From: Paenibacillus sp. cl123
GTDB taxonomy: Bacteria; Bacillota; Bacilli; Paenibacillales; NBRC-103111
Length of the DNA stretch: 64,000 nt
NCBI RefSeq assembly: GCF_900101595.1
Contig: NZ_FMYY01000001.1
Span: 58,735-122,734 of the forward strand
Direction: 5' to 3'
In this document: positions 1 through 64,000 of the stretch, piece after piece
How positions within the stretch are numbered: the first letter of the stretch is position 1
Layout: every line of letters starts with the position of its first letter
Notes under the pieces: generated by a model
Database searches by the model: none
Seen by the model: only the letters and a program-made list of their open reading frames with translations
What the model was told of the DNA's origin: nothing
Translations under genes and position numbers: made by a program

Positions 1-1812
1 CGTGCGGAGCTCGAGGACATGCTGACGGCCGAGCTTGAGACTCAGGAGCGTCAGCGCGTTGAGTTCGAAGACAAGCTCGCCGCCGAACGAGCGGAGCAAG
101 AACGCCAGCGAGCGGAGTTCGAGGCCCGTCTGGCGTCTGAGCTGGAGGAGCGCGGCCGAGAGCGTGCGGAGCTGGAGAACCGGCTGGCGTCCGAACGCGA
201 AGAATATGCCGGCAAGCTGGCGGAACGGGAGCGGCAAATTGCGGAGCTTAGCGAGCAGCATGATCAGCTGCAGGAGGAGCTGATTGCGCAGCAGCAGGAG
301 GTTGAGTTTCAGGTTGCGCTTTATAATGAGCTGGCCGAGCAGAACAAGGTTCGGGAAGCCAATCTCCAGGCTGAGCTGGGAGAGGAAGCCGAGCGTTCAC
401 GTCTGGCTCTGGAGGCTGAAGCACGGCGCAGGGCAGAGCTGGAACAACAGATCGATCGCTTGGTAAAAGAGGCGCAGGAGAGCGCTGCCGCGGCTGCGGC
501 TCGTGAGAAGGAACGCGAGGCTCTTCATGCGAGGCAGATAGAGGAAGCCGAGCTGCGGCGGCAGGCGGAGCTGGACGAGCAGATTGAGAAGCAGCGCCGG
601 CTGCAGATTCAGCTCGGGGAGCAGCTCGAGCTGGGACGCGAGCTGCAGCAGCAGGCTGAAGCGCTGCGCCATGAGCTGGAGTCGGGGCGCATGAAGCAAA
701 GCGAGCAGTTGGAGGAGCTTGAGCTGCAGCTTGAGCTGTACCGCGAGCTGGAGAGCGAGCTTGCCGGGCAGCGGCAAGCCAGCGCGGCGCTCGAAGCGGA
801 GCTGCAGCAGCGTTTCGAAGCCGGACAGGCTGAACTTGAAGCGCGGAAGCAAACGGAAGCGGAGCTACGGGAGCGTCACAGCCAGGAGCTGCGGCAGGCG
901 GAAGAACAGCGGCAGGCCGAGCTGGAGCAACTGGAAGCACGCCGCCAAAGAGAGCTGGAGGAGGCAGAGGCCAAGCGGCAGGCCGAGCTGGAGCAGTTGA
1001 CGGAGCGCGCCCGCAAGGAAGCGGATGCGCTTGGCGCACGCGGCGCCGAGCTTCAAGCCGAGCTGAGCGAGCGGGAGCAGCGAGCTCAGCAGCTGGAGCG
1101 CCAGCTGGCGCAGCAGCAGGCCTATAATATGCAGCTGCAAGAGAGCAGCAGCCAGTGGCAGCAGCGAAGCGAAAGCCAGGCGGCTCAAGCCGATGAATTG
1201 CGAATCGCGCTGCTGGCACGGCAGGAGGAGCTGCTCTTTCAGCAGGAGCTGTACGACGAGCTGCAGAAGCAGCATGATGAGCTGGCCGCGCGCCTTGCTC
1301 AGCAGGAGCTAAACAGCAGGCAGGAAAGCGAGCGGCAGCGGAGCCGGCAGGAAGAGCTTGAACGTGCGCTTGAGGAGAAGGAGAGCCAACTGGCCGCCCT
1401 GCAAGCAGATATCCGTCAAGCCCAGGAGCTCGGCCGGGCGCTTCAGGAGCAATGTGCGGCCTGGGAACATAAGCAGAAGCACTCTTTGGAGGAGCATAAC
1501 GTGCTGACAGCGCGGCTCGCTTCGCAGGCCGCAAGGTTAAGTGAGCTGGAGGCGGTGGCTGTAGAGTCGGAACGCATGCAGAAGGAGCTGGAGGCAAACC
1601 GTGAGGAGCTGGCTCTTCAAAACGAGCTGTACCACGAGCTCCAGCAGGAGCTGAAGCATCAAAACCAGCTGCATAAGGCGCTGCAGGCCGAATACGACGA
1701 GCAGCAGGAGAAAGCCGAGAGAGTGTTCCGCGAACTGGGGCTGCTGCAAACGGAGTATGAGAAGCTGCAGGTCGAGTATAACGAATGGATCGAGCTGGTC
1801 GAGAAGGATTAG
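1..1812 (+). CDS. Long coiled-coil protein, 5' end outside window (possible extended ZapA-like protein)
   Basis: The reading frame is open from base 1, so the gene starts upstream; the first in-window ATG is at 19. At least 603 residues are almost entirely Glu/Gln/Arg/Ala/Leu-rich with heptad character and no Pro-rich or globular stretch: one continuous coiled coil. Imperfect internal repeats such as RQAELEQLEARRQ and KRQAELEQLTER recur. The TAG stop lies two bases before the cvpA ATG, so the two are co-translated. In Bacillus, cvpA is preceded by zapA, a short FtsZ-ring protein with a C-terminal coiled coil; by position this could be a greatly extended ZapA-type protein, but the diagnostic N-terminus is not visible. 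Coiled coil is certain; function is inference. Confidence 0.8.
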   Translation, partial: RAELEDMLTAELETQERQRVEFEDKLAAERAEQERQRAEFEARLASELEERGRERAELENRLASEREEYAGKLAERERQIAELSEQHDQLQEELIAQQQEVEFQVALYNELAEQNKVREANLQAELGEEAERSRLALEAEARRRAELEQQIDRLVKEAQESAAAAAAREKEREALHARQIEEAELRRQAELDEQIEKQRRLQIQLGEQLELGRELQQQAEALRHELESGRMKQSEQLEELELQLELYRELESELAGQRQASAALEAELQQRFEAGQAELEARKQTEAELRERHSQELRQAEEQRQAELEQLEARRQRELEEAEAKRQAELEQLTERARKEADALGARGAELQAELSEREQRAQQLERQLAQQQAYNMQLQESSSQWQQRSESQAAQADELRIALLARQEELLFQQELYDELQKQHDELAARLAQQELNSRQESERQRSRQEELERALEEKESQLAALQADIRQAQELGRALQEQCAAWEHKQKHSLEEHNVLTARLASQAARLSELEAVAVESERMQKELEANREELALQNELYHELQQELKHQNQLHKALQAEYDEQQEKAERVFRELGLLQTEYEKLQVEYNEWIELVEKD

Positions 1813-1814
1813 GT

Positions 1815-2378
1815 ATGAATGGACTGGATTACGGCCTGCTGGTCGTTCTCGCGATGGGACTGGCCTTGGGGTATGCCCGGGGGTTTATTGGGCAGCTCGT
1901 TTCAATGGCCGGTCTCTTCGCGGCATACCTGGTGGCATTTTTTGGTTACAGGCAGACGGCCCCCTGGATTCAGAAGTGGATGAATTTGGCCGGACATGAG
2001 ACTTATGCCAGGTACGAGCTGCTGGCTCAGGAGCTTCGGGTGGATACTTATGTGTACAATGTGCTGGCGTTCGGACTTCTGCTGTTCGGAACGAAGCTGG
2101 TCTTCGGGATAGCGGGAAGACTGCTTCAGTGGCTGGCTGCCGCTCCGGGGATCAAAACTTTCAATAAATGGAGCGGAGGCGTTCTCGGCTTGCTGGAGGG
2201 GGCGCTCATTGCAGTCATAGCGGTTCATCTCATGACTGTTCTGCCGAGCGACACAGCCCAGAAGCTGCTCGCAACATCGAGGGCGGCGCCCTATGTGGTA
2301 GAGCAGACGCCGCTGGTGACAGCCAAGCTGAAGGAGTTATGGCAAGCCCAGGTGCAGAAAGCTCCGGAGCGCCAATAA
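1815..2378 (+). CDS. CvpA family membrane protein
   Basis: Predicted 187-residue integral membrane protein with about four hydrophobic segments (first near residues 5-45 including GYARGFIGQLVSMAGL, the last near 125-145). The N-terminal pattern, a hydrophobic helix, G-rARGF and a second helix, is that of the CvpA/colicin V production family. The ATG at 1815 follows the preceding stop by two bases, so an in-frame ATG at 1785 inside the upstream gene is not needed. The position upstream of mutS2 matches the Bacillus zapA-cvpA-polX-mutS2 neighbourhood, though polX is absent here. A terminator follows at 2442. Exact role is unknown. Confidence 0.85.
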   Translation: MNGLDYGLLVVLAMGLALGYARGFIGQLVSMAGLFAAYLVAFFGYRQTAPWIQKWMNLAGHETYARYELLAQELRVDTYVYNVLAFGLLLFGTKLVFGIAGRLLQWLAAAPGIKTFNKWSGGVLGLLEGALIAVIAVHLMTVLPSDTAQKLLATSRAAPYVVEQTPLVTAKLKELWQAQVQKAPERQ

Positions 2379-2441
2379 AGGCACTCATTGAAGGCAGAAA
2401 TTCGAATTCGAGCGCATAGAAAATCAGCAAATAAATCAGCG

Positions 2442-2480
2442 ACGTCACATCCGGCTTCAGGCCGTTATGTGACGTTTTTG
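2442..2480 (+). terminator. Rho-independent terminator after cvpA
   Basis: Nine-base stem ACGTCACAT (2442-2450) pairs perfectly with ATGTGACGT (2467-2475), followed by a T run. It ends the coiled-coil/cvpA transcript. Confidence 0.85.
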
Positions 2481-2545
2481 TTTGGCGAGAAGAAATCGCA
2501 TGCCCATTAGTCTCCACTGTGGCGGAAAATAAAAAAGGAAAGCAA

Positions 2546-2570
2546 AAAGGCGTCCGCAAAGGACGCCTTT
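2546..2570 (-). terminator. Terminator of the cupredoxin lipoprotein gene
   Basis: AAAGGCGTCC (2546-2555) and GGACGCCTTT (2561-2570) form a perfect ten-base stem; on the minus strand it is followed by TTTTTGC. It lies 23 bases past the stop of the minus-strand gene. Confidence 0.85.
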
Positions 2571-2593
2571 CTTAACCCGGTCACCTTATCCGA

Positions 2594-2980
2594 CTACTCA
2601 ACGATCAGCTTGGATTTCATGCTGATATGGCCGGAGCCGCAAGGAATGCTGCAAATGATATCGTAAGTTCCCGCTTTGTCGGGCTTAACCGTCGCAGAGA
2701 GCTTATCTCCCTTCAGCTCCACATTCAGTCCGTTGATGGCAACGCCGTGAAGGCCGGCCTTGTTCTCCAGCGTAAACGTGACATCCTCGCCTTTTTTGAC
2801 TTTGTATTCCTTCTGATCGAATTGATAGTTTGTTGCCACCAGTTTGACCTGCTGACCCGCGCCGCCTGAAGCAGGGGCGGATTGGCCGCTGGGAGCAGGA
2901 GCAGCCTCCGGCTTGGCGCCGCAAGCGGTCATGACTGCGATCAGAGCGATTGCCGATATGGATACGATCCATTTTTTCAT
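2594..2980 (-). CDS. Cupredoxin-domain lipoprotein with CuA-like motif
   Basis: The 128-residue product starts with a lipoprotein signal (VMTAC, lipidated Cys20), then an Ala/Pro/Ser/Gly linker, then a cupredoxin domain from about residue 45. The C-terminus carries C110-x3-C114-x3-H118-x2-M121, with an upstream H78: the ligand spacing of the binuclear CuA site of cytochrome c oxidase subunit II. Unlike CoxB it has no transmembrane hairpin, so it is probably a membrane-anchored extracytoplasmic copper or electron-transfer protein (inference). Start at 2980 has upstream GGAGGGG. It is monocistronic, with its own terminator, opposite in direction to the flanking cvpA and mutS2. Confidence 0.85.
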   Translation of the reverse strand: MKKWIVSISAIALIAVMTACGAKPEAAPAPSGQSAPASGGAGQQVKLVATNYQFDQKEYKVKKGEDVTFTLENKAGLHGVAINGLNVELKGDKLSATVKPDKAGTYDIICSIPCGSGHISMKSKLIVE

Positions 2981-3301
2981 AATTAAATCCCCTCCGACAT
3001 CTTATGATTCTGTGGATGGCAGGACCTTGAACGGCCCCGCTACCTCCAAGCATAACCGATTTTGCGCCGGTTGGCTGTGTCGAATGGGTGACAACCCTAT
3101 GAAAAACCCGTGAAATTTATAAGTCCGGTGAATAAATCTGAAAAGCCGATAAGCAGTTGAATCTGCGCGCGGAAATCCCGATCGGCCGTGGTGCGCGCGT
3201 TATTCGCAGCCAGTAAGGGAGGCGGCAATATGCTTATAACTAATTTATCACTAACTCCCGCACGGCAGGTTAATATAAGGTAAAGCTGGCGGCTTAGCTG
3301 A
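2981..3301. other. Intergenic region, no supported gene
   Basis: About 320 bases between two minus-strand genes. It must hold the promoter of the cupredoxin gene, but I see no clean -35/-10 pair. A 17-codon ORF with a good RBS (3229-3282) is not convincing as a gene. Confidence 0.5.
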
Positions 3302-3347
3302 CAAAATCAGCCGTACTCGCCGGCTGAACCCGGCGAGCACGGCTGAT
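3302..3347 (-). terminator. Terminator of the YvlD-like gene
   Basis: Eighteen-base arms at 3306-3323 and 3330-3347 pair with a single mismatch around a six-base loop; on the minus strand the hairpin is followed by TTTTG. It is just past the stop at 3361. Confidence 0.85.
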
Positions 3348-3360
3348 CGCTCTGGCTGTA

Positions 3361-3729
3361 CTACCTGGAGCCTTCCCGGCCGCTGACTCCATTTTCGAAC
3401 GGAGTTTTGACCGGAATGAAGAGATCGATAATCCCGATCACGAGCGCCGCGAGAATCGCTCCAATGATGCTGGTCGATACGTTGCTGACGATGAATTGGG
3501 CTGCCCAGATCACGAGCGCGCTGACCAGAAAGCCTACAATCCCCCGTCCGAAGGGAGTAATTCGTTTGCCAAACACTCCTTCGATGACCCATGCCGCTAC
3601 GGCGATGACGAGGGCCAGGAAAAACGCGCTCCAAAATCCGCCTACGGTGAATCCCGGAACGATCCAACTGACCACCAGCAGCATTAAAGCGGAGACGATG
3701 AATCTGACAATGTGACCTAATATGTGCAT
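3361..3729 (-). CDS. YvlD/phage-holin-like four-helix membrane protein
   Basis: About 122 residues with four hydrophobic segments: around 6-25, 28-48, 60-82 and 85-106, with VPGF after the first helix and GIIDLFIPVKTP near the end. This is the layout of the YvlD/DUF360 'phage holin family', small inner-membrane proteins of unknown mechanism that often sit in envelope-stress loci. The ATG at 3729 is preferred over 3786 because AGGAGGAATTGTCTG precedes it. It is transcribed alone, with its own terminator, away from mutS2. No phage genes are nearby, so a lysis role is unlikely. Confidence 0.8.
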   Translation of the reverse strand: MHILGHIVRFIVSALMLLVVSWIVPGFTVGGFWSAFFLALVIAVAAWVIEGVFGKRITPFGRGIVGFLVSALVIWAAQFIVSNVSTSIIGAILAALVIGIIDLFIPVKTPFENGVSGREGSR

Positions 3730-3862
3730 CAGACAATTCCTCCTTTGCTTTCTTGGATTATGGTATGTTCTTGCCTGTACACTCATTAGACTTACCCGCA
3801 GCGTCAGTGGATATGAGTGGGAGGTGCAGGCAAAATCATTCGCTTTGGGAACGCAAGTTGGA

Positions 3863-3868
3863 TATAAT
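3863..3868 (+). promoter_or_regulatory. Putative -10 element of mutS2
   Basis: Perfect TATAAT about 50 bases upstream of the mutS2 start. The matching -35 (TTCGCT at 18 bases) is weak. Confidence 0.5.
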
Positions 3869-3919
3869 AGCAGATGTAACCGGTTAAGGCTATGAAAGGC
3901 AGGTTCCTTATAGAAACCG

Positions 3920-6307
3920 ATGAAAACTATAACTACTTATAATCAGAAAATACTGAATACGCTTGATTACCGGGCCGTGCTGGACAAATGCGCCCATCAC
4001 GCTTCAACTTCGCTCGGACAAGAGCTGGTCACGGAGCTGACGCCAAGCGGCGATTTTCAACAGGTGAAGACGCGTCTTCAGGCAACCGAAGAAGCTGTGA
4101 ATGTGGACCGGCTGAAGGGAGGGGCTCCGTTCGGAGGCATTCGCAACATCCGCAATGCCCTGCATCGCGCCCGGATAGGAGGCGTTCTTAACACAACCGA
4201 GCTGCTGGACACGGCCATGACCAGTCAAGGAGGACGGAGGCTCGGCAAGTTTCTGGAAGATGCTAACGGCGATTATCCGATTCCGCTGCTGCTGGAGCTG
4301 ACGGACCGTCTGACCGATCACAAAGCGATGGAGGACAAAATCCGTCAGTGCATAGACGATCATGCGAATGTAGTGGATTCGGCAAGTCCGGAGCTTGCCC
4401 GCATCCGTCAGGAGCTGCGCGGCAGCGAGTCCAAGGCCCGCGAGCGGCTTGAGCAGATGGTGCGGACGCCGTCTATCCAGAAGATGCTGCAAGACAACCT
4501 GGTGACGCTGCGCAATGACCGTTATGTCATCCCGGTCAAGCAGGAGTACCGCGGCCATTTTGGCGGAATGATTCATGACCAGTCGGCTTCAGGCGCCACG
4601 CTGTTCATCGAGCCGGAAGCGGTCGTCCAGATGAACAACCGGGTCCGCGAACTGAAGCTTAGGGAAGAGGTCGAAGTCGAGAAAATATTACGGATGCTCA
4701 CTTCGCTTGTCGCCGATGGAGCCGATACGCTGCTGGCCAATGTGGAAGCGTTGGCGGAGCTCGACTTCATCTTCGCCAAGGCCGGCCTCGCCAGGGAAAT
4801 GAAAGCGACGCTGCCGATCCTGAACGATCGCGGGTTCATCAAGCTGAAGCGCGGGAGGCATCCGCTCATCGCCGCGGATCAGGTCGTGCCGCTGGACGTG
4901 GAGCTGGGCAACAAGTTCTCCGCCATCATCGTCACGGGTCCCAATACGGGGGGAAAGACGGTATCCCTGAAGACGGTCGGGCTGCTGTCGCTGATGGCGA
5001 TGTCGGGACTGTTCGTCCCGGCGGAGGAAGGCAGCCAGCTGTGCGTGTTCGACGCAATTTATGCGGACATTGGGGATGAGCAGAGCATCGAGCAAAATCT
5101 CAGCACATTTTCCAGCCATATGACGAATATTATTCGAATCCTGAAAGAAATGACGCCCAAAAGTCTGGTCCTGCTTGACGAGCTGGGCGCTGGCACCGAC
5201 CCGGCGGAAGGCTCCGCGCTGGCGATCTCGATTCTGGATTATATCCACCGGATGGGCTGCCGCATTCTGGCGACTACCCATTACTCGGAGCTGAAGGCTT
5301 ATGCTTACGACCGGCCGGGAGTCATCAATGCCAGCATGGAGTTCGATGTCCAGACGCTGCGGCCCACCTATCGTCTGCTTGTCGGCGTACCGGGCCGAAG
5401 CAATGCCTTCGCGATTGCTTCGCGGCTTGGACTGCCCAAGCCGATCATCGATCACGCCCGCGGCCAGGTCGGCGAGGAAGAGCAGCGCGTCGAGTCGATG
5501 ATAGCGACGCTGGAGGAGAATACGATCCAGGCCGAAGCGGAGCGGACGACGGCCGCGCAGCTGCGCGGGGAAGTGGAGCGTCTGCGTGAAGAATTGCGCC
5601 GCGAACGCGAGCGCTTTGACGAGCAGAAGGGCAAACTGATGGAGAAGGCGGAGCGCGAAGCTCGGGAGGCGGTCGCCAAAGCTCGCCGGGAAGCGGAGGA
5701 AGTGATTACCGAGCTGCGGCGTCTGAAGCGGGAGGAAGGCGCCGGCGTCAAAGACCACAAGCTCAGCGAGCTTAAGCGCAAGCTGAACGATGCCGTGCCT
5801 GACCTGAAGGTAAAGCAGCCCTCCTCCGCCAAGCGCAAGCCTGACCGTCTGGAGCCGGGCGATGAAGTGCTGGTGACTACCGTGGGCCAACGCGGACATG
5901 TCGTCGAGCTGGCAGGTGATCATGAAGTGACGGTACAGCTGGGCATTCTGAAAATGAAAGTGAACAAGGCTGACGTCCAATTGCACAAGCCGGCGGCTTC
6001 CATGGCGAAAGCCCCGCAGCCTCCGAAGGCAACCTCCAGCTTGAAGCGGACGCGGGACGAGAACGCCAAGATGGAGCTGGATCTGCGCGGAGCCAATGTG
6101 GAAGAGGCGATTGTGGAGATCGACCGTTTTCTGGATGAGTCGTATTTGGCCAATTTTGCCCAGGTCTATATTATTCATGGCAAGGGTACGGGCGTACTCC
6201 GCACCGGGGTTCAGGAATATTTGCGCAAGCACAAGCATGTCAAAAGCCAGCGTTTGGGTAATTATAACGAAGGCGGCGCAGGAGTTACCGTGGCGGAGCT
6301 GAAATAA
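3920..6307 (+). CDS. mutS2: Endonuclease MutS2
   Basis: 795 residues, the usual length of MutS2. Family members act at recombination intermediates and, in Bacillus, at stalled/collided ribosomes; they do not replace MutS in mismatch repair. Visible parts: N-terminal MutS-core-like helical region, Walker A GPNTGGKT (residues 340-347), Walker B VLLDELGAGTDPAEG, the switch ATTHYSELKAYA, a long charged coiled coil (about 510-630), a KOW-like segment (LEPGDEVLV onward), and a C-terminal Smr domain with LDLRG and HGKGTG. The start has only a weak RBS. No terminator separates it from the SigW-type promoter of pspA. Confidence 0.97.
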   Translation: MKTITTYNQKILNTLDYRAVLDKCAHHASTSLGQELVTELTPSGDFQQVKTRLQATEEAVNVDRLKGGAPFGGIRNIRNALHRARIGGVLNTTELLDTAMTSQGGRRLGKFLEDANGDYPIPLLLELTDRLTDHKAMEDKIRQCIDDHANVVDSASPELARIRQELRGSESKARERLEQMVRTPSIQKMLQDNLVTLRNDRYVIPVKQEYRGHFGGMIHDQSASGATLFIEPEAVVQMNNRVRELKLREEVEVEKILRMLTSLVADGADTLLANVEALAELDFIFAKAGLAREMKATLPILNDRGFIKLKRGRHPLIAADQVVPLDVELGNKFSAIIVTGPNTGGKTVSLKTVGLLSLMAMSGLFVPAEEGSQLCVFDAIYADIGDEQSIEQNLSTFSSHMTNIIRILKEMTPKSLVLLDELGAGTDPAEGSALAISILDYIHRMGCRILATTHYSELKAYAYDRPGVINASMEFDVQTLRPTYRLLVGVPGRSNAFAIASRLGLPKPIIDHARGQVGEEEQRVESMIATLEENTIQAEAERTTAAQLRGEVERLREELRRERERFDEQKGKLMEKAEREAREAVAKARREAEEVITELRRLKREEGAGVKDHKLSELKRKLNDAVPDLKVKQPSSAKRKPDRLEPGDEVLVTTVGQRGHVVELAGDHEVTVQLGILKMKVNKADVQLHKPAASMAKAPQPPKATSSLKRTRDENAKMELDLRGANVEEAIVEIDRFLDESYLANFAQVYIIHGKGTGVLRTGVQEYLRKHKHVKSQRLGNYNEGGAGVTVAELK

Positions 6308-6323
6308 TAAAGTTTGAAAGGTT

Positions 6324-6349
6324 TGAAACGTTCGTGTCCCGGCTCCGTA
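6324..6349 (+). promoter_or_regulatory. ECF SigW-type promoter of pspA
   Basis: TGAAAC (6324-6329) and CGTA (6346-6349) are separated by exactly 16 bases, the Bacillus SigW promoter pattern. It lies about 80 bases upstream of the pspA start. In B. subtilis pspA is a SigW target (established), so context supports it. Confidence 0.75.
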
Positions 6350-6427
6350 TGAATAGGTATGAACAAACGATGCTAATGAATCTGCAGGCAGTGTATAAGA
6401 GATTTTTTAACCTAGGAGGACTGGAAA

Positions 6428-7105
6428 ATGGGGATTTTTAAACGGTTTCGCGACTTGACGATGGCTTCGATCAATGACTTGCTGGATAAAGCGGAAGATC
6501 CGGTGAAAATGCTGAATCAATTCCTCCGCGATATGGAAGCGGATATCCAGGAAGCCGAGATTGCGGTTGCCAAGCAAATTGCGATTGAGAAAAAATTCAA
6601 GCAGCAAGTTGAAGAAGCGCAAGAAATGGTGCAGAAGCGCGAGGAGCAGGCGCTTAAAGCGCTTGAGGCCGGCAACGAAGATTTGGCCAGACGCGCGCTC
6701 CAGGATAAGAAGGAGCATCAGACCCGCCACGATGAGATGAAGGTGCAATACGATACCGCGAAGACCAATGCGGATCGTCTGCGCAGCCAGCTCTCCGAGA
6801 TGAAGGATGAGTTTGGCAAGATGAAGAACAAGAAGGACCTGCTGATCGCCCGGGCCGAAGCGGCGAAGGCGCAGAAGCAGATCAATCAGGCGATGTCGGG
6901 CTTCGGAACGGACAACGCGGCCAAGGGTTTCGACCGGATGAGCGAAAAGGTGCTGCAGCTGGAGGCTGAAGCGGAAGCCAGCAACGAGCTGCGCTCGAAG
7001 GACAAAAGCCTGGATGACGAGCTGAACGCGCTCGGCAAAAATGACGGCGTCGACGACGAATTGGCCGCTCTGCGGGCAAGATTGGCTGCCAAGAAGCAAC
7101 CTTAA
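6428..7105 (+). CDS. pspA: PspA/IM30 family envelope-stress protein
   Basis: 225 residues, nearly all helical coiled coil, beginning MGIFKRFRDLTMASINDLLDKAEDPVKMLNQFLRDME (cited as positions 1-37): an amphipathic N-terminal helix followed by the DPxKMLxQ signature of PspA/IM30/Vipp1. Such proteins are ESCRT-III-like; they assemble on the inner face of a damaged membrane and preserve the proton motive force. AGGAGG precedes the ATG at 6428, and a SigW-type promoter lies upstream. The next gene is a DUF350 membrane protein, a pairing seen with PspA-type genes in Bacillota. A hairpin follows at 7138. Confidence 0.95.
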   Translation: MGIFKRFRDLTMASINDLLDKAEDPVKMLNQFLRDMEADIQEAEIAVAKQIAIEKKFKQQVEEAQEMVQKREEQALKALEAGNEDLARRALQDKKEHQTRHDEMKVQYDTAKTNADRLRSQLSEMKDEFGKMKNKKDLLIARAEAAKAQKQINQAMSGFGTDNAAKGFDRMSEKVLQLEAEAEASNELRSKDKSLDDELNALGKNDGVDDELAALRARLAAKKQP

Positions 7106-7137
7106 GCCTGGTACTTGCAGGAGATACAGGATACACG

Positions 7138-7176
7138 GAGACTGAAGGTCCACAAGCCTTCAGTCTCTTCGATTGT
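7138..7176 (+). terminator. Hairpin after pspA, possibly leaky terminator
   Basis: Perfect eleven-base stem GAGACTGAAGG (7138-7148) with CCTTCAGTCTC (7157-7167), but the following TTCGATTGTTTCC is a poor T tract. Partial read-through into the DUF350 gene is plausible. Confidence 0.6.
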
Positions 7177-7214
7177 TTCCGAAGCCTACCGGAAGGGCGA
7201 GGTGAAGATAGATT

Positions 7215-7637
7215 ATGCCAAATGAAGAGGTGGACCTGTTTATGAGCAATCCGTTCGTGGAAACGTTGGCGTTTTTCTCGGTTGCGGTGCTGGCGCTTGT
7301 CGTGTTTCTGGCCATATTTGAGCTGGTGACGAAGTACAAGGATTGGGATGAGATCAAGAAGGGCAATGTCGCTGTTGCGATGGCGACAGGCGGTAAAATT
7401 TTCGGGATATGCAATATTTTCCGTTTCGCTATTTTGAATAACGATTCGCTGCTCGTTTCGCTGACCTGGGCCGCTTACGGATTTGTTCTGCTGCTGGTCG
7501 CTTATTTTATATTCGAGTTCCTGACTCCGTATTTCAAGATTGATGAGCAGATTCAACAGGATAACCGGGCTGTCGGATTAATCTCCATGATTTTGTCCAT
7601 TTCGCTGTCGTATGTGATCGGGGCGAGTGTCACGTAA
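7215..7637 (+). CDS. DUF350 family membrane protein
   Basis: 140 residues with four hydrophobic helices, about 20-40, 54-72 (containing GNVAVAMATGGKIFG), 80-100 and 115-138. The GNxAxAxxxGG motif at the start of helix 2 marks DUF350 (YjfL-like), whose members are commonly encoded beside pspA and are thought to support envelope-stress responses (inference from context). ATG at 7215 has GAGGTGAAG upstream; an in-frame ATG at 7242 with GAGGTGG is an alternative that would remove nine residues. Confidence 0.8.
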   Translation: MPNEEVDLFMSNPFVETLAFFSVAVLALVVFLAIFELVTKYKDWDEIKKGNVAVAMATGGKIFGICNIFRFAILNNDSLLVSLTWAAYGFVLLLVAYFIFEFLTPYFKIDEQIQQDNRAVGLISMILSISLSYVIGASVT

Positions 7638-7694
7638 CGCTCCATTTGTACATACCGAACGTAAACCGCTATTTCAAGGTGAGGTGCCGAACCG

Positions 7695-7778
7695 GTGAAG
7701 TATTTGTGGGGGATTTTGCTTGCGCTTGCGCTTGTTTTTTTGGGCGCGGGCGTTTACTATTTTATTAATCACGCATAA
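7695..7778 (+). CDS. 27-residue membrane micro-protein (candidate)
   Basis: GTG-started ORF of 27 codons ending TAA at 7778, preceded by AAGGTGAGGTG. The product is one hydrophobic helix, roughly LLALALVFLGAGVYYFI, flanked by a Lys near the N-terminus and Asn-His-Ala at the end. It sits in the 161-base gap between the DUF350 gene and the zinc-ribbon gene, on the same strand with short spacing on both sides, as a small membrane subunit would. No family recognised. Coding status is inferred only from RBS, start/stop and composition. Confidence 0.45.
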   Translation: MKYLWGILLALALVFLGAGVYYFINHA

Positions 7779-7798
7779 GGGTTTGAGGAGGAATCGCG

Positions 7799-8311
7799 TT
7801 GTCCCATCCGGAGGATCAGGTTTGCCCATGGTGTCAGACTGAAATTGTATGGGATCCGGAGATCGGTCCGGAATCCGCTTGTCCCCATTGCTTCAACGAG
7901 CTGGGCGGGTATCGCAGCATCCAATTGACGGTGAAGCAGACCGGACAATCAATTGAGTTCGACGAGGACGATGAGGATGACGACGAGGCATTTGCCGACT
8001 ACGATGAGCTCGACGGTGAAGAACTGGAAGCGCTTGACGAATATGAAGAAGGCGTGCAGCGGGTGCTGGATCGTCAAGAGGAAGCTCCCGAATGTTCAGC
8101 CTGCCACAGCTTTATGGTGCATGCGGGTGCCCATGCCTCGACTGAAGCTTTCGAGCCTGCGGTGTCTGAAGTCATCGGAGCGCCGCTGCTGTCTGCCGGT
8201 TATGCCACGCAAGTTTATGTTTGTCCGTCCTGTTTTAAGGTCGAACATATTTTGGCCGAGAAAGACCGCCTGGCCATGACGCGGCTGCTGAAGCAGGCAG
8301 GGAGCTCTTAG
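7799..8311 (+). CDS. Zinc-ribbon protein with acidic middle segment
   Basis: 170 residues. Two CxxC pairs (CPWC about residues 9-12 and CPHC about 29-32) form an N-terminal zinc ribbon. A very acidic stretch, about residues 57-88, includes runs of Asp/Glu. A second Cys set follows (CSAC about 98-101 and CPSC near 141-144), likely another metal site. The TTG start at 7799 is set by GAGGAGGAATCGCG. It is the last gene of the pspA group and is followed by a terminator. Reads as a conserved Paenibacillaceae hypothetical; cytosolic, function unknown. Confidence 0.75.
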   Translation: MSHPEDQVCPWCQTEIVWDPEIGPESACPHCFNELGGYRSIQLTVKQTGQSIEFDEDDEDDDEAFADYDELDGEELEALDEYEEGVQRVLDRQEEAPECSACHSFMVHAGAHASTEAFEPAVSEVIGAPLLSAGYATQVYVCPSCFKVEHILAEKDRLAMTRLLKQAGSS

Positions 8312-8372
8312 CAGCCGACCCGCTGTCTCTGGAACGGTTAAGCTTATAGTCTGCGCTTACCCGTTAAACTTG

Positions 8373-8411
8373 GAAGCCCTTGAGCCATCGTGCGGCCGGG
8401 CTTCTTTTTTG
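8373..8411 (+). terminator. Terminator of the pspA-region operon
   Basis: GAAGCCC (8373-8379) pairs with GGGCTTC (8398-8404), directly followed by six T. Confidence 0.85.
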
Positions 8412-8606
8412 TTTTTTTAGACAGTAAGGTATCACAGAGCACACTCCTAGAGCGATTGGAACCCTATATCCAAACCTCCCCACGAAAACTAAAGGTTGGA
8501 GCCGCACGCGGAGATATTCAAGGGTCTGGACAAGAGGTTATTTCTGCCGCTCATCATGCTTTCCGTAGGTTTGGGGAACGTTAATACCTACATTCCAAGG
8601 GATAGG

Positions 8607-9947
8607 ATGGAGCGCATGCATACCGGATCTAGACACTTTCCGCAACAAGGCGTACGCGCCGGCGATGAGGCGGCGTCCATGCTGCCGAAATGGACCGTCT
8701 TCGAAGACCGGCACGGTCACACAGGGAAGGGCAAGGGCTCCGGGAGAGCGAAGCCCAAAGGGAAGCCCCTGGACGGTCAATCCCGGCTGCTGCTCGCGGT
8801 CAATGGACTGTTCGCGGCAGGCAACGCCTTGTCTGGCACCTTCGTAAATGTCTACCTGTGGAAGGCGCGGCATGATTTTACGCTTATCGGGTGGTTTACG
8901 CTTATTCATTACGCAGCGATGGCGCTGACTTTTTGGCTGGCCGGCAAATGGGTGAAAGAGCATAACAAAATGAATTGCCTGCGCGCGGGTGTGGCGGTTT
9001 CCGCGTTGTTCTACATACTCGTGCTTTGGTTTGGCGAGAGGGCGGCGGATTTTTTCGTTCTGCTCGGGGTTGTGCAGGGAATGGCCGCCGGTTTCTTCTG
9101 GCTGGCCTTTAATGTCGTTTATTTTGAGGTGACGAGTCCCGATAATCGCGACCGCTTTAACGGCTGGGCCGGGCTGCTGGGCTCCGGAGCGGGGATGGCC
9201 GCCCCCTGGATCTCGGGGTTTCTGATTGTTCGGATGCAAGCGGAGACCGGCTACCGGTTAATTTTTACAATCTCCTTGGTCGTATTTCTGATCGGGGCTG
9301 CCGTCAGCTTCTTCCTGAAGAAAAGAAAGACGTCCGGCACGTACGAATGGACGCTGACCTGGACGTGCCTGCGGCAAAAAGACACGGCTTGGCGCAAGGT
9401 CGGCTTGGCGCTGATGGCTCAAGGCATGCGAGAGGGCGTCTTCGGCTTCATGATCGGATTGCTGGTGTACGTTCATACGGGCAATGAGATGAAGCTGGGC
9501 AATTTTGCGCTGATATCGTCCGCGGTGGCTCTCGTATGCTTTATGCTGGCGGGACGGTTATTGAAGCCGCAATACCGCCGCAAAGCGATGCTGATCGGCG
9601 TTGTCATGCTGGTCGCGATCATCCTGCCCTTCTTCTGGCAGGTCAGCTTCACTACACTGCTTATCTTCGGGATCGGGGCCGCATTGTTTTATCCGTTGTA
9701 TGGCATACCGATGACGACGATCGTCTTCGATCTGATCGGCCGTGATGAAGAAAGCGCCAGACGGCGAGAGGAATATATCGTCCTGCGCGAGCTGGCGCTC
9801 AATGCGGGCAGACTGCTGGGCACAGGCATCTTTATTGTCGTTGTATCGAGGACGGCGTCGCCTGCCGTTTTGAATATCCTGCTGTTTGCGCTGGGCTCTA
9901 CGCCGCTGGCCGCCTATTATTTTATGCGCAAGGCGGAAGCGGCTTGA
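8607..9947 (+). CDS. MFS transporter
   Basis: About 446 residues from the ATG at 8607 (AAGGGATAGG upstream; the ATG at 8616 is also possible, and 8496 would add a hydrophobic leader without an RBS). An unusually basic Gly/Lys-rich N-terminal tail of about 45 residues precedes ten to twelve hydrophobic helices. Features typical of MFS include a short loop GKWVKEHNK after helix 2 and a central loop (KKRKTSGTYEW region) between the halves. The substrate cannot be told. No neighbouring gene suggests one; cysK downstream has its own promoter. Confidence 0.85.
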   Translation: MERMHTGSRHFPQQGVRAGDEAASMLPKWTVFEDRHGHTGKGKGSGRAKPKGKPLDGQSRLLLAVNGLFAAGNALSGTFVNVYLWKARHDFTLIGWFTLIHYAAMALTFWLAGKWVKEHNKMNCLRAGVAVSALFYILVLWFGERAADFFVLLGVVQGMAAGFFWLAFNVVYFEVTSPDNRDRFNGWAGLLGSGAGMAAPWISGFLIVRMQAETGYRLIFTISLVVFLIGAAVSFFLKKRKTSGTYEWTLTWTCLRQKDTAWRKVGLALMAQGMREGVFGFMIGLLVYVHTGNEMKLGNFALISSAVALVCFMLAGRLLKPQYRRKAMLIGVVMLVAIILPFFWQVSFTTLLIFGIGAALFYPLYGIPMTTIVFDLIGRDEESARRREEYIVLRELALNAGRLLGTGIFIVVVSRTASPAVLNILLFALGSTPLAAYYFMRKAEAA

Positions 9948-9981
9948 GATGGGCGGCTCCTAGCTTCTGTTGGCCAGTCTC

Positions 9982-10010
9982 TTGACAATACGGCTCCAGT
10001 CTATAACAAT
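9982..10010 (+). promoter_or_regulatory. Probable SigA promoter of cysK
   Basis: Perfect -35 TTGACA (9982-9987), 17-base spacer, then AACAAT (10005-10010); an overlapping TATAAC would have a short spacer. Confidence 0.5.
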
Positions 10011-10085
10011 TAAGGCCATGGGTATTGCAGGGATTACAAGGTTTGCGGCAATGGCCGGGATAGCGGAAGGAGCTGCTTAGCAGGT

Positions 10086-11012
10086 ATGAACAGACAAGCA
10101 AGAATGGTAAACAGTGTGGCGGAGCTGATCGGCGGTACGCCTGCCGTCCGGATTCGCAGATTGACGGGAGAGCAGGACGCGGAACTGTACGTCAAACTGG
10201 AGTATTTCAATCCGAGCGGCAGCGTGAAAGACCGGGCTGCCTACAATCTGATCGCACAGGCCGAGCTGGACGGCAGATTGAAGCCCGGTGCAACGATCAT
10301 CGAGCCGACAAGCGGCAATACGGGGATCGGGCTCGCGATGAACGCAGCCGCCAAAGGCTATAAGGCGATTCTGATTATGCCGGATAATATGAGCAAGGAA
10401 CGCATCAATCTGCTGAAGGCTTACGGGGCTGAGGTTGTGCTCACGCCGGCCGCCGAACGTATGCCCGGGGCGATCCGGAAGGCGGAGGAGCTGCAGGCGG
10501 TCATTCCGGGCAGCTTTATCCCCCAGCAATTTGAAAATAAGGCCAATCCCGATATACACCGGACCACAACTGCGCCAGAAATCCTGGAGCAGATGGACCG
10601 GCGGCTCGATGCGTTCGTAGCGACCTCCGGCACGGGAGGCACGATTACAGGGACGGGAGAGGAGCTGCGCAAGGCGCTGCCGGAGCTCAAGGTCTATGTG
10701 GTGGAGCCGCAGGGCTCACCGGTGTTATCCGGCGGCGAGCCGGGGCCGCATAAGCTGGTAGGCACCAGCCCGGGGTTTGTGCCGGCGATTCTGAATACGT
10801 CTGTCTACGATGAGATCGTCCAGGTTAGCGATGATGACGCCCTGCAGACGATGCGGGAGCTGGCCAAACAGGAGGGCATCCTGGTAGGTCCTTCGGCCGG
10901 CGCGTCGGTATGGACGGGTCTGCAGATCGCCCGCAAGCTCGGCCCCGGCAAGCGGGTGCTGTGTATAGCGCCGGATACGGGGGAACGTTATTTGAGCATG
11001 AATATTTTCTAA
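10086..11012 (+). CDS. cysK: Cysteine synthase A (O-acetylserine sulfhydrylase)
   Basis: 308 residues, full length for this PLP enzyme, which makes cysteine from O-acetylserine and sulfide in the cytosol. Visible: the PLP-binding Lys48 in SGSVKDR, the substrate loop TSGNTG, the phosphate-binding glycine loop GTGGTITG, and the C-terminal GPSAGAS. The sequence also fits cystathionine-beta-synthase-type relatives, but the length and loops are those of CysK. It is monocistronic, flanked by a TTGACA promoter and a terminator at 11017. Confidence 0.93.
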   Translation: MNRQARMVNSVAELIGGTPAVRIRRLTGEQDAELYVKLEYFNPSGSVKDRAAYNLIAQAELDGRLKPGATIIEPTSGNTGIGLAMNAAAKGYKAILIMPDNMSKERINLLKAYGAEVVLTPAAERMPGAIRKAEELQAVIPGSFIPQQFENKANPDIHRTTTAPEILEQMDRRLDAFVATSGTGGTITGTGEELRKALPELKVYVVEPQGSPVLSGGEPGPHKLVGTSPGFVPAILNTSVYDEIVQVSDDDALQTMRELAKQEGILVGPSAGASVWTGLQIARKLGPGKRVLCIAPDTGERYLSMNIF

Positions 11013-11016
11013 GCTT

Positions 11017-11051
11017 AACCCGGTTTCCAGGACGATGGAAATCGGGTTTTG
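11017..11051 (+). terminator. Terminator of cysK
   Basis: AACCCGGTTTCC (11017-11028) pairs with GGAAATCGGGTT (11037-11048) with one mismatch, then TTTTG. Confidence 0.8.
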
Positions 11052-11103
11052 CTTGCTTGCGAATGATAAGGCGCAGAAGGGGACAGGCACACGTGAAAAT
11101 GAT

Positions 11104-11139
11104 TTGAATATTTATTCATTATAATGTATAATAATAAAT
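11104..11139 (+). promoter_or_regulatory. Promoter within a large AT-rich palindrome
   Basis: -35 TTGAAT (11104-11109), 17-base spacer, -10 TATAAT (11127-11132). The spacer and -10 are covered by an inverted repeat, arms 11110-11123 and 11127-11139, complementary except for one extra base. A shorter palindrome TGAATATTTATTCA overlaps the -35. The layout suggests repression at this promoter (inference). Confidence 0.65.
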
Positions 11140-11191
11140 ACAAGTCATTTCATCCGTTAGGCAAGAATTATGCTGGGAGGGACATGAGATC

Positions 11192-11503
11192 ATGAAAATT
11201 GCTTTGCATAACGAATTGCCGTGCGAGGCGCAAGTTCGAGAGCTCATCGACGCTATGACAGGCCAGGCTTCGTCTCTGGAGGCCTTTGAATATGAAACGC
11301 TTCGCTCCGGCGGAAAGCGCCTTATCGCCGCTTATGATCAAGACCGGCTAGTCGGACTCGGCAAGCTGGCCGAAGAGGGCATTTCCTCCGGCTCCGCTAT
11401 CGAGTTTGCGATCCTGCCTGCTTACCGGGGCCGCCAGATTGAAACTTACATGAGCAAGCTGCTGCTCGCGGCTCTGCCCAAGACAGCTGTTCCGGCTTGC
11501 TGA
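11192..11503 (+). CDS. Short GNAT-like N-acetyltransferase
   Basis: 103 residues. The middle, with RLIAAYDQDRLVGLGKL, then AIEFAILPAYRGRQIETYMSKLLLAAL, follows the GNAT order of beta strands and the acetyl-CoA pyrophosphate loop (RGRQIET in place of R/QxxGxG/A). It stops soon after that helix, whereas GNAT enzymes normally continue for about 40 more residues, so it is either a minimal member or C-terminally truncated. GGGAGGG precedes the ATG, and a strong terminator follows closely. The promoter is embedded in a palindrome. Substrate unknown. Confidence 0.65.
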   Translation: MKIALHNELPCEAQVRELIDAMTGQASSLEAFEYETLRSGGKRLIAAYDQDRLVGLGKLAEEGISSGSAIEFAILPAYRGRQIETYMSKLLLAALPKTAVPAC

Positions 11504-11527
11504 TCCCCATCCAACTTGTCCCGTACC

Positions 11528-11553
11528 GCCTCCTTGAATGGAGGCTTTTTTTT
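11528..11553 (+). terminator. Terminator of the GNAT-like gene
   Basis: GCCTCC (11528-11533), loop TTGAAT, GGAGGC (11540-11545), then eight T. Confidence 0.9.
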
Positions 11554-11652
11554 CTTTGCCAAAGAGCCAGCCCAAGGTGTAATATGGAGAGATAAGCAAA
11601 AGCTTGAAAGCTTTATGCTTGGATGCATGACCTTGGTCAGGAGGATGAATTC

Positions 11653-12144
11653 ATGGAACAATTCAAAATGAAGATCGTTGAGCTGCTGAAAGAAGACGCG
11701 CGCCGGAGCCCTGCGCTGATCGCAACCTTGCTTGGTGCGTCCGAAGCGGAAGTGGCGGAGGCGATCAAGGAGCTCGAGGAAGCGAATGTCATCGTGAAGT
11801 ACGCGACGGTCGTGAATTGGGCCAAAGTGGACAGCGAGAAGGTAACCGCCTTGATTGAAGTGCAAATTACGCCCGAACGCGGACGCGGCTTCGACGCGAT
11901 CGCGGAGAGGATCTACTTATATCCGGAAGTCAAATCCGTCTACCTGATGTCGGGAGCCTATGATCTGCTCGTCGAAATCGAAGGCAAGACGTTGAAGGAA
12001 GTCGCTTCGTTCGTATCCAACAAGCTGTCGCCGATCGATCGGGTGCTGTCGACCAAAACGCATTTTATTCTTAAAAAATATAAGCAGGACGGGATTATAT
12101 TCGAGGATCATGAGGATGATCACCGCCTCCTAATCTCACCGTAA
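11653..12144 (+). CDS. alaR: Lrp/AsnC family regulator, AlaR-like
   Basis: 163 residues: an N-terminal winged HTH (residues about 4-50, ARRSPALIATLLGASEAEV) and a C-terminal RAM/ligand-binding domain (ALIEVQITPERGRGFD... SGAYDLLVEIEG). ATG at 11653 follows AGGAGGATGAATTC; an upstream in-frame ATG at 11623 lacks an RBS. It lies 15 bases before an aminotransferase gene, the same pairing as B. subtilis alaR-alaT (yugG-yugH), where the Lrp-type protein controls alanine synthesis. The gene name rests on this synteny plus family, so it is an inference. Confidence 0.85.
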   Translation: MEQFKMKIVELLKEDARRSPALIATLLGASEAEVAEAIKELEEANVIVKYATVVNWAKVDSEKVTALIEVQITPERGRGFDAIAERIYLYPEVKSVYLMSGAYDLLVEIEGKTLKEVASFVSNKLSPIDRVLSTKTHFILKKYKQDGIIFEDHEDDHRLLISP

Positions 12145-12159
12145 AGGACGCTGAGAACG

Positions 12160-13359
12160 ATGATAGAGCAGAAGCAAAGCACGGGGCAAACGCCTAGGTC
12201 CATGGGCAGCTATTTGACCACGGTCGTAAGAGATATCCCGCCGTCAGGCATTCGCAAGTTTTTCGACCTTGCCGTAGGCAGCAAGGATATCATCTCGCTT
12301 GGCGTAGGCGAGCCTGATTTCAGTACGCCCTGGCATGTGAGGGATGCCTGCGTGTATGCGCTGGAGCGGGGCAACACAAAGTACACGCCCAACTCCGGGC
12401 TGCCGGAGCTGCGCGAAGCGATAGCCGAGTATTTGAACGACTCCTTCCAGGTGGCCTACGAGCCGAAGGACGAAGTGCTGGTTACGGTCGGAGGCAGCGA
12501 GGCGATCGATCTGGCCCTGCGCGCTCTGGTCTCGCCCGGCGATGAAATTCTGGTGCCCGAGCCGACCTATATTACGTACGGACCGATAGCCAAGCTGAGC
12601 GGAGGGACGCCCGTCGGGATCGAAACCTTCGCCAAGGATAACTTTAAGCTGACGCCGGAGTCGCTGCGCGCTGCGATCACTCCTCGCTCGAAGGTCCTGA
12701 TTCTCTGCTATCCAAGCAATCCGACGGGGGGCATCATGACCTACGACGATTGGCTGCCTATCGCCAAAATCGTCGAGGAGCATGATCTGATCGTCATCTC
12801 CGATGAGATTTATGCCGAGCTCACTTATGGTCAGAAGCATGTCAGCTTTGCTTCGATCCCCGGCATGCGGGACCGGACCGTTCTGGTGAGCGGGTTCTCC
12901 AAATCCTTCGCGATGACGGGATGGCGGATGGGTTATGTATGCGCCCATCGCGAACTGATCGCAGGTATGCTCAAAATTCACCAATATACGATCATGTGCG
13001 CTCCGTCGATGGGCCAGGTGGCCGCGCTCGAGGCACTGCGCAACGGGATGGAAGAGAAGGACCGGATGGTGGAATCCTACAATCAGCGCAGACGGCTGGT
13101 TGTACAGGGCTTCAGGGAGGTCGGCCTCCCCTGCCATGAGCCTCAGGGAGCGTTCTACGCGTTCCCGTCTATCCAGGCAACAGGTCTTAGCTCGGATGAG
13201 TTCGCGACCCGGCTGCTGTTCGAAGGAAAGGTTGCCGCGGTCCCGGGCAATGTGTTCGGACTGGGCGGAGAAGGCTTTTTGCGGTGTTCGTATGCCTACT
13301 CGGTCAGCCAATTGACCGAAGCGTTCGACCGGATAGGGAAATTCATGAAAAAGTTGTAA
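12160..13359 (+). CDS. alaT: Class I/II aminotransferase, AlaT-like
   Basis: 399 residues, fold-type I PLP aminotransferase. The internal aldimine lysine is K248 in SGFSKSFAMTGWRMGY; other family marks are YTPNSGLPELR, NPTGG, SDEIYAELTY and the substrate-carboxylate Arg near the C-terminus (FLRCSYA). Paired with the Lrp-type gene at 11653 as in B. subtilis alaR-alaT, so it probably makes alanine from pyruvate; an aspartate or aromatic preference cannot be excluded from sequence. Cytosolic. No obvious terminator between it and the next gene. Confidence 0.85.
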   Translation: MIEQKQSTGQTPRSMGSYLTTVVRDIPPSGIRKFFDLAVGSKDIISLGVGEPDFSTPWHVRDACVYALERGNTKYTPNSGLPELREAIAEYLNDSFQVAYEPKDEVLVTVGGSEAIDLALRALVSPGDEILVPEPTYITYGPIAKLSGGTPVGIETFAKDNFKLTPESLRAAITPRSKVLILCYPSNPTGGIMTYDDWLPIAKIVEEHDLIVISDEIYAELTYGQKHVSFASIPGMRDRTVLVSGFSKSFAMTGWRMGYVCAHRELIAGMLKIHQYTIMCAPSMGQVAALEALRNGMEEKDRMVESYNQRRRLVVQGFREVGLPCHEPQGAFYAFPSIQATGLSSDEFATRLLFEGKVAAVPGNVFGLGGEGFLRCSYAYSVSQLTEAFDRIGKFMKKL

Positions 13360-13491
13360 TTTCGACAAAAAAAGCCATTTTCAAGTTACCCTAAAACTGG
13401 TATGTTAGATACATGGAAGTTTCATAGGTTTAATCATTTATGAAGCTTGCCATCTGTGGGTCTAAAGATCGGGAACAGGGAGGGATGAATA

Positions 13492-13758
13492 ATGGCTTTT
13501 CCGGAATATCGGCTTCGGCAACACCTTCAAGTCGGATGGATTCATGAAAACGACCATAAGGCCAAGTGGATTTTTGGGAAACAAAAAGCAACCTCGACAT
13601 CTGTATCCTTAGAAGATGAAATTTACCGTTTGCGTCAAGAGCTGGAGGCGCTCGTACAAGGCGGAGACAGCTTGACATCCCCCCGCGTCGTCGAGATCAG
13701 CATGGAGCTGGATCTTAAGATTAACGAATATATGAACCGCAACCAGAGAGGCCGCTGA
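13492..13758 (+). CDS. Spo0E-like aspartyl-phosphate phosphatase
   Basis: 88 residues. The C-terminal half (residues 42-82) is a helical hairpin carrying S70-x2-L73-D74-x2-I77, the SxxLDxxI signature of Spo0E family phosphatases, which dephosphorylate Spo0A~P and delay sporulation. The basic N-terminal 40 residues are an addition relative to minimal family members. GGGAGGG lies upstream of the ATG at 13492. Its terminator overlaps the stop codon. Confidence 0.8.
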   Translation: MAFPEYRLRQHLQVGWIHENDHKAKWIFGKQKATSTSVSLEDEIYRLRQELEALVQGGDSLTSPRVVEISMELDLKINEYMNRNQRGR

Positions 13759-13778
13759 GAAGCGGTTTCTTTTTTTTA
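13752..13778 (+). terminator. Terminator of the Spo0E-like gene
   Basis: CCGCT (13752-13756), loop GAGA, AGCGG (13761-13765), then a long T-rich run; the stem includes the TGA stop. Confidence 0.8.
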
Positions 13779-13923
13779 GCGGCAGGCAGGTTGAAGGGCC
13801 GACAGACGGTTAACGGAGTAAATAATTTTTGATCCGAATCATTCCGGTATGGTAAGATATAGCGATGAGAAGGTCATGCAAATGGCAACCTGCAGAAGAA
13901 ATACCGGATGGAGGGAATGGGTC

Positions 13924-14478
13924 TTGAGGAGAGGAAGCTGGCTGATCTGCGTATTATTGGTGCTGGTTCTGGCGGGCTGCGGCGGCGGTCCGAAGGAGGA
14001 TGTGCCGATCTTTATGATGTCTAAAACGGGCATCCCCGGAGAAGTGGCGGAGAAGCTGGAGAAGGCTCTTATCGCCAAGGTGGGGGAGACGCCGACGGTA
14101 GCGATATCCGCGTCGCCCATGTTCTCGATGGACAAGATGATTGTTGAGATTGCGGCGGGCGGCAACGGCATTCTCATTATTCCTGGCGAGCAGTTCCATG
14201 GGATGAGCAAGCAGGGCGGCTTCGTCCCCTTAGATGATGTGGCGAATCCCGCCGATTTCCCGGACGGGGTGCTGGAGCTGCCGGTCGAGGAGGAAGGCAA
14301 GCCGGCGGATAAGTCGAATCCCAAGCTGGAGAAGCATCTGTACGGCATCCCGATGGAGCATACCAAGTGGTTCAAGGAGCTTGAGCTGAACGGCAAGGAT
14401 TTGTATGCCTTCATCCCTCAGAACGCGAAGGATATTGAGAAGGCGAAGCAGGTTCTGAAGCATATCGCGCAGAAGTAA
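13924..14478 (+). CDS. Lipoprotein of unknown function
   Basis: 184 residues from a TTG start at 13924 (GGAGGG eight bases upstream); an ATG at 13849 would add an N-terminus with no RBS. A basic N-terminus, a hydrophobic segment and LVLAGC give a lipoprotein signal with lipidated Cys about residue 17. The mature part is soluble, with a mixed alpha/beta pattern reminiscent of small periplasmic-binding-type folds, but no family is recognised. It lies upstream of the B12 locus and may be unrelated to it. Confidence 0.75.
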   Translation: MRRGSWLICVLLVLVLAGCGGGPKEDVPIFMMSKTGIPGEVAEKLEKALIAKVGETPTVAISASPMFSMDKMIVEIAAGGNGILIIPGEQFHGMSKQGGFVPLDDVANPADFPDGVLELPVEEEGKPADKSNPKLEKHLYGIPMEHTKWFKELELNGKDLYAFIPQNAKDIEKAKQVLKHIAQK

Positions 14479-14528
14479 CCCCTTAAGTCCGGGACATGCC
14501 CCGGCAGCATCGAGCAGCAGAAGCAGCC

Positions 14529-14582
14529 AAGTCATGCGCAAGTCACAAGTCACAAGTCACGAGCAAGTCATGAGGAAGTCAC
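14529..14582. repeat. Six AAGTCAC/AAGTCAT repeats
   Basis: AAGTCAY heptamers start at 14529, 14540, 14547, 14554, 14565 and 14576 (steps 11, 7, 7, 11, 11). They lie between the lipoprotein gene and the B12 riboswitch, where the btu promoter should be. Confidence 0.85.
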
Positions 14583-14610
14583 GAGCAAGCCGCCCCGGTT
14601 CCCGGGGCAA

Positions 14611-14807
14611 AACGGTTCGGGTGCCCGCGTTCGGACGCGTCAAGCGTCGCGGGTTAAAAGGGAAGCCGGTGCGACTCCGGCGCGGTCCCGCCACTGTAAC
14701 CGGGCGATAAGCCTCCGAGAAAGCCACTGTTTGCCGCGCAAGCGGCGATGGGAAGGCAGGAGTGCGCCGAGAGGAGCCCGGAAGCCAGGAGACCTGCCCG
14801 AACCGTT
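14611..14807 (+). ncRNA. Cobalamin (B12) riboswitch
   Basis: The core shows GGGAAGCCGGTGCGACTCCGG, the GCGGTCCCGCCACTGTAACCGGG core elements (14667-14716 region), GCCACTG again near 14724, and the closing GACCTGCCCG. P1 pairs AACGGTTCGGG (14611-14621) with CCCGAACCGTT (14797-14807) perfectly. Upstream of btuF, so high adenosylcobalamin should shut off uptake and synthesis genes. Confidence 0.95.
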
Positions 14808-14903
14808 ACAGCTGATGCCTTTCGAGGAAAAGGAGCGGCAGCGGTAAGGCGACGACCAGGCAAGCGGCGGCAAATGCCGGCAGCCCTGTCGGTATGAGTC
14901 TGT

Positions 14904-14943
14904 CCTCTGCTCCGGACCGGTGTCCGCTGGCAGAGGTTTTTTT
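14904..14943 (+). terminator. Leader terminator of the B12 riboswitch
   Basis: CCTCTGC (14904-14910) pairs with GCAGAGG (14930-14936), followed by seven T. It lies between the aptamer and btuF, so the switch probably acts by premature termination. I could not define the competing antiterminator. Confidence 0.75.
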
Positions 14944-15070
14944 GTTATGTCTAGGAAGGCTAAGTTCAATAAGTGCCGGCACGCTTACCAGCTTTCGAGA
15001 CGGCAAGAAAATTTCCGCTGAGACGCGGCCTCTTATCGGGAAAAGATATTAATTAAGGGAGAGAAGTAGG

Positions 15071-16093
15071 ATGATAAACGGAAACAAGAGGAAACAAAGA
15101 ACAAGGCAGCTGCTGACGACTGTTCTCGGGCTCGCGCTCACAGTCTCGCTGGCTGCATGCGGGGGAGCGGCCAAGACGCCGAATCAGGGACAGCTTGTCG
15201 ACCCTCCGAAGGCGGAAAGCGGAAGCGGGCAAGGAGCGGCGCAAACAAAGCGCACCTCCTACCCGTTGAAGGTCAAGGATGCGACCGGCAAGGAATTCGT
15301 ATTCGATAAAGCGCCCGAGCGGATCGCCTCCACATCGCCGAGCGAGACGGAGATGCTGTTCGCGCTCGGGCTTGGCGACAAGGTGGTCGGCGTTTCGGAC
15401 TTCTGCGATTATCCGGCTGAAGCGAAGTCGAAGCCAAAGCTCGGCAGCATCACGAAGCCGAACGAGGAAGCGATCATCGCAGCGGGCGCGGATCTGACGC
15501 TGACGGGCGTGTCGATGAAGACGCCGACGGTGGAGAAGCTGCGCGAGCTGAAGGTCAATTTGTTCCAGGTGCAGCCCAAGACAATTGACGACGTGCTGGC
15601 AAACTTGCTGGTCATGGGCGAAATTTTCGACCGCCAGGCCGAGGCAGAGAAGCTGGTCAATCAGATGAAGGCGGACCGCCAGCAGGTAGTTGACGCCGTC
15701 AAAAACTTGAAGCCGGAGCAGAAGAAAAAGGTGTTTATCGAATTTTCCCCGGGCTGGACCGTCGGCTCCGGTGAGTTTCTCAGCGAGCTGATCGAAACGG
15801 CCGGCGGCATCAATGTATACGGTTCGGAGAAAGGGTATGTCAAGCTTAGCGAAGAAAAGGTTATCGCGGAAAATCCGAAGGTCATCTTGTATCCGAACAA
15901 TCTGATCGACGATAAATCGAAGAAGCCGCTGGATCAGCTTATCCGTGAACGCAGCGGCTGGGATCAGATCGATGCGGTGAAGGAAGGCAAGCTGGCCGGC
16001 ATCGATAAGGACACGACGAGCCGTCCGGGACCGCGGATTACCCAAGGCTTGAAGGAAATCGCCAAGGGGATCTACCCCGAACTGGTGAAATAA
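15071..16093 (+). CDS. btuF: Cobalamin ABC transporter substrate-binding lipoprotein
   Basis: 340 residues: signal with lipobox LAAC, a Gly/Ser/Lys linker, and a class III periplasmic-binding domain starting at PLKVKDATGKEF with the hallmark PERIASTSPSETEMLFALGLGDKVVGVS. The fold has two lobes joined by a long helix, as in BtuF/FecB. Siderophore specificity is possible in this family, but the B12 riboswitch upstream and cob genes downstream make B12 the likely ligand. GGGAGA precedes the ATG. The stop overlaps the next start by one base (TAATG). Confidence 0.93.
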   Translation: MINGNKRKQRTRQLLTTVLGLALTVSLAACGGAAKTPNQGQLVDPPKAESGSGQGAAQTKRTSYPLKVKDATGKEFVFDKAPERIASTSPSETEMLFALGLGDKVVGVSDFCDYPAEAKSKPKLGSITKPNEEAIIAAGADLTLTGVSMKTPTVEKLRELKVNLFQVQPKTIDDVLANLLVMGEIFDRQAEAEKLVNQMKADRQQVVDAVKNLKPEQKKKVFIEFSPGWTVGSGEFLSELIETAGGINVYGSEKGYVKLSEEKVIAENPKVILYPNNLIDDKSKKPLDQLIRERSGWDQIDAVKEGKLAGIDKDTTSRPGPRITQGLKEIAKGIYPELVK

Positions 16094-17136
16094 TGAAGCG
16101 CAAGATCATGGTTTGGGGCGGGGCGGCCTTAGGGCTGCTTCTGCTGGCCGTGACCGTTGCGCTTTCCGTCGGCTCGGTGCGTATCCCCTTTCTTCATGTG
16201 TGGAGTATCCTGCTTCATCATCTGCCGGGACTGGAAGGAAGGCTTGGGGGAGGCTGGCTGGCATCCTCCGAGCAGATCGTGTGGAAGGTGCGGCTTCCGA
16301 GGGTGGTGCTTGGCATGCTGGTAGGCGCTGCGTTAGGTCTGGCGGGGGCAGCCTTCCAGGGCGTGCTGCGCAATCCGCTGGCCGATCCGTATACGCTCGG
16401 CGTGTCTTCGGGAGCGTCGGTAGGCGCTTCCTTTCTTATTTTATTCGGGCTGCAGTATGTATTCGGCGAATGGAGCGTTCCCGCAGTCGCATTTTGCACG
16501 GGCGGGGTGTCGCTGCTGCTGGTGTTGCTGCTGGCCAGGACGGACGGAAAGCTTCGGATCGAGACGGTCATCTTGTCCGGGGTCGTGCTGCAGGCTTTTT
16601 TGTCCGCGTTCGTGTCTCTGATGGTCTCGATGTCGAAGCAGGTCATTAATGAAATCGTCTTCTGGCTGATGGGCAGCCTGGCCCTTAGAGGCTGGTCGTA
16701 CTCTCTGCTGATGCTGCCTTATCTGGCCGTCGGCGTGATTGTTCTGCTTGGCTACGGGCGTTCGATGAATCTTTTTGCCCTTGGCGAGAGGCAGGCTGCT
16801 CACCTGGGCGTTCATGTGGAGAGAACGAAGCTGATCGTGCTCATCGCCGCTACGCTGATCACGGCCGCGGCTGTCTCCGTCGCGGGCGTAGTCGGCTTCG
16901 TCGGGTTGCTGGTGCCTCATCTGATACGGCTGATCGTCGGCCCCGATTACCGGCTGCTGCTTCCTTTGTCGGTCATCGGCGGGGCGATCTATGTGCTGCT
17001 GGCCGACACGCTGGCCCGGACGCTGCTGGCTCCGACTGAAATTCCGCTTGGCGTCGTAACGGCTTTCATGGGCGCTCCGTTTTTCGCCTATTTGTTAAAC
17101 CGCCGCAAGCGGCTGGTCCGCGGACAAGAGGTTTAA
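16093..17136 (+). CDS. btuC: Cobalamin ABC transporter permease
   Basis: 347 residues of FecCD/BtuC type with about ten transmembrane helices. Diagnostic stretches: RLPRVVLGMLVGAALGLAGAAFQGVLRNPLADPYTLG (about 70-105) and VAGVVGFVGLLVPHLIRLIVGPDYR with the Gly-rich coupling helix that contacts the ATPase. Its start overlaps the btuF stop. With BtuF and BtuD it makes a type II importer for the vitamin in the cytoplasmic membrane. Confidence 0.93.
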   Translation: MKRKIMVWGGAALGLLLLAVTVALSVGSVRIPFLHVWSILLHHLPGLEGRLGGGWLASSEQIVWKVRLPRVVLGMLVGAALGLAGAAFQGVLRNPLADPYTLGVSSGASVGASFLILFGLQYVFGEWSVPAVAFCTGGVSLLLVLLLARTDGKLRIETVILSGVVLQAFLSAFVSLMVSMSKQVINEIVFWLMGSLALRGWSYSLLMLPYLAVGVIVLLGYGRSMNLFALGERQAAHLGVHVERTKLIVLIAATLITAAAVSVAGVVGFVGLLVPHLIRLIVGPDYRLLLPLSVIGGAIYVLLADTLARTLLAPTEIPLGVVTAFMGAPFFAYLLNRRKRLVRGQEV

Positions 17137-17190
17137 GCGTTTTTATTGAAGCTGTCGGCGATGTTGACGGTGAGATGAGGAGGGAAAAGC

Positions 17191-17982
17191 GTGATCGAGG
17201 TGACGGCCGAGGGCCTGCAGAAGCGATATGGCACGCGGATGGTGCTGGACGGCGTACAATTTCAGGTGAAGCCCGGCGAGTGGTTTGGTATCCTCGGTCC
17301 CAACGGCAGCGGCAAAACAACGCTGCTGCAGGCACTGTCGGGCGTAGAGCCGGTCAACGCAGGCAGCATCCTGCTGGGAGGCCGGCCTGTAGAGGCTTAT
17401 ACGCGCAGAGAGCTGGCGCGCCAGGTTGCGGTGCTGCAGCAGGACGCCCTCCCGCGCATAGGCTTTACGGTGCAGGAAGTTATCGAGATGGGCCGTTATC
17501 CGTATCAGAATTGGCTTGGGGAGGAAACGGGCGATTCCTCCGCGCTGGTTGAGCGGGTGATCCAGTGGCTCAAGCTGGAGCCGCTGCGAGAGCGGACGGT
17601 AGATCAGCTGAGCGGCGGAGAACGGCAGCGCGTGGCGCTGGGCAAGGCGATGGCGCAGGAGCCTCGGCTGCTGCTGCTGGACGAGCCGACGACTTTTCTC
17701 GATATCGGCTACCAGGTGGAGATGATGGATATGGTTCGCCGCTGGCAGAAGGAATGCGGGATGACGGTCATAGCCGTCCTGCATGATCTGAATCTCGCCG
17801 CCCAATACTGCGACCGGCTTATGCTGCTGCATCGAGGCGCGGTAGCCGCGGACGGGGTTCCGCAGGATGTTATGCAAGCCGGCTTGCTGGAGCAAGTGTA
17901 CGGCACCCGGCCGCATGTGCTGGCCCATCCGGCAAGCGGAGTTCCGCAAATTTTACTGGCAGGAGGAAGTCGGGATGAATAA
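17191..17982 (+). CDS. btuD: Cobalamin ABC transporter ATPase
   Basis: 263 residues: Walker A GPNGSGKTT, Q-loop LQQDALPRI, signature LSGGERQRV, Walker B LLLLDEPTTFLD and switch His in VLHDLNLAAQYCDR, the order of a FecE/BtuD ATPase. The GTG start at 17191 has GAGGAGGGAAAAGC upstream. It powers import by the BtuC permease. Its last eight bases overlap the cobT start. Confidence 0.93.
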   Translation: MIEVTAEGLQKRYGTRMVLDGVQFQVKPGEWFGILGPNGSGKTTLLQALSGVEPVNAGSILLGGRPVEAYTRRELARQVAVLQQDALPRIGFTVQEVIEMGRYPYQNWLGEETGDSSALVERVIQWLKLEPLRERTVDQLSGGERQRVALGKAMAQEPRLLLLDEPTTFLDIGYQVEMMDMVRRWQKECGMTVIAVLHDLNLAAQYCDRLMLLHRGAVAADGVPQDVMQAGLLEQVYGTRPHVLAHPASGVPQILLAGGSRDE

Positions 17983-19147
17983 CAGGCTATGGCAAAAGAC
18001 AGCGGCGGGGATTGTGCCGCTTGATGAGGTCTCGGTCGCTCGGGCAGCCGAGCGGCTGGACAGTCTGACCAAGCCGCCGGGCAGTCTTGGCCGGCTGGAG
18101 GAAGTGGCCCGGCAGCTTGCGGGCATGACGGGAGAGCTGACGCCGGAGCTGTCGCGCAAGGCGGTCATCGTGATGGCCGGCGATCACGGCGTTTGCGAGG
18201 AGGGCGTCAGCGCTTTCCCTGCTGAGGTTACGCCGCAGATGGTGCTCAACTTCCTGAGCGGAGGAGCGGCGGTTAACGTGTTGGCGCGGCAGGCCGGAGC
18301 TGAGGTTGTCTGCGTCGATATCGGGGTGAATGCGGAGCTGAGCCATCCGAACCTCGTCTCGCGCAAGGTGCGCCGGGGAACCGCGAATATGGCGGTGGGA
18401 GCCGCGATGACCCGCGAGGAAGCGGAGGCGGCGATAGAAGCGGGCATCGGTCTGGTCGACGAGCTGGCCGGCCGCGGATACCGGATGTTCGCCACCGGAG
18501 AGATGGGGATCGGCAATACGACGGCCAGCTCGGCTATTTTGGCTGTGCTCGGCGATACGGACCCGGAGGCGGCCACCGGCAGGGGGACCGGGATCGATGA
18601 CGAGCGGCTGAAGCATAAGCGGCAGGTAATCGCCAGAGCGATCGCCGTCAACAAGCCGGACGCCCGCGATCCGCTCGATGTGCTGGCCAAGGTCGGAGGG
18701 CTTGAGATCGCCGGTCTGGTCGGCGTCATACTGGGAGCGGCCAACCGCCGCTGTCCTGTCGTGATCGACGGCTTCATCTCGTCGGCCGCTGCGCTGCTCG
18801 CCGCCCGGATCGCTCCGCTCAGCGCCTCGTATATGATTGCGTCGCATCTGTCCCAGGAGCAGGGGCATGCCCGGCTGCTGGAGCGGATCGGGCTGAAGCC
18901 GATGCTGCATATGGATATGCGGCTGGGCGAAGGTACGGGAGCCGTGCTGGCCTTTTCTCTGATCGAAGCGTCGGTGCTGATCATGAAGGAAATGGCGACG
19001 TTCGAGGACGCCGGGATATCGAAGGGCGGAGCAGAAGCGGACGCCGGCGAGGGAGCTGGAGTTGCGGATAGAACGGGAGACAGGCCGGGAGACGGGCTTG
19101 ACCGAAAGGACGTGGCGGCTGCGGACGAAGAGGCGCAGCGGCTATGA
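17975..19147 (+). CDS. cobT: Nicotinate-nucleotide-dimethylbenzimidazole phosphoribosyltransferase
   Basis: 390 residues from ATG 17975 (AGGAGGAAGTCGGG). It transfers phosphoribose from nicotinate mononucleotide to dimethylbenzimidazole, making alpha-ribazole phosphate for the lower ligand of B12. Seen: SLTKPPGSLGRLEE near residue 30, VMAGDHGV, GEMGIGNTTASSA, and DGFISSAAALLA. CobT normally ends near MATFEDAGIS; here about 40 further residues rich in Gly/Asp/Ala/Glu follow (GGAEADAGEGAG onward). The ATGA overlap with cobU means the tail lies directly at the junction. Confidence 0.93.
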   Translation: MNNRLWQKTAAGIVPLDEVSVARAAERLDSLTKPPGSLGRLEEVARQLAGMTGELTPELSRKAVIVMAGDHGVCEEGVSAFPAEVTPQMVLNFLSGGAAVNVLARQAGAEVVCVDIGVNAELSHPNLVSRKVRRGTANMAVGAAMTREEAEAAIEAGIGLVDELAGRGYRMFATGEMGIGNTTASSAILAVLGDTDPEAATGRGTGIDDERLKHKRQVIARAIAVNKPDARDPLDVLAKVGGLEIAGLVGVILGAANRRCPVVIDGFISSAAALLAARIAPLSASYMIASHLSQEQGHARLLERIGLKPMLHMDMRLGEGTGAVLAFSLIEASVLIMKEMATFEDAGISKGGAEADAGEGAGVADRTGDRPGDGLDRKDVAAADEEAQRL

Positions 19148-19884
19148 GCGGCGTAGAGCGGAACTCGGAGAAGCGAGCGGAAGCGATGCGGCAGGAGGAA
19201 GCGCAGCAAGGAAAGGCATTTGCCGAGGAAAAACTGGTTGAGGGAACGCGGCGGGAGGAAGCGAAAGCTGCAAGTGGAGACCGGGAGGAAACGCGGCAGG
19301 AGGAAGCCCAGGCGGACAAGCGGCGGGAAGTCTTCAGCCTGAAGGCACTCGTGACAGGCGGCGCGCGCAGCGGCAAAAGCTCGTTTGCCGAACGGTATGC
19401 GGCCACGCTGGGCAAAGACGGCCTGTACATCGCCACGGCTCAGGCTTATGATGAGGAGATGGAGGAGCGCATCGCGCTCCATCGTAGGGACCGGGAGCTT
19501 CGCGGCTACCGGTGGCAAACGGTCGAGGCGCCGTATGAGTTGGCCGGGGCGATCCGGACGGCGCAGGCGCCGGTCGTGCTGGTGGATTGCCTGACCTTGT
19601 GGCTGTCCAACTGGCTGCTGAGGCTGGAGCAGGAGAAGGAGGCCGCTCGCTTGCTGGATGAGCTGGTGGACGAGCTGGCCGATGCGTTCCGCTCCGCCCG
19701 GCAGCCTATCGTGCTCGTAACCAATGAAGTGGGCAGCGGACTTGTGCCGGAGTACAAGCTGGGGCGGTTGTTCCGCGATGCGTCGGGGCGCATGAACCAG
19801 CGGCTTGCACAAGAGGCGGACCAGCTGTTTCTTGTGACGGCGGGAATTCCGGTGGAGCTGAAGAGCCGGGCTTTTATATACTGA
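19144..19884 (+). CDS. cobU: Bifunctional adenosylcobinamide kinase/guanylyltransferase
   Basis: 246 residues. The conserved enzyme begins about residue 67 with ALVTGGARSGKSSFAERYA (Walker A), then IATAQAYDEEMEERIALHRRDR, DCLTLWLSNWLL and TNEVGSGLVPE; it phosphorylates and guanylylates adenosylcobinamide. CobU is usually about 180 residues. The extra 65 N-terminal residues are charged and repetitive, with recurring REEA/QEEA units, and no domain is recognised. The ATG overlaps the cobT stop (ATGA). No internal start with an obvious RBS was found just upstream of residue 67, but one cannot be ruled out. Confidence 0.9.
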   Translation: MSGVERNSEKRAEAMRQEEAQQGKAFAEEKLVEGTRREEAKAASGDREETRQEEAQADKRREVFSLKALVTGGARSGKSSFAERYAATLGKDGLYIATAQAYDEEMEERIALHRRDRELRGYRWQTVEAPYELAGAIRTAQAPVVLVDCLTLWLSNWLLRLEQEKEAARLLDELVDELADAFRSARQPIVLVTNEVGSGLVPEYKLGRLFRDASGRMNQRLAQEADQLFLVTAGIPVELKSRAFIY

Positions 19885-19996
19885 TCGTTCACAGAAAAAC
19901 TTGGATCAATCGCACGGCGGATAAGAGATCGAAGGACAGGCCCGAGGGGGAGCCGGGAAGCCTGAGCGAACATTGGACTTCGAGAGGAAGCGTCTG

Positions 19997-20041
19997 ATAC
20001 AGGCGTATTTTTTGCCTTTGCAGGCATCATCTTTTTACGGA
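19997..20041 (+). terminator. Weak hairpin between cobU and cbiB
   Basis: An imperfect stem (TGATACAGGC with GCCTttGCaggCATCA, around 19997-20031) followed by a short T tract. It may partly separate cobU from cbiB; low certainty. Confidence 0.3.
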
Positions 20042-20057
20042 TGGCGGGGGACTTCGG

Positions 20058-21044
20058 TTGTTGTTTTATAGCTTGCAAGAAACGCTCTGGATGGCGGCTG
20101 CCGCGATTCTAATCGATTGGATAGCAGGCGATCCGCCATGGCGGTGGCTGCCCCATCCGGTCGTGCTGATCGGACGCTGGATTGGCCTGCTTGAGCGGCG
20201 TCTGCGTCCTTCGGGACGCAGCTTGTCCCCCGCGGCGCTGCGCTGGCGGGGGATCGCGCTTGTTATTCTGACCGTTGGCCTGGCCTATCTTGCAACAGCG
20301 GCTGCGGTGCTGGCGGCGGGATCGATTCACCCGTGGCTCGGCTATGCCGTGAATGTCTGGTTCATCTCGACCACGCTGGCTGTGAAAGGACTGAAGCAGG
20401 CGGCGATGGCCGTGTATATGCCGCTGTGCGAGGGCAGACTGGATGAAGCCCGCAAGTATACCGGCTATATCGTCGGACGGGACACCACAAGACTGGATGA
20501 GCCGGAGCTGACGCGGGCGACGGTGGAGACCGTGGCGGAAAATAGCGTCGATGCGTTCGTCTCGCCGTTATGCTGGGCGCTGCTTGGCGGAGCGCCGCTC
20601 GCGATGCTGTACCGCGCGGCGAATACGCTGGACTCGATGGTCGGCTATAAAAATGAGCAATATGCCGACTTCGGCTGGGCGTCGGCCCGCTGGGACGACG
20701 TGCTTAACTATATCCCGGCACGTCTGGCCGGGGTGCTGCTGATTGGCTGGGCGTATGCGATCCCCGGTTTGTCGGGTACGCGTGCCGCCCGCTCCGTGCT
20801 TCGCTTTGCGAAGCTGCACCCGAGTCCGAACAGCGGAATTCCGGAATCGGCGGTGGCCGGAGCTCTGGGGATTGAGCTGGGAGGCGTCAACGTGTATCAC
20901 GGCCGAACCAGCGAACGGGCCCGGATGGGCTGGCCGCTGAGAGCCAGGGAGCGGGAGGATATCCGCTCGGTCGTGCGGATTTTGTACGGGATAAGCTACA
21001 TCATGGCGGGAGGACTGGTTATATGGGGGCTGCTGCTCGTGTGA
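20058..21044 (+). CDS. cbiB: Adenosylcobinamide-phosphate synthase (CbiB/CobD)
   Basis: 328 residues, membrane enzyme that attaches aminopropanol (phosphate) to adenosylcobyric acid. Family marks: DWIAGDPPWRWLPHPVVLIGRWI at the N-terminus, the GRDTTRLDEPELTRATVETVAENSVDAFVSPLCWALLGG core, and RLHP-like ARSVLRFAKLHPSPNSGIPESAVAGALGI. Start is TTG 20058 (or the adjacent TTG 20061) with GGGGGA upstream. It overlaps cobS by 22 bases. Named cbiB here to avoid confusion with CobD decarboxylases. Confidence 0.92.
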   Translation: MLFYSLQETLWMAAAAILIDWIAGDPPWRWLPHPVVLIGRWIGLLERRLRPSGRSLSPAALRWRGIALVILTVGLAYLATAAAVLAAGSIHPWLGYAVNVWFISTTLAVKGLKQAAMAVYMPLCEGRLDEARKYTGYIVGRDTTRLDEPELTRATVETVAENSVDAFVSPLCWALLGGAPLAMLYRAANTLDSMVGYKNEQYADFGWASARWDDVLNYIPARLAGVLLIGWAYAIPGLSGTRAARSVLRFAKLHPSPNSGIPESAVAGALGIELGGVNVYHGRTSERARMGWPLRAREREDIRSVVRILYGISYIMAGGLVIWGLLLV

Positions 21045-21979
21045 TCAAGGAGGCCGGCGCAGCCTGTGCGGCGGCCCTGCAGTTTTTGACCCGGCTGCCG
21101 GTTCCGGTCAAGCTGGACTATCATGACGCTTTGTTTCGCCGGAGCGTTATTTTTTATCCGCTGGCCGGCTGGCTGCTGGGCACGCTGACGGCGGCCTTCG
21201 GCGTGCTGCTCGCAGATGTGCTGGAGCTGCCGGCCTCGGTGACGGCGGCGCTCACGCTCGGCTGCTGGGTGGCCCTCAGCGGGGCGCTGCATCTCGACGG
21301 TCTGATGGATACTGCCGACGGCGTGCTGAGCCACCGTTCGCGGGAGCGCATGCTGGAGATTATGAAGGACAGCCGGGTCGGGGCGATGGGCGTTATCGTA
21401 TGCGTGCTGGTGCTGCTGTTGAAATGGACCCTGCTCGCAGAGCTGCTGCCCGAATCGGGAAGCGTAGGCGCATCGTCCTGGCTGCTGCTGCCGCTGGTCA
21501 CGCTGTGGAGCCGCTGGTTTATGGCTGCGGCCATTTGGGGCTGGCCTTATGCCCGTTCACGCCAGGCAAGCGGCACCGAGGACGGTACAGGCACGGGCAT
21601 AAACAGCGGCCCGGCGAATTCGCTCCCCTCTTCGTCCGGCGAGCCCGCAGACGCTTCCTCTGGGAGCGCCGCTTCGGGCGGGCTGGGGGGCTTGTTCCAG
21701 GGCACCGGGCTCAGGCATGTGCTGGCTGCGGCAGGCTTGGCTATGCTGCTGACTTGTGCGGCGATAGCGGTGCCCTCAGCGCTGGACTGGTTGTCGCTGA
21801 CAGCGGGACAAGGGCTTGGTCTTGTGCTGGGCATGGCAGCCGGCGCGGTTGTAGCGGGTTCGGCTATGGCGGCATATTTGAACAGCAAGCTGGGAGGACT
21901 GACCGGCGATACGTACGGGGCGATCAATGAGCTGTTGGAGGCGGGACTGCTGCTGATCATCGTGATGCTGGCAGTATAG
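21023..21979 (+). CDS. cobS: Adenosylcobinamide-GDP ribazoletransferase (cobalamin synthase)
   Basis: 318 residues, a multi-helix membrane enzyme joining GDP-cobinamide to alpha-ribazole. Seen: LQFLTRLPVP, a conserved GALHLDGLMDTADGV with the metal-binding Asp/His set, SHRSRERMLEIMKDSRVGAMGV, and LGGLTGDTYGAINEL at the end. CobS is usually about 250 residues; the extra length is an inserted Gly/Ser/Thr/Ala-rich segment at about residues 178-228 (from QASGTEDGTG to GGLGGLFQ). ATG 21023 lies inside cbiB; GTG 21041 is an alternative start. Confidence 0.92.
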   Translation: MGAAARVIKEAGAACAAALQFLTRLPVPVKLDYHDALFRRSVIFYPLAGWLLGTLTAAFGVLLADVLELPASVTAALTLGCWVALSGALHLDGLMDTADGVLSHRSRERMLEIMKDSRVGAMGVIVCVLVLLLKWTLLAELLPESGSVGASSWLLLPLVTLWSRWFMAAAIWGWPYARSRQASGTEDGTGTGINSGPANSLPSSSGEPADASSGSAASGGLGGLFQGTGLRHVLAAAGLAMLLTCAAIAVPSALDWLSLTAGQGLGLVLGMAAGAVVAGSAMAAYLNSKLGGLTGDTYGAINELLEAGLLLIIVMLAV

Positions 21980-21999
21980 AGAGAAGGAGGCTGAGCGTA

Positions 22000-24930
22000 A
22001 TGCTGGAACGGTACGGACATGGCGGGGATTTGTGGACAGCTGAGGAGCTGTACGGCATCCCTAGGGAAAAGATGATCGACTACAGCTCCAATATGAATCC
22101 GCTGGGACCGCCCGATGCGGTCAAAACGATCATGACCGAGAAGTGGAGGGAGCTCATCCACTACCCCGATCCGGCCGTGCGCGAGCTGACGGCCCGATTG
22201 GCGGCGAAGCATGGAGTGGAGCCCTCTTGCGTGCTGGTCGGCAACGGTGCGGCTGAGCTGATCGATCTGGCGGTCCGCATGCTTCGCCCGCGGGTAACGG
22301 GGCTGGTGAGCCCCTCATTCGGCGAGTATGAGGAGACGGTGGAGAGAGCGGAGGGTCGGAGCATCGGCATCGCGACCGACGAGCCGAGCGGGTTCGTGCC
22401 TGCGCTTGAAGCGCTGCGGGAAGCGGCCGGCTCATGCGATGCGCTGATTCTCGGCCATCCGAACAATCCGACCGGCCGGGTGCTGCCGGAGGAGGTGCTG
22501 CGCTGGCTGGCCGCCGGCGCGGACGGCAGCCGGGTAGTGGTGGACGAGGCGTTCCTCGACTTTACCGAGCGCGAGGAGCAGCTTACGCTGGCCCGCGAGG
22601 CGGCGGCGAGCGCTCACCTGATCGTCATCCGCTCGATGACGAAGTTCTACGCGGTGCCGGGCATCCGGCTCGGCTATGCAATCGCACACCCGGATGTAAT
22701 CGCCCGGATGCGGCGTCTGCAGGTCCATTGGAGTGTAAACGCGCTCGCCCAGTGGATCGGTTTGGCCGCACTCGCAGACAGCGGTTACTCGCAGCGGACG
22801 CTGGCCTGGCTGCCTCCCGCGAGAGACAGGATGACGTCCGGGCTGCGTGAACTCGGACTTCAGGTGTATGAGAGCGATGTGAACTTTATTTTATTTACGG
22901 TGAAGCCGCTCGGGTTAAAAATCACCGATGTGCAGCGCGAGCTGGGCCGACGGGGCGTATTGCTGCGCGATGCTTCGACTTTCAAGGGGTTGGACGATAC
23001 TTATGGGCGTCTGGCCGTCAAAGAGGAAGCGGACAATATGAGGGTGCTCCGGATGCTGAAGGAAGCGCTTGAGACGTTAACGCATGCGCGGGGCGAGGTC
23101 CAGACTCTGGGCCAAGCTCAGACGCAGGTTCGGACCCAGGCACAGGTTCAGGAGCAGGTTCAGGAGCAGATTCGGACCCAGGAGCAGGAACAAGGCCAGA
23201 TTCAAACGCAGATGCAGGTTCGGGGCCAGGTCGTGCCTGCAGAGCCGGTGCCGGCCTCCCTGATGCCCGCTGTCGGCACAAGGTCTGAGCGGCCGACCGC
23301 CCCGGCGAGCTTGGCGAAGACCATCATGCTGCAAGGGACGGCCTCCGATGTCGGTAAAAGTCTGCTGACGGCGGCGTTGTGCCGCATCCTGCTGCAGGAC
23401 GGCTGCCGGGTGGCTCCGTTCAAGTCGCAGAATATGTCGCTGAACTCTTATGTCACTCCGGACGGCAAAGAGATCGGCAGGGCGCAGGGGATGCAGGCTG
23501 ACGCCTGCCGGATCGCGGCGACGACGGACATGAATCCGATCCTGCTGAAGCCGAAGAAGGATATGGTGTCGCAGGTCGTCGTTCACGGGAAACCTTATCG
23601 GGACCTGGACGCCAGGACATATAGAGAGAAATATTTGCCGGAGGCGGAGACGGTCGTGAAGGAAGCGCTTGGCCGGCTGCGCCAATCGGTCGATGTCGTC
23701 GTGATGGAAGGGGCCGGCAGTCCGGCGGAGGTTAACCTGAAGAGCCGGGATATCGTCAACATGCGGTTGGCAGGATGGGCGGATGCGCCGGTGCTGCTCG
23801 TAGCCGACATCGACCGGGGAGGCGTATTCGCTTCGCTCGTCGGCACGCTGGACATTTTGACCGAGGAGGAGCGGGCAAGGGTCAAGGGCTTCGTGATCAA
23901 CAAGTTTCGCGGCGATGTGACGCTGCTGAAGCCGGGCCTGGATTGGCTGGAGGCGCGTACCGGCAAGCCGGTGCTGGGAGTTGTGCCGTATTTGCCGGAT
24001 CTTGGGCTGGAGGACGAGGACTCGGCATCGCTCGACCGCAGGCTGGCGGAGGAGCAGACGAAATCACTTGCAGCAGAAGGCCGTTCTTCGGAAGCCGACG
24101 GCCCGAAGCTCGACATTGCTGTCATCCGCCATCCCCGGCTGTCCAACTTCACCGATATCGACCCGCTGCTGCAGGAGCCGGACGTGCGAATCCGCTTCGT
24201 GACGAAGGCGGCCGAATTCGGCCATCCGGATGCCGTCATTTTGCCCGGCAGCAAGAACACCGTGGATGATCTGCTCCAGCTGCGCGAGGCCGGTCTTGAC
24301 CGGGAGATCGTCCGGCTGGCAGCGGCGGGCGGCTGGGTCGTGGGCATCTGCGCGGGGTATCAGATGCTGGGCCGGCGGCTGCTTGATCCGGAGCTGGTGG
24401 AGTCGGGCCTTGCCGAGCTGTCCGGACTTGGCTTGCTTCCTGCCGAGACGGTATTCGCCGCCGACAAGCGTACCGTACGCGCGGAGGGCCGTACATCGCT
24501 GTATGCGGCCCCTGGCAGTCACTATCCGATCACAGGTTATGAAATCCATATGGGCCGCACGTCCTTTCTGGAGCCGGTTGAACATCCGTTTATACTGAAG
24601 CCGGAGCCTGGCGAACTGGAAGGAGAGTCTGGCACGGGAGAAGGGAAGCCGGAAGGCGACTATCCTCAAGATCGGAAAGGTCAGCTTGCCCATGACGGCA
24701 TCGTGACGGGAGACGGACGGATCTGGGGCACTTATCTTCATGGCATCATGCATAATGATGATTTCCGCCGTGCCTTTCTGAACCGGATACGCGCCGGCAA
24801 AGGGCTCGCTCCGCTGGAGCCGGAGCTGCGCTTCCTGGAGCGCCGGGAGGCGGCGTTCGACCGGCTGGCCGAGCATGTGCGCGGAAGCTTGGATATGACG
24901 CGTTTGTATGAGATGATTAATAATCAATAA
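22000..24930 (+). CDS. Fusion: threonine-phosphate decarboxylase + cobyric acid synthase
   Basis: A single 976-codon frame encodes two enzymes. Residues 1-355 are a PLP decarboxylase of the CobD/CobC type (histidinol-phosphate-aminotransferase fold): YSSNMNPLGPP, GNGAAELIDLA, HPNNPTGR, VDEAFLDFTE and the PLP Lys215 in SMTKFYAVPGIRLGY. It yields aminopropanol phosphate. Residues about 440-976 are cobyric acid synthase (CbiP/CobQ), amidating the corrin: P-loop GTASDVGKS at 446, FKSQNMSLNSYVT, and a class I glutaminase domain with Cys784 (GICAGYQM) and His914 (YLHGI). Between them is an about 85-residue Gln-rich repetitive linker. A second low-complexity insert is near residues 867-890. Normally these are separate proteins; the order in the operon (cobS upstream, adenosyltransferase downstream) fits both activities. 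Confidence 0.95.
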   Translation: MLERYGHGGDLWTAEELYGIPREKMIDYSSNMNPLGPPDAVKTIMTEKWRELIHYPDPAVRELTARLAAKHGVEPSCVLVGNGAAELIDLAVRMLRPRVTGLVSPSFGEYEETVERAEGRSIGIATDEPSGFVPALEALREAAGSCDALILGHPNNPTGRVLPEEVLRWLAAGADGSRVVVDEAFLDFTEREEQLTLAREAAASAHLIVIRSMTKFYAVPGIRLGYAIAHPDVIARMRRLQVHWSVNALAQWIGLAALADSGYSQRTLAWLPPARDRMTSGLRELGLQVYESDVNFILFTVKPLGLKITDVQRELGRRGVLLRDASTFKGLDDTYGRLAVKEEADNMRVLRMLKEALETLTHARGEVQTLGQAQTQVRTQAQVQEQVQEQIRTQEQEQGQIQTQMQVRGQVVPAEPVPASLMPAVGTRSERPTAPASLAKTIMLQGTASDVGKSLLTAALCRILLQDGCRVAPFKSQNMSLNSYVTPDGKEIGRAQGMQADACRIAATTDMNPILLKPKKDMVSQVVVHGKPYRDLDARTYREKYLPEAETVVKEALGRLRQSVDVVVMEGAGSPAEVNLKSRDIVNMRLAGWADAPVLLVADIDRGGVFASLVGTLDILTEEERARVKGFVINKFRGDVTLLKPGLDWLEARTGKPVLGVVPYLPDLGLEDEDSASLDRRLAEEQTKSLAAEGRSSEADGPKLDIAVIRHPRLSNFTDIDPLLQEPDVRIRFVTKAAEFGHPDAVILPGSKNTVDDLLQLREAGLDREIVRLAAAGGWVVGICAGYQMLGRRLLDPELVESGLAELSGLGLLPAETVFAADKRTVRAEGRTSLYAAPGSHYPITGYEIHMGRTSFLEPVEHPFILKPEPGELEGESGTGEGKPEGDYPQDRKGQLAHDGIVTGDGRIWGTYLHGIMHNDDFRRAFLNRIRAGKGLAPLEPELRFLERREAAFDRLAEHVRGSLDMTRLYEMINNQ
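23095..23235 (+). repeat. Degenerate CAG-rich repeat encoding Gln-rich linker
   Basis: Imperfect repeats of CAGGTTCAGGAG and CGGACCCAGG type encode a Gln/Val/Thr/Arg-rich stretch (QVQEQVQEQIRTQEQEQ and similar) joining the two enzymes of the fusion. The pattern suggests growth by slippage or unequal exchange. Confidence 0.85.
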
Positions 24931-24960
24931 GTGATGCGCACGATACAAGGAGGGCTTGGG

Positions 24961-25536
24961 ATGCGGATATATACACGAACAGGAGATGCCGGACAGACCG
25001 GCGTAATAGGCGGACGCGTAGACAAGGACGACGACCGCGTGGAGGCTTACGGCACGACGGATGAGCTGAACTGCTTCGTCGGCCAGGCGATGGGATTCCT
25101 CGACCCGGTGCGGGATGCCGACATGCTGGACGATCTGCTGGAGATTCAGCATGAGCTGTTCGACTGCGGCTCGGATCTCGCTTTGTTGAAGCAGGAGCTG
25201 CGCCCGTACAAGGTGAAGGCCGAAATGGTGGACCGGCTGGAGACATGGATCGACAAATATGACGCCGAGACGCCGGATATCCAGCGGTTTATTTTGCCGG
25301 GAGGCTGCCTTGCTTCATCGGCGCTGCATGTATGCCGGACCGTATGCCGCAGAGCGGAGAGGCGCGTCGTTACCCTGGCCAGGACCCAGCCTATCAATGA
25401 GGAGGTCCGGCGTTATTTGAACCGGCTTTCCGACCTGTTTTTTACGATCGCCAGAACGGCGAATTTCCGGGCCGGCGTACCGGATGTGGAATATGCGAGG
25501 AGTGCGGAAGTGTTCCGCCGCAAGTCCAAGTCATGA
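24961..25536 (+). CDS. ATP:cob(I)alamin adenosyltransferase, PduO type
   Basis: 191 residues. Signature: MRIYTRTGDAGQTGVIGGRVDKDDDRVEAYGTTDELN at the N-terminus (ATP-binding TRTGDxGxT) and RVVTLARTQPINEEVRRYLNRLSDLFFTIAR near the C-terminus, as in PduO/MMAB-type corrinoid adenosyltransferases. It converts cob(I)alamin or cob(I)yrinate diamide to the adenosyl form. ATG 24961 is chosen for its AAGGAGGG; a GTG/ATG pair 30 bases upstream lacks an RBS. It overlaps the RluA-type gene by four bases (ATGA). Confidence 0.93.
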   Translation: MRIYTRTGDAGQTGVIGGRVDKDDDRVEAYGTTDELNCFVGQAMGFLDPVRDADMLDDLLEIQHELFDCGSDLALLKQELRPYKVKAEMVDRLETWIDKYDAETPDIQRFILPGGCLASSALHVCRTVCRRAERRVVTLARTQPINEEVRRYLNRLSDLFFTIARTANFRAGVPDVEYARSAEVFRRKSKS

Positions 25537-26483
25537 CAGCCTATTACAAGCCTCTGGAGTACGAGGTGCCGCCGGAGGACGAAGGTCTGCTGCTGCGCAC
25601 TGTGCTGCAGAAGCGGATGGGGCTTTCCCGCAAGCTGATCTCCCGGCTGAAGCTGACGGAGGAAGGCATTACGGTCAACGGGGAACGCAAATATATCGAT
25701 GTCGCAGTACGAGCGGGCGACCTGGTTGCGGCGCGCATGGCCGAGGAGGACTCGGAGGATATTTTGCCTCAGCCTATGCCGCTGAACATTTTGTACGAGG
25801 ATGATGATCTGCTCGTCCTGGACAAGCAGGCCGGCATCATCGTTCATCCGACGCATGGCCATTATACGGGAACGATCGCGAACGGAGTCGTCCATTATTG
25901 GAAGGAGCGGGGGGCAAGTTTCCGCTTCCGTCCGATTCACCGGCTGGATCAGGAAACATCGGGTTGCCTGGCCATAGCCAAAAATCCGTATATCCACCAG
26001 CAAATCTCGGAGCAGATGCAGGCGGGTGGCCTCAAGAAGGAATATCTCGCGCTGGTCCATGGAGACGTGGTGCCGGATAAAGGCACGATCGATGCCCCTA
26101 TCGACCGCAATCCCGACTCGCCCCATATCCGGATCGTAATCGAGACGGGAGCTCGCGCTGTCACGCACTTCCGGGTGGAGCGGCGATTCGGAGCCGCCAC
26201 GCTCGTCCGGCTAAGGCTGGAGACAGGCCGCACGCATCAGATTCGGGTGCACATGAAGCATCTGGGTTATCCGTTGGTCGGCGACAGTATGTACGGTTTG
26301 CCGGATGCGGAGGTCCCCGGTCTGATCGGCAGACAGGCGCTGCATGCGGCCACGCTAGGCCTGACGCATCCTGCTCTTAAGAAATGGATGGAGTTCGAGG
26401 CTCCGGTTCCGGCAGATATGCTGGCATGCGCCAGGCTTCTGGAGGAGGCTGGGGGGCCGACAGTCACAAAGGACGTGCCCTGA
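25533..26483 (+). CDS. RluA family pseudouridine synthase
   Basis: 316 residues. An S4-like N-terminal domain (residues about 18-70, LLRTVLQKRMGLSRKLISRLKL) precedes the catalytic domain with HRLDQETSGCLAIAKN, whose Asp is the catalytic nucleophile, and the later RTHQIRVHMKHLGYPLVGDSMYG. RluA/RluD-type enzymes isomerise uridines in 23S rRNA or tRNA. Translationally coupled to the adenosyltransferase gene though functionally unrelated to B12. A bidirectional terminator follows. Confidence 0.93.
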   Translation: MTAYYKPLEYEVPPEDEGLLLRTVLQKRMGLSRKLISRLKLTEEGITVNGERKYIDVAVRAGDLVAARMAEEDSEDILPQPMPLNILYEDDDLLVLDKQAGIIVHPTHGHYTGTIANGVVHYWKERGASFRFRPIHRLDQETSGCLAIAKNPYIHQQISEQMQAGGLKKEYLALVHGDVVPDKGTIDAPIDRNPDSPHIRIVIETGARAVTHFRVERRFGAATLVRLRLETGRTHQIRVHMKHLGYPLVGDSMYGLPDAEVPGLIGRQALHAATLGLTHPALKKWMEFEAPVPADMLACARLLEEAGGPTVTKDVP

Positions 26484-26622
26484 AGGAAGCAGGAAGAGCA
26501 GCTAGTTTCAGAGGTGGCCTGCAGGAAGCTGGAGGGCCGCTAACGGCCGCCTAAGGCGGTCAAGGAAGCGCCGAATACGCGAAGCTCTGCCGGCCGGCAA
26601 GCTCCGCTATGCCGCAACAGAC

Positions 26623-26669
26623 AAAAACGCAAGCCATTCCGCCATACAAACGGAACGGCTTGCGTTTTT
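26623..26669. terminator. Bidirectional terminator between convergent genes
   Basis: Nineteen-base arms (26623-26641 and 26651-26669) pair with one mismatch around CCATACAAA, with A5 on the left and T5 on the right, ending both the cob/rluA operon and the minus-strand YdcF-like gene. Confidence 0.9.
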
Positions 26670-26765
26670 GCGACGTATACAAGTTGGACAGGAAGTTGTT
26701 TGTACAGAGGCTGGCCCGCGTAAGCCTTTGCCCGGCTGGGCGGCTGAGACGGCCTGTACTCCCGC

Positions 26766-27512
26766 TTATTGCAGCATGCCGAGATATTCCTTCAGGGCAA
26801 GCGACATCTTCTCCAGCGCGGAAGCTTGCGGCGTCCAGAGCTGGGTAAACGCCCGGGGATGCTCGCCCCTGCTTGTGCGGAAATCTGTCGGATAAGGAAG
26901 CACGGCGACGTTCTCGGCGTTGAAATGGCTGACCGCTCTGGCCATATGGAACGCCGATGTGATCAGCACCGGCCGGCTCAGTCCATGCCGCTGCAATAGC
27001 TCCCGGGTGTTGCGGGCGTTCTCCCGGGTATTGCGGCTCGTGTCATCGAGCAGAATTCGGTCTTCCGGGATTCCAAGCTCGACAAGCATCCGTTTGGCCA
27101 ACCGACCTTCATTGCCCGAGGCGGCATATACTTGGCCTCCGGAGAAGACGATGGGCAAAGGCTGCCGTTTATACAACTGAACGGCGGTGACGACCCGCTG
27201 CAGCGTCTCTCCCGATAGCTGCCCTTCTCCGGCAGGGCTAGGGACGGAAGCCAGGGAGCCGCCGCCGAGCACGACGTAAGCATCCCCCGTAATGGCCACG
27301 GGCGGCTCATAACGCTGCTCGAGCCGGCCGATCACCGCATCGGCGACGACCGGCACGGAGAACATGTACAGCAGCAGGGCGGCGGCGCCGACGAGCAGCC
27401 CGGCTCGCCGGTTCATGCGGATGGCGATGAAGGCGGCGAGCAGAGCAAGCAGCAGTATTAGCAGGCCGGGGGGCAGCAGAAAGCTGTACAACGCTTTTAA
27501 CAAATAGATCAT
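26766..27512 (-). CDS. YdcF/SanA-like DUF218 membrane protein
   Basis: About 248 residues. Two or three N-terminal hydrophobic helices (to about residue 65) precede a DUF218 domain with YVVLGGGSL, IVFSGGQVY, DDTSRNTRENA and ITSAFHMARAVSHF. The family includes E. coli SanA, ElyC and YdcF, which affect envelope/peptidoglycan homeostasis through an unknown chemistry. ATG 27512 is set by TAAGGAGTGCTT; a GTG two codons upstream is too close to the RBS. Monocistronic. Confidence 0.85.
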   Translation of the reverse strand: MIYLLKALYSFLLPPGLLILLLALLAAFIAIRMNRRAGLLVGAAALLLYMFSVPVVADAVIGRLEQRYEPPVAITGDAYVVLGGGSLASVPSPAGEGQLSGETLQRVVTAVQLYKRQPLPIVFSGGQVYAASGNEGRLAKRMLVELGIPEDRILLDDTSRNTRENARNTRELLQRHGLSRPVLITSAFHMARAVSHFNAENVAVLPYPTDFRTSRGEHPRAFTQLWTPQASALEKMSLALKEYLGMLQ

Positions 27513-27708
27513 AAGCACTCCTTAAACTGGCCTCATTCCGAGGCGTTTCCCATTGTCATCCATTATGGCGGTACATGCGCCAGGTTGCAACAGGGAGTAA
27601 GCGAGAAGCCGATCAAGCCGCTTAAGCGTCCATTTCGACAAGGCGGGCATGAAGCGCCGGGCTCGCCGCTGTTGTGCCGTCGAGCTTACCTTGGTCTTGC
27701 AGGCGTAT

Positions 27709-27738
27709 TTGCAGCAAACGGATGTTCATCGTTATAAT
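27709..27738 (+). promoter_or_regulatory. SigA-type promoter of the ArsC/Spx-like gene
   Basis: TTGCAG (27709-27714), 18-base spacer, TATAAT (27733-27738), about 50 bases before the start at 27789. Confidence 0.65.
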
Positions 27739-27788
27739 GAATAGGGCATCAGGCCCCGAAACACGAATATGTTCTAGAAAAGGATGAG

Positions 27789-28166
27789 ATGATGACAACA
27801 CCGGCCGATCATATAACGATCTACGAATACCCGCCCTGCGGAACCTGCCGCAGCGCCGTGAAATGGTTGCAGAACGAGGGATGGAAGCTCGACCGCATCC
27901 ATATCAAGGAAACTCCCCCAAGCCCTCAAGTGCTGGATGAGCTGATTGCGCTGAGCGGTTTGGATATGAAGAAATGGTTTAACACCTCCGGCGAGGTGTA
28001 CAAGGAGCTCCAGCTCAAAGACAAGCTGGCAGGCATGTCGAAGGAAGAAAAGCTGGAGCTGCTTTCGTCGCACGGCATGTTGATCAAAAGGCCGATCGTA
28101 ACCGACGGCAAACGCGTCACCATAGGCTTCAAGCCGGAAGCTTATGCCGAGGCTTGGAGCCGTTAA
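27789..28166 (+). CDS. ArsC/Spx family thioredoxin-fold protein
   Basis: 125 residues. A thioredoxin-like fold with Cys17-Gly-Thr-Cys20 after the first strand (ITIYEYPPCGTCRSAVKWL), GLDMKKWFNTSG in the middle and LIKRPIVTDGKRVTIGF before the C-terminus. This is the ArsC/Spx/YusI group. It has a CxxC rather than the single active Cys of plasmid-type arsenate reductases, and no ars genes are nearby, so arsenate reduction is doubtful. It is 30 bases upstream of a site-2 protease gene on the same strand. Confidence 0.85.
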   Translation: MMTTPADHITIYEYPPCGTCRSAVKWLQNEGWKLDRIHIKETPPSPQVLDELIALSGLDMKKWFNTSGEVYKELQLKDKLAGMSKEEKLELLSSHGMLIKRPIVTDGKRVTIGFKPEAYAEAWSR

Positions 28167-28196
28167 AGTCAAAAACCAAAGGGGTGTGGGAGTACC

Positions 28197-29288
28197 TTGC
28201 AGCAATCGAATCGAAAAAAACAAAGTCCGCTCTGGTACATCGGCGCGGCCGCCATGTTTATCCTGTCGCAGCTGAAGGCCATTCTCCCGCTGCTCAAGCT
28301 GGGGAAAGCCGGGGGCGCGATCATCACGATGGCCGTCTCCATCTGGGCGTATGCGCTGCGCTTCCCTTGGCAGTTTGCCGTAGGCTTCGTCCTGCTCATT
28401 CTCGTCCATGAGATGGGCCATGTATGGGCATCCAAGCGCAAGGGACTGCCGGTCAGCGCCCCGGTATTCATCCCGTTCCTGGGCGCGATGATCAATATGA
28501 AGCGCCATCCGCGGGATGCGGCTACCGAAGCGTATGTGGCAATGGGCGGACCGCTCGTCGGCACGATAGGCGCGGCTGTCGTTTTCGCTGCGGCCTATGC
28601 GACAGACAGCGGGCTGTTGTACAGCCTGGCGTATACGGGCTTTTTCCTGAATCTTATCAATCTGCTGCCCATTCATCCGCTGGACGGAGGGCGGATCGCG
28701 ACGGCCGTTACACGGTGGCTTTGGCTGGTCGGTCTGATCGGAGGACTTGTCGTTATTGTTTATTTGCGCAGCTGGCTGTTCGGCATTATTTGGGCCATGT
28801 TTGCCTATGATCTGTATGTGAAATATGTCAAAAACCGCAAGGGAGGCGAGCCTCACGACATCCGGGCCGTGAGCCTGACCTTTATGGTGCCTGCCGAGCC
28901 TTTGATCGAGCAGGGGTATTTGATTCCCGGACCGGAGCATAAGCGCGAGCTGCCCTTCAAGACTTATACGGATCTGCAGGATGAGACGCAGCGCGTAGAG
29001 CTGTATTGGGAAGGGCTGCAGTTTCACGGAACCGTGCCCATGACGCAGCAGGGAATCATTCACCGTGCCCATGTTACCGGCCTGGAGCGCATACAGAAGG
29101 AAGATGGCTTGCAGCTCGCTATCCATTGCCAGGTCGATTATTCCCCGTACGATAACGATAAATATTATGAAGTTCCGCCTGCTGTAAGATGGAAATTCGG
29201 GATCGGTTATATCTCCCTCGCCGCCGTGCTGCTGGCGATGATGTTTAGCGTGCACGAGCTGTCCGGAATCAGTTTCTTCGGGCGCTAA
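28197..29288 (+). CDS. Site-2 protease family (M50) membrane metalloprotease
   Basis: 363 residues. Zinc site H71-E72-x2-H75 (LVHEMGHVW) in a transmembrane helix, and the partner motif NLLPIHPLDGGRI supplying the third ligand Asp: an intramembrane M50 protease. There are about five to six hydrophobic segments, then a cytosolic tail of about 120 residues without a PDZ or CBS domain, and a final hydrophobic segment near the C-terminus. TTG start at 28197 with GGGAGT upstream. The substrate is unknown; no anti-sigma factor gene is adjacent. Confidence 0.85.
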   Translation: MQQSNRKKQSPLWYIGAAAMFILSQLKAILPLLKLGKAGGAIITMAVSIWAYALRFPWQFAVGFVLLILVHEMGHVWASKRKGLPVSAPVFIPFLGAMINMKRHPRDAATEAYVAMGGPLVGTIGAAVVFAAAYATDSGLLYSLAYTGFFLNLINLLPIHPLDGGRIATAVTRWLWLVGLIGGLVVIVYLRSWLFGIIWAMFAYDLYVKYVKNRKGGEPHDIRAVSLTFMVPAEPLIEQGYLIPGPEHKRELPFKTYTDLQDETQRVELYWEGLQFHGTVPMTQQGIIHRAHVTGLERIQKEDGLQLAIHCQVDYSPYDNDKYYEVPPAVRWKFGIGYISLAAVLLAMMFSVHELSGISFFGR

Positions 29289-29367
29289 GCGCTGATGGCC
29301 GGGAGATGTGCCGGAGACGCCCGGCCCGGAACGAAGCAGGGAAGATCGTAGGAGGAGCGATAAAGCG

Positions 29368-30558
29368 ATGAAGCGTTGGGAATCGAAACGACTGGCCGAA
29401 CTTGGTTCGGCTATTTTTTCTGAGGTGGCGAAGTGGAAGCAGGAAGTGACGGCTCAAGGAGTCGATGTCATCGACCTGGGCATCGGAAGCCCGGACCGTG
29501 GACCGTCCGAACGGGTCCGGCAGGCGCTGGTTGAGGCGGCGCTCGATCCGGCGCAATATGGGTATCCGGGTACGGAGGGAACGCCGGAATTTCGTCTAAC
29601 GGTGGCTCAGTGGTACCGGCACCGCTTCGGGGTTCAACTGGACCCGGACACCGAGGTGGTCGCGCTGATGGGCTCTCAGGACGGTCTGGCGCATCTGGCG
29701 CTTGCCGTCACCGACCCCGGAGATATGGCGATCGTGCCGGACCCGGGTTATCCGATCTATTCGGCGAGCTTGGTGCTGGCCGGGGTGAAGCCTTATCTCG
29801 TCCCGCTCCGGGAAGAGCATGATTACCTGCCGCAGCTGGACGAAATACCGGAGGCGGTGCTGAAGCAGACCAAGTTTATGCTGCTGAACTACCCGAGCAA
29901 TCCGTTGTCCGCCGTAGCGACGCTGCCGTTTTTCGAGAAGCTTGTCGAGTTTGCCCGGGAACATGAGCTGCTGCTCGTTCATGATGTCGCTTATTCGGAG
30001 ATGGCCTTCGACGGCTTCGTGCCTCCAAGCATCCTGGAGGTCGAAGGCGCCAAAGAGGTTGCCGTCGAATTCCATTCTTTGTCGAAAAGCTTTAATATGG
30101 CAGGCTGCCGGATTGCGTTTATGGTCGGACAGCCGGATGTGGTGCGCGCGCTGCGCACGCTCAAGTCGAATATGGATTACGGCGTCTTTCTGGCCGTTCA
30201 GCGCGCCGGAATCGAGGCGATGAGAGAGGATATGGAGCCGGGCAGCCGGTCCGTAGCTGCGCTATACGAGCGCCGCCGGGATATTGTGATCGACGGATTG
30301 CGTCAATACGGCTGGGATATCCGCAAGCCGAAGGCTTCGATGTTCATCTGGGCGCCGATTCCGTCCGGCTGGACATCTCGACAAATTTCCCGGGAAATGC
30401 TGTATTCCGCCGGCGTCGTTGTTATTCCCGGCGACGCATTTGGCCAAGAAGGCGAGGGTTATGTCAGAATTGCGCTGGTCCAGGAGGAGGAGAGGCTGCA
30501 GGAAGCTGTTCGCCGGATGGGCGAGTTTATAAGCTCCGTATGGGGAAGCCTTGCTTGA
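29368..30558 (+). CDS. PLP aminotransferase, LL-diaminopimelate aminotransferase-like
   Basis: 396 residues, fold-type I aminotransferase: IDLGIGSPDRGPS, YGYPGTEGTPEFR, PDPGYPIYSAS, LNYPSNPLSA, HDVAYSEMAFDG and PLP Lys240 in SLSKSFNMAGCRIAFMVG. The NYPSNP and AYSEMAFDG forms match the group annotated as LL-diaminopimelate or alanine-type aminotransferases. ATG 29368 follows TAGGAGGAG; an upstream ATG at 29308 lacks an RBS. The substrate cannot be fixed from sequence. Confidence 0.85.
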   Translation: MKRWESKRLAELGSAIFSEVAKWKQEVTAQGVDVIDLGIGSPDRGPSERVRQALVEAALDPAQYGYPGTEGTPEFRLTVAQWYRHRFGVQLDPDTEVVALMGSQDGLAHLALAVTDPGDMAIVPDPGYPIYSASLVLAGVKPYLVPLREEHDYLPQLDEIPEAVLKQTKFMLLNYPSNPLSAVATLPFFEKLVEFAREHELLLVHDVAYSEMAFDGFVPPSILEVEGAKEVAVEFHSLSKSFNMAGCRIAFMVGQPDVVRALRTLKSNMDYGVFLAVQRAGIEAMREDMEPGSRSVAALYERRRDIVIDGLRQYGWDIRKPKASMFIWAPIPSGWTSRQISREMLYSAGVVVIPGDAFGQEGEGYVRIALVQEEERLQEAVRRMGEFISSVWGSLA

Positions 30559-30579
30559 GGGGAGAAGCTGACGATCTGC

Positions 30580-31368
30580 ATGCACATAAGATATAGGACG
30601 AGCAGCGGCGATCAAGAGATAACGGTATGCGATGTGCCGGAATTATATGGCGAGAAGGGGAGCTTCCGCGTGCTGCAATTCTCGAATGAAGCCATTCAGG
30701 GTGCGATGGATCTGAACCGGCCGGAACGTATGGTATTCGAATACCCGCGGGCGATCCTTCACCTGATGGAGATCAATGATCCGGCTTTTGAGGATGTATT
30801 TATGATCGGCCATGGAACCGGAATGCTTGCCGGCCGCTTGACTGACAAGCGGTGCAAGGTGGCGGAGATTGACGGCGAAGTGGTGGCCATAAGCAGGGCA
30901 TGGTTCGGGTATAGCGGAGACAACGTGACCGTAGGAGATGGCCGTCAACTGCTGGCAGAGGAGAAGCCGCATACCTTCGATTACATCGTGCTGGATGCTT
31001 TTACGGAGAAAGGCACGCCCCGGCATCTGACATCGCGGGAGTTTTTCAGCCTGGCGCGCGAGCAGCTGGACCCGGAGGGAGCGATCATCATGAACCTGAC
31101 GGGCAAGGGGGAGCATGACCCGCTCATCTGCGCCATCCATGCAACGCTTGACGGGGTATACGCGTATACAGGAGCCTTCGTGCTGCCTTCGGAGGGAGCG
31201 GGGGATATTAGGAACATGCTCCTGATGGGCAGCGCCAAGCCGATCCGCCATCAAGCCCGCAGCATGGCCGGTTTTCGGGAGATAGAGCTCCAGCCGGGTC
31301 ATGTTCTGTGGGATATTTCTCCGGCTCAGGGGTCGAGCAGCGGTACAAGCTGTGATATACTGGAGTAA
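30580..31368 (+). CDS. Spermidine synthase-like methyltransferase-fold protein
   Basis: 262 residues. A Rossmann-type core resembling polyamine aminopropyltransferases: FMIGHGTGMLAGRL (cofactor loop), CKVAEIDGEVVAISR (acidic residue binding the ribose), NVTVGDGRQLL and FDYIVLDAF. The N-terminal tetramerisation strands are abbreviated, and the canonical GGGxG loop reads GHGTG. Likely a spermidine-synthase-like protein; aminopropyl transfer is not proven. It follows the aminotransferase by 21 bases, so they may be co-transcribed. Confidence 0.75.
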   Translation: MHIRYRTSSGDQEITVCDVPELYGEKGSFRVLQFSNEAIQGAMDLNRPERMVFEYPRAILHLMEINDPAFEDVFMIGHGTGMLAGRLTDKRCKVAEIDGEVVAISRAWFGYSGDNVTVGDGRQLLAEEKPHTFDYIVLDAFTEKGTPRHLTSREFFSLAREQLDPEGAIIMNLTGKGEHDPLICAIHATLDGVYAYTGAFVLPSEGAGDIRNMLLMGSAKPIRHQARSMAGFREIELQPGHVLWDISPAQGSSSGTSCDILE

Positions 31369-31392
31369 AAAAAGATGGAGCGATAACTGATT

Positions 31393-32310
31393 ATGGAAGC
31401 TTCTGCAATACCTGCAGCCCAGTTGCCGGGCTCAAATAATGTGCTGCTGGTTGACGGGATGGCGCTGCTGTTCCGCGGCTACTATGCCAACTCTTACGGC
31501 GGCTATATCCGCAAGACGAAAGCAGGGCTGCCGACCAATGCCGTATTCGGCTTTATGAAATACCTGCTTGACGCGATCAAAACGTTCAAGCCGACGCATG
31601 TTATCTGCTGCTGGGATATGGGCAGCAAAACGTTTCGGACGGAGAAATTTACGAACTACAAGGCGAACCGCCCGGAAGCTCCGCTTGAATTGATTCCCCA
31701 GTTTGAGCTGGTGAAGGAGGTCGTGGCGAGCTTCGACATCCCGAATGTCGGGATAGCCGGCTACGAGGCGGACGACTGCATCGGCACGTTGTCACGTAAG
31801 TTCGGGGTCGATAGCGACGTGCATGTATTGACCGGCGATCACGATATGCTGCAGCTGGTGTCGGAGCGGGTGAAGGTCATCATCATGAAGAAAGGCGCTT
31901 CCAACTACGCGGTCTACGACCCCGAGACGCTGCTGGCGGAGAAGCAATTGACTGCTGCGCAGTTTATTGACTTGAAGGGCCTGATCGGAGACACCAGCGA
32001 CAACTACCCTGGCGTGAAGGGAATCGGCGAGAAAACGGCCGTCAAGCTGCTGCTGGAGCACGGGTCCATCGACGGGATCGTTGCCAATCTGGGGCTGCTT
32101 GCCAAGTCCGTGAAGACCAAGATTGAGGCTGATCTGGAGATGCTGCATCTGTGCCGGGAGCTCGCGACTATTTACTGTGAAGCTCCGATTGAATGTGCGC
32201 TCGAAGAAAGCCTGTGGAGCCCCGACTTCCGGAAGGTCCATGACAAGTTCACGGAGCTGGAGCTGAACAGCCTGGTGAAGGAAGTCGAACGGCTGACGGC
32301 GGTGTCTTAG
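31393..32310 (+). CDS. 5'-3' exonuclease (Pol I 5'-nuclease-like)
   Basis: 305 residues, a stand-alone version of the 5' nuclease domain of DNA polymerase I (FEN/YpcP group), removing RNA primers and flaps. Visible acidic metal-binding motifs: LLVDGMALLFRG, CWDMGSKTFRTE, GYEADDCIGTLSR, LTGDHDMLQL and GDTSDNYPGVKGIGEKTAVKLL (helix-hairpin-helix). No polymerase domain follows. The ATG is 25 bases after the spermidine-synthase-like gene. Confidence 0.92.
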   Translation: MEASAIPAAQLPGSNNVLLVDGMALLFRGYYANSYGGYIRKTKAGLPTNAVFGFMKYLLDAIKTFKPTHVICCWDMGSKTFRTEKFTNYKANRPEAPLELIPQFELVKEVVASFDIPNVGIAGYEADDCIGTLSRKFGVDSDVHVLTGDHDMLQLVSERVKVIIMKKGASNYAVYDPETLLAEKQLTAAQFIDLKGLIGDTSDNYPGVKGIGEKTAVKLLLEHGSIDGIVANLGLLAKSVKTKIEADLEMLHLCRELATIYCEAPIECALEESLWSPDFRKVHDKFTELELNSLVKEVERLTAVS

Positions 32311-32449
32311 CCTTAACAGGACACGCCGGCGAGCCACTCAACATTTCATTGTCGAAGCAATGCCGGACTTGTGGAGCGTGAGGCCGCATCCAAAGCGGTA
32401 CTGGAACAAGGAGTTGTCCAACAAGGAGAGCTTCTCGCTTAATGATACA

Positions 32450-32481
32450 CCCCCATTCTTTTGATAGATGGGGGCTATTTT
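32450..32481 (+). terminator. Terminator after the 5' nuclease gene
   Basis: CCCCCAT (32450-32456) and ATGGGGG (32468-32474) pair perfectly, followed by CTATTTT. It closes the 29.4-32.3 kb group. Confidence 0.75.
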
Positions 32482-32574
32482 GCGCTTACCCCAAGAGGAC
32501 CGGGCCGAGTCATTCAGCCCGGTGGCGGCCGGGCCTTGGGATACGGGCTTCAGGCGAATCGTTGAGCACGCTTT

Positions 32575-33081
32575 TTAGTAAACCTCAACTAAGATAGGTT
32601 TTGAAACAACTGTATAGGGGATATATTGGTTTTCGATTATTCCCTTTAATCTTAATTCACTTTTAGCCTGAAGAATGTATTCTCCAGGGCCAGATAGAGA
32701 TATGGATCTCTGTTGATCTGGCGGCAATTCTGTACCCGGTTCATATATCTCCGAAGGGTTAATGGTTTTTTCAACAGCGATTGAGAGGATTGCATCAGGA
32801 TTAATCTTTACGACATTCCCTTTTAAATCATAGACATAAATAAAAGCCATTACAGAAGCATGCTCAATAGTAAGTTTTTCATCGGTTAAATTTTGCAGCG
32901 ATGTCTTTATTGGAACCCTTTCATTACTTTTTAATTTTGCGTCAGGAATTTCAAATTTCAGCTCAAATAGTCCCCCTTCTAAATGAGGAATTTCCTTTTG
33001 AGTCTTAGGAGTATCTGAACATCCGCATATCAATATAACTAAGATAGAAATAAAAACATACATTTTTTTCGTTGAGAACAC
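32575..33081 (-). CDS. AT-rich gene for a lipoprotein, BsuPI-like domain possible
   Basis: 168 residues: lipoprotein signal with lipobox LICGC (Cys21), then an all-beta-looking domain containing FELKFEIPDAKLKSNERVPIKTSLQNLTDEKLTIEH and SLSGPGEYILQAKSEL, which resembles BsuPI/proteinase-inhibitor-type beta sandwiches (weak). The gene is strongly AT-rich (first 60 bases past 32580 are about 32% GC) and uses AT-ending codons, unlike its neighbours. Probably acquired, but no mobile element flanks it. The RBS is AGGAGGGG upstream of the start. Confidence 0.8.
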   Translation of the reverse strand: MFSTKKMYVFISILVILICGCSDTPKTQKEIPHLEGGLFELKFEIPDAKLKSNERVPIKTSLQNLTDEKLTIEHASVMAFIYVYDLKGNVVKINPDAILSIAVEKTINPSEIYEPGTELPPDQQRSISLSGPGEYILQAKSELRLKGIIENQYIPYTVVSKPILVEVY

Positions 33082-33253
33082 TAAACAACTACCCCTCCTT
33101 CTGATACAGCAGTTTTACTGGATTATAACATAAAATTGAATGGTCCCGACCTGCGGCCGCCAAGAAAGATTTGCGCGGAACATCCGTTACAATATAGGTC
33201 TCCGAGCGAACAATAAAACAAAGTCATAGGACAACTATCCCGCCATACGTTAA

Positions 33254-33286
33254 AAGAGGCTGAGCCCTGCATAGGGACAGCCTCTT
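33254..33286 (-). terminator. Terminator of the small minus-strand gene
   Basis: AAGAGGCTG (33254-33262) pairs with CAGCCTCTT (33278-33286); on the minus strand it ends in TTTAACG. Confidence 0.8.
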
Positions 33287-33299
33287 CTTCAGCGTGGCG

Positions 33300-33512
33300 T
33301 TACTTGCGCATCTCGAAAAATTCGCAGGCGCTGCGTGAATGATAAGCCACATCGCCGACCCCGGCTTGGATGACGACCGTATCCTCGGTAAAGCGGACGA
33401 TGATTCCGCCGAAGTCAACGACATGGTCTTGCTCAAACACGCGGATGCGGCGCTGACGATCCATCGCTTCCTGAAAATCCTGATCCGTGAGCAAACGTCG
33501 GTTTTGGGCCAC
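33300..33512 (-). CDS. Small conserved-looking hypothetical protein
   Basis: 70 residues from a GTG start (AAAGGAG ten bases upstream). Basic N-terminal helix (RLLTDQDFQEAMDRQRRIRVFEQ) followed by beta-rich sequence (VVDFGGIIVRFTEDTVVIQAGVGDVAYHS). No signal or membrane segment, so probably cytosolic. Clear RBS and terminator support it as a gene; function not recognised. Confidence 0.7.
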   Translation of the reverse strand: MAQNRRLLTDQDFQEAMDRQRRIRVFEQDHVVDFGGIIVRFTEDTVVIQAGVGDVAYHSRSACEFFEMRK

Positions 33513-33730
33513 TTGGCTGCAACTCCTTTGGCAAAGAAAACTGGATGAACTCGTATGGTAAGAAGTGTACCCGATGCGGGAGCCGAGAGCAATAACACAA
33601 GCGTTGACGGCTGGCCTGCCAGCTGCTTCTAGCCGCCGAGAACGTTTGCGATGTATAATGTTGGCAAGACAAGACGCAGGCGCACGGGTACAGGGTTAAA
33701 AGCCGTGCCTCAAGCACCCCGAGGAGGAAG

Positions 33731-34252
33731 ATGCCGCCCATGATCGAACGTTATGTGAAAGAAACCCGCTGCTACAAGACAAACCGTGTATTTCCCACTG
33801 ATGTGAACAACCATAATACGTTATTCGGGGGCAAGCTGATGGCCTATATCGACGATATCGCTTCCATCGCGGCTTACAAGCACTGCCGGTGCAGCGTCGT
33901 GACGGCATCCACCGATTCGGTCGACTTCTTGACGCCGATCCGGCCTACGGATTCCGTATGCTTCGAATCGTTCGTCACCTGGACGGGCAGAAGCTCGATG
34001 GAGGTGTTTGTTAAGGTCATTAAGGAGGACCTGAGGACCGGCGAGCGGGATATTGCGGCCACTTCGTTTCTGACCTTCGTGGCGCTGGATGAGCAGAACC
34101 GGCCGGTGGCGGTTCCTCGCGTCATCCCGGAAACGGCGGAGGAAATCCGTCTGCACGAGACGGCCGAGCATCGTTCGGAGATGCGCAGACAACGGCGGGA
34201 GCAGAGCAAGAAATTCGCCGATGTGCTGACGACAAAATTTGCCTGGGAATAA
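33731..34252 (+). CDS. Acyl-CoA thioesterase, hotdog fold
   Basis: 173 residues. VFPTDVNNHNTLFGGKLMAYIDDIASIAAYKHC carries the hotdog-fold signature of the YkhA/BACH acyl-CoA hydrolases (N-H-x-x-LFGG and the D-A/D residue pair in the long helix), followed by STDSVDFLTPIRPTDSVCFESFVTWTGRSSMEVFVKV. It hydrolyses acyl-CoA thioesters in the cytosol. A C-terminal basic helix (RSEMRRQRREQSKKF) is also usual. AGGAGGAAG precedes the ATG at 33731; ATG 33740 is an alternative. Confidence 0.9.
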   Translation: MPPMIERYVKETRCYKTNRVFPTDVNNHNTLFGGKLMAYIDDIASIAAYKHCRCSVVTASTDSVDFLTPIRPTDSVCFESFVTWTGRSSMEVFVKVIKEDLRTGERDIAATSFLTFVALDEQNRPVAVPRVIPETAEEIRLHETAEHRSEMRRQRREQSKKFADVLTTKFAWE

Positions 34253-34375
34253 CGAGCCAAAGAAAACCGTACACAACCTGAAAAACGTACCGCGCCCGGG
34301 CGGGCGGAATGCGATATAATCGAAGCGACCGCGCCTTGCCTGGCGCCTATCCTAGAGTGAAGGACGTGTGCGAAG

Positions 34376-34693
34376 ATGAGCAACATCAATGTATGGGAGA
34401 ATGCCGAGCCTGGCGTGAAACGCAAAATTTTCGAGCCTGGAGCAGGCATTATGATGATGGAAGTTCATTTTGAAGAAGGGGCGGAAGGATATCAGCACAG
34501 CCATCCGCATGAGCAGTTTTCGTACTGTCTGGAGGGCAAGCTGGAATTTACCGTGGACGGGGAGAAGAAGGTGATTGTCGCCGGCGAAACGATCTATATC
34601 CCGAGCGGAGCCCGTCACGGCTGCCAGGCGCTGGCTCCGAGCAAGCTGCTCGATACCTTTACGCCGGTGCGCGAGGATCTTGTGAAGCGCTGA
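34376..34693 (+). CDS. Small cupin-domain protein
   Basis: 105 residues forming a single cupin barrel: the first metal motif is HSHPHEQFSYCLEGKLEF (G-x5-H-x-H-x-E-like), the second GETIYIPSGARHGCQAL. Such small cupins may bind a metal and a sugar or small ligand; function not deducible. Followed by a terminator-like hairpin. Confidence 0.85.
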   Translation: MSNINVWENAEPGVKRKIFEPGAGIMMMEVHFEEGAEGYQHSHPHEQFSYCLEGKLEFTVDGEKKVIVAGETIYIPSGARHGCQALAPSKLLDTFTPVREDLVKR

Positions 34694-34733
34694 TCCGGGG
34701 CGGAACGGTTCGCTGCCCATCTGCAAGTCAATA

Positions 34734-34778
34734 CCGTCTCACGGCGCCGGCAATTCCGGTGCAGGGAGACGGTTATTG
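34734..34778 (+). terminator. Terminator-like hairpin after the cupin gene
   Basis: CCGTCTC (34734-34740) pairs with GAGACGG (34766-34772) with an inner GCCGG-type stem, then TTATTGC. Confidence 0.6.
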
Positions 34779-34829
34779 CTGCAGGAAGGGGTTGCCGTCC
34801 GGTCAAAGGGCCTGCACGACGGGTCCAGG

Positions 34830-35123
34830 CTACAGGTCGGTGAAATGGACCGGTCCGAGTATGGCGCTCAGAAACTCGCCAAGCTCGGCGGCCTCTTCTT
34901 CAGTCAGCTTGTACGCATGCTCCAGATAGCCCTCGGCTTCCAGATCATCCGGACCGAGCACGGCCGTGCGGCCGCTCTGCATATCGGTGACCAGCTTCTT
35001 GCCGTAGAACCGGTTGGTCGTCGTAATCGCCAGGTCGAAACGCCTCATCGTATCGCCAACAAAGCAGACGAAGCGTGTCTTGGTTTCCTCTGAACCGTCA
35101 TATAAATAATCGAATTCTGTCAT
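34830..35123 (-). CDS. DUF3055-like protein
   Basis: About 97 residues from ATG 35123; a GTG at 35135 with a little more N-terminus is also open. FDYLYDGSEETKTRFVCFVGDTMRRFDLAITTTNRFYGKKLVTDMQSGRTAVLGPDDLEAEGYLEHAY (positions about 4-70) resembles the DUF3055 family of Bacillales, recalled by pattern only. Cytosolic, function unknown. It diverges from ilvD. Confidence 0.75.
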   Translation of the reverse strand: MTEFDYLYDGSEETKTRFVCFVGDTMRRFDLAITTTNRFYGKKLVTDMQSGRTAVLGPDDLEAEGYLEHAYKLTEEEAAELGEFLSAILGPVHFTDL

Positions 35124-35247
35124 ATCGGGGTTCACCGCTTTCTTTGGCTGTCATCCTTCAGTCATCCGCATTATACCAGATGGGCGAGCATGGCGGCAAA
35201 GACCCGGCGACAGCATGCCGCATTCCGGTACTGGGGCAAGCTGTTCG

Positions 35248-35276
35248 TTTTCATTTGCGGTGAAACATGATACAAT
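35248..35276 (+). promoter_or_regulatory. Probable promoter of ilvD
   Basis: TTTTCA (35248-35253), 17-base spacer, TACAAT (35271-35276). The leader of about 95 bases shows no T-box or other leader RNA. Confidence 0.55.
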
Positions 35277-35373
35277 CGATAGAGCGAAATAGAATAGGCA
35301 GCCGGTCGGAGTTTAACGTTAGCGTATGGCTCTGATTGAGATGCAATTGATAGAAACGGAGGCTCACCTCGAG

Positions 35374-37059
35374 ATGGCAAAGACCAAAATGAGAAGTGAC
35401 ATGATCAAAAAAGGCTTCGACCGCGCACCGCACCGCAGCTTGCTGCGTGCAGCAGGAGTCAAGGAAGAAGATTTCGATAAGCCGTTTATAGCGGTGTGCA
35501 ACTCTTATATCGATATCGTGCCGGGTCACGTTCACCTGCAGGAATTCGGCAAGATTGTGAAGGAAGCGATCCGCGAAGCGGGCGGCGTTCCATTCGAATT
35601 CAACACGATCGGCGTCGATGACGGTATCGCGATGGGGCATATCGGCATGCGTTATTCGCTGCCGAGCCGCGAGATTATTGCAGACTCGCTGGAGACGGTC
35701 GTCTCTGCTCACTGGTTCGACGGCATGGTCTGCATCCCGAACTGCGATAAGATCACACCGGGGATGATGATGGGCGCGCTGCGCGTGAACATTCCGACTC
35801 TGTTCGTCAGCGGCGGGCCGATGAAGGCCGGTAAAACAAGCGACGGCCGTTCGATCTCCTTGTCCTCCGTATTCGAAGGCGTCGGCGCGTATCAAGCCGG
35901 TAAAATCGACGAGAAGGGCTTGCAGGAGCTGGAGCAATACGGATGTCCGACATGCGGTTCCTGTTCCGGCATGTTCACGGCCAACTCGATGAACTGTCTG
36001 GCTGAAGGACTTGGACTTGCGCTGCCGGGCAACGGTACGATTCTGGCGGTTGCTCCCGAGCGCAGAGAGTTCGTGAAGCGTTCGGCAACGCAGCTGATGG
36101 AATTGATCAAGCTGGACATCAAGCCTCGCGATATTGTGACGATCGAAGCGATCGACAATGCGTTTGCGCTTGATATGGCGATGGGCGGCTCGACCAACAC
36201 GGTGCTTCACACACTGGCGCTGGCACACGAAGCCGGCTTCGAATATCCGATCGAACGCATCAACGAAGTGGCGAAGCGGGTTCCGCATTTGGCGAAGATC
36301 GCCCCTGCCTCCGACTACCACATCGAGGATGTGCATAATGCGGGCGGCGTGAGCGCTATCCTCAACGAGCTGCTGAAGAAGCCGGGCGCTATCGACGGCA
36401 CCCGGATTACGGTAACCGGGAAGACGTTGGCTGAGAATGTCGCCGGCTGCGAGATTTTGAACCAGGATGTCATCCGTCCGCTGGACAATCCGCACTCGGA
36501 AGAAGGCGGCCTTGCCGTATTGTTCGGCAACCTGGCTCCTAACGGCTCGATCATCAAGGTCGGCGCGGTGGACAAGTCGGTCGGCGGCTACCACAAAGGG
36601 CCTGCGATCTGCTTCGATTCCCAGGAGACGGCTCTGGAAGGCATCGCGAACGGCAAGGTCAAGGAAGGCCATGTTGTCGTTATCCGCTACGAAGGTCCGA
36701 AGGGCGGACCGGGGATGCCGGAGATGCTGGCGCCAACTTCGCAAATCGTCGGCATGGGTCTGGGCGCGAAGGTCGGCCTGATCACGGACGGACGCTTCTC
36801 GGGCGCATCCCGCGGCATCAGCATCGGCCACATCTCGCCGGAAGCGGCTGAGGGCGGTCCGATCGCCTTCGTCGAGGATGGCGATATCATCGAGCTTGAT
36901 TTGAAGAACCGCACCATTCAGCTGGAAATCAGCGATGAAGAGATGGCGCGTCGGCAGGCGAATTGGAAGGGCTTCGAGTCGAAGGTCAAAACAGGCTATT
37001 TGGCCCGTTACTCCAAGCTTGTGACTTCGGCCAGCACGGGCGGCGTCATGAAAGTATAA
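35374..37059 (+). CDS. ilvD: Dihydroxy-acid dehydratase
   Basis: 561 residues from ATG 35374 (GGAGG upstream), the normal length; the ORF could extend to 35326. It dehydrates dihydroxy-isovalerate and -methylvalerate in Val/Ile synthesis. Iron-sulfur cysteines are visible in [12 protein letters not shown]-near [18 protein letters not shown] and [18 protein letters not shown]; the C-terminal part has [15 protein letters not shown] and [13 protein letters not shown]. It stands alone, not in an ilv-leu operon. Confidence 0.97.
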
Positions 37060-37072
37060 TTTCAGTCAGCAG

Positions 37073-37111
37073 AAAGCCGTTTCGGGGTTTGTTACCCGGA
37101 ACGGCTTTTTT
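37073..37111 (+). terminator. Terminator of ilvD
   Basis: Fourteen-base arms (37073-37086 and 37095-37108) pair with one mismatch, followed by further T. Confidence 0.9.
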
Positions 37112-37169
37112 AATAATTTCAGAACGTTAAACCATAAGGCATTGTCCCGGGTGGAAAGGCTATGCGGAA

Positions 37170-37460
37170 TTACGGCTCTTCGGAATCATGCGTCGGATGG
37201 TCGCCGGGATATTCCCGCGGAAGACCGGCGTGCAGCTCGCGGTTTTCGTACGTGAAGGAGTTCGGGGGCCGCTGGTCTTCTCTCCAAGGGCTGCTTTTGC
37301 CCAAGGATTCCGTCAGCAGATCGCTGCCGTACGGTCCTTCCGGAAACTCCTCGGCGGTCAAATCGTTGCGCGAGGATTCGACAGTCGACAGATCGGTATA
37401 TTTGCGTTCGGGCGCCTCTTCGATAAAGCCGGCCTGATTATTGCTGTCAGATGCGGTCAT
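37170..37460 (-). CDS. Hydrophilic hypothetical protein
   Basis: 96 residues, very rich in Glu/Pro/Ser/Asp/Arg, likely intrinsically disordered, without signal or membrane segment. ATG 37460 is seven bases from AAAGGAGGA, which is better spaced than the ATG at 37466. The overlapping plus-strand frames have no RBS. Function unknown. Confidence 0.65.
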   Translation of the reverse strand: MTASDSNNQAGFIEEAPERKYTDLSTVESSRNDLTAEEFPEGPYGSDLLTESLGKSSPWREDQRPPNSFTYENRELHAGLPREYPGDHPTHDSEEP

Positions 37461-37592
37461 GAGCATGTCCTCCTTTCTGGGCTGCAGAGCTTCTGAATCA
37501 TTTATGTTATTAAGTTATCCGTTAGCGGGATGCTTTATCCCGTTAAACGCCAACGAGCCAAACCATAGGTTCGCCCGTATTTCGCTGAACAA

Positions 37593-37622
37593 TTGACGGT
37601 ATATACAGGTTCGTGATAGTAT
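37593..37622 (+). promoter_or_regulatory. SigA-type promoter of the HRDC gene
   Basis: TTGACG (37593-37598), 18-base spacer, TAGTAT (37617-37622). Transcription would begin about 37629, just before a palindrome and a terminator. Confidence 0.7.
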
Positions 37623-37641
37623 GGTAATAATTTCAAACGCG

Positions 37642-37657
37642 TGGACTGAACAGTCCA
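37642..37657 (+). promoter_or_regulatory. Perfect palindrome TGGACTGAACAGTCCA, operator candidate
   Basis: Seven-base arms around AA, located about 13-28 bases after the predicted transcription start. The form resembles TetR-family operators; no TetR gene is adjacent. Confidence 0.6.
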
Positions 37658-37663
37658 ATGAGG

Positions 37664-37708
37664 AAGCACCTCTTTTTTGCCGGCAGCGGCAGGAGAGGTG
37701 CTTTTTTG
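37664..37708 (+). terminator. Leader terminator upstream of the HRDC gene
   Basis: AAGCACCTCT (37664-37673) pairs with AGAGGTGCTT (37694-37703) followed by TTTT. It lies between the promoter and the start codon at 37745, so it may attenuate expression. Confidence 0.8.
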
Positions 37709-37744
37709 CGTTTGATGACACTTAATTTCAGGGAGGGATTTGGG

Positions 37745-38764
37745 ATGGATGTGTTGTTTCTGAACAGTATGGAGAAGGTGGATGAACGAGGGGTTGTCTT
37801 CACGGGCCGGGTCTCTATCGGTGAACAGCAAGGGGTTTGGTATGTGATGTGGACGGAGGACACGGAAAGCGGGGCGTCGATTCAGGAGTCATGGTATGAA
37901 GGACTTCATTGGGATGAAATGCTGAACGCATTCCGGCAGCGGGTGATAGCCAAGCAGTGCGAAGGCTACAAGCCGCTGCTGGAGGTTCGCGTCAGCGAGC
38001 TGGACGCCTTGGACGCGAGAAGCGCTTATACCAGCATGCTCCATTTCTACAGCGAAGGGCATGCCGACGAGGCGTTATATGAGGAGCTTAGACAGTGGAG
38101 ACTGAAACAAGCCTCCCAGGAAGGCAAAGCGCCGTTTATCGTGGCAACCAACCGGCTGTTGAAAATGATCAGCGCCTTCATCCCCCACACGGAGGAAGAG
38201 CTGCGCCAGATCCCGGGGATGGGGAAAGCCAGGGCAGGGAAGTTCGCCAAGGATATTTTGTCCTTGACTGCCCAGGTCGAACGAAGCACGGCTTTCCCGC
38301 TTGATTGGGTCGGGGACAAGATCGATCCCTTGAAGTTGAATGGCTGGCTGCTGGAGGAGAAGGAGCGCAAGCGCAAGGCGGAGTCCGATAAGCTGGAGAA
38401 TAAGCGTATGCTGCTCGAGGCCATCGCCCGCGGTGAGACGCTCGACGAGCTGCAGTCGACAATTCAGGTGCAGCGCCGGGAGCTGGTCGGCTGGGTCGAG
38501 GAATTGGACAAAGAGGGCTATGACCTTGGCCCGTATATCGATCTCATCCTGGCGCGTGTTCCCGATTCCGAACGCGAGCAGGCCTGGCAAGCCTTCGAGC
38601 AGCAAGGAGACCGGTACTTGAAGCCGATTCTGCAGCAGATTCGCAAGCCGGAGCTGCTCACCCCCAAGGAAACGGAGCTTGCTTATGAATGGCTGCGTTT
38701 CTTGCGCCTGAAGTTCCGTCAAGAGAAGCGGGACCGCCGTGCGAGAGAGGAGGAGGCCAGCTAG
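37745..38764 (+). CDS. HRDC-domain protein without helicase core
   Basis: 339 residues from ATG 37745 (GGGAGGG upstream). Residues about 120-200 form an HRDC domain, the helical nucleic-acid-binding module of RecQ helicases (LRQWRLKQASQEGKAPFIVATNRLLKMISAFIPHTEEELRQIPGMGKARAGKFAKDIL). A C-terminal HTH-like segment (GETLDELQSTIQVQRRELVGWVEELDKEGYDLGPYIDLIL) resembles the RecQ-associated HTH_40. No DEAD/ATPase motifs are present. Likely nucleic-acid binding; function unknown. Confidence 0.8.
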   Translation: MDVLFLNSMEKVDERGVVFTGRVSIGEQQGVWYVMWTEDTESGASIQESWYEGLHWDEMLNAFRQRVIAKQCEGYKPLLEVRVSELDALDARSAYTSMLHFYSEGHADEALYEELRQWRLKQASQEGKAPFIVATNRLLKMISAFIPHTEEELRQIPGMGKARAGKFAKDILSLTAQVERSTAFPLDWVGDKIDPLKLNGWLLEEKERKRKAESDKLENKRMLLEAIARGETLDELQSTIQVQRRELVGWVEELDKEGYDLGPYIDLILARVPDSEREQAWQAFEQQGDRYLKPILQQIRKPELLTPKETELAYEWLRFLRLKFRQEKRDRRAREEEAS

Positions 38765-38781
38765 AATTTGCGCACAAAAAA

Positions 38782-38806
38782 ACTGGCTCTGCGAGTCAGA
38801 GCCAGT
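38782..38806. terminator. Bidirectional terminator, HRDC gene and corA
   Basis: ACTGGCTCTG (38782-38791) and CAGAGCCAGT (38797-38806) pair perfectly, with A-rich left and T-rich right flanks; the stop codon of corA falls in the loop side. Confidence 0.85.
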
Positions 38807-39731
38807 CTTTCTTACGGAAAATATATAACATAAACATACCAAGGCAAACCATTGTTATAACCGCGATCATTCCGCCATATTGCCAGTGCAGGCCAGGTAT
38901 ATAGTCGAAATTCATCCCATATATGCCGGTAATGAAGGTGAGCGGCATGAAGATCGTCGTCAGCGCCGTAAACACGCGCATGATTTCATTGGCCCGGCTT
39001 GCCAGGCTGGATTGATAGGCTTCGCGCAAGTTGCCCATCAGATCGCGGAAGGTGTCGAAGGTTTCGGATATTTTCACGGCGTTCTCGAAGATGTCGCCGA
39101 AATATTTGCGCAGCGGTTCGCTGATGAGCTTCAAATCTTTTTTATTTAAAGTGTTAAGAACTTCTTTCTGAGGAACAAGCACTTTTTTCAACCAAAGAAT
39201 TTCGCTCCGCAGCCCGATGATTTCATTCAGATGCGACTTCTTCGTATGCATCAGAATATCTTCCTCAAGCTTCTCGATCTTCGCTTCGATCCGGTCGCCG
39301 ACGATCGTATAATTATCGACGATCAGGTCCATCAGATGATACAGGAACTGGTCGGGAGCGGTAACCTCTTCTTCCCACAGCACAGGCTTGAGGGCGCGAA
39401 TTTCGTTGATTTTCTGCCGGGTGATCGTAATAATATAATGCTTGCCCAGAAAGATATTCAATGCGCGCAGGAAAATCTCCTCGTCGTCGAATCGGATGCT
39501 GTTGACCACGACAAAATAATGCGTGTCGTACAGCTCAATCTTGGGCCGCTGCTCCTCTTCGGTGAGCACATCCTCCACAGCCAGCTCGTGAAGATGAAAC
39601 AAGGGCTGCAGCAGCTCCAAATCCTCAGGCTCGGCGTCAATCCAGTAAAAGCCGTGCTGGGGAGCTTCAACCGTTTGGGTAATATCGTCTACAAGTGTAA
39701 AAATGCCGTCTTGAACCAAGCGTGCCTTCAC
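38796..39731 (-). CDS. corA: CorA family magnesium transporter
   Basis: About 311 residues from GTG 39731 (AAAGGGGTGAGACCT upstream; a GTG at 39740 is also open). N-terminal cytosolic alpha/beta domain, long stalk helix, and two C-terminal transmembrane helices with the invariant GMN in ITGIYGMNFDYIP between them, ending in a basic KKDWL. CorA pentamers import Mg2+ (also Co2+). No M-box was seen in the long upstream region. Confidence 0.95.
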   Translation of the reverse strand: MKARLVQDGIFTLVDDITQTVEAPQHGFYWIDAEPEDLELLQPLFHLHELAVEDVLTEEEQRPKIELYDTHYFVVVNSIRFDDEEIFLRALNIFLGKHYIITITRQKINEIRALKPVLWEEEVTAPDQFLYHLMDLIVDNYTIVGDRIEAKIEKLEEDILMHTKKSHLNEIIGLRSEILWLKKVLVPQKEVLNTLNKKDLKLISEPLRKYFGDIFENAVKISETFDTFRDLMGNLREAYQSSLASRANEIMRVFTALTTIFMPLTFITGIYGMNFDYIPGLHWQYGGMIAVITMVCLGMFMLYIFRKKDWL

Positions 39732-40074
39732 AGGTCTCACCCCTTTCGCGGTTTACCTGATCGGAAAGCGCGGCAGCCGCAGCTCTATCGCGAGCCGCCA
39801 TCCGCTGGGTCTAGGCACATCCACGTATTCTCACGAACGCGCATGCCAAGCGGGCAGCAGCCGGATTCCGATCCAGGTCTTCTTATGTCGATATGAATCG
39901 TTGGAACGACTTATCGGGTCTCCGTCCATTCGAAAGCTGCACCCCTTTAGGCAGAAGTTTGTCGAATACTTGTCTAGTATACCCCTTCAATTTTGAGAAT
40001 ACAATCAATTTGTATGAGGATAGTCCTCTTGTGCTACACTATGGCGACAGCCCTTTTTTGGTGCATGCTGCTGC
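39732..40074. other. Long upstream region of corA and metA
   Basis: About 340 bases with no supported gene. It contains the perfect hairpin GAGGATAGTCCTC (40017-40029) and the promoter side of corA, whose -35/-10 I could not place convincingly. Confidence 0.5.
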
Positions 40075-40103
40075 TTGACGCGCCAAGCATTTTCGATTAC
40101 ATT
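40075..40103 (+). promoter_or_regulatory. Promoter of metA-metI
   Basis: TTGACG (40075-40080), 17-base spacer, TACATT (40098-40103), about 60 bases before the SAM riboswitch. Confidence 0.65.
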
Positions 40104-40163
40104 AGTTATATTGAAAGCTTAGCTTAAGCGTTACAACACTAACTGAATAGATTCGGTTTCACA

Positions 40164-40337
40164 CTCTTATCAAGAGCAGGTTGAGGGACTAGCCCGATGA
40201 TACCCGGCAACCGACACAAGATGGCGTTAGCTCACCCCTCGCGGTGATGCGGCGGCTGCCAGCTTGTGCACGGTGCTAATTCTTGCGGAGCCTTTTACTG
40301 GGGAGCTTCTCCAGGCAAAGATTCTGACAGATGAGAG
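40164..40337 (+). ncRNA. SAM-I (S-box) riboswitch
   Basis: Core sequence CTTATCAAGAGCAGGTTGAGGGACTAGCCCGATGATACCCGGCAACC (40165-40213) is the conserved S-box 5' half. P1 pairs CTCTTATC (40164-40171) with GATGAGAG (40330-40337). The 3' arm continues into GAGAGAGG, which can instead pair with the terminator's CCTTTCTCTC (40360-40369): an OFF switch that stops metA transcription when SAM is high. Confidence 0.96.
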
Positions 40338-40354
40338 AGGACGATGTATTATAC

Positions 40355-40393
40355 AAAGGCCTTTCTCTCGTGCGTGCGAAGAAGGCCTTTTTC
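40355..40393 (+). terminator. Terminator of the SAM riboswitch
   Basis: AAAGGCCTT (40355-40363) and AAGGCCTTT (40382-40390), then TTC; competes with the antiterminator described above. Confidence 0.85.
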
Positions 40394-40476
40394 ATTTGTC
40401 CGCGCTTATCCGCGGCGGCTGACTCCAGCACAGAGTGCGAGAAATTTCGAATCCAAAAAGAAAAGGAGTGATCCAG

Positions 40477-41403
40477 GTGCCTATCAAAATTCCGGACCAT
40501 CTGCCCGCCAAGGAAGTGCTGAGTAATGAGAATATTTTTGTCATGGACGAGAGCGTAGCGTTTCAGCAGGATATTCGTCCGCTTCGCATTGTGATTCTGA
40601 ATCTGATGCCTACCAAGGAGACGACGGAAACGCAGCTGCTCCGGCTTATCGGCAATACGCCGCTGCAGGTCGAGTTCGTGCTGGTGCATCCGAAAACCCA
40701 CACGTCCAAAAACACCTCTGCGGAGCATCTTCAGCAATTCTACAAAACGTTCGACGATATCAAATACGAGCGGATGGATGGGATGATTATCACCGGCGCT
40801 CCGGTCGAAACGATGGATTTCGAAGATGTCACCTACTGGAACGAGCTTCGGCAGATTATGGATTGGAGCAAGACGAACGTCACTTCCACTCTCCATATAT
40901 GCTGGGCGGCTCAAGCCGGCTTGTACCACCATTTCGGGATAAACAAGTACGGGCTCCCCGAGAAAATATTCGGCGTATTCCCGCACACGGTGACTACTCC
41001 CAATGTAAAGCTCGTACGGGGCTTCGACGAGATGTTTCTGGCGCCGCAATCCCGCCATACCGAGGTTCGGCGCGAGGATATCGAGGCGGTAGAAGAGCTG
41101 GAGATTTTGTCCGAATCGGAGGATGCCGGCGTCTATATTGCGGCAACACGCGATGGAAGGCAAATTTTCGTAACCGGACATTCCGAATATGACGCATGTA
41201 CATTGAAGGCCGAATATGACCGCGATGTGAGCAAGGGCATGGAGATCGCGATACCGAAAAACTATTACCCGAACGACGATCCTTCCAAACCGCCGCTTAA
41301 CACGTGGCGGGCGCATGCGAACCTGTTGTTCTCCAACTGGTTGAACTATTATGTATATCAAGAGACGCCTTACGATCTATATAAGGGGGACTACGTTATA
41401 TGA
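40477..41403 (+). CDS. metA: Homoserine O-acyltransferase (probably acetyl-CoA dependent)
   Basis: 308 residues from GTG 40477 (AAGGAG upstream). Acylates homoserine, the first step of methionine synthesis. The catalytic Cys falls exactly at residue 142 ([13 protein letters not shown]); residue 111 is Glu (TGAPVE), where Gly favours succinyl-CoA and Glu acetyl-CoA (established for E. coli versus Bacillus MetA). Hence an O-acetyltransferase by that rule. Controlled by the S-box; overlaps metI by four bases. Confidence 0.94.
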
Positions 41404-42602
41404 GTTCGAGTGATAACAGGCAGCCGTTGAAAATCGAGAGCAGGCTGGCTCAGATCGGTTCTGTGGAGGAGCCGGTAACCGGGGCTGTCAGCTTCCCGAT
41501 CTATCAGGCGACAGCCTTCCGCCATCCTCAGCTGGGGAAAAGCACGGGCTTCGACTATGCGAGAACGAAAAGCCCGACGCGCAAAGTGCTGGAGGATGCG
41601 ATCGCTCAGCTCGAATCCGGGGATGCCGGCTTCGCCTGCAGCTCCGGTATGGCCGCTCTGCAAACCGTGTTCGCCAAGTTCGGGCAGGGTGACCATCTGA
41701 TCGTTTCCCTGGATCTATATGGCGGCACGTACCGGCTGATCGAGAAAGTGATGTCGCGTTATGGCGTTACCGCTTCTTATGTCGATACCAACGACTTGGA
41801 GGCATTGGAGGCTCTTGCGCAGCCTAACACAAAGGCGATCGTCATCGAGACGCCGACCAATCCGCTTATGATGATCACGGATATCGAGAAAGTTTGCGCA
41901 TGGGCCAGAGCGAAAGGAATTCTCTCCATCGTCGACAATACGCTGCTGACGCCGTTCTTCCAGCGTCCGATCGAGCTTGGCGCGGACGTGGTGGTCCATA
42001 GCGCAACGAAATATTTAGGCGGCCATAACGATGTGCTGGCCGGTCTGATCGTGACGAAGGGCAAGGAGCTGTCCGAGGAGATAGCGTTCCTGCACAACTC
42101 GATCGGCGCGGTGCTGAACCCGCAGGACAGCTGGCTGCTGATGCGCGGCATGAAGACGCTGGCTATCCGCATGGAGCGCCACGAGCATAACGCGACCCGG
42201 ATCGCGGAATATTTGCAGCAGCATCCGGACGTAGAGGTCGTCTATTATCCGGCTCTTCCTTCGCACCCGGGGCATGATGTCCAGCGCAGACAATCGTCGG
42301 GCAACACCGGCATCTTCTCCTTTAAAATGAAGGATGCCCGTTATATCGAGCCTATCCTGAGGCATATCCGGCTCATTGCCTTCGCCGAGAGCCTGGGCGG
42401 CGTCGAATCGCTGATGACTTATCCGGCAGTCCAGACCCATGCGGACATCCCCGAGGAGATCCGGCTTAAGGTCGGCGTGGACGACAAGCTGCTTCGTTAT
42501 TCGGTTGGAATTGAACATGTGGAGGATTTGATTGCCGACCTGGCAAGAGCAATTGAACTGGCCAAGCAAGAGGTCGAAGCCGGTCTGACCTTGCAGAGCT
42601 GA
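41400..42602 (+). CDS. metI: Cystathionine gamma-synthase/O-acetylhomoserine thiolyase
   Basis: 400 residues, Cys/Met-metabolism PLP enzyme. PLP Lys204 is in [17 protein letters not shown]; upstream [13 protein letters not shown] and [10 protein letters not shown], downstream [14 protein letters not shown]. It combines the O-acylhomoserine from MetA with cysteine or sulfide. The ATGA overlap and shared S-box make a metA-metI operon as a unit. MetI-type, rather than a beta-lyase, is inferred from this partnership. Confidence 0.9.
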
Positions 42603-42667
42603 CACGGGAGCAAACTCGGCACGCTCCTGCATAAACGGTCCGGATCGATTCCGGGCAAAAGGAGATG

Positions 42668-42703
42668 ACCGCTGCAGCCTATGCGCTGCAGCGGTTATTT
42701 CGT
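42668..42703 (+). terminator. Terminator of metA-metI
   Basis: ACCGCTGCAG (42668-42677) pairs with CTGCAGCGGT (42686-42695), followed by TATTTCGTTT. Confidence 0.8.
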
Positions 42704-42812
42704 TTGGAGTGGAATTTTCAACGTCTTCCTGCTGAAGGCGCAGCTCCATGTCGCTGAGCCTATCAACTGTGAAGTGATCGCCGGAGGCGCCAAGCGCGAA
42801 GAGGAAGCGGAC

Positions 42813-42998
42813 ATGCCGGTCGAGATGTATGTGAATATGGTGCAAGGCTTTTACTGCAAAACCGCGGCCGCTTATTCCCGGTCAGGAAAGGGTTCTCCGG
42901 CTGAGCCAGCTCAAGGAGAAACTGAATCTGCATCGGAGGAGTCAGCCTGCTTAGCTTACTGCTATAGAATGTCTGACGGCAGCGTCAGGCGGTTTTGA
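42813..42998 (+). CDS. Possible 61-residue hypothetical protein
   Basis: ATG with GAAGAGGAAG upstream; the sequence starts MPVEMYVNMVQGFY and is Ser/Glu/Ala-rich with two or three Cys. A longer frame from 42681 begins inside the terminator and is unlikely. The tail overlaps a small CTGACG/CGTCAG hairpin. Weak case; no family recognised. Confidence 0.3.
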   Translation: MPVEMYVNMVQGFYCKTAAAYSRSGKGSPAEPAQGETESASEESACLAYCYRMSDGSVRRF

Positions 42999-43130
42999 CG
43001 TAAGGGCGGTTTGAACGTTTCTTAACAAAATATCGCGACGGCGAATGCATGTTCGGAAATGGCTGGGTTTAGTTATAGCGAAATACGGGTGATTTATGAT
43101 ACGATGGAAAGGATAAAGGAGATGACTGCG

Positions 43131-44270
43131 ATGAGTTCCATCGACCGGATATTGGAACAAACGCTCGCCGGCAACCGGCTGAGCGTAGAGGATTGTGTAG
43201 CTTTATACGAATCGGATCAGATTGAGAAGATGGGACATGCCGCTAATCAGATGATGCTGCGCTACCATCCGGACCCGATCACAACGTTCGTCATCGGGCG
43301 CAATGTTAATTATACGAATATTTGCGATGTTTACTGCCGGTTCTGTGCTTTCTACCGCGCCCCTGGCTCCAAGGAAGGTTATGTGCTGCCGGACGAGACG
43401 ATTTTCCAGAAAATTCAAGAAACGATCGATGTGAAGGGTACGGAGATTTTGATGCAGGGCGGTACGAATCCAGATCTTCCTTTCACCTACTATACGAATA
43501 TTCTCCGGGAAATCAAAGCAAGATTCCCGGAGATTACGATGCATTCCTTCTCCCCCGCGGAGATCATGAAAATGAAGGAAGTATCGGAAGGGCTGACGCT
43601 TGAAGAGGTTGTCCGCGCGCTGCATGAAGCCGGTCTGGACTCGCTGCCGGGCGGCGGTGCGGAGATCCTGGATGACCGTACGCGGCGGAAGATCAGCCGC
43701 AAGAAGGGCTCCTGGACCGAGTGGATGGACGTGATGAAGACGGCCCATCGCATCGGGATGAACACGACGGCGACGATGGTTATCGGCTTCGGCGAAACCT
43801 ATGAAGAGCGCGCGATGCATATGCTGCGCGTGCGCGAGGCGCAGGATGAATGCATCAGGGCCGGGCATCCGTCCGAAGGCTTCCTGGCCTTTATCTCCTG
43901 GACCTTCCAGCCGGACAATACGAATCTGAAGGCCGAGAAGCTGGGCGCCGAGGATTACCTGAAAAATGTCGCGATAAGCCGTCTTATGCTGGACAACATC
44001 AAGAACTTCCAATCCTCGTGGGTAACGATGGGACCTGAGGTTGGCAAGCAGTCGCTCCACTATGGCTGTAACGACTTCGGCTCGACGATGATCGAGGAGA
44101 ACGTTGTTTCCGCCGCAGGAACGACGCACAAAGTCAACATCGGCTCGACCCTCGACCTGATCCGTCAGGCAGGCAAAATTCCTGCGCAGCGCAACACGCG
44201 ATATGAGATTTTGCGGATGTTTGACGACGAGAATGTGAAGGTCGAGAACGACTTCGTGATGCAGAACTAA
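43131..44270 (+). CDS. mqnC: Cyclic dehypoxanthinyl futalosine synthase
   Basis: 379 residues, radical SAM enzyme of the futalosine route to menaquinone. The cluster motif is C65-x3-C69-x2-C72 (NICDVYCRFCAF); other family stretches are LMQGGTNPDLPF, HSFSPAEI, LPGGGAEIL and TTATMVIGFGET. ATG 43131 has AAAGGAG nine bases upstream; earlier in-frame ATGs lack RBS. No other mqn gene lies in the window. Confidence 0.95.
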   Translation: MSSIDRILEQTLAGNRLSVEDCVALYESDQIEKMGHAANQMMLRYHPDPITTFVIGRNVNYTNICDVYCRFCAFYRAPGSKEGYVLPDETIFQKIQETIDVKGTEILMQGGTNPDLPFTYYTNILREIKARFPEITMHSFSPAEIMKMKEVSEGLTLEEVVRALHEAGLDSLPGGGAEILDDRTRRKISRKKGSWTEWMDVMKTAHRIGMNTTATMVIGFGETYEERAMHMLRVREAQDECIRAGHPSEGFLAFISWTFQPDNTNLKAEKLGAEDYLKNVAISRLMLDNIKNFQSSWVTMGPEVGKQSLHYGCNDFGSTMIEENVVSAAGTTHKVNIGSTLDLIRQAGKIPAQRNTRYEILRMFDDENVKVENDFVMQN

Positions 44271-44416
44271 GGGTTTGAGATGCAGGAGCTTCAGCGCTTG
44301 TCCGATAGCAGCCTCGTTGTCAGACAAGCGCTGTTTGGTGCGGCCCGGTAACGGGAAAGATGTATGCTGTCCCCGATAAGGGTCAAACCTATATAATGAA
44401 AAGGAGAGTGAAGCAG

Positions 44417-44845
44417 TTGGCTATTGAAGTATACATGAATTTTAACGGAAATTGCCGGGAGGCCGTCGAATTTTACGCTGAGGTGTTCAAGACGGAGAAG
44501 CCGCATATGATGACTTTTGGGGAGGCTCCTCCCAATCCTGAGTTTACTTTGCCGGAAGCCGCCAAGAACCTGATCATGCATGCGAAGCTGGTGATCGACG
44601 GCAGCACGGTGATGTTCTCCGATACATTTCCCGGGATGCCTTTCACAGCGGGCAATAATATCAACCTGACTGTCGTCAGCAAAAACGTCGATGATATTAA
44701 AGCGTATTATAACGGCTTGAAGGAAGGCGGCAAAGTAGAAATGGAGCTGCAAGAAACGTTCTGGAGCCCATGCTACGGCAAGCTGACCGACAAGTTCGGG
44801 ATTGAATGGCAGCTCAGCTACGATAACGGTCAGATGGGCCAATAG
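44417..44845 (+). CDS. VOC/PhnB-like family protein
   Basis: 142 residues from TTG 44417 (AAAAGGAGAG upstream); an upstream ATG at 44360 has no RBS. The sequence LAIEVYMNFNGNCREAVEFYAEVF and the later HAKLVIDGSTVMFSDTFPG and WGxLTDKFGIEWQLSY are typical of the PhnB/3-demethylubiquinone-methyltransferase-like VOC fold. Substrate unknown. Confidence 0.85.
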   Translation: MAIEVYMNFNGNCREAVEFYAEVFKTEKPHMMTFGEAPPNPEFTLPEAAKNLIMHAKLVIDGSTVMFSDTFPGMPFTAGNNINLTVVSKNVDDIKAYYNGLKEGGKVEMELQETFWSPCYGKLTDKFGIEWQLSYDNGQMGQ

Positions 44846-44861
44846 CATAAGCAAGACCGCG

Positions 44862-44904
44862 GCCGGCAGCCGTCCGAAAAAGGGACAGGCTGCCGGCTAT
44901 TTTT
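44862..44904 (+). terminator. Terminator of the VOC gene
   Basis: GCCGGCAGCC (44862-44871) pairs with GGCTGCCGGC (44888-44897), then TATTTTT. Confidence 0.9.
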
Positions 44905-45042
44905 GCGACAGGGCGTGCAGATCAGATCGGCGACAGGTATACGGGAATATAACGAATATAAGCGTTTTTTCCGTATAAGCTCCAAACCGAATTTGATAAA
45001 ATAAGGAAAAGAAGCAAGGATTAAAGGAAGGGGAGTTTGCCG

Positions 45043-46128
45043 ATGGAGAAATACGGAACGGTAGGTATAGACGGCTTCGAGCTGGCTTACCGTGTAGAAG
45101 GGGAGGGCACTCCCATACTCGTAGTAGGCAGCCGTATGTATTACCCTAGGCTCTTCTCGGAGGAGCTGAGGAACAAGTTTCAATGGATCTTTATCGACCA
45201 TAGGGGCTTTGTGAAGCCGCCCGGAGCAGTGAGCGCCGAGCAGTATGCTTTGGAAACCGTGGTCGATGATATCGAAAAAATCAGACAACACCTGGGCCTG
45301 GAGCAAGTAGTTATGCTGGGACATTCGGGGCATGCTTTTTTGGCGCTGGAGTATGCGATTAAATATCCGGAGCGTGTCCGCGAGCTGGTGCTGCTTAATT
45401 CGGCGCCTTCGAACAGTGAGGAAAGGCAGCGGCAGAGCTTGGCTTATTTCGCCGAGCATGCAAGTCCGGATAGAAAGAGGAAGTTCGAGCAGGACATAGC
45501 CGGGCTGGCATCGGACATCGAGCGGGAGCCGGACAGGCGTTTCGTCCATCTGTTGATTAGGATGGGAGCCCATAGCTTCTATGATTATAACTTTGATTCC
45601 GGCTATTTATGGCAAGACGTTTATACGAATATGCAAATTATCGATCATTTGTGGGGAGAGGCGTTCGCGAAGCTGGATATGATGGAGCGCTTGGCCTATG
45701 TACGCATGCCGGTGCTTCTCGGCCTGGGCAGCTATGATTATTTGGTAGCTCCGCTCTCCCTATGGGATAGGGTGGAAGAGAGGTATCAGCATGTCAATAA
45801 GGTTGTGTTCGAGCACAGCGGCCATAATCCGATGCTTGAAGAGCCTGAGCGATTTGACTCCGTGCTCGTCGGCTGGCTTAATCAAGAAAACCGCGCGGCG
45901 GCATTCGGCGGGCGTATCAAGCAGCTGCGCCGGCAGCAGGAGCTGACGCTGCGGAAGCTTTCGGAGAAAGCAGGCATCAGCTATTCCTTAAGCCATGCGA
46001 TTGAGAGGGGCGAGCTGCTCCCGACCGAGGAGGCGGTGTTGTCCATCGCCCGCGCTCTCGGCCAACATAAGCCGGACGAGCTGCTGGCTCTGGCCGGCTA
46101 TGGACGCGAGCAGGGCAAAGCCGACTGA
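45043..46128 (+). CDS. Alpha/beta hydrolase fused to XRE-type HTH domain
   Basis: 361 residues from ATG 45043. Residues 1-285 are an alpha/beta hydrolase: oxyanion region near GSRMYYP, nucleophile Ser in MLGHSGHAFLALEYA, later Asp in LGLGSYDYLVAP and His in HSGHNPMLEEPERF. Residues about 290-355 are a helix-turn-helix of the Xre/Cro kind: GGRIKQLRRQQELTLRKLSEKAGISYSLSHAIERGELLPTEEAVLSIARALG. Normally the HTH comes first when fused to a sensor; here it is C-terminal. The hydrolase may act as a ligand sensor or still be an enzyme. Flanked by a terminator on the left and a convergent gene on the right. Confidence 0.9.
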   Translation: MEKYGTVGIDGFELAYRVEGEGTPILVVGSRMYYPRLFSEELRNKFQWIFIDHRGFVKPPGAVSAEQYALETVVDDIEKIRQHLGLEQVVMLGHSGHAFLALEYAIKYPERVRELVLLNSAPSNSEERQRQSLAYFAEHASPDRKRKFEQDIAGLASDIEREPDRRFVHLLIRMGAHSFYDYNFDSGYLWQDVYTNMQIIDHLWGEAFAKLDMMERLAYVRMPVLLGLGSYDYLVAPLSLWDRVEERYQHVNKVVFEHSGHNPMLEEPERFDSVLVGWLNQENRAAAFGGRIKQLRRQQELTLRKLSEKAGISYSLSHAIERGELLPTEEAVLSIARALGQHKPDELLALAGYGREQGKAD

Positions 46129-46184
46129 GCGGTTGAGTGCCGAGTGGCAAAACGAACGATTAAGCGACTAAGCGACTAAGTGCG

Positions 46185-47759
46185 TCATCCCAGCCAATAG
46201 AACAGGACGCCATCCGCCCGTTCACGGGCTTCTTCATAAGAAGCATGCGCAAGCTGCGGGATCAGCAGTCCTGTACGGCCTGCGGCTTCGCCGCCACCTG
46301 CAGCTTTGGATGGGAGCGGCTCTCCACTTCCGCCCGTCCCCGCATCCCCGATGACGACTTCGGTTCCCAGAGGAACAAGCTTGAAGAGAGCGGTCATGTC
46401 CGCATTGTTTAGCCGTATACAGCCCAAGGAACGGTTGGCGCCGATCGACGCGTCATCCGCTGTCCCATGCAGGGCGATCTCTTCCAAGCCAAGCGCTGCG
46501 GATCCGTAAACGCCGGGCGTCCGGCTTGAAGGCGACAGAACACGCGCATTCACATGAAAGCTGCCGGAGGGAGTAGAGTCGCCGGCCCCCAGGCCCACGG
46601 GGTAGCGGGCAATTGACAGTTTGCCGCTGCGGAGCTCCACGAGATGCTCGGTACGATTCACCCACAGCTTTACCGGCTCGAAAGGAAGCTCGGCCGCCGT
46701 TTGCGGTCCTGCAAGCTCCTGCCCTCCCTCCGTCAGCGTTGTATTCGGATAGAACATCGCTTCTGCCGATGCCGCGTTTCTATCGTACACCCAGCCCCCG
46801 CTTCCATCAAAAAAGGTCCGGACATCGTCCGAACCGGATCGGGCTTCCTCGGGAAGGAAGCTCAAGTAATTATGAGGATACGCTTGGAGCAGCTCCGCAA
46901 CTGTTGCCGGGGCATGCCCGTTACTCGCCGTATAGGCGACAAGGGCGGTGCGAACGAGATTGGCCGAAGCCTGGTTGCGCGATTTCAGCTGAGGCAGATC
47001 CGGCTGGAGAAAGCGGATTTTAACAGCCCGATCTACGGCCGGATTATATTCGGCGATGACGAAGGCTTTGCTCCTCCATGCTTCATCAGGCAGCGGAACC
47101 GCTTGCAGCTCCGGATAGTCCGCAGATGAAGCGACGCCGTACAGCATAATCAGCGAGTTGGGATAAGCTTTGGCCAAACTGAGCGTTTTCTCATGAAGGG
47201 CATGCTCGACATCCTGATTGGACTTGCCATGCGGAATCGTCAGCATAAACGGATGCTCGGCGCTTTCATAAGTGACGGACTTGCCGACGACAGGCCAAGG
47301 CTTCAAAAACGTCACAACCTTCGTTAGGGAAGGCGGCGTAAAAAACAGCAGCAGCAGCACGACATTGACAAGCAGCAGAGTGAGCAGCAGCACTTTGAGA
47401 AATAAAGGCAGCACGCGTTCCTCCCGCGCAGCGGTTTCCTCCTCGGCGGCCGATGCATCGGCAAAATGATGCTCTTCCTCCTGCTTGATCAAGCGGCGGA
47501 TCGAAGCGGATGCCTGATAATAGTAGTCCGACGGATAAGTATGCATCGCTTGCTGGTAATGCAAAATGGCTTTTTTGCGCATCTCTTTCTGTTCATAGTG
47601 CTGGGCCAGACGGAAATGTGCTTCGGGCGAATGAGGGTCGAGGTAACGGATGACCTTCTCATGATAGAGCGGGTCAAACCGATTCAGATAAAGATTTTTG
47701 CGCAAACGCACCAACTGGTCTGACGATGGAGAAGGGAAACGACCGCGTACAGGCTGCAT
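46185..47759 (-). CDS. L,D-transpeptidase (YkuD) with N-terminal cytosolic TPR-like part
   Basis: 524 residues. N-terminal about 100 residues are TPR-like helices (SPEAHFRLAQHYEQKEMRKKAILHYQQAM), then a transmembrane helix (about 118-145, LFLKVLLLTLLLVNVVLLLLFF), a large extracytoplasmic middle, and a YkuD domain near residues 370-460 with HGTADDASIGANRSLGCIRL, catalytic Cys447. It would make 3-3 cross-links or anchor proteins in peptidoglycan. About 60 further residues, Gly/Ala-rich, follow. ATG 47759 is set by TAGGAGGATTGTG. Promoter carries a palindrome (47791-47815). Confidence 0.9.
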   Translation of the reverse strand: MQPVRGRFPSPSSDQLVRLRKNLYLNRFDPLYHEKVIRYLDPHSPEAHFRLAQHYEQKEMRKKAILHYQQAMHTYPSDYYYQASASIRRLIKQEEEHHFADASAAEEETAAREERVLPLFLKVLLLTLLLVNVVLLLLFFTPPSLTKVVTFLKPWPVVGKSVTYESAEHPFMLTIPHGKSNQDVEHALHEKTLSLAKAYPNSLIMLYGVASSADYPELQAVPLPDEAWRSKAFVIAEYNPAVDRAVKIRFLQPDLPQLKSRNQASANLVRTALVAYTASNGHAPATVAELLQAYPHNYLSFLPEEARSGSDDVRTFFDGSGGWVYDRNAASAEAMFYPNTTLTEGGQELAGPQTAAELPFEPVKLWVNRTEHLVELRSGKLSIARYPVGLGAGDSTPSGSFHVNARVLSPSSRTPGVYGSAALGLEEIALHGTADDASIGANRSLGCIRLNNADMTALFKLVPLGTEVVIGDAGTGGSGEPLPSKAAGGGEAAGRTGLLIPQLAHASYEEARERADGVLFYWLG

Positions 47760-47790
47760 CACAATCCTCCTAGCTTAGCTTTGTCGTACA

Positions 47791-47849
47791 ATTATGATAC
47801 AAATAGTATCATAATGAAGCGTATAGTTCAAATATAATACAAAATGTAT
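47791..47849 (-). promoter_or_regulatory. Promoter of the L,D-transpeptidase gene with two operator-like sites
   Basis: On the minus strand: -35 TTGAAC (47831-47826), 17-base spacer, -10 TACTAT (47808-47803). The -10 lies inside a perfect palindrome with arms ATTATGATAC (47791-47800) and GTATCATAAT (47806-47815). A related site ATAC-AAAAT-GTAT (47837-47849) is centred 40 bases upstream. Confidence 0.75.
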
Positions 47850-47865
47850 CCTTGTGGAAATAAAA

Positions 47866-47893
47866 AAACCTTGCATCCCCTACGATGTCAAGG
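47866..47893 (-). terminator. Terminator of the GGDEF gene
   Basis: Minus-strand CCTTGACATC and GATGCAAGG form a stem (47869-47893) followed by a run of seven T (47868-47862). Confidence 0.8.
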
Positions 47894-48992
47894 TCACTCG
47901 TTCTTCCTGGTACAGCTCGATCCGATTGCGGCCTTTATGCTTGGCGCGGTAAAGAGCCGTATCCGCGCCTCCAAATAAATCCTCTTTGGCGCAGCCTTTA
48001 TAAAAGGCATGCAGGCCGATGCTGATGGTGACCTGATTGCCGTTTAACTCCTCGTGCCTTACGGCAGAAATATGATGACGGATACGCTCCAACTGCAGCA
48101 GCGCATCCCGCGCATCGGTTTCTGTGAACAGGATGGCGAATTCTTCGCCGCCGTATCGCGCCGGGAAGTCGTTGGGCGACACCATCTCTTGAAGGATACA
48201 GGCGACTTTCTTCAGGACCGCGTCTCCAGCGCGATGGCCGTAAGTATCGTTCACTTTCTTGAAATGATCGATATCCAGCAGCGCCAGCTGGAAGCTTAGA
48301 TCATTCTGCTCGCCTTGCCTTATCAGCTCTTCGAGATATTCATGGAACGACATATGGTTGTACAGGCCGGTAAGCGCATCGGTTTTGGCGAGCTTATCCA
48401 TCAAAATATTTTTGACCAGCAGATCCTGCTCGGAGGCGATGGTGGAGCGCAAGTCTTTCATCAGATCCGATCCCCGCTTCATCACCTCAAGCCCAAGAAA
48501 AGTGCCGATCAGCAAGACGATCGTCATAACGAACAGATCAATGTCTGTATAAGCGGACATATGTTTCAACTGAAGGCCATACAAGGTCCAGAGAGCGGCC
48601 AAGGTAATAAAAAAGGCGAATACAATCTTACGTCCTTGAAAGTAAAAAATAGATGTCAAAATCGGCAAAAACAACGTCGTAATTAACGGACCGATCATGG
48701 GAAACGAAATTATCAAATTGAGCGACAAAATAAGGCCGCCCGTAATTACAATATAATCATTCCAGCTCTTCAGCAGCTTCAGAACCGCTTCAACGACTAA
48801 AAGCCCGATGCAGGTCCAGCACGCAAACTGACCGACAAGTGCAATCGGGTAATCCTGTGAACGAGTGTAGCTGTAGACCCCGGCTAATGCTGCGCTTGCC
48901 GCGATGCAGATAACAGCTATAATCCAATAGCCGTTCAAGAACCTCCGGTTCCAACGCGGCATCTTGGCGTGATTGACCACATCAAAAACCAT
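47880..48992 (-). CDS. Membrane diguanylate cyclase (GGDEF)
   Basis: 370 residues from ATG 48992 (GGAGTGAG upstream; ATG 49025 is also open). Five or six hydrophobic segments between residues 15 and 170, then a GGDEF domain with DALTGLYNHMSFHEYLE, DIDHFKKVNDTYGH and the active site RYGGEEFAIL, all residues for c-di-GMP synthesis present. The inhibitory I-site RxxD before it is absent (SPND in that place). The sensor is a 5-6-TM module without a recognised ligand domain. Confidence 0.92.
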   Translation of the reverse strand: MVFDVVNHAKMPRWNRRFLNGYWIIAVICIAASAALAGVYSYTRSQDYPIALVGQFACWTCIGLLVVEAVLKLLKSWNDYIVITGGLILSLNLIISFPMIGPLITTLFLPILTSIFYFQGRKIVFAFFITLAALWTLYGLQLKHMSAYTDIDLFVMTIVLLIGTFLGLEVMKRGSDLMKDLRSTIASEQDLLVKNILMDKLAKTDALTGLYNHMSFHEYLEELIRQGEQNDLSFQLALLDIDHFKKVNDTYGHRAGDAVLKKVACILQEMVSPNDFPARYGGEEFAILFTETDARDALLQLERIRHHISAVRHEELNGNQVTISIGLHAFYKGCAKEDLFGGADTALYRAKHKGRNRIELYQEERVTLTS

Positions 48993-49055
48993 AGGACTCA
49001 CTCCATAATTCTGGTTAAATCTCATTTATTACTATACCATGGCCATTTGTTGTTT

Positions 49056-49084
49056 GTATATATGGTAGTCGCGGGCCATATACT
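49056..49084 (+). promoter_or_regulatory. Putative SigE-type promoter of ytxC
   Basis: GTATATA (49056-49062), 14-base spacer, CATATACT (49077-49084), close to the SigE consensus (GHATATT / CATACAAT). Motif match only. Confidence 0.5.
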
Positions 49085-49126
49085 TTAAAGGAACAAAGCA
49101 ACGGGACTGAAAGGAGTGAAGCAAGC

Positions 49127-50056
49127 ATGAAGCTGTTAACGGTTATGACTCATGTGCGAACGGAAGCGCAGGCGGAGCATGCGGCACGCATGTTTAAGCT
49201 ATCCGGCGAGCTCTTACATAATGCAAATAAAATTCAGATAACGGCTGACAAGCATGGAGGAACGCTCAAAATCGATCTCTCCGGCCGGCTGCCCGACTTT
49301 CAGCTTCAAAGGGACGGAGAGATCTTTTTGGCGGAAGCGGCTGAGGCATTGGCGTCTTACATTATGCAGGAAGAGGAAGAGAGGCTCCTGTGCAAGCTGA
49401 TTCGCGTTGATTTTCATTACAAGCAAGAGGCGGAAATTGAGCAAATTTTGACCTATTGCGACCATATTCTGAATGATGCCGAAGAAGTGTCAGCCGCAAG
49501 CGCCAGCGCGAACGCGAGAAAACGCCGTAAGGAAAAGCTGGCCGGCGAGATCGAGGCTTATATACGTACGGAAACCGAGCTTCATATCGATGGCTTGCTG
49601 CGCTTTCGGCTTCAGGCGTACAAGCAGGAGCTCAGAGAGGTGGCCGAATACGCGATCGACGAATTTATGATGGACCGCCAATATCAGGAGTTTATTTCGC
49701 TGCTGCAATATTTTGTCTATATTCAGGAAGCGAAAATTCCGTTCGTTCATCTGGTACACAAGGGAGGCAGCGAGTTCAAGCTGCTGAATGACCGGATGGA
49801 GGAGATTGAGCCGGATGATCCCGAGGCTGTCGTGACCGTAGAGATGCTGGAGAAGGATATGAATTTCGAGGATATGATCGTCAGCACGCTGATCACGGTG
49901 TCCCCGCAGACGATCTACATTCATACCCGGGAGCCGGAGGCTCAGGTTATCAGGACGATCCGGCAAATTTTCGAGAACCGGGTAGAGCTGTGCGGGTACT
50001 GCAGACTATGCCAAAATCTTGACCGCTCGGCCGCGGCCGAATATAATAAGATTTAA
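49127..50056 (+). CDS. ytxC: Sporulation protein YtxC
   Basis: 309 residues, predicted soluble. The Glu/Lys-rich middle and C-terminal VSPQTIYIHTREPEAQVIRTIRQIFENRVELCGYCRLC match YtxC, found in spore formers. In B. subtilis ytxC sits immediately upstream of thrS, as here. Start at ATG 49127 follows AAAGGAGTGAAGCAAGC. A SigE-like promoter upstream would fit mother-cell expression. The strong promoter of the thrS leader lies within its last codons. Confidence 0.85.
   Translation: MKLLTVMTHVRTEAQAEHAARMFKLSGELLHNANKIQITADKHGGTLKIDLSGRLPDFQLQRDGEIFLAEAAEALASYIMQEEEERLLCKLIRVDFHYKQEAEIEQILTYCDHILNDAEEVSAASASANARKRRKEKLAGEIEAYIRTETELHIDGLLRFRLQAYKQELREVAEYAIDEFMMDRQYQEFISLLQYFVYIQEAKIPFVHLVHKGGSEFKLLNDRMEEIEPDDPEAVVTVEMLEKDMNFEDMIVSTLITVSPQTIYIHTREPEAQVIRTIRQIFENRVELCGYCRLCQNLDRSAAAEYNKI
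50019..50047 (+). promoter_or_regulatory. SigA promoter of the thrS leader
   Basis: TTGACC (50019-50024), exact 17-base spacer, perfect TATAAT (50042-50047), inside the 3' end of ytxC; predicted start about 50054. Confidence 0.75.
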
Positions 50057-50190
50057 AGCTGAGGATCTGTTTGCGTCGCATGGTATGCGGGCCGGAAGCT
50101 TGATGCCGGCAGACGACGGGTTGATTTAGGGTGGAACCACGAGCCAAGCGCACTCGTCCCTTTGTGGGAGGAATGCGCTTATTATTATTT
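50054..50190 (+). ncRNA. T-box leader of thrS, with a very short 5' part
   Basis: T-box sequence AGGGTGGAACCACGAG (50128-50143) is present. Antiterminator: AGGG (50128-50131) with CCCT (50158-50161) and ACGAG (50139-50143) with CTCGT (50153-50157), leaving the TGGAACC bulge that binds the tRNA end. Competing terminator: AAGCGCA (50146-50152) with TGCGCTT (50174-50180), then ATTATTATTT. Only about 74 bases lie between the predicted transcription start and the T-box, too few for a standard stem I. Confidence 0.85.
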
Positions 50191-50252
50191 CAAGGCTAAG
50201 CAAGGCTCCGCCAGGAGCGATTCTTAAGCATGAATACGGAGGTTTGGCGAAC

Positions 50253-52193
50253 ATGGCAGTGAAGGTAACGTTTCCGGACGGAGCTGTTCGGGAGTATGAA
50301 CAGGGAACAACGATCGAAGAGGTGGCCGGCTCCATCAGCAGCGGTTTGAAGAAAAATGCCGTGATCGGCAAGCTGAACGGCAAGCCTGTGGACTTGAATA
50401 CGGCCCTGGAAGAGGATGCGGCGCTGGAGATTGTAACGCTCGACAGCGAAGCGGGGCTTGAGGTATATCGTCACAGCACGGCTCACTTGATGGCTCAGGC
50501 AATCAAGCGTATTTATGGAGAGAAGACGGTCAAGCTTGGGATCGGTCCGGTAATTGAGGACGGATTTTATTACGATATCGATCTGGAGAGCTCCATCACG
50601 CCTGAAGACCTGACGAAGATCGAGAAAGAGATGGAGCGCATCGTCCAGGAAAATCTGCCGATCCGCCGGCGTGTCGTCAGCCGCGAGGAAGCGCTGCGTA
50701 TTTTCGGCGAGCTGGAAGATCCCCTCAAGCTGGAGCTGATCCGGGACTTGCCGGAGGATTCGGTGCTTACGATCTATGACCAAGGCGAGTTTTTCGATTT
50801 GTGCCGGGGGCCTCATCTGCCTTCCACCGGCCGCATCAAGGCGTTCAAGCTGCTCAGCGTAGCGGGCGCGTACTGGCGCGGAGATTCCAAGAACAAGATG
50901 CTGCAGCGGATTTACGGTACGGCGTTCCCCAAGAAGGCGGAGCTGGACGAGCATCTGCATCTGCTGGAGGAAGCGAAGAAACGCGACCACCGCAAGCTCG
51001 GCAAGGAGCTGAAGGTATTCGGCTTCTCCAGCGAGGTCGGACAAGGCCTCCCTCTTTGGCTGCCTAACGGAGCCAAAATCCGCCGCACGATGGAGCGGTA
51101 TATCGTTGATTTGGAAGAGCGTCTCGGCTACCAGCATGTGTACACGCCTGTGCTTGCCAACGTCGAGCTGTACAAGACAAGCGGACACTGGGAGCACTAT
51201 CAGGAGGACATGTTCCCCAAGATGGTGATGGACAACGAGGAGCTTGTTCTTAGACCGATGAATTGTCCGCATCATATGATGGTGTACAAGAGCGATATGC
51301 GCAGCTACCGGGATCTGCCGGTACGGATCGCCGAGCTCGGCATGATGCACCGTTACGAGATGTCGGGCGCGCTGACCGGACTGCACCGCGTACGCGCGAT
51401 GACGTTGAACGACGCCCATATTTTCTGCCGTCCGGACCAGATCAAGGAAGAGTTCGCGCGGGTCGTAAACCTGATTCGTCATGTATACGAAGACTTCGGC
51501 ATCAAGGAATACCGCTTCCGTCTGTCCTACCGCGATCCGAAGGATACCGAGAAATACTTCCAGAACGACGAGATGTGGGAGATGTCGCAGCGGATGCTGC
51601 GCGAGGTCGTCGAGGAGCTGGGGCTGCCTTTCTTCGAAGCCGAAGGGGAAGCCGCTTTCTACGGGCCGAAGCTTGACGTGCAGATCAAGACGGCGCTCAA
51701 GAAAGAGGAGACGCTGTCTACGGCGCAGCTCGACTTCCTGCTGCCGGAGCGGTTCCAGCTCGAGTATGTAGGCGCAGACGGACAGAAGCATCGTCCGGTC
51801 GTCATCCACCGCGGCATTATTTCCACGATGGAGCGTATGACGGCATTTCTGCTGGAAAACTTCGCGGGAGCGCTGCCGACTTGGCTAAGCCCTGTTCAAG
51901 CCAAAGTGCTGCCGGTATCGGGCAACTTCGACGCTTATGCACGCGAGCTTCAGGAAAAGCTGCAATTGGCGGGCATCCGGGTGGAAGCCGATCTGCGCAA
52001 TGAGAAGCTGGGCTATAAGATCCGCGAAGCGCAGCTGGAGAAAATTCCTTATATGCTTGTCGTCGGGGAGAACGAAGTGAAGTCCCAGGGAGCTTCTGTG
52101 CGCAAGCGCGGAGCGGGCGATCTGGGTGCGCAAAGCATCGACCAGGTGATTGCGATGATTCAGCAAGATATTGCGAGCAAAACCGTATCCTAA
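50253..52193 (+). CDS. thrS: Threonyl-tRNA synthetase
   Basis: 646 residues, complete. TGS domain at the N-terminus ([23 protein letters not shown]), editing/SAD region with [16 protein letters not shown], class II catalytic motifs [11 protein letters not shown] (motif 2 zinc/substrate), [16 protein letters not shown], and the anticodon-binding domain at the C-terminus. ATG 50253 is preferred to TTG 50244, which is too close to GGAGG. Regulated by the T-box above. Confidence 0.97.
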
Positions 52194-52210
52194 TACCATG
52201 AGCACAAATG

Positions 52211-52236
52211 AAGACGTTCCTTCGGGAGCGTCTTTT
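52211..52236 (+). terminator. Terminator of thrS
   Basis: AAGACGTTCC (52211-52220), TTCG tetraloop, GGAGCGTCTT (52225-52234), then TT. Confidence 0.85.
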
Positions 52237-52325
52237 GGCCGTTGCTGAGCTGAAACACAGGTTTGTGTATAAAACCTCCTCGTCCTGGAGACTCTTCTAT
52301 AGTAAGGGGAGGTTTAACAAAACCT

Positions 52326-52982
52326 ATGTTAACGAAAAGCGCAAGTCATGCCAAATGGATCTGTCTCCTTGTGACGATGCTGATCAGCTTGATATGGCTT
52401 GAAGAAAATCGAACGCCACCGATTACCAGCGCAAATCATCAGCCGTTTGCCGTCTCGGGTCCGATCGCAAGTCCGGTAAGCGCCGTCTCGGCTGCCGCAG
52501 GTCAGGAGCCGTCCGGCACGCCTGTAAGGGCTGCGGAAGCGTCCGTGCGAAGGCAGCGGGACTATAAGCTGTTTCCTCGCCAGGACGAGGACCTGTCCAA
52601 GCTTCGCGCCGTTGAGGTAACGGCGACGGGTTATTATGCAGGTCCCGAATCGACGGGAAAGAGGCCGGGACATCCGGAATACGGCGTCACTTACTCCGGC
52701 TTGAAGGTTTCACGCGACTACGGTTCCTTATCTACGATCGCTGCAGACCCGCATATTTTTCCGCTGGGCACGATTCTCTACATCCCGGGTTACGGGTACG
52801 GCGTAGTGGCGGATACCGGAGGAGCAATCAAGGGAAACCGAATCGACTTATATTTCGAAACGAAGGATCAGGTATATAAAGAGTGGGGCAAAAAAACGTT
52901 GAAGGTATTCGTGGTGCGGCTGGGCGACGGCAAGCTGACAGAAACCATGTGGAAGCAGATGAAGGAAGACATGCTTCGATAA
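52326..52982 (+). CDS. Secreted 3D-domain protein (possible cell-wall hydrolase)
   Basis: 218 residues from ATG 52326. N-terminal hydrophobic helix ([15 protein letters not shown]), a Pro/Ala/Ser-rich linker, and a C-terminal 3D domain with [61 protein letters not shown]; the three conserved Asp in ADP, ADTG and IDLYF name the domain. Related to YuiC/YocH/MltA-type enzymes acting on peptidoglycan. Confidence 0.85.
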
Positions 52983-53022
52983 AACCAAATTTATGATTCA
53001 TAAAATCCCCCCGTATCAGGCC

Positions 53023-53029
53023 ATACTAT
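53023..53029 (+). promoter_or_regulatory. SigG-like -10 element of the spore protein gene
   Basis: CATACTA matches the SigG/SigF -10 consensus exactly, 23 bases upstream of the SASP start; the -35 side (TCATAAA about 18-19 bases before) is weaker. Confidence 0.5.
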
Positions 53030-53051
53030 GGTTGTCGGGGAGGTGATAGCC

Positions 53052-53216
53052 ATGGCGAAAAACAACAAGAACAACAAAAATAACAATCAGCAATATAATG
53101 CCGAGTTTGCCCAAGAAGTTGGTGCGAATCAAGCGAACCAAGTAAACCAAGTAAACCAAGCTCAAAACAACAATGCCGTTAATCAAAATAACGCGGCAAA
53201 CGAAGAACAACAATAA
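53052..53216 (+). CDS. Gamma-type small acid-soluble spore protein
   Basis: 54 residues from ATG 53052 (GGGGAGGTGATAGCC). Asn/Gln-rich with YNAEFAQEVGANQANQVNQ, which resembles the FxTEFASETNAQQVRxQN unit of SspE-type gamma-SASP. Such proteins are amino-acid stores degraded at germination and do not bind DNA. Contains a short direct repeat (GTAAACCAA twice). SigG-like promoter and terminator fit a monocistronic spore gene. Confidence 0.85.
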   Translation: MAKNNKNNKNNNQQYNAEFAQEVGANQANQVNQVNQAQNNNAVNQNNAANEEQQ

Positions 53217-53229
53217 GCTTGTCGATGCG

Positions 53230-53270
53230 AAAAGGAAGCCTTGAGGCGAAAGCCCGGGTTTCCTTTTTTA
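53230..53270 (+). terminator. Terminator of the spore protein gene
   Basis: AAAAGGAAGCC (53230-53240) pairs with GG-G-TTTCCTTTT (53256-53267), continuing in T. Confidence 0.8.
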
Positions 53271-53337
53271 AGAGTATCTTCCTCGAAGGCTTTGATCAGC
53301 AGCTTTTCTTGGCGAGGAAAGGGGGAAGGAAAATCGT

Positions 53338-53751
53338 ATGGTGCCATTGGATTCGAAGCTTGCGGGGATAGAGGAGCCTTACGACAAAGCTGCGGGCGTA
53401 CTGCAGGAGTTCGAGTTTTCGCTTGGCGGCAACTGGGATTATGAGCACGGCTGCTTCGACAGGTCTCTGGACGAAGGCCATAAGGTGTGGCTGCGCATCC
53501 CGTTCGAAGTGACTCATGGCGTGCTGGAGGGCGAGAACGGGGGAGTCGGCACGGTCATTCAGCTTGGCTCGCCGTTCGTGCTTAAGCATCTGTATAATGA
53601 AGGCTTGGATGAGGAAGCCCAGGTGCGCGTCGTCAGCGCGCTGTTCGATCAGTTCCAGGAGCCTGTCGATAAGGATGCGCCCGTGGAGGGAGAATGGGTC
53701 GATCAGGCGAAGCTGGTGCTGAAGGAAGTGGAAAGCCGCTGGCTGCAATAA
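53338..53751 (+). CDS. YugN-like family protein
   Basis: 137 residues. MVPLDSKLAGIEEPYDKAAGVLQEFEFSLGGNWDYEHGCFDRSLDE (1-46) and KVWLRIPFEVTHGVLE are the pattern of the YugN-like family of Bacillales, cytosolic and uncharacterised. ATG 53338 follows AAAGGGGGAAGG. A terminator lies at 53768. Confidence 0.8.
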   Translation: MVPLDSKLAGIEEPYDKAAGVLQEFEFSLGGNWDYEHGCFDRSLDEGHKVWLRIPFEVTHGVLEGENGGVGTVIQLGSPFVLKHLYNEGLDEEAQVRVVSALFDQFQEPVDKDAPVEGEWVDQAKLVLKEVESRWLQ

Positions 53752-53767
53752 GCAGAAGCCGATCAGG

Positions 53768-53802
53768 AAGACCTCGGGACTGACGTTCCCTTGGTCTTTT
53801 TT
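53768..53802 (+). terminator. Terminator of the YugN-like gene
   Basis: AAGACC..CGGGA (53768-53779) pairs with TCCC..GGTCTT (53787-53798), then TTTT. Confidence 0.85.
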
Positions 53803-53849
53803 GTCATGATGAAAGGAAAATGGGGTTATTTCGTGCTGTCTTGACAGGT

Positions 53850-53906
53850 TTTAACTTCGTTTTATGTTTCTTTAAGGTTGTTTTAAGGTTACAGGTTCAA
53901 TATATA
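53850..53906 (+). promoter_or_regulatory. htrA promoter with four in-phase direct repeats
   Basis: TTTAACTT (53850), TTTATGTT (53861), TTTAAGGTT (53871) and TTTAAGGTT (53882): steps 11, 10, 11. The -35 TTGTTT (53878-53883) and -10 TATATA (53901-53906), 17 bases apart, overlap the last two. Layout typical of OmpR-family regulator sites. Confidence 0.75.
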
Positions 53907-53980
53907 GACAAGAGCAAAAACTTAGCGCTAGCGCACTCGCAGATGACTATTTCCGATTATTGAAACGGAGGTAAGGCACG

Positions 53981-55600
53981 ATGGAAAGCAATAATAACAA
54001 TAATAACCATAATTCCAATAACTCGGGCGGCTCGTACAACCCGTTCAACGATTTCTTCCGCCAGCAAGGTGGAGAGCAGGGGCATGCCGAATCGGGAGTT
54101 GGAGCTTCGGATGGACGCGAAAAGGCGATGCGAGAAGAGGCGCCCGGTTCGCCGGAGCAGACGGACGAGCGGGCGGAGAAATCCTCCCATTACTTCGCCT
54201 ACGGCCCGTATCAGCGTGGGGCAGCGGATACGACCTCCAGCGACAGCGCCGGCTCATCGCCGGTCGAGGTGACGCCGCCCAAGCCGGTTCGTCCTCTGTA
54301 TATGGGCGACGGCAACAATCCCGGTCCGGGTCAATGGCAATTCTCCAAGCCGGAGAAAAAAAGCAGCGGCTTCCGCAGCCTGTTTGCCTCCTTCATGGCG
54401 GGCGTCGTGGTCGTCGGGGCGTTGATGTTCGCTTCCGACAAAATGAACCTGTTTACCGGCGCTGAAGGTGTGATGGCCGGACCGGGCGGAGGCGGAGCCT
54501 CAGCGGCGGCGCCAGCCGCAGGCAGCGGCGCCGTCCGTCCTACCGCGCTGGATATGTCGCGGCCTAATAATATTGCGGCTATCGTGGAGCAGTCGAGCCC
54601 TGCGGTCGTGAAGATCGAGACGAAGGTCAAAGCCAAAAGCTCGCGCGGCGGCAGCTCATTCTTCAACGATCCGTTCTTCCGCCAGTTCTTCGGCGATGAT
54701 TTCGGTTCTTCGCCGCAGGATCAGAACCAAGGCGGCCAGCTGCAGCCCGGAGGGATGGGAACAGGCTTTATTTTTGAGAAATCCGGCTATATTCTGACCA
54801 ATGAGCATGTTATCGACGGCGCCGACGAGATCTGGGTATATGTGCAGGATCACAAGGAGCCGTTCAAGGCGGAGCTGCTTGGCAACAGCTACGATCTGGA
54901 CTTGGCCGCGCTGAAGATTACGCCGGAGAGCGGCAAGGAATTCCCGACGCTGCCGCTGGGAAGCGCCGACGATCTGAGAGAAGGGGACTGGGTGGTCGCT
55001 ATCGGCAACCCTTACGGCTTCGATCATACGGTAACCGTGGGCGTACTAAGCGCCAAGGAGCGTCCGATCAGCATTCCGGACGCCAACGGCACTCGCAACT
55101 ATAAGCATCTGCTGCAGACGGACGCTTCGATTAACCCCGGCAACTCCGGCGGCCCGCTGTTGAACTTGAACGGGGAAGTTATCGGCATCAATACGGCGGT
55201 GAGCGCTCAAGCGCAAGGCATCGGCTTCGCCATCCCGACGAGCACGATCTCCTCGGTGCTGGAGAATCTGAAAAACAATGTGAAGATTCCGAAGGAGCCT
55301 GTTCCTTATGTAGGGATCTCCATGGCGGACATCGACAAGGAATGGGTAGCTGAGCTGAAGCTGGAAAACAACGAAGGGGCGATCGTCTCGCAAGTCGAGC
55401 GCAAGAGCCCGGCCTTCGCCGCCGGCATTCGTCCTTATGATGTTATCGTCGACCTGAACGGCACGAAGGTGAAAACCCCGGCTGAGGTGAGCGAGACCAT
55501 CAAAAAGATGAAGGTCGGAGATAAAGTGACGATCGGCATTATGCGCGACGGCAAGAAGCAAAGCATCGAGGTTACGATCGGCAACCGGAATGCCGAGTAA
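53981..55600 (+). CDS. htrA: HtrA-like membrane-anchored serine protease
   Basis: 539 residues. Asn/His-rich and charged cytosolic N-terminal 125 residues, one transmembrane helix (about 130-152), a Gly/Ala linker, then a trypsin-like domain with the triad His276 (LTNEHVID), Asp307 (YDLDLAALK) and Ser389 (NPGNSGGPL), and a C-terminal PDZ domain (about 440-535). A degradase/chaperone for misfolded exported proteins. Followed by a terminator and then by a two-component pair. Confidence 0.95.
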   Translation: MESNNNNNNHNSNNSGGSYNPFNDFFRQQGGEQGHAESGVGASDGREKAMREEAPGSPEQTDERAEKSSHYFAYGPYQRGAADTTSSDSAGSSPVEVTPPKPVRPLYMGDGNNPGPGQWQFSKPEKKSSGFRSLFASFMAGVVVVGALMFASDKMNLFTGAEGVMAGPGGGGASAAAPAAGSGAVRPTALDMSRPNNIAAIVEQSSPAVVKIETKVKAKSSRGGSSFFNDPFFRQFFGDDFGSSPQDQNQGGQLQPGGMGTGFIFEKSGYILTNEHVIDGADEIWVYVQDHKEPFKAELLGNSYDLDLAALKITPESGKEFPTLPLGSADDLREGDWVVAIGNPYGFDHTVTVGVLSAKERPISIPDANGTRNYKHLLQTDASINPGNSGGPLLNLNGEVIGINTAVSAQAQGIGFAIPTSTISSVLENLKNNVKIPKEPVPYVGISMADIDKEWVAELKLENNEGAIVSQVERKSPAFAAGIRPYDVIVDLNGTKVKTPAEVSETIKKMKVGDKVTIGIMRDGKKQSIEVTIGNRNAE

Positions 55601-55612
55601 ACCGGCATACAG

Positions 55613-55653
55613 GAAGCAGGGCTCTCACGCAGGATGCCCTGCTTCTTTTTTTT
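55613..55653 (+). terminator. Terminator of htrA
   Basis: GAAGCAGGGC (55613-55622) pairs with GCCCTGCTTC (55636-55645), then eight T; separates htrA from the two-component genes. Confidence 0.93.
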
Positions 55654-55735
55654 GAAGAATGCCGGAAGCCGAGCGGCGATTAGATTCCAGGGGCTCTTTT
55701 CGTTACAATGAGGATATAAGGAAGGTGAAGCGCGC

Positions 55736-56428
55736 GTGCGAGAGAAAATATTGGTGATCGACGATGATGAGAAAATAACGTCCATGCTCCGCAGGAGTTT
55801 GGCCTTCGAAGGATATTCCGTCCTGACGGCCAATCATGGCATGGACGGCTTGAAGCAGATCCTCGAACATGAGCCCGATGTCGTCATCGTGGATGTGATG
55901 ATGCCGCAATTGGACGGCTGGGAGGTTGTCCGCCGCATCCGGGAGGGCGGCTCGGAGGTGCCCGTGCTGATGCTGACGGCCAAGGATGAGGTGAGCGACA
56001 GGGTGAAGGGGCTGGATCTCGGCGCCGACGATTACCTCGTCAAGCCGTTCGCGCTGGAGGAGCTGCTGGCCCGCGTCCGTGTACTGCTTAGGCGCAAGAC
56101 TGCGGATAAGACGGAAGCTTCGACGAACAAGCTGCAGTACCAGGATGTGTTTATGGATCTGGATACCCGAGAGGTGTTCAGGGGCGGGCAGCGGATCGAG
56201 CTGACGACCAAGGAATTCGATCTGCTTCATCTGTTCTTGCAGAATCCGCGCCGCGTGCTGTCCAGAGACATTATTATGGAGAAAATATGGGGTTATGATT
56301 ACAGCGGAGAGTCCAACGTGCTTGAGGTATATATTGCGCTGCTCAGGCAAAAAACAGAGGAGCACGGACATAAGCGGATCATCATCACGGTTCGCGGCGC
56401 GGGGTACGTGCTAAGAGGAGAGGCTTGA
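55736..56428 (+). CDS. OmpR-family response regulator
   Basis: 230 residues: receiver domain with acidic pocket DDDE, phosphoacceptor Asp53 (VVIVDVMMPQLDG), Thr in MLTAKDE and Lys in VKPFALEEL, then a winged-helix C-terminal domain (VFRGGQRIELTTKEFDLLHLFLQNPRRVLSRDIIMEKIWGYDY). GTG start at 55736 with GAAGGTGA. With the kinase two bases downstream and htrA upstream it resembles CssRS, the secretion-stress system; it probably binds the repeats at 53850. Confidence 0.93.
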   Translation: MREKILVIDDDEKITSMLRRSLAFEGYSVLTANHGMDGLKQILEHEPDVVIVDVMMPQLDGWEVVRRIREGGSEVPVLMLTAKDEVSDRVKGLDLGADDYLVKPFALEELLARVRVLLRRKTADKTEASTNKLQYQDVFMDLDTREVFRGGQRIELTTKEFDLLHLFLQNPRRVLSRDIIMEKIWGYDYSGESNVLEVYIALLRQKTEEHGHKRIIITVRGAGYVLRGEA

Positions 56429-56429
56429 C

Positions 56430-57977
56430 ATGTCGATTCGCTTGCGCCTGACACTATGGTACACCGGGATTTTGACGGCAACTCTCTTTGTGCTGGCGCT
56501 CGGGCTTTATTTCTACATGAACTACATTATTTTTACGGGGCTTCGCCCGGACCTGAAGGAAGAGGCGAATTACGTGCTGCCGCGGATCAAGGCGCTGCCC
56601 ACCGTCTCTTCCCAAGGGTTCGGCTTTAACTTCGAGCTGTCAGGACGCAACTCGATACGCAGCAGCAAGCTGCTTATTCAGGTGGTCAATCTGCAGGACG
56701 GACGCAAGTTTCGTTCGGATGAGCTGATCGACGCGGGACTGGAATTTCCCGGGGTGAACGACAAGAAGGTGGCCTGCGTGCTGGCCGGTGACAGCGATTG
56801 CCTGTACGAGAAGGTCCGGATCAAAGGCTACGACTTCCTGCTCTACAACGCGCCGGTCTATGCTTCTACCTTTTTCGGTGTGCAGGACCAGCCGATCGGG
56901 ATGATGCAAGCGGCCTTCTTCATCGGGCATTACGAGCAATTATTCGGCAAGCTGCGGCTGGTGCTGACCGTTACGATGCTGCTGGGCATCGTGCTGGCGG
57001 CTTCGATCGGCTGGTTCCTCGCCCGAAAGGCACTGCGTCCTATCGAGCAGGTCATAGCGGCGACCAATCAGATCGAGAAGGGCGCCGATCTGCAGCGGCG
57101 CATCGAATACAAGGGGCCGGGGGACGAAATAGGCGTGCTGACCGAGACGATCAACGGCATGCTGGGCCGGCTTCAGGGCGCGTACCGGGAGATGGAGGAG
57201 GCTTATGCGGCGCAGCGGCGGTTTGTATCCGATGCGTCGCATGAGCTGAGGACCCCATTGACGACGATCCGGGGCAATGTGGAGCTGCTGGAGAAGATGT
57301 GGAAGCAAACTCAGCGGCAGCAGGAGGAGGCCCGGACGATGCCCGCCATCGAGCTGAGCCTGGAGGCGATGCGCGACATCTCGGACGAAGCCGAGCGCAT
57401 GTCCCGGCTTGTCAACGATCTGCTGGCGCTGGCCAGGGCGGATGCGGGCTTCCAGATGACGAGGCAGCAGCTGGAGCTTAAGCCGCTGCTCGAGGATGTA
57501 GCGCGCAAGGCGTCCATGCTGCCCCGGACCTCGACCTGGACGGTGGGCGATCTGAGCGATGCGGAAGGGACTTTTATTTACGGCAATCCGGATTATATGC
57601 AGCAGCTGCTGTTCATCTTTATCGAGAACGCCTTCAAGTATACGGAGAAGGGCAGCGTTCGTTTGGAAACAAGGCGTCATGACGGCCAGATCGGAATCTG
57701 CATCCAGGATACGGGCATCGGGATGGATAAGGATGAGGTGCCGCATATTTTCGACCGGTTCTACCGGGCCGATATCTCCCGCGGGCAGAAGACGGGGATA
57801 GGACTCGGCTTGTCCATCGCCAAGTGGATTATCGATGAGCATGAAGGCTCGATCGAGGTGACGACGCGCAAGGGAGAGGGCACCGCCTTCGTGATCTGGT
57901 TTCCGATTACGCCAAGCGCCGTCTCAGGGAGCAGCGAATCGTCCACCCATTTCCTCTCTGACGGGAATCGGGTATAA
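56430..57977 (+). CDS. Sensor histidine kinase
   Basis: 515 residues: TM1 about 8-34, an extracytoplasmic region of about 140 residues, TM2 about 178-198, HAMP (about 200-250), HisKA with His271 ([17 protein letters not shown]), and an HATPase domain ([14 protein letters not shown]-box, [23 protein letters not shown]). The extracytoplasmic part contains two Cys ([15 protein letters not shown]) that could form a disulfide. GAGGAGAGG precedes the ATG. Probably senses envelope or secretion stress together with the regulator. Confidence 0.93.
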
Positions 57978-58014
57978 TGGAGTGACAGACTATTTTCGAC
58001 AGGCGGTGCGAGGC

Positions 58015-58971
58015 ATGGACGTCATCAGAATTTCTCCCAGAGGTTACTGCTACGGAGTCGTGGATGCGATGAAGCTGGCTATGCAGACGGCTCAAAATTT
58101 TAATTTGCCGAGGCCGGTTTATATATTGGGCATGATCGTTCATAATGCTCACGTGACCGATTTTTTCGAGAAGGAAGGCATCATCACCTTGGATGGGCCG
58201 AACCGGCTGGACATTTTGGAGCAAATCACGGAGGGCACCGTTATATTCACGGCGCATGGGGTATCTCCGGAAGTGCGCCGCCGTGCCAGGGAGCGCGGGT
58301 TATCCATCGTGGATGCGACCTGCCCGGATGTCACGAAGACGCATGATCTGATCAAGGAGAAAACGGCCGAGGACTATCATATTATTTATATCGGCAAGAA
58401 AGGCCATCCTGAGCCTGAGGGAGCGATCGGCGTGGCTCCGGAGAGGGTGCATCTGATCGAAAGCCTCCAGGATATTGACCATTTGGAGCTGTCATCGGAG
58501 AAAATCGTTATTACGAACCAGACGACGATGTCTCAGTGGGACATCAAGCATATTATGAACCGGCTGCTGGAGAAGTTCCCGCGGGCGGAGATTCATAACG
58601 AGATTTGCCTGGCTACTCAAGTGCGCCAAGAGGCGGTGGCAGAGCAGGCGAAGGATGCGGATCTGGTCATCGTCGTAGGAGACCCGCGCAGCAACAACTC
58701 CAACAGGCTGGCTCAGGTGTCGGAGGAGATTGCCGGCGTCAAGGCTTACCGGATCGGAGATATATCCGAGCTGAAGCGCGAATGGCTGGCTCCCGTGCGC
58801 CGGGTAGGCGTTACTTCGGGCGCTTCGACACCGACTCCGATTACGAAGGAAGTTATCGATTATCTGGAAAATTACCGGGAGGAAGATTCCTCGACTTGGG
58901 AAATACGCAGAACCGTCAATATGGACCGTCTGATTCCAGCAGTCCGAACGAAAGCCGGCAAAACAGACTGA
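58015..58971 (+). CDS. ispH: 4-hydroxy-3-methylbut-2-enyl diphosphate reductase
   Basis: 318 residues from ATG 58015; a GTG at 57982 would add residues not usual for the family. Last step of the MEP route, making IPP and DMAPP with a [4Fe-4S] cluster. Ligands Cys12 ([11 protein letters not shown]), Cys103 ([11 protein letters not shown]) and Cys198 ([13 protein letters not shown]) are all present, plus SNNSNRL and [14 protein letters not shown]. It follows the kinase gene by 37 bases. Confidence 0.95.
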
Positions 58972-58996
58972 TCAGGAAAGAAAGGGATACAGGCCT

Positions 58997-59515
58997 ATGC
59001 GCACAGCTGCGAAACCGAGAGACAAGTTCCGACTTCATTCCATGGGCCGCTGGTTCAAATACAAGTATGTGCTGCTGATTCGCGCCAAAGGCGGACCCGC
59101 AATGGTCGCCATGGGCTTCTCCATCGGATTGTTCGTGGAGATGTTCACCCTGCCTACGGCCGGCCTGGCTTTCTTTCTCATCTTTCCGCTGGTGTATGTG
59201 CTGAGAGGAAGTGTAGCCGCTGCGCTGATCGGCTTCGTATTCGGCAAGGTGATCTATATCCCTTTCTCCTTCCTTCATCGGGAGGTCGGAGGGCTCGTGA
59301 TGCCGCACCGCATTAACGGCCAGTGGCTCCAGATGCTCCCGCACTGGCTGGATTCGTTCATCCGGTTTAATCTGAAGCTGTTTGTCGGGGGAGTCATCGA
59401 CGGGTTGGTTCTCGGCCTTATCGTTTATTTTCCGATCAGATGGGCGCTGGAGTGGTTTCATCAGAAGCGCAAGGAGAAGCGGCAGAGGCGCAAGGAACAG
59501 CTGCTGCCGAGCTAG
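58997..59515 (+). CDS. DUF2062 membrane protein
   Basis: 172 residues. KYVLLIRAKGGPAMVAMGFSIGLFVEMFTLPTAGLAFFLIFPLVYVLRG near the N-terminus with three to four transmembrane helices and a basic C-terminal tail (HQKRKEKRQRRKEQ) match DUF2062. Function unknown; often annotated without role. It is 25 bases after ispH. Confidence 0.8.
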   Translation: MRTAAKPRDKFRLHSMGRWFKYKYVLLIRAKGGPAMVAMGFSIGLFVEMFTLPTAGLAFFLIFPLVYVLRGSVAAALIGFVFGKVIYIPFSFLHREVGGLVMPHRINGQWLQMLPHWLDSFIRFNLKLFVGGVIDGLVLGLIVYFPIRWALEWFHQKRKEKRQRRKEQLLPS

Positions 59516-59569
59516 TTTGCCTGCCTGAGCTTAGTCTTAAGGCTTAAGTCACATATTTATCGATACAAG

Positions 59570-59595
59570 GAAGCTCCCGGCGGGGCTTCTTTTTT
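59570..59595 (+). terminator. Terminator after the DUF2062 gene
   Basis: GAAGCTCC (59570-59577) pairs with GGGGCTTC (59582-59589), one mismatch, then six T. Confidence 0.85.
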
Positions 59596-59826
59596 GCGCA
59601 GCAGAACGTTTGATATCCTTATGGAACGAAGCATAGGGGAAGAGGATTTTTTTTAAAGCGTTATCCAGAAGTTTCGCCGCGTCCATTCAAATGGGACATG
59701 ACTTCAAGAGCGGTTGGAACCGCAAATCCATTCCCCCACGCACCAAAGGAGGGAGCCATACGCAGAGGGGAGTGAGACAAGACGCAGAGAGCAGAGAGTG
59801 GGGGGACACCTATCCGCAAGAAACGC
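59596..59826. other. Intergenic region before aroF
   Basis: No gene. Contains GCGGTTGGAACCGC (59710-59723), a perfect six-base-arm palindrome around GG, and a G-rich stretch with no coding pattern. Confidence 0.5.
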
Positions 59827-59856
59827 TTGACGCTAGGCCGGATAGCAGTATATAAT
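59827..59856 (+). promoter_or_regulatory. SigA promoter of aroF
   Basis: TTGACG (59827-59832), 18-base spacer, TATAAT (59851-59856), about 100 bases before the start. Confidence 0.75.
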
Positions 59857-59959
59857 CACTTTAACGATTAAAAGCTTAAAAGCGAATAAGCGTTGAAGCG
59901 TCTAAGTAATGAATTCTTGTCCGATTCCGATTTCCGATTTTAGAAAGGATGGATATCCA

Positions 59960-60997
59960 ATGATCGCAATTCTGTCTAACAAAACACCCGAAGAGCGCGT
60001 TCTGGAAGTCGTTCATTATATTGAAAAGCATGGCGTGCAGGCGCATGTTTCCCGAGGCGTGGACCGGACGGTCATCGGCATTATCGGGACGGCCAGCCCT
60101 GTCCTGGCCGAGCAGCTTCGCCAGCTGTCAGGCGTGGAGCAGGTTGTGAAAATTTCGAAGTCCTATAAGCTGGCCAGCCGCGATTTTCATCCTGACCCGA
60201 CGGTTATCAAGATTAAGGATGTGGAAATTGGCGGCGATCAACTGGTCGTGATGGGAGGCCCTTGTGCGGTGGAATCGCCCGAGCAGATCGACGAGATTGC
60301 CCGGCTGGTCAAGGCTAGCGGGGCGCAGGTGCTGCGGGGCGGAGCGTTCAAGCCGAGAACAGGGCCATACAGCTTCCAGGGCGTAGGAGTGGAAGGGCTC
60401 GTCATGATGGCGGAAGCGGGACGCAAGCACGGAGTGCTGACGATTACGGAGGTCATGACGCCGGAATATGTGGACGTATGCGCGGAATACGCGGATATTC
60501 TTCAAGTGGGTACGCGCAATATGCAGAACTTTGATCTGCTCCGCAAGCTGGGGACGATCCAGACCCCGGTGCTGCTGAAGAGGGGCTTCAGCGCGACGTA
60601 TGACGAGTTTCTGAATGCGGCGGAATATATTCTTGCGGGAGGGAATCCGAACGTTATGCTCTGTGAGCGCGGAATCCGAACGTTCGAGACATATACGCGC
60701 AATACGCTGGATCTGGCCGCCATTCCGGTGCTGCAATCGCTTAGCCATCTGCCGGTCATCTCGGACCCGAGTCATGGCACCGGGCGCCGTGAACTGGTCG
60801 AGCCGATGAGCAAGGCGTCGGTCGCGGCAGGGGCGAACGGGCTGATCGTCGAGATGCACACCGACCCGGATAACTCGATGACCGGAGACGGGGTCCAGTC
60901 GCTGTTCCCGGACCAGTTTGCCCGTCTGATGCAGGATTTGGAGCAGCTTGCGCCGCTTTGCGGGAAGCGGTTCGATACGCGCAAGCAGCCTGTGTAG
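59960..60997 (+). CDS. aroF: DAHP synthase (3-deoxy-7-phosphoheptulonate synthase), AroF-I type
   Basis: 345 residues from ATG 59960 (AAAGGA). First step of the shikimate pathway. An N-terminal ferredoxin/ACT-like regulatory domain (1-70, MIAILSNKTPEERVLEVV) precedes the TIM-barrel catalytic domain with GGPCAVES, RGGAFKPRTGPYSFQG, QVGTRNMQN, SDPSHGTGRRELVEPMSKA and EMHTDP. The N-terminal domain is the allosteric type found in Thermotoga-like enzymes, inhibited by Tyr/Phe. Confidence 0.94.
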   Translation: MIAILSNKTPEERVLEVVHYIEKHGVQAHVSRGVDRTVIGIIGTASPVLAEQLRQLSGVEQVVKISKSYKLASRDFHPDPTVIKIKDVEIGGDQLVVMGGPCAVESPEQIDEIARLVKASGAQVLRGGAFKPRTGPYSFQGVGVEGLVMMAEAGRKHGVLTITEVMTPEYVDVCAEYADILQVGTRNMQNFDLLRKLGTIQTPVLLKRGFSATYDEFLNAAEYILAGGNPNVMLCERGIRTFETYTRNTLDLAAIPVLQSLSHLPVISDPSHGTGRRELVEPMSKASVAAGANGLIVEMHTDPDNSMTGDGVQSLFPDQFARLMQDLEQLAPLCGKRFDTRKQPV

Positions 60998-61035
60998 ATA
61001 ACGGAAGGCCATGATATTCGGTTTTGCCAATGGAT

Positions 61036-61081
61036 GAACTTGATGCTGCCTAGGGGAGAGGCGGCGTCAAGTTCTTTATTT
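61036..61081 (+). terminator. Terminator of aroF
   Basis: Fifteen-base arms (61036-61050 and 61060-61074) pair with one mismatch, then TTATTTTT. Confidence 0.88.
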
Positions 61082-61111
61082 TTGTCGGAACTGTGAACGT
61101 ATTTGTTCGAG

Positions 61112-61150
61112 TGTGAGAATACCTCACATATCCATAAAAAATACCTTACA
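61112..61150 (+). promoter_or_regulatory. GlnR/TnrA-like boxes upstream of glnA
   Basis: TGTGAGAATACCTCACA (61112-61128) fits the TGTNAN-N5-NTNACA pattern with perfect arms. A second, half-conserved site ATAAAAAATACCTTACA (61134-61150) begins 22 bases later. Both lie upstream of the -35. Confidence 0.75.
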
Positions 61151-61156
61151 TAAGTA

Positions 61157-61186
61157 TTGACGATTCTCGTCGATAAGTTTTATAAT
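61157..61186 (+). promoter_or_regulatory. SigA promoter of glnA
   Basis: TTGACG (61157-61162), 18-base spacer, TATAAT (61181-61186). Confidence 0.75.
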
Positions 61187-61266
61187 AACCACATATTCAA
61201 GAGAAAACTTGAACAATGAGCGATCGAACAGCCTGAAATGTTCGGAATTTAGGAGGTAGGCAGTCT

Positions 61267-62691
61267 ATGTCAGTTCAAAATGTGTTAAACACCATCAAGG
61301 AAAAAGGTATTGAGTGGGTAGACTTCCGTTTTGTCGATCTGAACGGCAGAGCGCATCATATTTCTTTGCCCGCGGTTGAAGTGGATGAGTCCACATTCGA
61401 AAACGGCGTAGCGTTTGACGGTTCTTCCATCGTGGGCTTCCGCGGCATCGAAGAATCCGATATGGTGATGCTGCCGGATACGGAATCCTCCTATATCGAT
61501 CCATTTACGGCTCATCCGACTATGATCATTATGTGCAGCATTCATACGCCAGACGGCGAGCGCTATGAGCGCGATCCGCGCGGTATCGCCCAGAAGGCAG
61601 AAGAATATTTGCAGAAAGCCGGCGTCGGCACAACCGCATTTTTCGCGCCTGAATCCGAGTTCTTCATCTTCGACGAGGTTCGTTTCGAGAGCAAGCAAAA
61701 CTCTTCCTCTTACTTCGTAGATTCCGAAGAGGCTCACTGGAACTCCAACCGCAAGGAAGAAGGCGGCAACCTGGGCTTCAAGATCGGCCACAAAGGCGGA
61801 TACGTGCCTGTTGCTCCTACGGATACGCAGCAAGATATTCGTTCCGAAATGTGCCGCCTGCTGATGGAAGCCGGTCTTCGTATCGAGCGCCATCACCATG
61901 AAGTGGCAACAGCCGGTCAAGGCGAGATCAACTTCCGCTTCGACACGCTGACCAAAACAGCCGACAACCTGATGAAATACAAATATATCGTGCAAAACAC
62001 AGCTCGCCAATATGGCAAAGTAGCTACCTTCATGCCTAAACCGCTTTTCGGCGATAACGGCAGCGGGATGCACGTTCACCAATCGATCTTCAATGGCGAC
62101 GAGCCTTTGTTCTACGACAAAAATGGCTATGCCAACCTGAGCGAAATGGCTCTGAACTATATCGGCGGTATTCTGTACCATGCACCTGCGCTGATCGCCT
62201 TGACGAACCCGAGCACGAACTCGTTCAAGCGTTTGGTTCCTGGCTACGAAGCACCGGTTAACCTCGTATTCTCCAAAGGCAACCGTTCCGCAGCCGTCCG
62301 TATTCCGATCGCTGCCGTTACGCCTAAAGGCTGTAGAATCGAGTTCCGTACGCCGGACAGCACGGCCAACCCTTACCTGGCATTTGCAGCTATGCTGCTC
62401 GCAGGTCTGGATGGCATCAAGAAAAAGATCGATCCGCGCGAGCTGGGCTACGGTCCTTTCGACAAAAACATCTACGAGCTGTCCGATGCCGAGAAGAAAG
62501 AAATCCGCAGCGTTCCAGGTACGCTCGACGAAGCGCTTAACGCTCTGGAAGCCGACTATGAGTTCCTGACAGAAGGCGGCGTCTTCTCCAAAGACTTCAT
62601 CGACAACTACGTGGCTCTGAAGCGTGACGAAGCTAAAGCGGTAGCGATTCGCATCCATCCGCACGAGTATTCCTTGTACTTCGATCTGTAA
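61267..62691 (+). CDS. glnA: Glutamine synthetase, type I, GSI-beta-like
   Basis: 474 residues. Catalytic regions: DGSSIVGFRGIEESDM, FFAPESEFFIFDEV, GEINFRFDT, FMPKPLFGDNGSGMHVHQS, NPSTNSFKRLVPGYEAP, NRSAAVRIP. It is about 30 residues longer than the Bacillus GSI-alpha enzyme, with the insert region SSYFVDSEEAHWNSNRKEEGGN, and has Tyr403 in the DKNIYEL context of the adenylylation site of E. coli GlnA. So it belongs to the GSI-beta group, unusual for a GlnR-controlled Bacillota gene. No glnR is adjacent. AGGAGGTAGGCAGTCT sets the start. Confidence 0.95.
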   Translation: MSVQNVLNTIKEKGIEWVDFRFVDLNGRAHHISLPAVEVDESTFENGVAFDGSSIVGFRGIEESDMVMLPDTESSYIDPFTAHPTMIIMCSIHTPDGERYERDPRGIAQKAEEYLQKAGVGTTAFFAPESEFFIFDEVRFESKQNSSSYFVDSEEAHWNSNRKEEGGNLGFKIGHKGGYVPVAPTDTQQDIRSEMCRLLMEAGLRIERHHHEVATAGQGEINFRFDTLTKTADNLMKYKYIVQNTARQYGKVATFMPKPLFGDNGSGMHVHQSIFNGDEPLFYDKNGYANLSEMALNYIGGILYHAPALIALTNPSTNSFKRLVPGYEAPVNLVFSKGNRSAAVRIPIAAVTPKGCRIEFRTPDSTANPYLAFAAMLLAGLDGIKKKIDPRELGYGPFDKNIYELSDAEKKEIRSVPGTLDEALNALEADYEFLTEGGVFSKDFIDNYVALKRDEAKAVAIRIHPHEYSLYFDL

Positions 62692-62700
62692 GAAATATAA

Positions 62701-62745
62701 AAGCTGCCTGAGGTCTTCGCAGACCTTGAGGCAGCTTTTTTTTAG
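62701..62745 (+). terminator. Terminator of glnA
   Basis: Arms 62701-62716 and 62721-62737 pair nearly completely around TCGC, then seven T. Confidence 0.92.
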
Positions 62746-62981
62746 CTGCGGAACTATAAATTCATAGAGCCGGGAGTCGTTTATACAGCATGGACCCGAA
62801 TGCGGAGACTATCAGGACCTGGCCGGGCGGTCAGGTCCTTTCTAATACAACTATTGATGCCGGATCCAGAAGGTTCTCAAATCTGATGTTGACGGTATAT
62901 CATAGCGTGACCGCGACCTCCCCTCTCCCGGGAAGGGATTCCATGGTGGATGGACAGGTTCGCTTCCGCAACTGCCGGTGT

Positions 62982-64000
62982 TTAGCTGCGTGTATCCGGC
63001 CAAGAGGCTCTTGGAGACGACATTTCCGGTCTTACAGGCTTGGCTGAGCTGGGCCCCGTTCGGCCGATCAGATAGATGCCTGCCCCGCTCATATTGAGCA
63101 GCCAGGCGATGCCGAGCGAGCCGAATAACCCAAGCGCAAATGCGACCGGGATAAACAGAAATACCGAAGCGGGAGATGAGACCGGGATGAGATACGGCAT
63201 GATATACACCTGAAGTCCCAGATGAATCCAATAAATCGCAAAGGAATAGTTGCTGACAACCAGAAGCGGCGTAGGGATTCGCTTTAGCCGGGATGCCAGA
63301 TAAAACAGCAGAATGATCACGCCGAAGGTATAGAACAGCACGTCAATCCGCTTGGAATGAACCGCTTCGATCACCCCGCTGCCGTTGAGGTAAAGCATGA
63401 TGCCGGCGAAGCCGATGACGACCGCCGCCGCCGCATATTTGTAAGACGCGCAGAAGGCTTTGAAGGCCGCATAGTTTCTGCCGCAGTAGTAGGCTGCCGT
63501 GAAGTAAGCCAGCCAGGCCGGGAAAGCAATCGGAACCAGTCTCTTCCAATAATATTCGTTAAACAACGGAGGGGAGAAATTGAACAGTCCGAGATAAGCA
63601 AGCGTGATGCCTAGAGAGACGGTCATGACCAGGGCGGGGGAGAAACGTTCCATCCGCAGTTTTTGAAACAGAGCATGCATCACGTAAAATTGAAAAATAA
63701 TAAGAATAAAATAACCGTGAAAATCGGCGAAGAACAGATTGCGGATGCTTTGAATCAGGAAGGCCCGGAGCACGTCTCCCGGATAGTGGCTAATAGCGAA
63801 GAGCAGCGCATAAATCAGAGCCATCGTGAGAAAAGGGAGGGCGATAAACTTCAGTCTTTTCGTAAAAAAGCCGGAAGGCAGACGATTCGGATACGAGTAA
63901 GAGAGCAGGAATTCGGAGATAAAAATAAACATCGGCGTGCCGAACATAAGCAGCATCTGACCGGATTCGAGAAGCTGAGCCATGGCGGCCGGAAGCTCAA
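62982..64000 (-). CDS. Membrane acyltransferase (acyltransferase 3-like), 5' end outside window
   Basis: At least 339 residues; the frame is open to the window edge, so the N-terminus (where the catalytic His of this family sits) is missing. About nine transmembrane helices, FFTKRLKFIALPFLTMALIYAL early and SFAIYWIHLGLQVYIMPYLI late, the latter typical of acyltransferase 3/OatA-like proteins that acylate sugars or lipids. The C-terminal tail (RTGPSSAKPVRPEMSSPRASWPDTRS) is hydrophilic. Downstream on this strand lies an intergenic hairpin (62814-62839). Confidence 0.75.
   Translation of the reverse strand, partial: ELPAAMAQLLESGQMLLMFGTPMFIFISEFLLSYSYPNRLPSGFFTKRLKFIALPFLTMALIYALLFAISHYPGDVLRAFLIQSIRNLFFADFHGYFILIIFQFYVMHALFQKLRMERFSPALVMTVSLGITLAYLGLFNFSPPLFNEYYWKRLVPIAFPAWLAYFTAAYYCGRNYAAFKAFCASYKYAAAAVVIGFAGIMLYLNGSGVIEAVHSKRIDVLFYTFGVIILLFYLASRLKRIPTPLLVVSNYSFAIYWIHLGLQVYIMPYLIPVSSPASVFLFIPVAFALGLFGSLGIAWLLNMSGAGIYLIGRTGPSSAKPVRPEMSSPRASWPDTRS

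Follow-up and report, generated by a model that had tools for sequence, protein, structure and literature searches.

A single 976-codon reading frame (positions 22000-24930, + strand) of the window, that is, of the whole stretch of 64,000 nucleotides analysed here, runs without an internal stop through a CobD domain and then a CbiP domain, as read from the list of open reading frames and the translation. We hold it highly probable, judging from the sequences, that this frame encodes a bifunctional CobD-CbiP enzyme, that it arose from two merged neighbouring genes and is old in its lineage, and that in this genome it likely acts on imported precursors. The gene, its parts and its surroundings are located in Table 1.

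Table 1. Positions in the window of the fused gene, its domains and residues, and the cobalamin genes around it
Feature	Position	Strand	Basis or remark
Cobalamin riboswitch, 5' of the gene run	14602-14815	+	Rfam RF00174, 110.5 bits (gathering 31.5)
btuF, btuC, btuD	15071-17982 (15071-16093, 16093-17136, 17191-17982)	+	ORFs; putative corrinoid ABC importer
cobT	17867-19147	+	PF02277; overlaps btuD, so true start may be later
cobU	19144-19884	+	NF004469 over cut-off, PF02283
cbiB	20058-21044	+	TIGR00380 over cut-off, PF03186
cobS	21023-21979	+	TIGR00317 over cut-off, PF02654
CobD domain (threonine-phosphate decarboxylase, PLP enzyme)	22000-23079	+	residues 1-360; TIGR01140, PF00155
Lys215 codon, CobD domain	22642-22644	+	
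Linker	23080-23307	+	about residues 361-436; borders are query-piece ends and tblastn match ends
42-base tandem repeat, 2.3 copies, within linker	23118-23213	+	TRF score 108, 74% matches
CbiP/CobQ domain (cobyric acid synthase)	23308-24927	+	residues 437-976; NF001989, TIGR00313, PF01656, PF07685
P-loop motif, CbiP domain	23335-23361	+	residues 446-454
Cys784 codon	24349-24351	+	
His914 codon	24739-24741	+	
PduO-type cob(I)yrinate a,c-diamide adenosyltransferase	24931-25536	+	directly 3' of the fusion stop; TIGR00636 over cut-off, PF01923

The CobD part matches the NCBIfam model TIGR01140 at residues 7-353 with 314 bits against a cut-off of 290.55, whereas it reaches 197.5 with the hisC model TIGR01141, under the cut-off of 276.55, and we thus assign it to CobD and not to HisC. 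Its best sequence match in the PDB is 1lc5, an L-threonine-O-3-phosphate decarboxylase. The CbiP part is complete: NF001989 matches residues 440-973 with 637.7 bits (cut-off 273) over model positions 1-479 of 480, TIGR00313 gives 540.8 (cut-off 309.9), and Pfam finds both the ATPase part (PF01656) and the glutaminase part (PF07685). An alignment of 22 rows of fused proteins shows no variation at Lys215, at the P-loop residue Lys453, at Cys784 or at His914, and it is on this alignment that we rely; in an earlier pattern check of the motifs 20 of 108 rows failed, partly through match ends and narrow patterns. We take Lys215 to be the PLP-binding residue, and the four residues presumably hold the catalytic roles familiar from their families. 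Thus far the earlier note had read the gene correctly: it described an uninterrupted 976-codon frame, a PLP decarboxylase with Lys215 and a complete CbiP/CobQ with a P-loop at 446, Cys784 and His914, and each of these lies where it had been placed. Both domains of a CobD-CbiP fusion are therefore found in one uninterrupted frame with the catalytic residues kept, and the polypeptide is predicted to combine both activities. A search of the genome found no other full CbiP; the two best CobD-like matches outside the fused gene score best as HisC, above the HisC cut-off.

The presence of a tandem repeat in the linker could suggest that the join is an artefact of assembly or sequencing. However, no frameshift was found between about 23080 and 23300, the interval in which, according to the earlier note, an error would refute the fusion, and the same architecture recurs in the assemblies of other species. 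Our set of relatives comprised 60 genomes (the genome itself, 24 congeners, 12 further members of the family and 23 further members of the order), and both domains lie in one open frame in 23 of the 24 same-genus genomes. In the sole exception (G012), whose genome is 84% complete, the gene is broken into several frames. Nine of the 12 same-family genomes carry both domains, fused in two of them (G034 and G035); G029 and G030 were judged by open-frame length alone. G026, G031 and G056, which had seemed fused from their long open frames, were rejected when separate genes were found. Furthermore, a fused gene is present in 36 of the 78 named loci that have both domains, and each of the 36 bears the label Paenibacillus. 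These loci come from the best 80 of 312 relatives in a contig scan, which favours near kin, and two with CbiP only (L087 and L106) were left out. As the architecture recurs in this way, the join is not an assembly error, and we regard an artefact as hardly conceivable.

These counts also revise the expectations with which the gene had first been read. The two enzymes are usually made as separate proteins, but the implied rarity of the fusion is contradicted by its presence in nearly all same-genus genomes and, outside the genus, by the available parts of PMC3403914 and PMC4758666. The proviso that the fusion might already be widely annotated in the genus stands as far as the presence of the gene is concerned (23/24). 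A wider tally of 63 fused out of 108, with the window and L001 included, contains duplicates, and we therefore used the named set for our counts. Two named loci with broken frames (L070 and L078) were counted among the 42 separate ones and omitted from the tree; in L078 the frame breaks only after it has passed CobD and the linker and entered CbiP, so that an error in a fused gene is a possible reading. At a larger distance, 66 genomes of a phylum sample of 119, own genome included, had a match at 1e-40; no frame of two-domain length was found in this sample outside the own genome, the longest other being 732 aa. Among 17 plasmid-collection records with at least 80% query coverage we looked at four (H1, H4, H10 and H16). 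The record from Subdoligranulum (H4) was rejected, its genes being separate and abutting, and H16 bears no annotation there. The annotation of the two fused records, from Trichlorobacter and Leptospira, reads 'cobyric acid synthase' and names the CbiP half alone, so that pathway reconstructions may miss CobD.

A frame of this kind could still yield CbiP on its own from an internal start, so that the cell would hold the fused and the free forms together. In some fused relatives, in-frame starts within the linker or close to it are indeed preceded by weak Shine-Dalgarno-like motifs. A strong motif with an in-frame start near CbiP is found in 24 of the 42 separate loci against 2 of the 36 fused ones, and is by the same rule also missing from 18 of the 42 separate loci (both counts from the best 80 of 312 relatives). 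In the window, no such motif, weak or strong, precedes an in-frame start near CbiP. The reading as two genes with an internal start has accordingly little support, and we consider the additional production of free CbiP quite unlikely.

We propose instead that the single polypeptide goes back to neighbouring cobD and cbiP genes, which would have merged into one reading frame. In relatives with separate genes, cobD lies directly 5' of cbiP, in most cases no more than a few tens of bases away. In 36 of the 42 separate loci (best 80 of 312 relatives) the cbiP frame reaches back, still open, beyond the cobD stop, so that the two genes could overlap or abut, the true cbiP start not being proven thereby. 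In a quick tree of both domains without the linker, the main fused clade holds 35 rows (SH-aLRT 99); two smaller fused groups stand apart from it, one made up of P. flagellatus, P. mesophilus and P. hemerocallicola and the other of P. oryzae. An AU test, with groups named after inspection of these quick trees, rejected a single clade of all 38 fused rows (p 0.0014); it also rejected the main clade joined with P. oryzae (p 0.034), a long branch flagged by the tree program (L069), and did not reject a union of the main clade and the P. flagellatus group (p 0.292). L133, L135, the duplicates L034, L037 and L119, and L012 were left out of this test, and change counts on the trees cannot separate gain from loss. 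The test thus speaks against one origin for all Paenibacillaceae fusions, and because the single clade is rejected, at least two origins in the family are likely. The rows from Trichlorobacter and Leptospira fall far outside the Paenibacillaceae fused rows, in a tree that is without nearby separate genes from other families. Within one Paenibacillus lineage, the fusion is old.

What could the joining of these two enzymes bring? The reactions of CobD, CbiP and CbiB are established steps of the cobalamin pathway, in which the products of CobD and CbiP both feed CbiB. The N-terminal domain would convert L-threonine phosphate into (R)-1-amino-2-propanol O-2-phosphate, the C-terminal domain would amidate adenosylcobyrinic acid a,c-diamide to adenosylcobyric acid, and CbiB, encoded two genes upstream, would join the two products. 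The pathway logic of the earlier note, with both products meeting at CbiB, was right. The joined enzymes are not consecutive, both feeding one later enzyme, and since neither product is the substrate of the other domain, channelling between the fusion's own sites is disfavoured; the fusion would most likely give equal amounts and a shared localisation. Any benefit of joining them is one that we infer.

The linker is the most variable part of the fused gene, and its length and letters differ highly between fused loci. Here it spans 76 residues, of which 18 (24%) are Gln, and 15 of its 76 codons are CAG. The description of a Gln-rich linker encoded by CAG-rich repeats holds for this gene, whose linker contains the 42-base repeat, but it does not extend to the architecture in general: in the named fused loci, 36 in number and from the best 80 of 312 relatives, linkers are between 20 and 96 residues long (median 40), and L056 (23%) is the sole locus whose linker comes near the Gln content of the one in the window. 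The Gln-rich, CAG-rich linker is, on this comparison, best described as a local expansion of its own lineage and not a hallmark of the fusion. Comparison with the P. puerhi locus (L038) gives dN/dS values (Nei-Gojobori) of 0.17 in CobD, 0.11 in CbiP and 0.47 in the linker, ratios that are rough because dS reaches 0.9, 1.1 and 2.6, respectively. Three pairs of more closely related fused genes give 0.08-0.14, 0.07-0.11 and 0.46-0.78. Both domains show signs of purifying selection.

This variability is also what a neutral fusion would produce, in which the stop between two neighbours was lost, the join was harmless and nothing was gained by it. The very variable linker, its dN/dS above that of the domains, and two active sites that, from what is known of the pathway, hand no substrate to each other all agree with such a history. 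The frame has nevertheless stayed intact across the lineage despite many changes in linker length; moreover, Paenibacillaceae have probably acquired fusions on two or more occasions, and fusions also occur in two other phyla. The first of these objections is weak, because the loss of an internal start would by itself force conservation of the frame without any gain. We give a neutral fusion somewhat less than an even chance.

The bifunctional CobD-CbiP that we favour is encoded within a tight run that follows the riboswitch and contains btuFCD, cobT, cobU, cbiB, cobS, the fusion and pduO. This run is syntenic in the relative taken as P. puerhi, where btuFCD are 86-92% identical. Their products probably form a corrinoid ABC importer, the names coming from the reading of the sequences together with the riboswitch. 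A pattern scan of 14400-26700 on both strands gave 17 terminator-like sites against 8.6 in shuffles, some of them on the + strand inside the run. From the layout of the genes, one transcript from the riboswitch to pduO is plausible.

The most interesting side of this locus is that the fusion persists after an apparent loss of corrin-ring synthesis. The earlier note had taken the pathway as de novo, and on this point our searches lead elsewhere. CbiC, CbiD, CbiG and CbiJ had no match anywhere in the genome in family searches that do match in some control genomes, and the genome thus appears to be without ring synthesis. In the closest of the relatives compared, a ring-gene run adjoining cbiA spans about 10.3 kb; its cbiH, cbiJ, cbiD, cbiE/T, cbiL and cbiF are over the NCBIfam cut-offs, and its chelatase-like, cbiC-like and cbiG-like genes are under them, its cbiC and cbiD being over the Pfam cut-off. 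The corresponding stretch here measures about 0.3 kb (C17:48274-48604) and lies upstream of the window in a contig of 955 kb. It is flanked on one side by cbiA and then a long aligned stretch, and on the other by about 1 kb of alignment, after which 11 kb here and 6 kb there are unaligned. Furthermore, cbiA is in two frames, of 341 and 285 open residues, compared to a single frame of 537 in the relative, the GATase_3 match at C17:49521 being the second half of the split gene; the split could be a sequencing error in the draft genome.

Should the missing ring genes reflect a gap in the assembly, the fusion would still serve de novo synthesis of cobalamin. The genome is indeed a draft in 54 contigs, and 22 of the 24 same-genus relatives have kept CbiC. 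However, the expected site lies inside a large contig aligned on both sides of the short remnant, all four family searches were null at an estimated completeness of 99.98%, and three other genomes with the fusion (G020, G022 and G035) are likewise without CbiC and CbiD. We therefore regard continued de novo synthesis as very improbable. Because the ring genes seem to be missing and cbiA is read in two frames, the fused enzyme here most likely acts on imported corrin precursors, in salvage rather than in de novo synthesis. This role is not the origin of the fusion: a tie between the fusion and ring loss is unsupported, as CbiC persists in 22 of 24 same-genus genomes when 23 of 24 are fused, and for the same reason the fusion did not arise for salvage.

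A more specific proposal, which we offer as tentative and on balance doubtful, is that after ring loss the fused CobD-CbiP would become the entry enzyme for scavenging incomplete corrins, namely cobyrinic acid a,c-diamide, that other microbes release, with both CbiB substrates delivered together at the membrane. The genomes could then be arranged as stages of a graded loss: the full pathway; the ring lost and cbiA kept, as in G022 and G035, where cbiA is over the cut-off; cbiA split, as here; and both lost, as in G020, where no cbiA is over the cut-off. A lineage-wide fusion beside relatives with separate genes, together with these apparent stages of ring loss, offers a natural test of whether the two enzymes gain anything by being joined. 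The same series tests whether some Paenibacillus live on the corrin precursors of their neighbours.

The CobD-CbiP fusion is a type already in print, of which the Paenibacillus protein is a further member; no account of it in Paenibacillus was found in open-licence full texts. The available part of PMC3403914 reports a CobD/CbiP fusion on the chromosome and the plasmid of Geobacter lovleyi strain SZ (Glov_3554 and Glov_3679), which aligns fully with an orthologue of Pelobacter carbinolicus. The plasmid copy of this Geobacter (Trichlorobacter) species (L133, 863 aa), which belongs to another phylum, has the same domain order with both equivalog models over cut-off and is 44% identical to the window protein over the alignment, but its domain matches lie about 13 residues apart instead of 76. 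In Leptospira, LB_151 is listed, in the portion of PMC4758666 at hand, as 'histidinol-phosphate aminotransferase and cobyric acid synthase'. The L. interrogans protein of our set (L135, 863 aa), which we infer from its neighbouring genes to be LB_151, is located between cobU and cbiB and shows the same domain order and 38% identity to the window protein; its CobD part stays under the TIGR01140 cut-off, with 267.1 against 290.55. Closer to the window protein, fused orthologues are found in P. puerhi (77% identical), P. validus, P. elgii, P. ehimensis and others, with linkers that differ in length and letters. The bifunctional CobBC (NF053748) likewise joins a CobD/HisC-like domain to a corrin amidase, but its amidase is CobB and its HisC-like part is at the C-terminus; with a score of 181.8 against a cut-off of 950, the window protein is not a CobBC.

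As for the pathway, a table of the review PMC8123684 appears to place Paenibacillus taxid 1033743 in a group that has CbiP and CobD and no ring genes. This is P. senegalensis JC66, a species with separate genes (L099, among the best 80 of 312 relatives). The partial pathway 'Acbr' of PMC6593275 consists, in the section available, of CbiP, CbiB, CobU, CobS, CobC/CblZ, CobT, CobD and BtuR/PduO. Of these, CbiP, CbiB, CobU, CobS, CobT, CobD and PduO are found here. As to the ring genes, the genome-wide search covered CbiC, CbiD, CbiG and CbiJ and gave no match, and CbiA is in two frames, a split that is possibly a sequencing error. Within this scope, the gene content of this genome resembles the 'Acbr' and 'Aba' partial pathways, which the same section takes as salvage of cobyrinate diamide or cobyrinate.

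At the site where a relative, presumed to be P. puerhi, carries a corrin-ring gene cluster of ~10.3 kb, the cl123 genome (G000) has ~0.3 kb. On one side of this site, ~1 kb matches between the two genomes, beyond which 11 kb in G000 and 6 kb in the relative could not be aligned. The cbiA gene, located upstream of the window in locus L140, is divided over two reading frames in G000, whereas the relative has it in a single frame. This split reflects either decay following the loss of the ring genes or else a sequencing error.

At the start of the window and on the same contig (C17) just before it, we noticed many matches to the relative's region. Because they are multiple and spaced by ~108 bases, these matches point to a repeat array, which is absent from the TRF listing for the window.

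Three low-complexity stretches occur in the single gene run that includes the fusion: its linker, one in CobU and one in CobS. The first ~65 residues of CobU are charged, and the local alignment to its counterpart in the relative does not reach them; the start as called is possibly wrong. In CobS the stretch is an insert at residues ~180-220, and the relative's insert is shorter.

Coordinates of the features described
Feature	Location	Remark
cbiA, two frames	G000:C17:48572-50117	
Ring-cluster site	G000:C17:48274-48604	
Putative repeat array	window 1-930; G000:C17:57207-58459	
CobU stretch	window 19144-19340	
cobS gene	window 21023-21979	
SAM riboswitch	window 40164-40337	Rfam RF00162
CbiP-like frame	L122:2602-3483	genome G040
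Repeats 5' of cobD	L120:426-1283	genome G056

In other genomes, near-identical repeats stand in series immediately 5' of cobD at one locus (L120). At another (L122), a separate cobD of 360 residues is followed by a CbiP-like frame of only 293, which, from reading the sequence, seems to be devoid of the glutaminase part. Paired adjacent CbiP-like matches are found in four sampled genomes of the phylum (G060:C73, G097:C13, G173:C6 and G138:C3).
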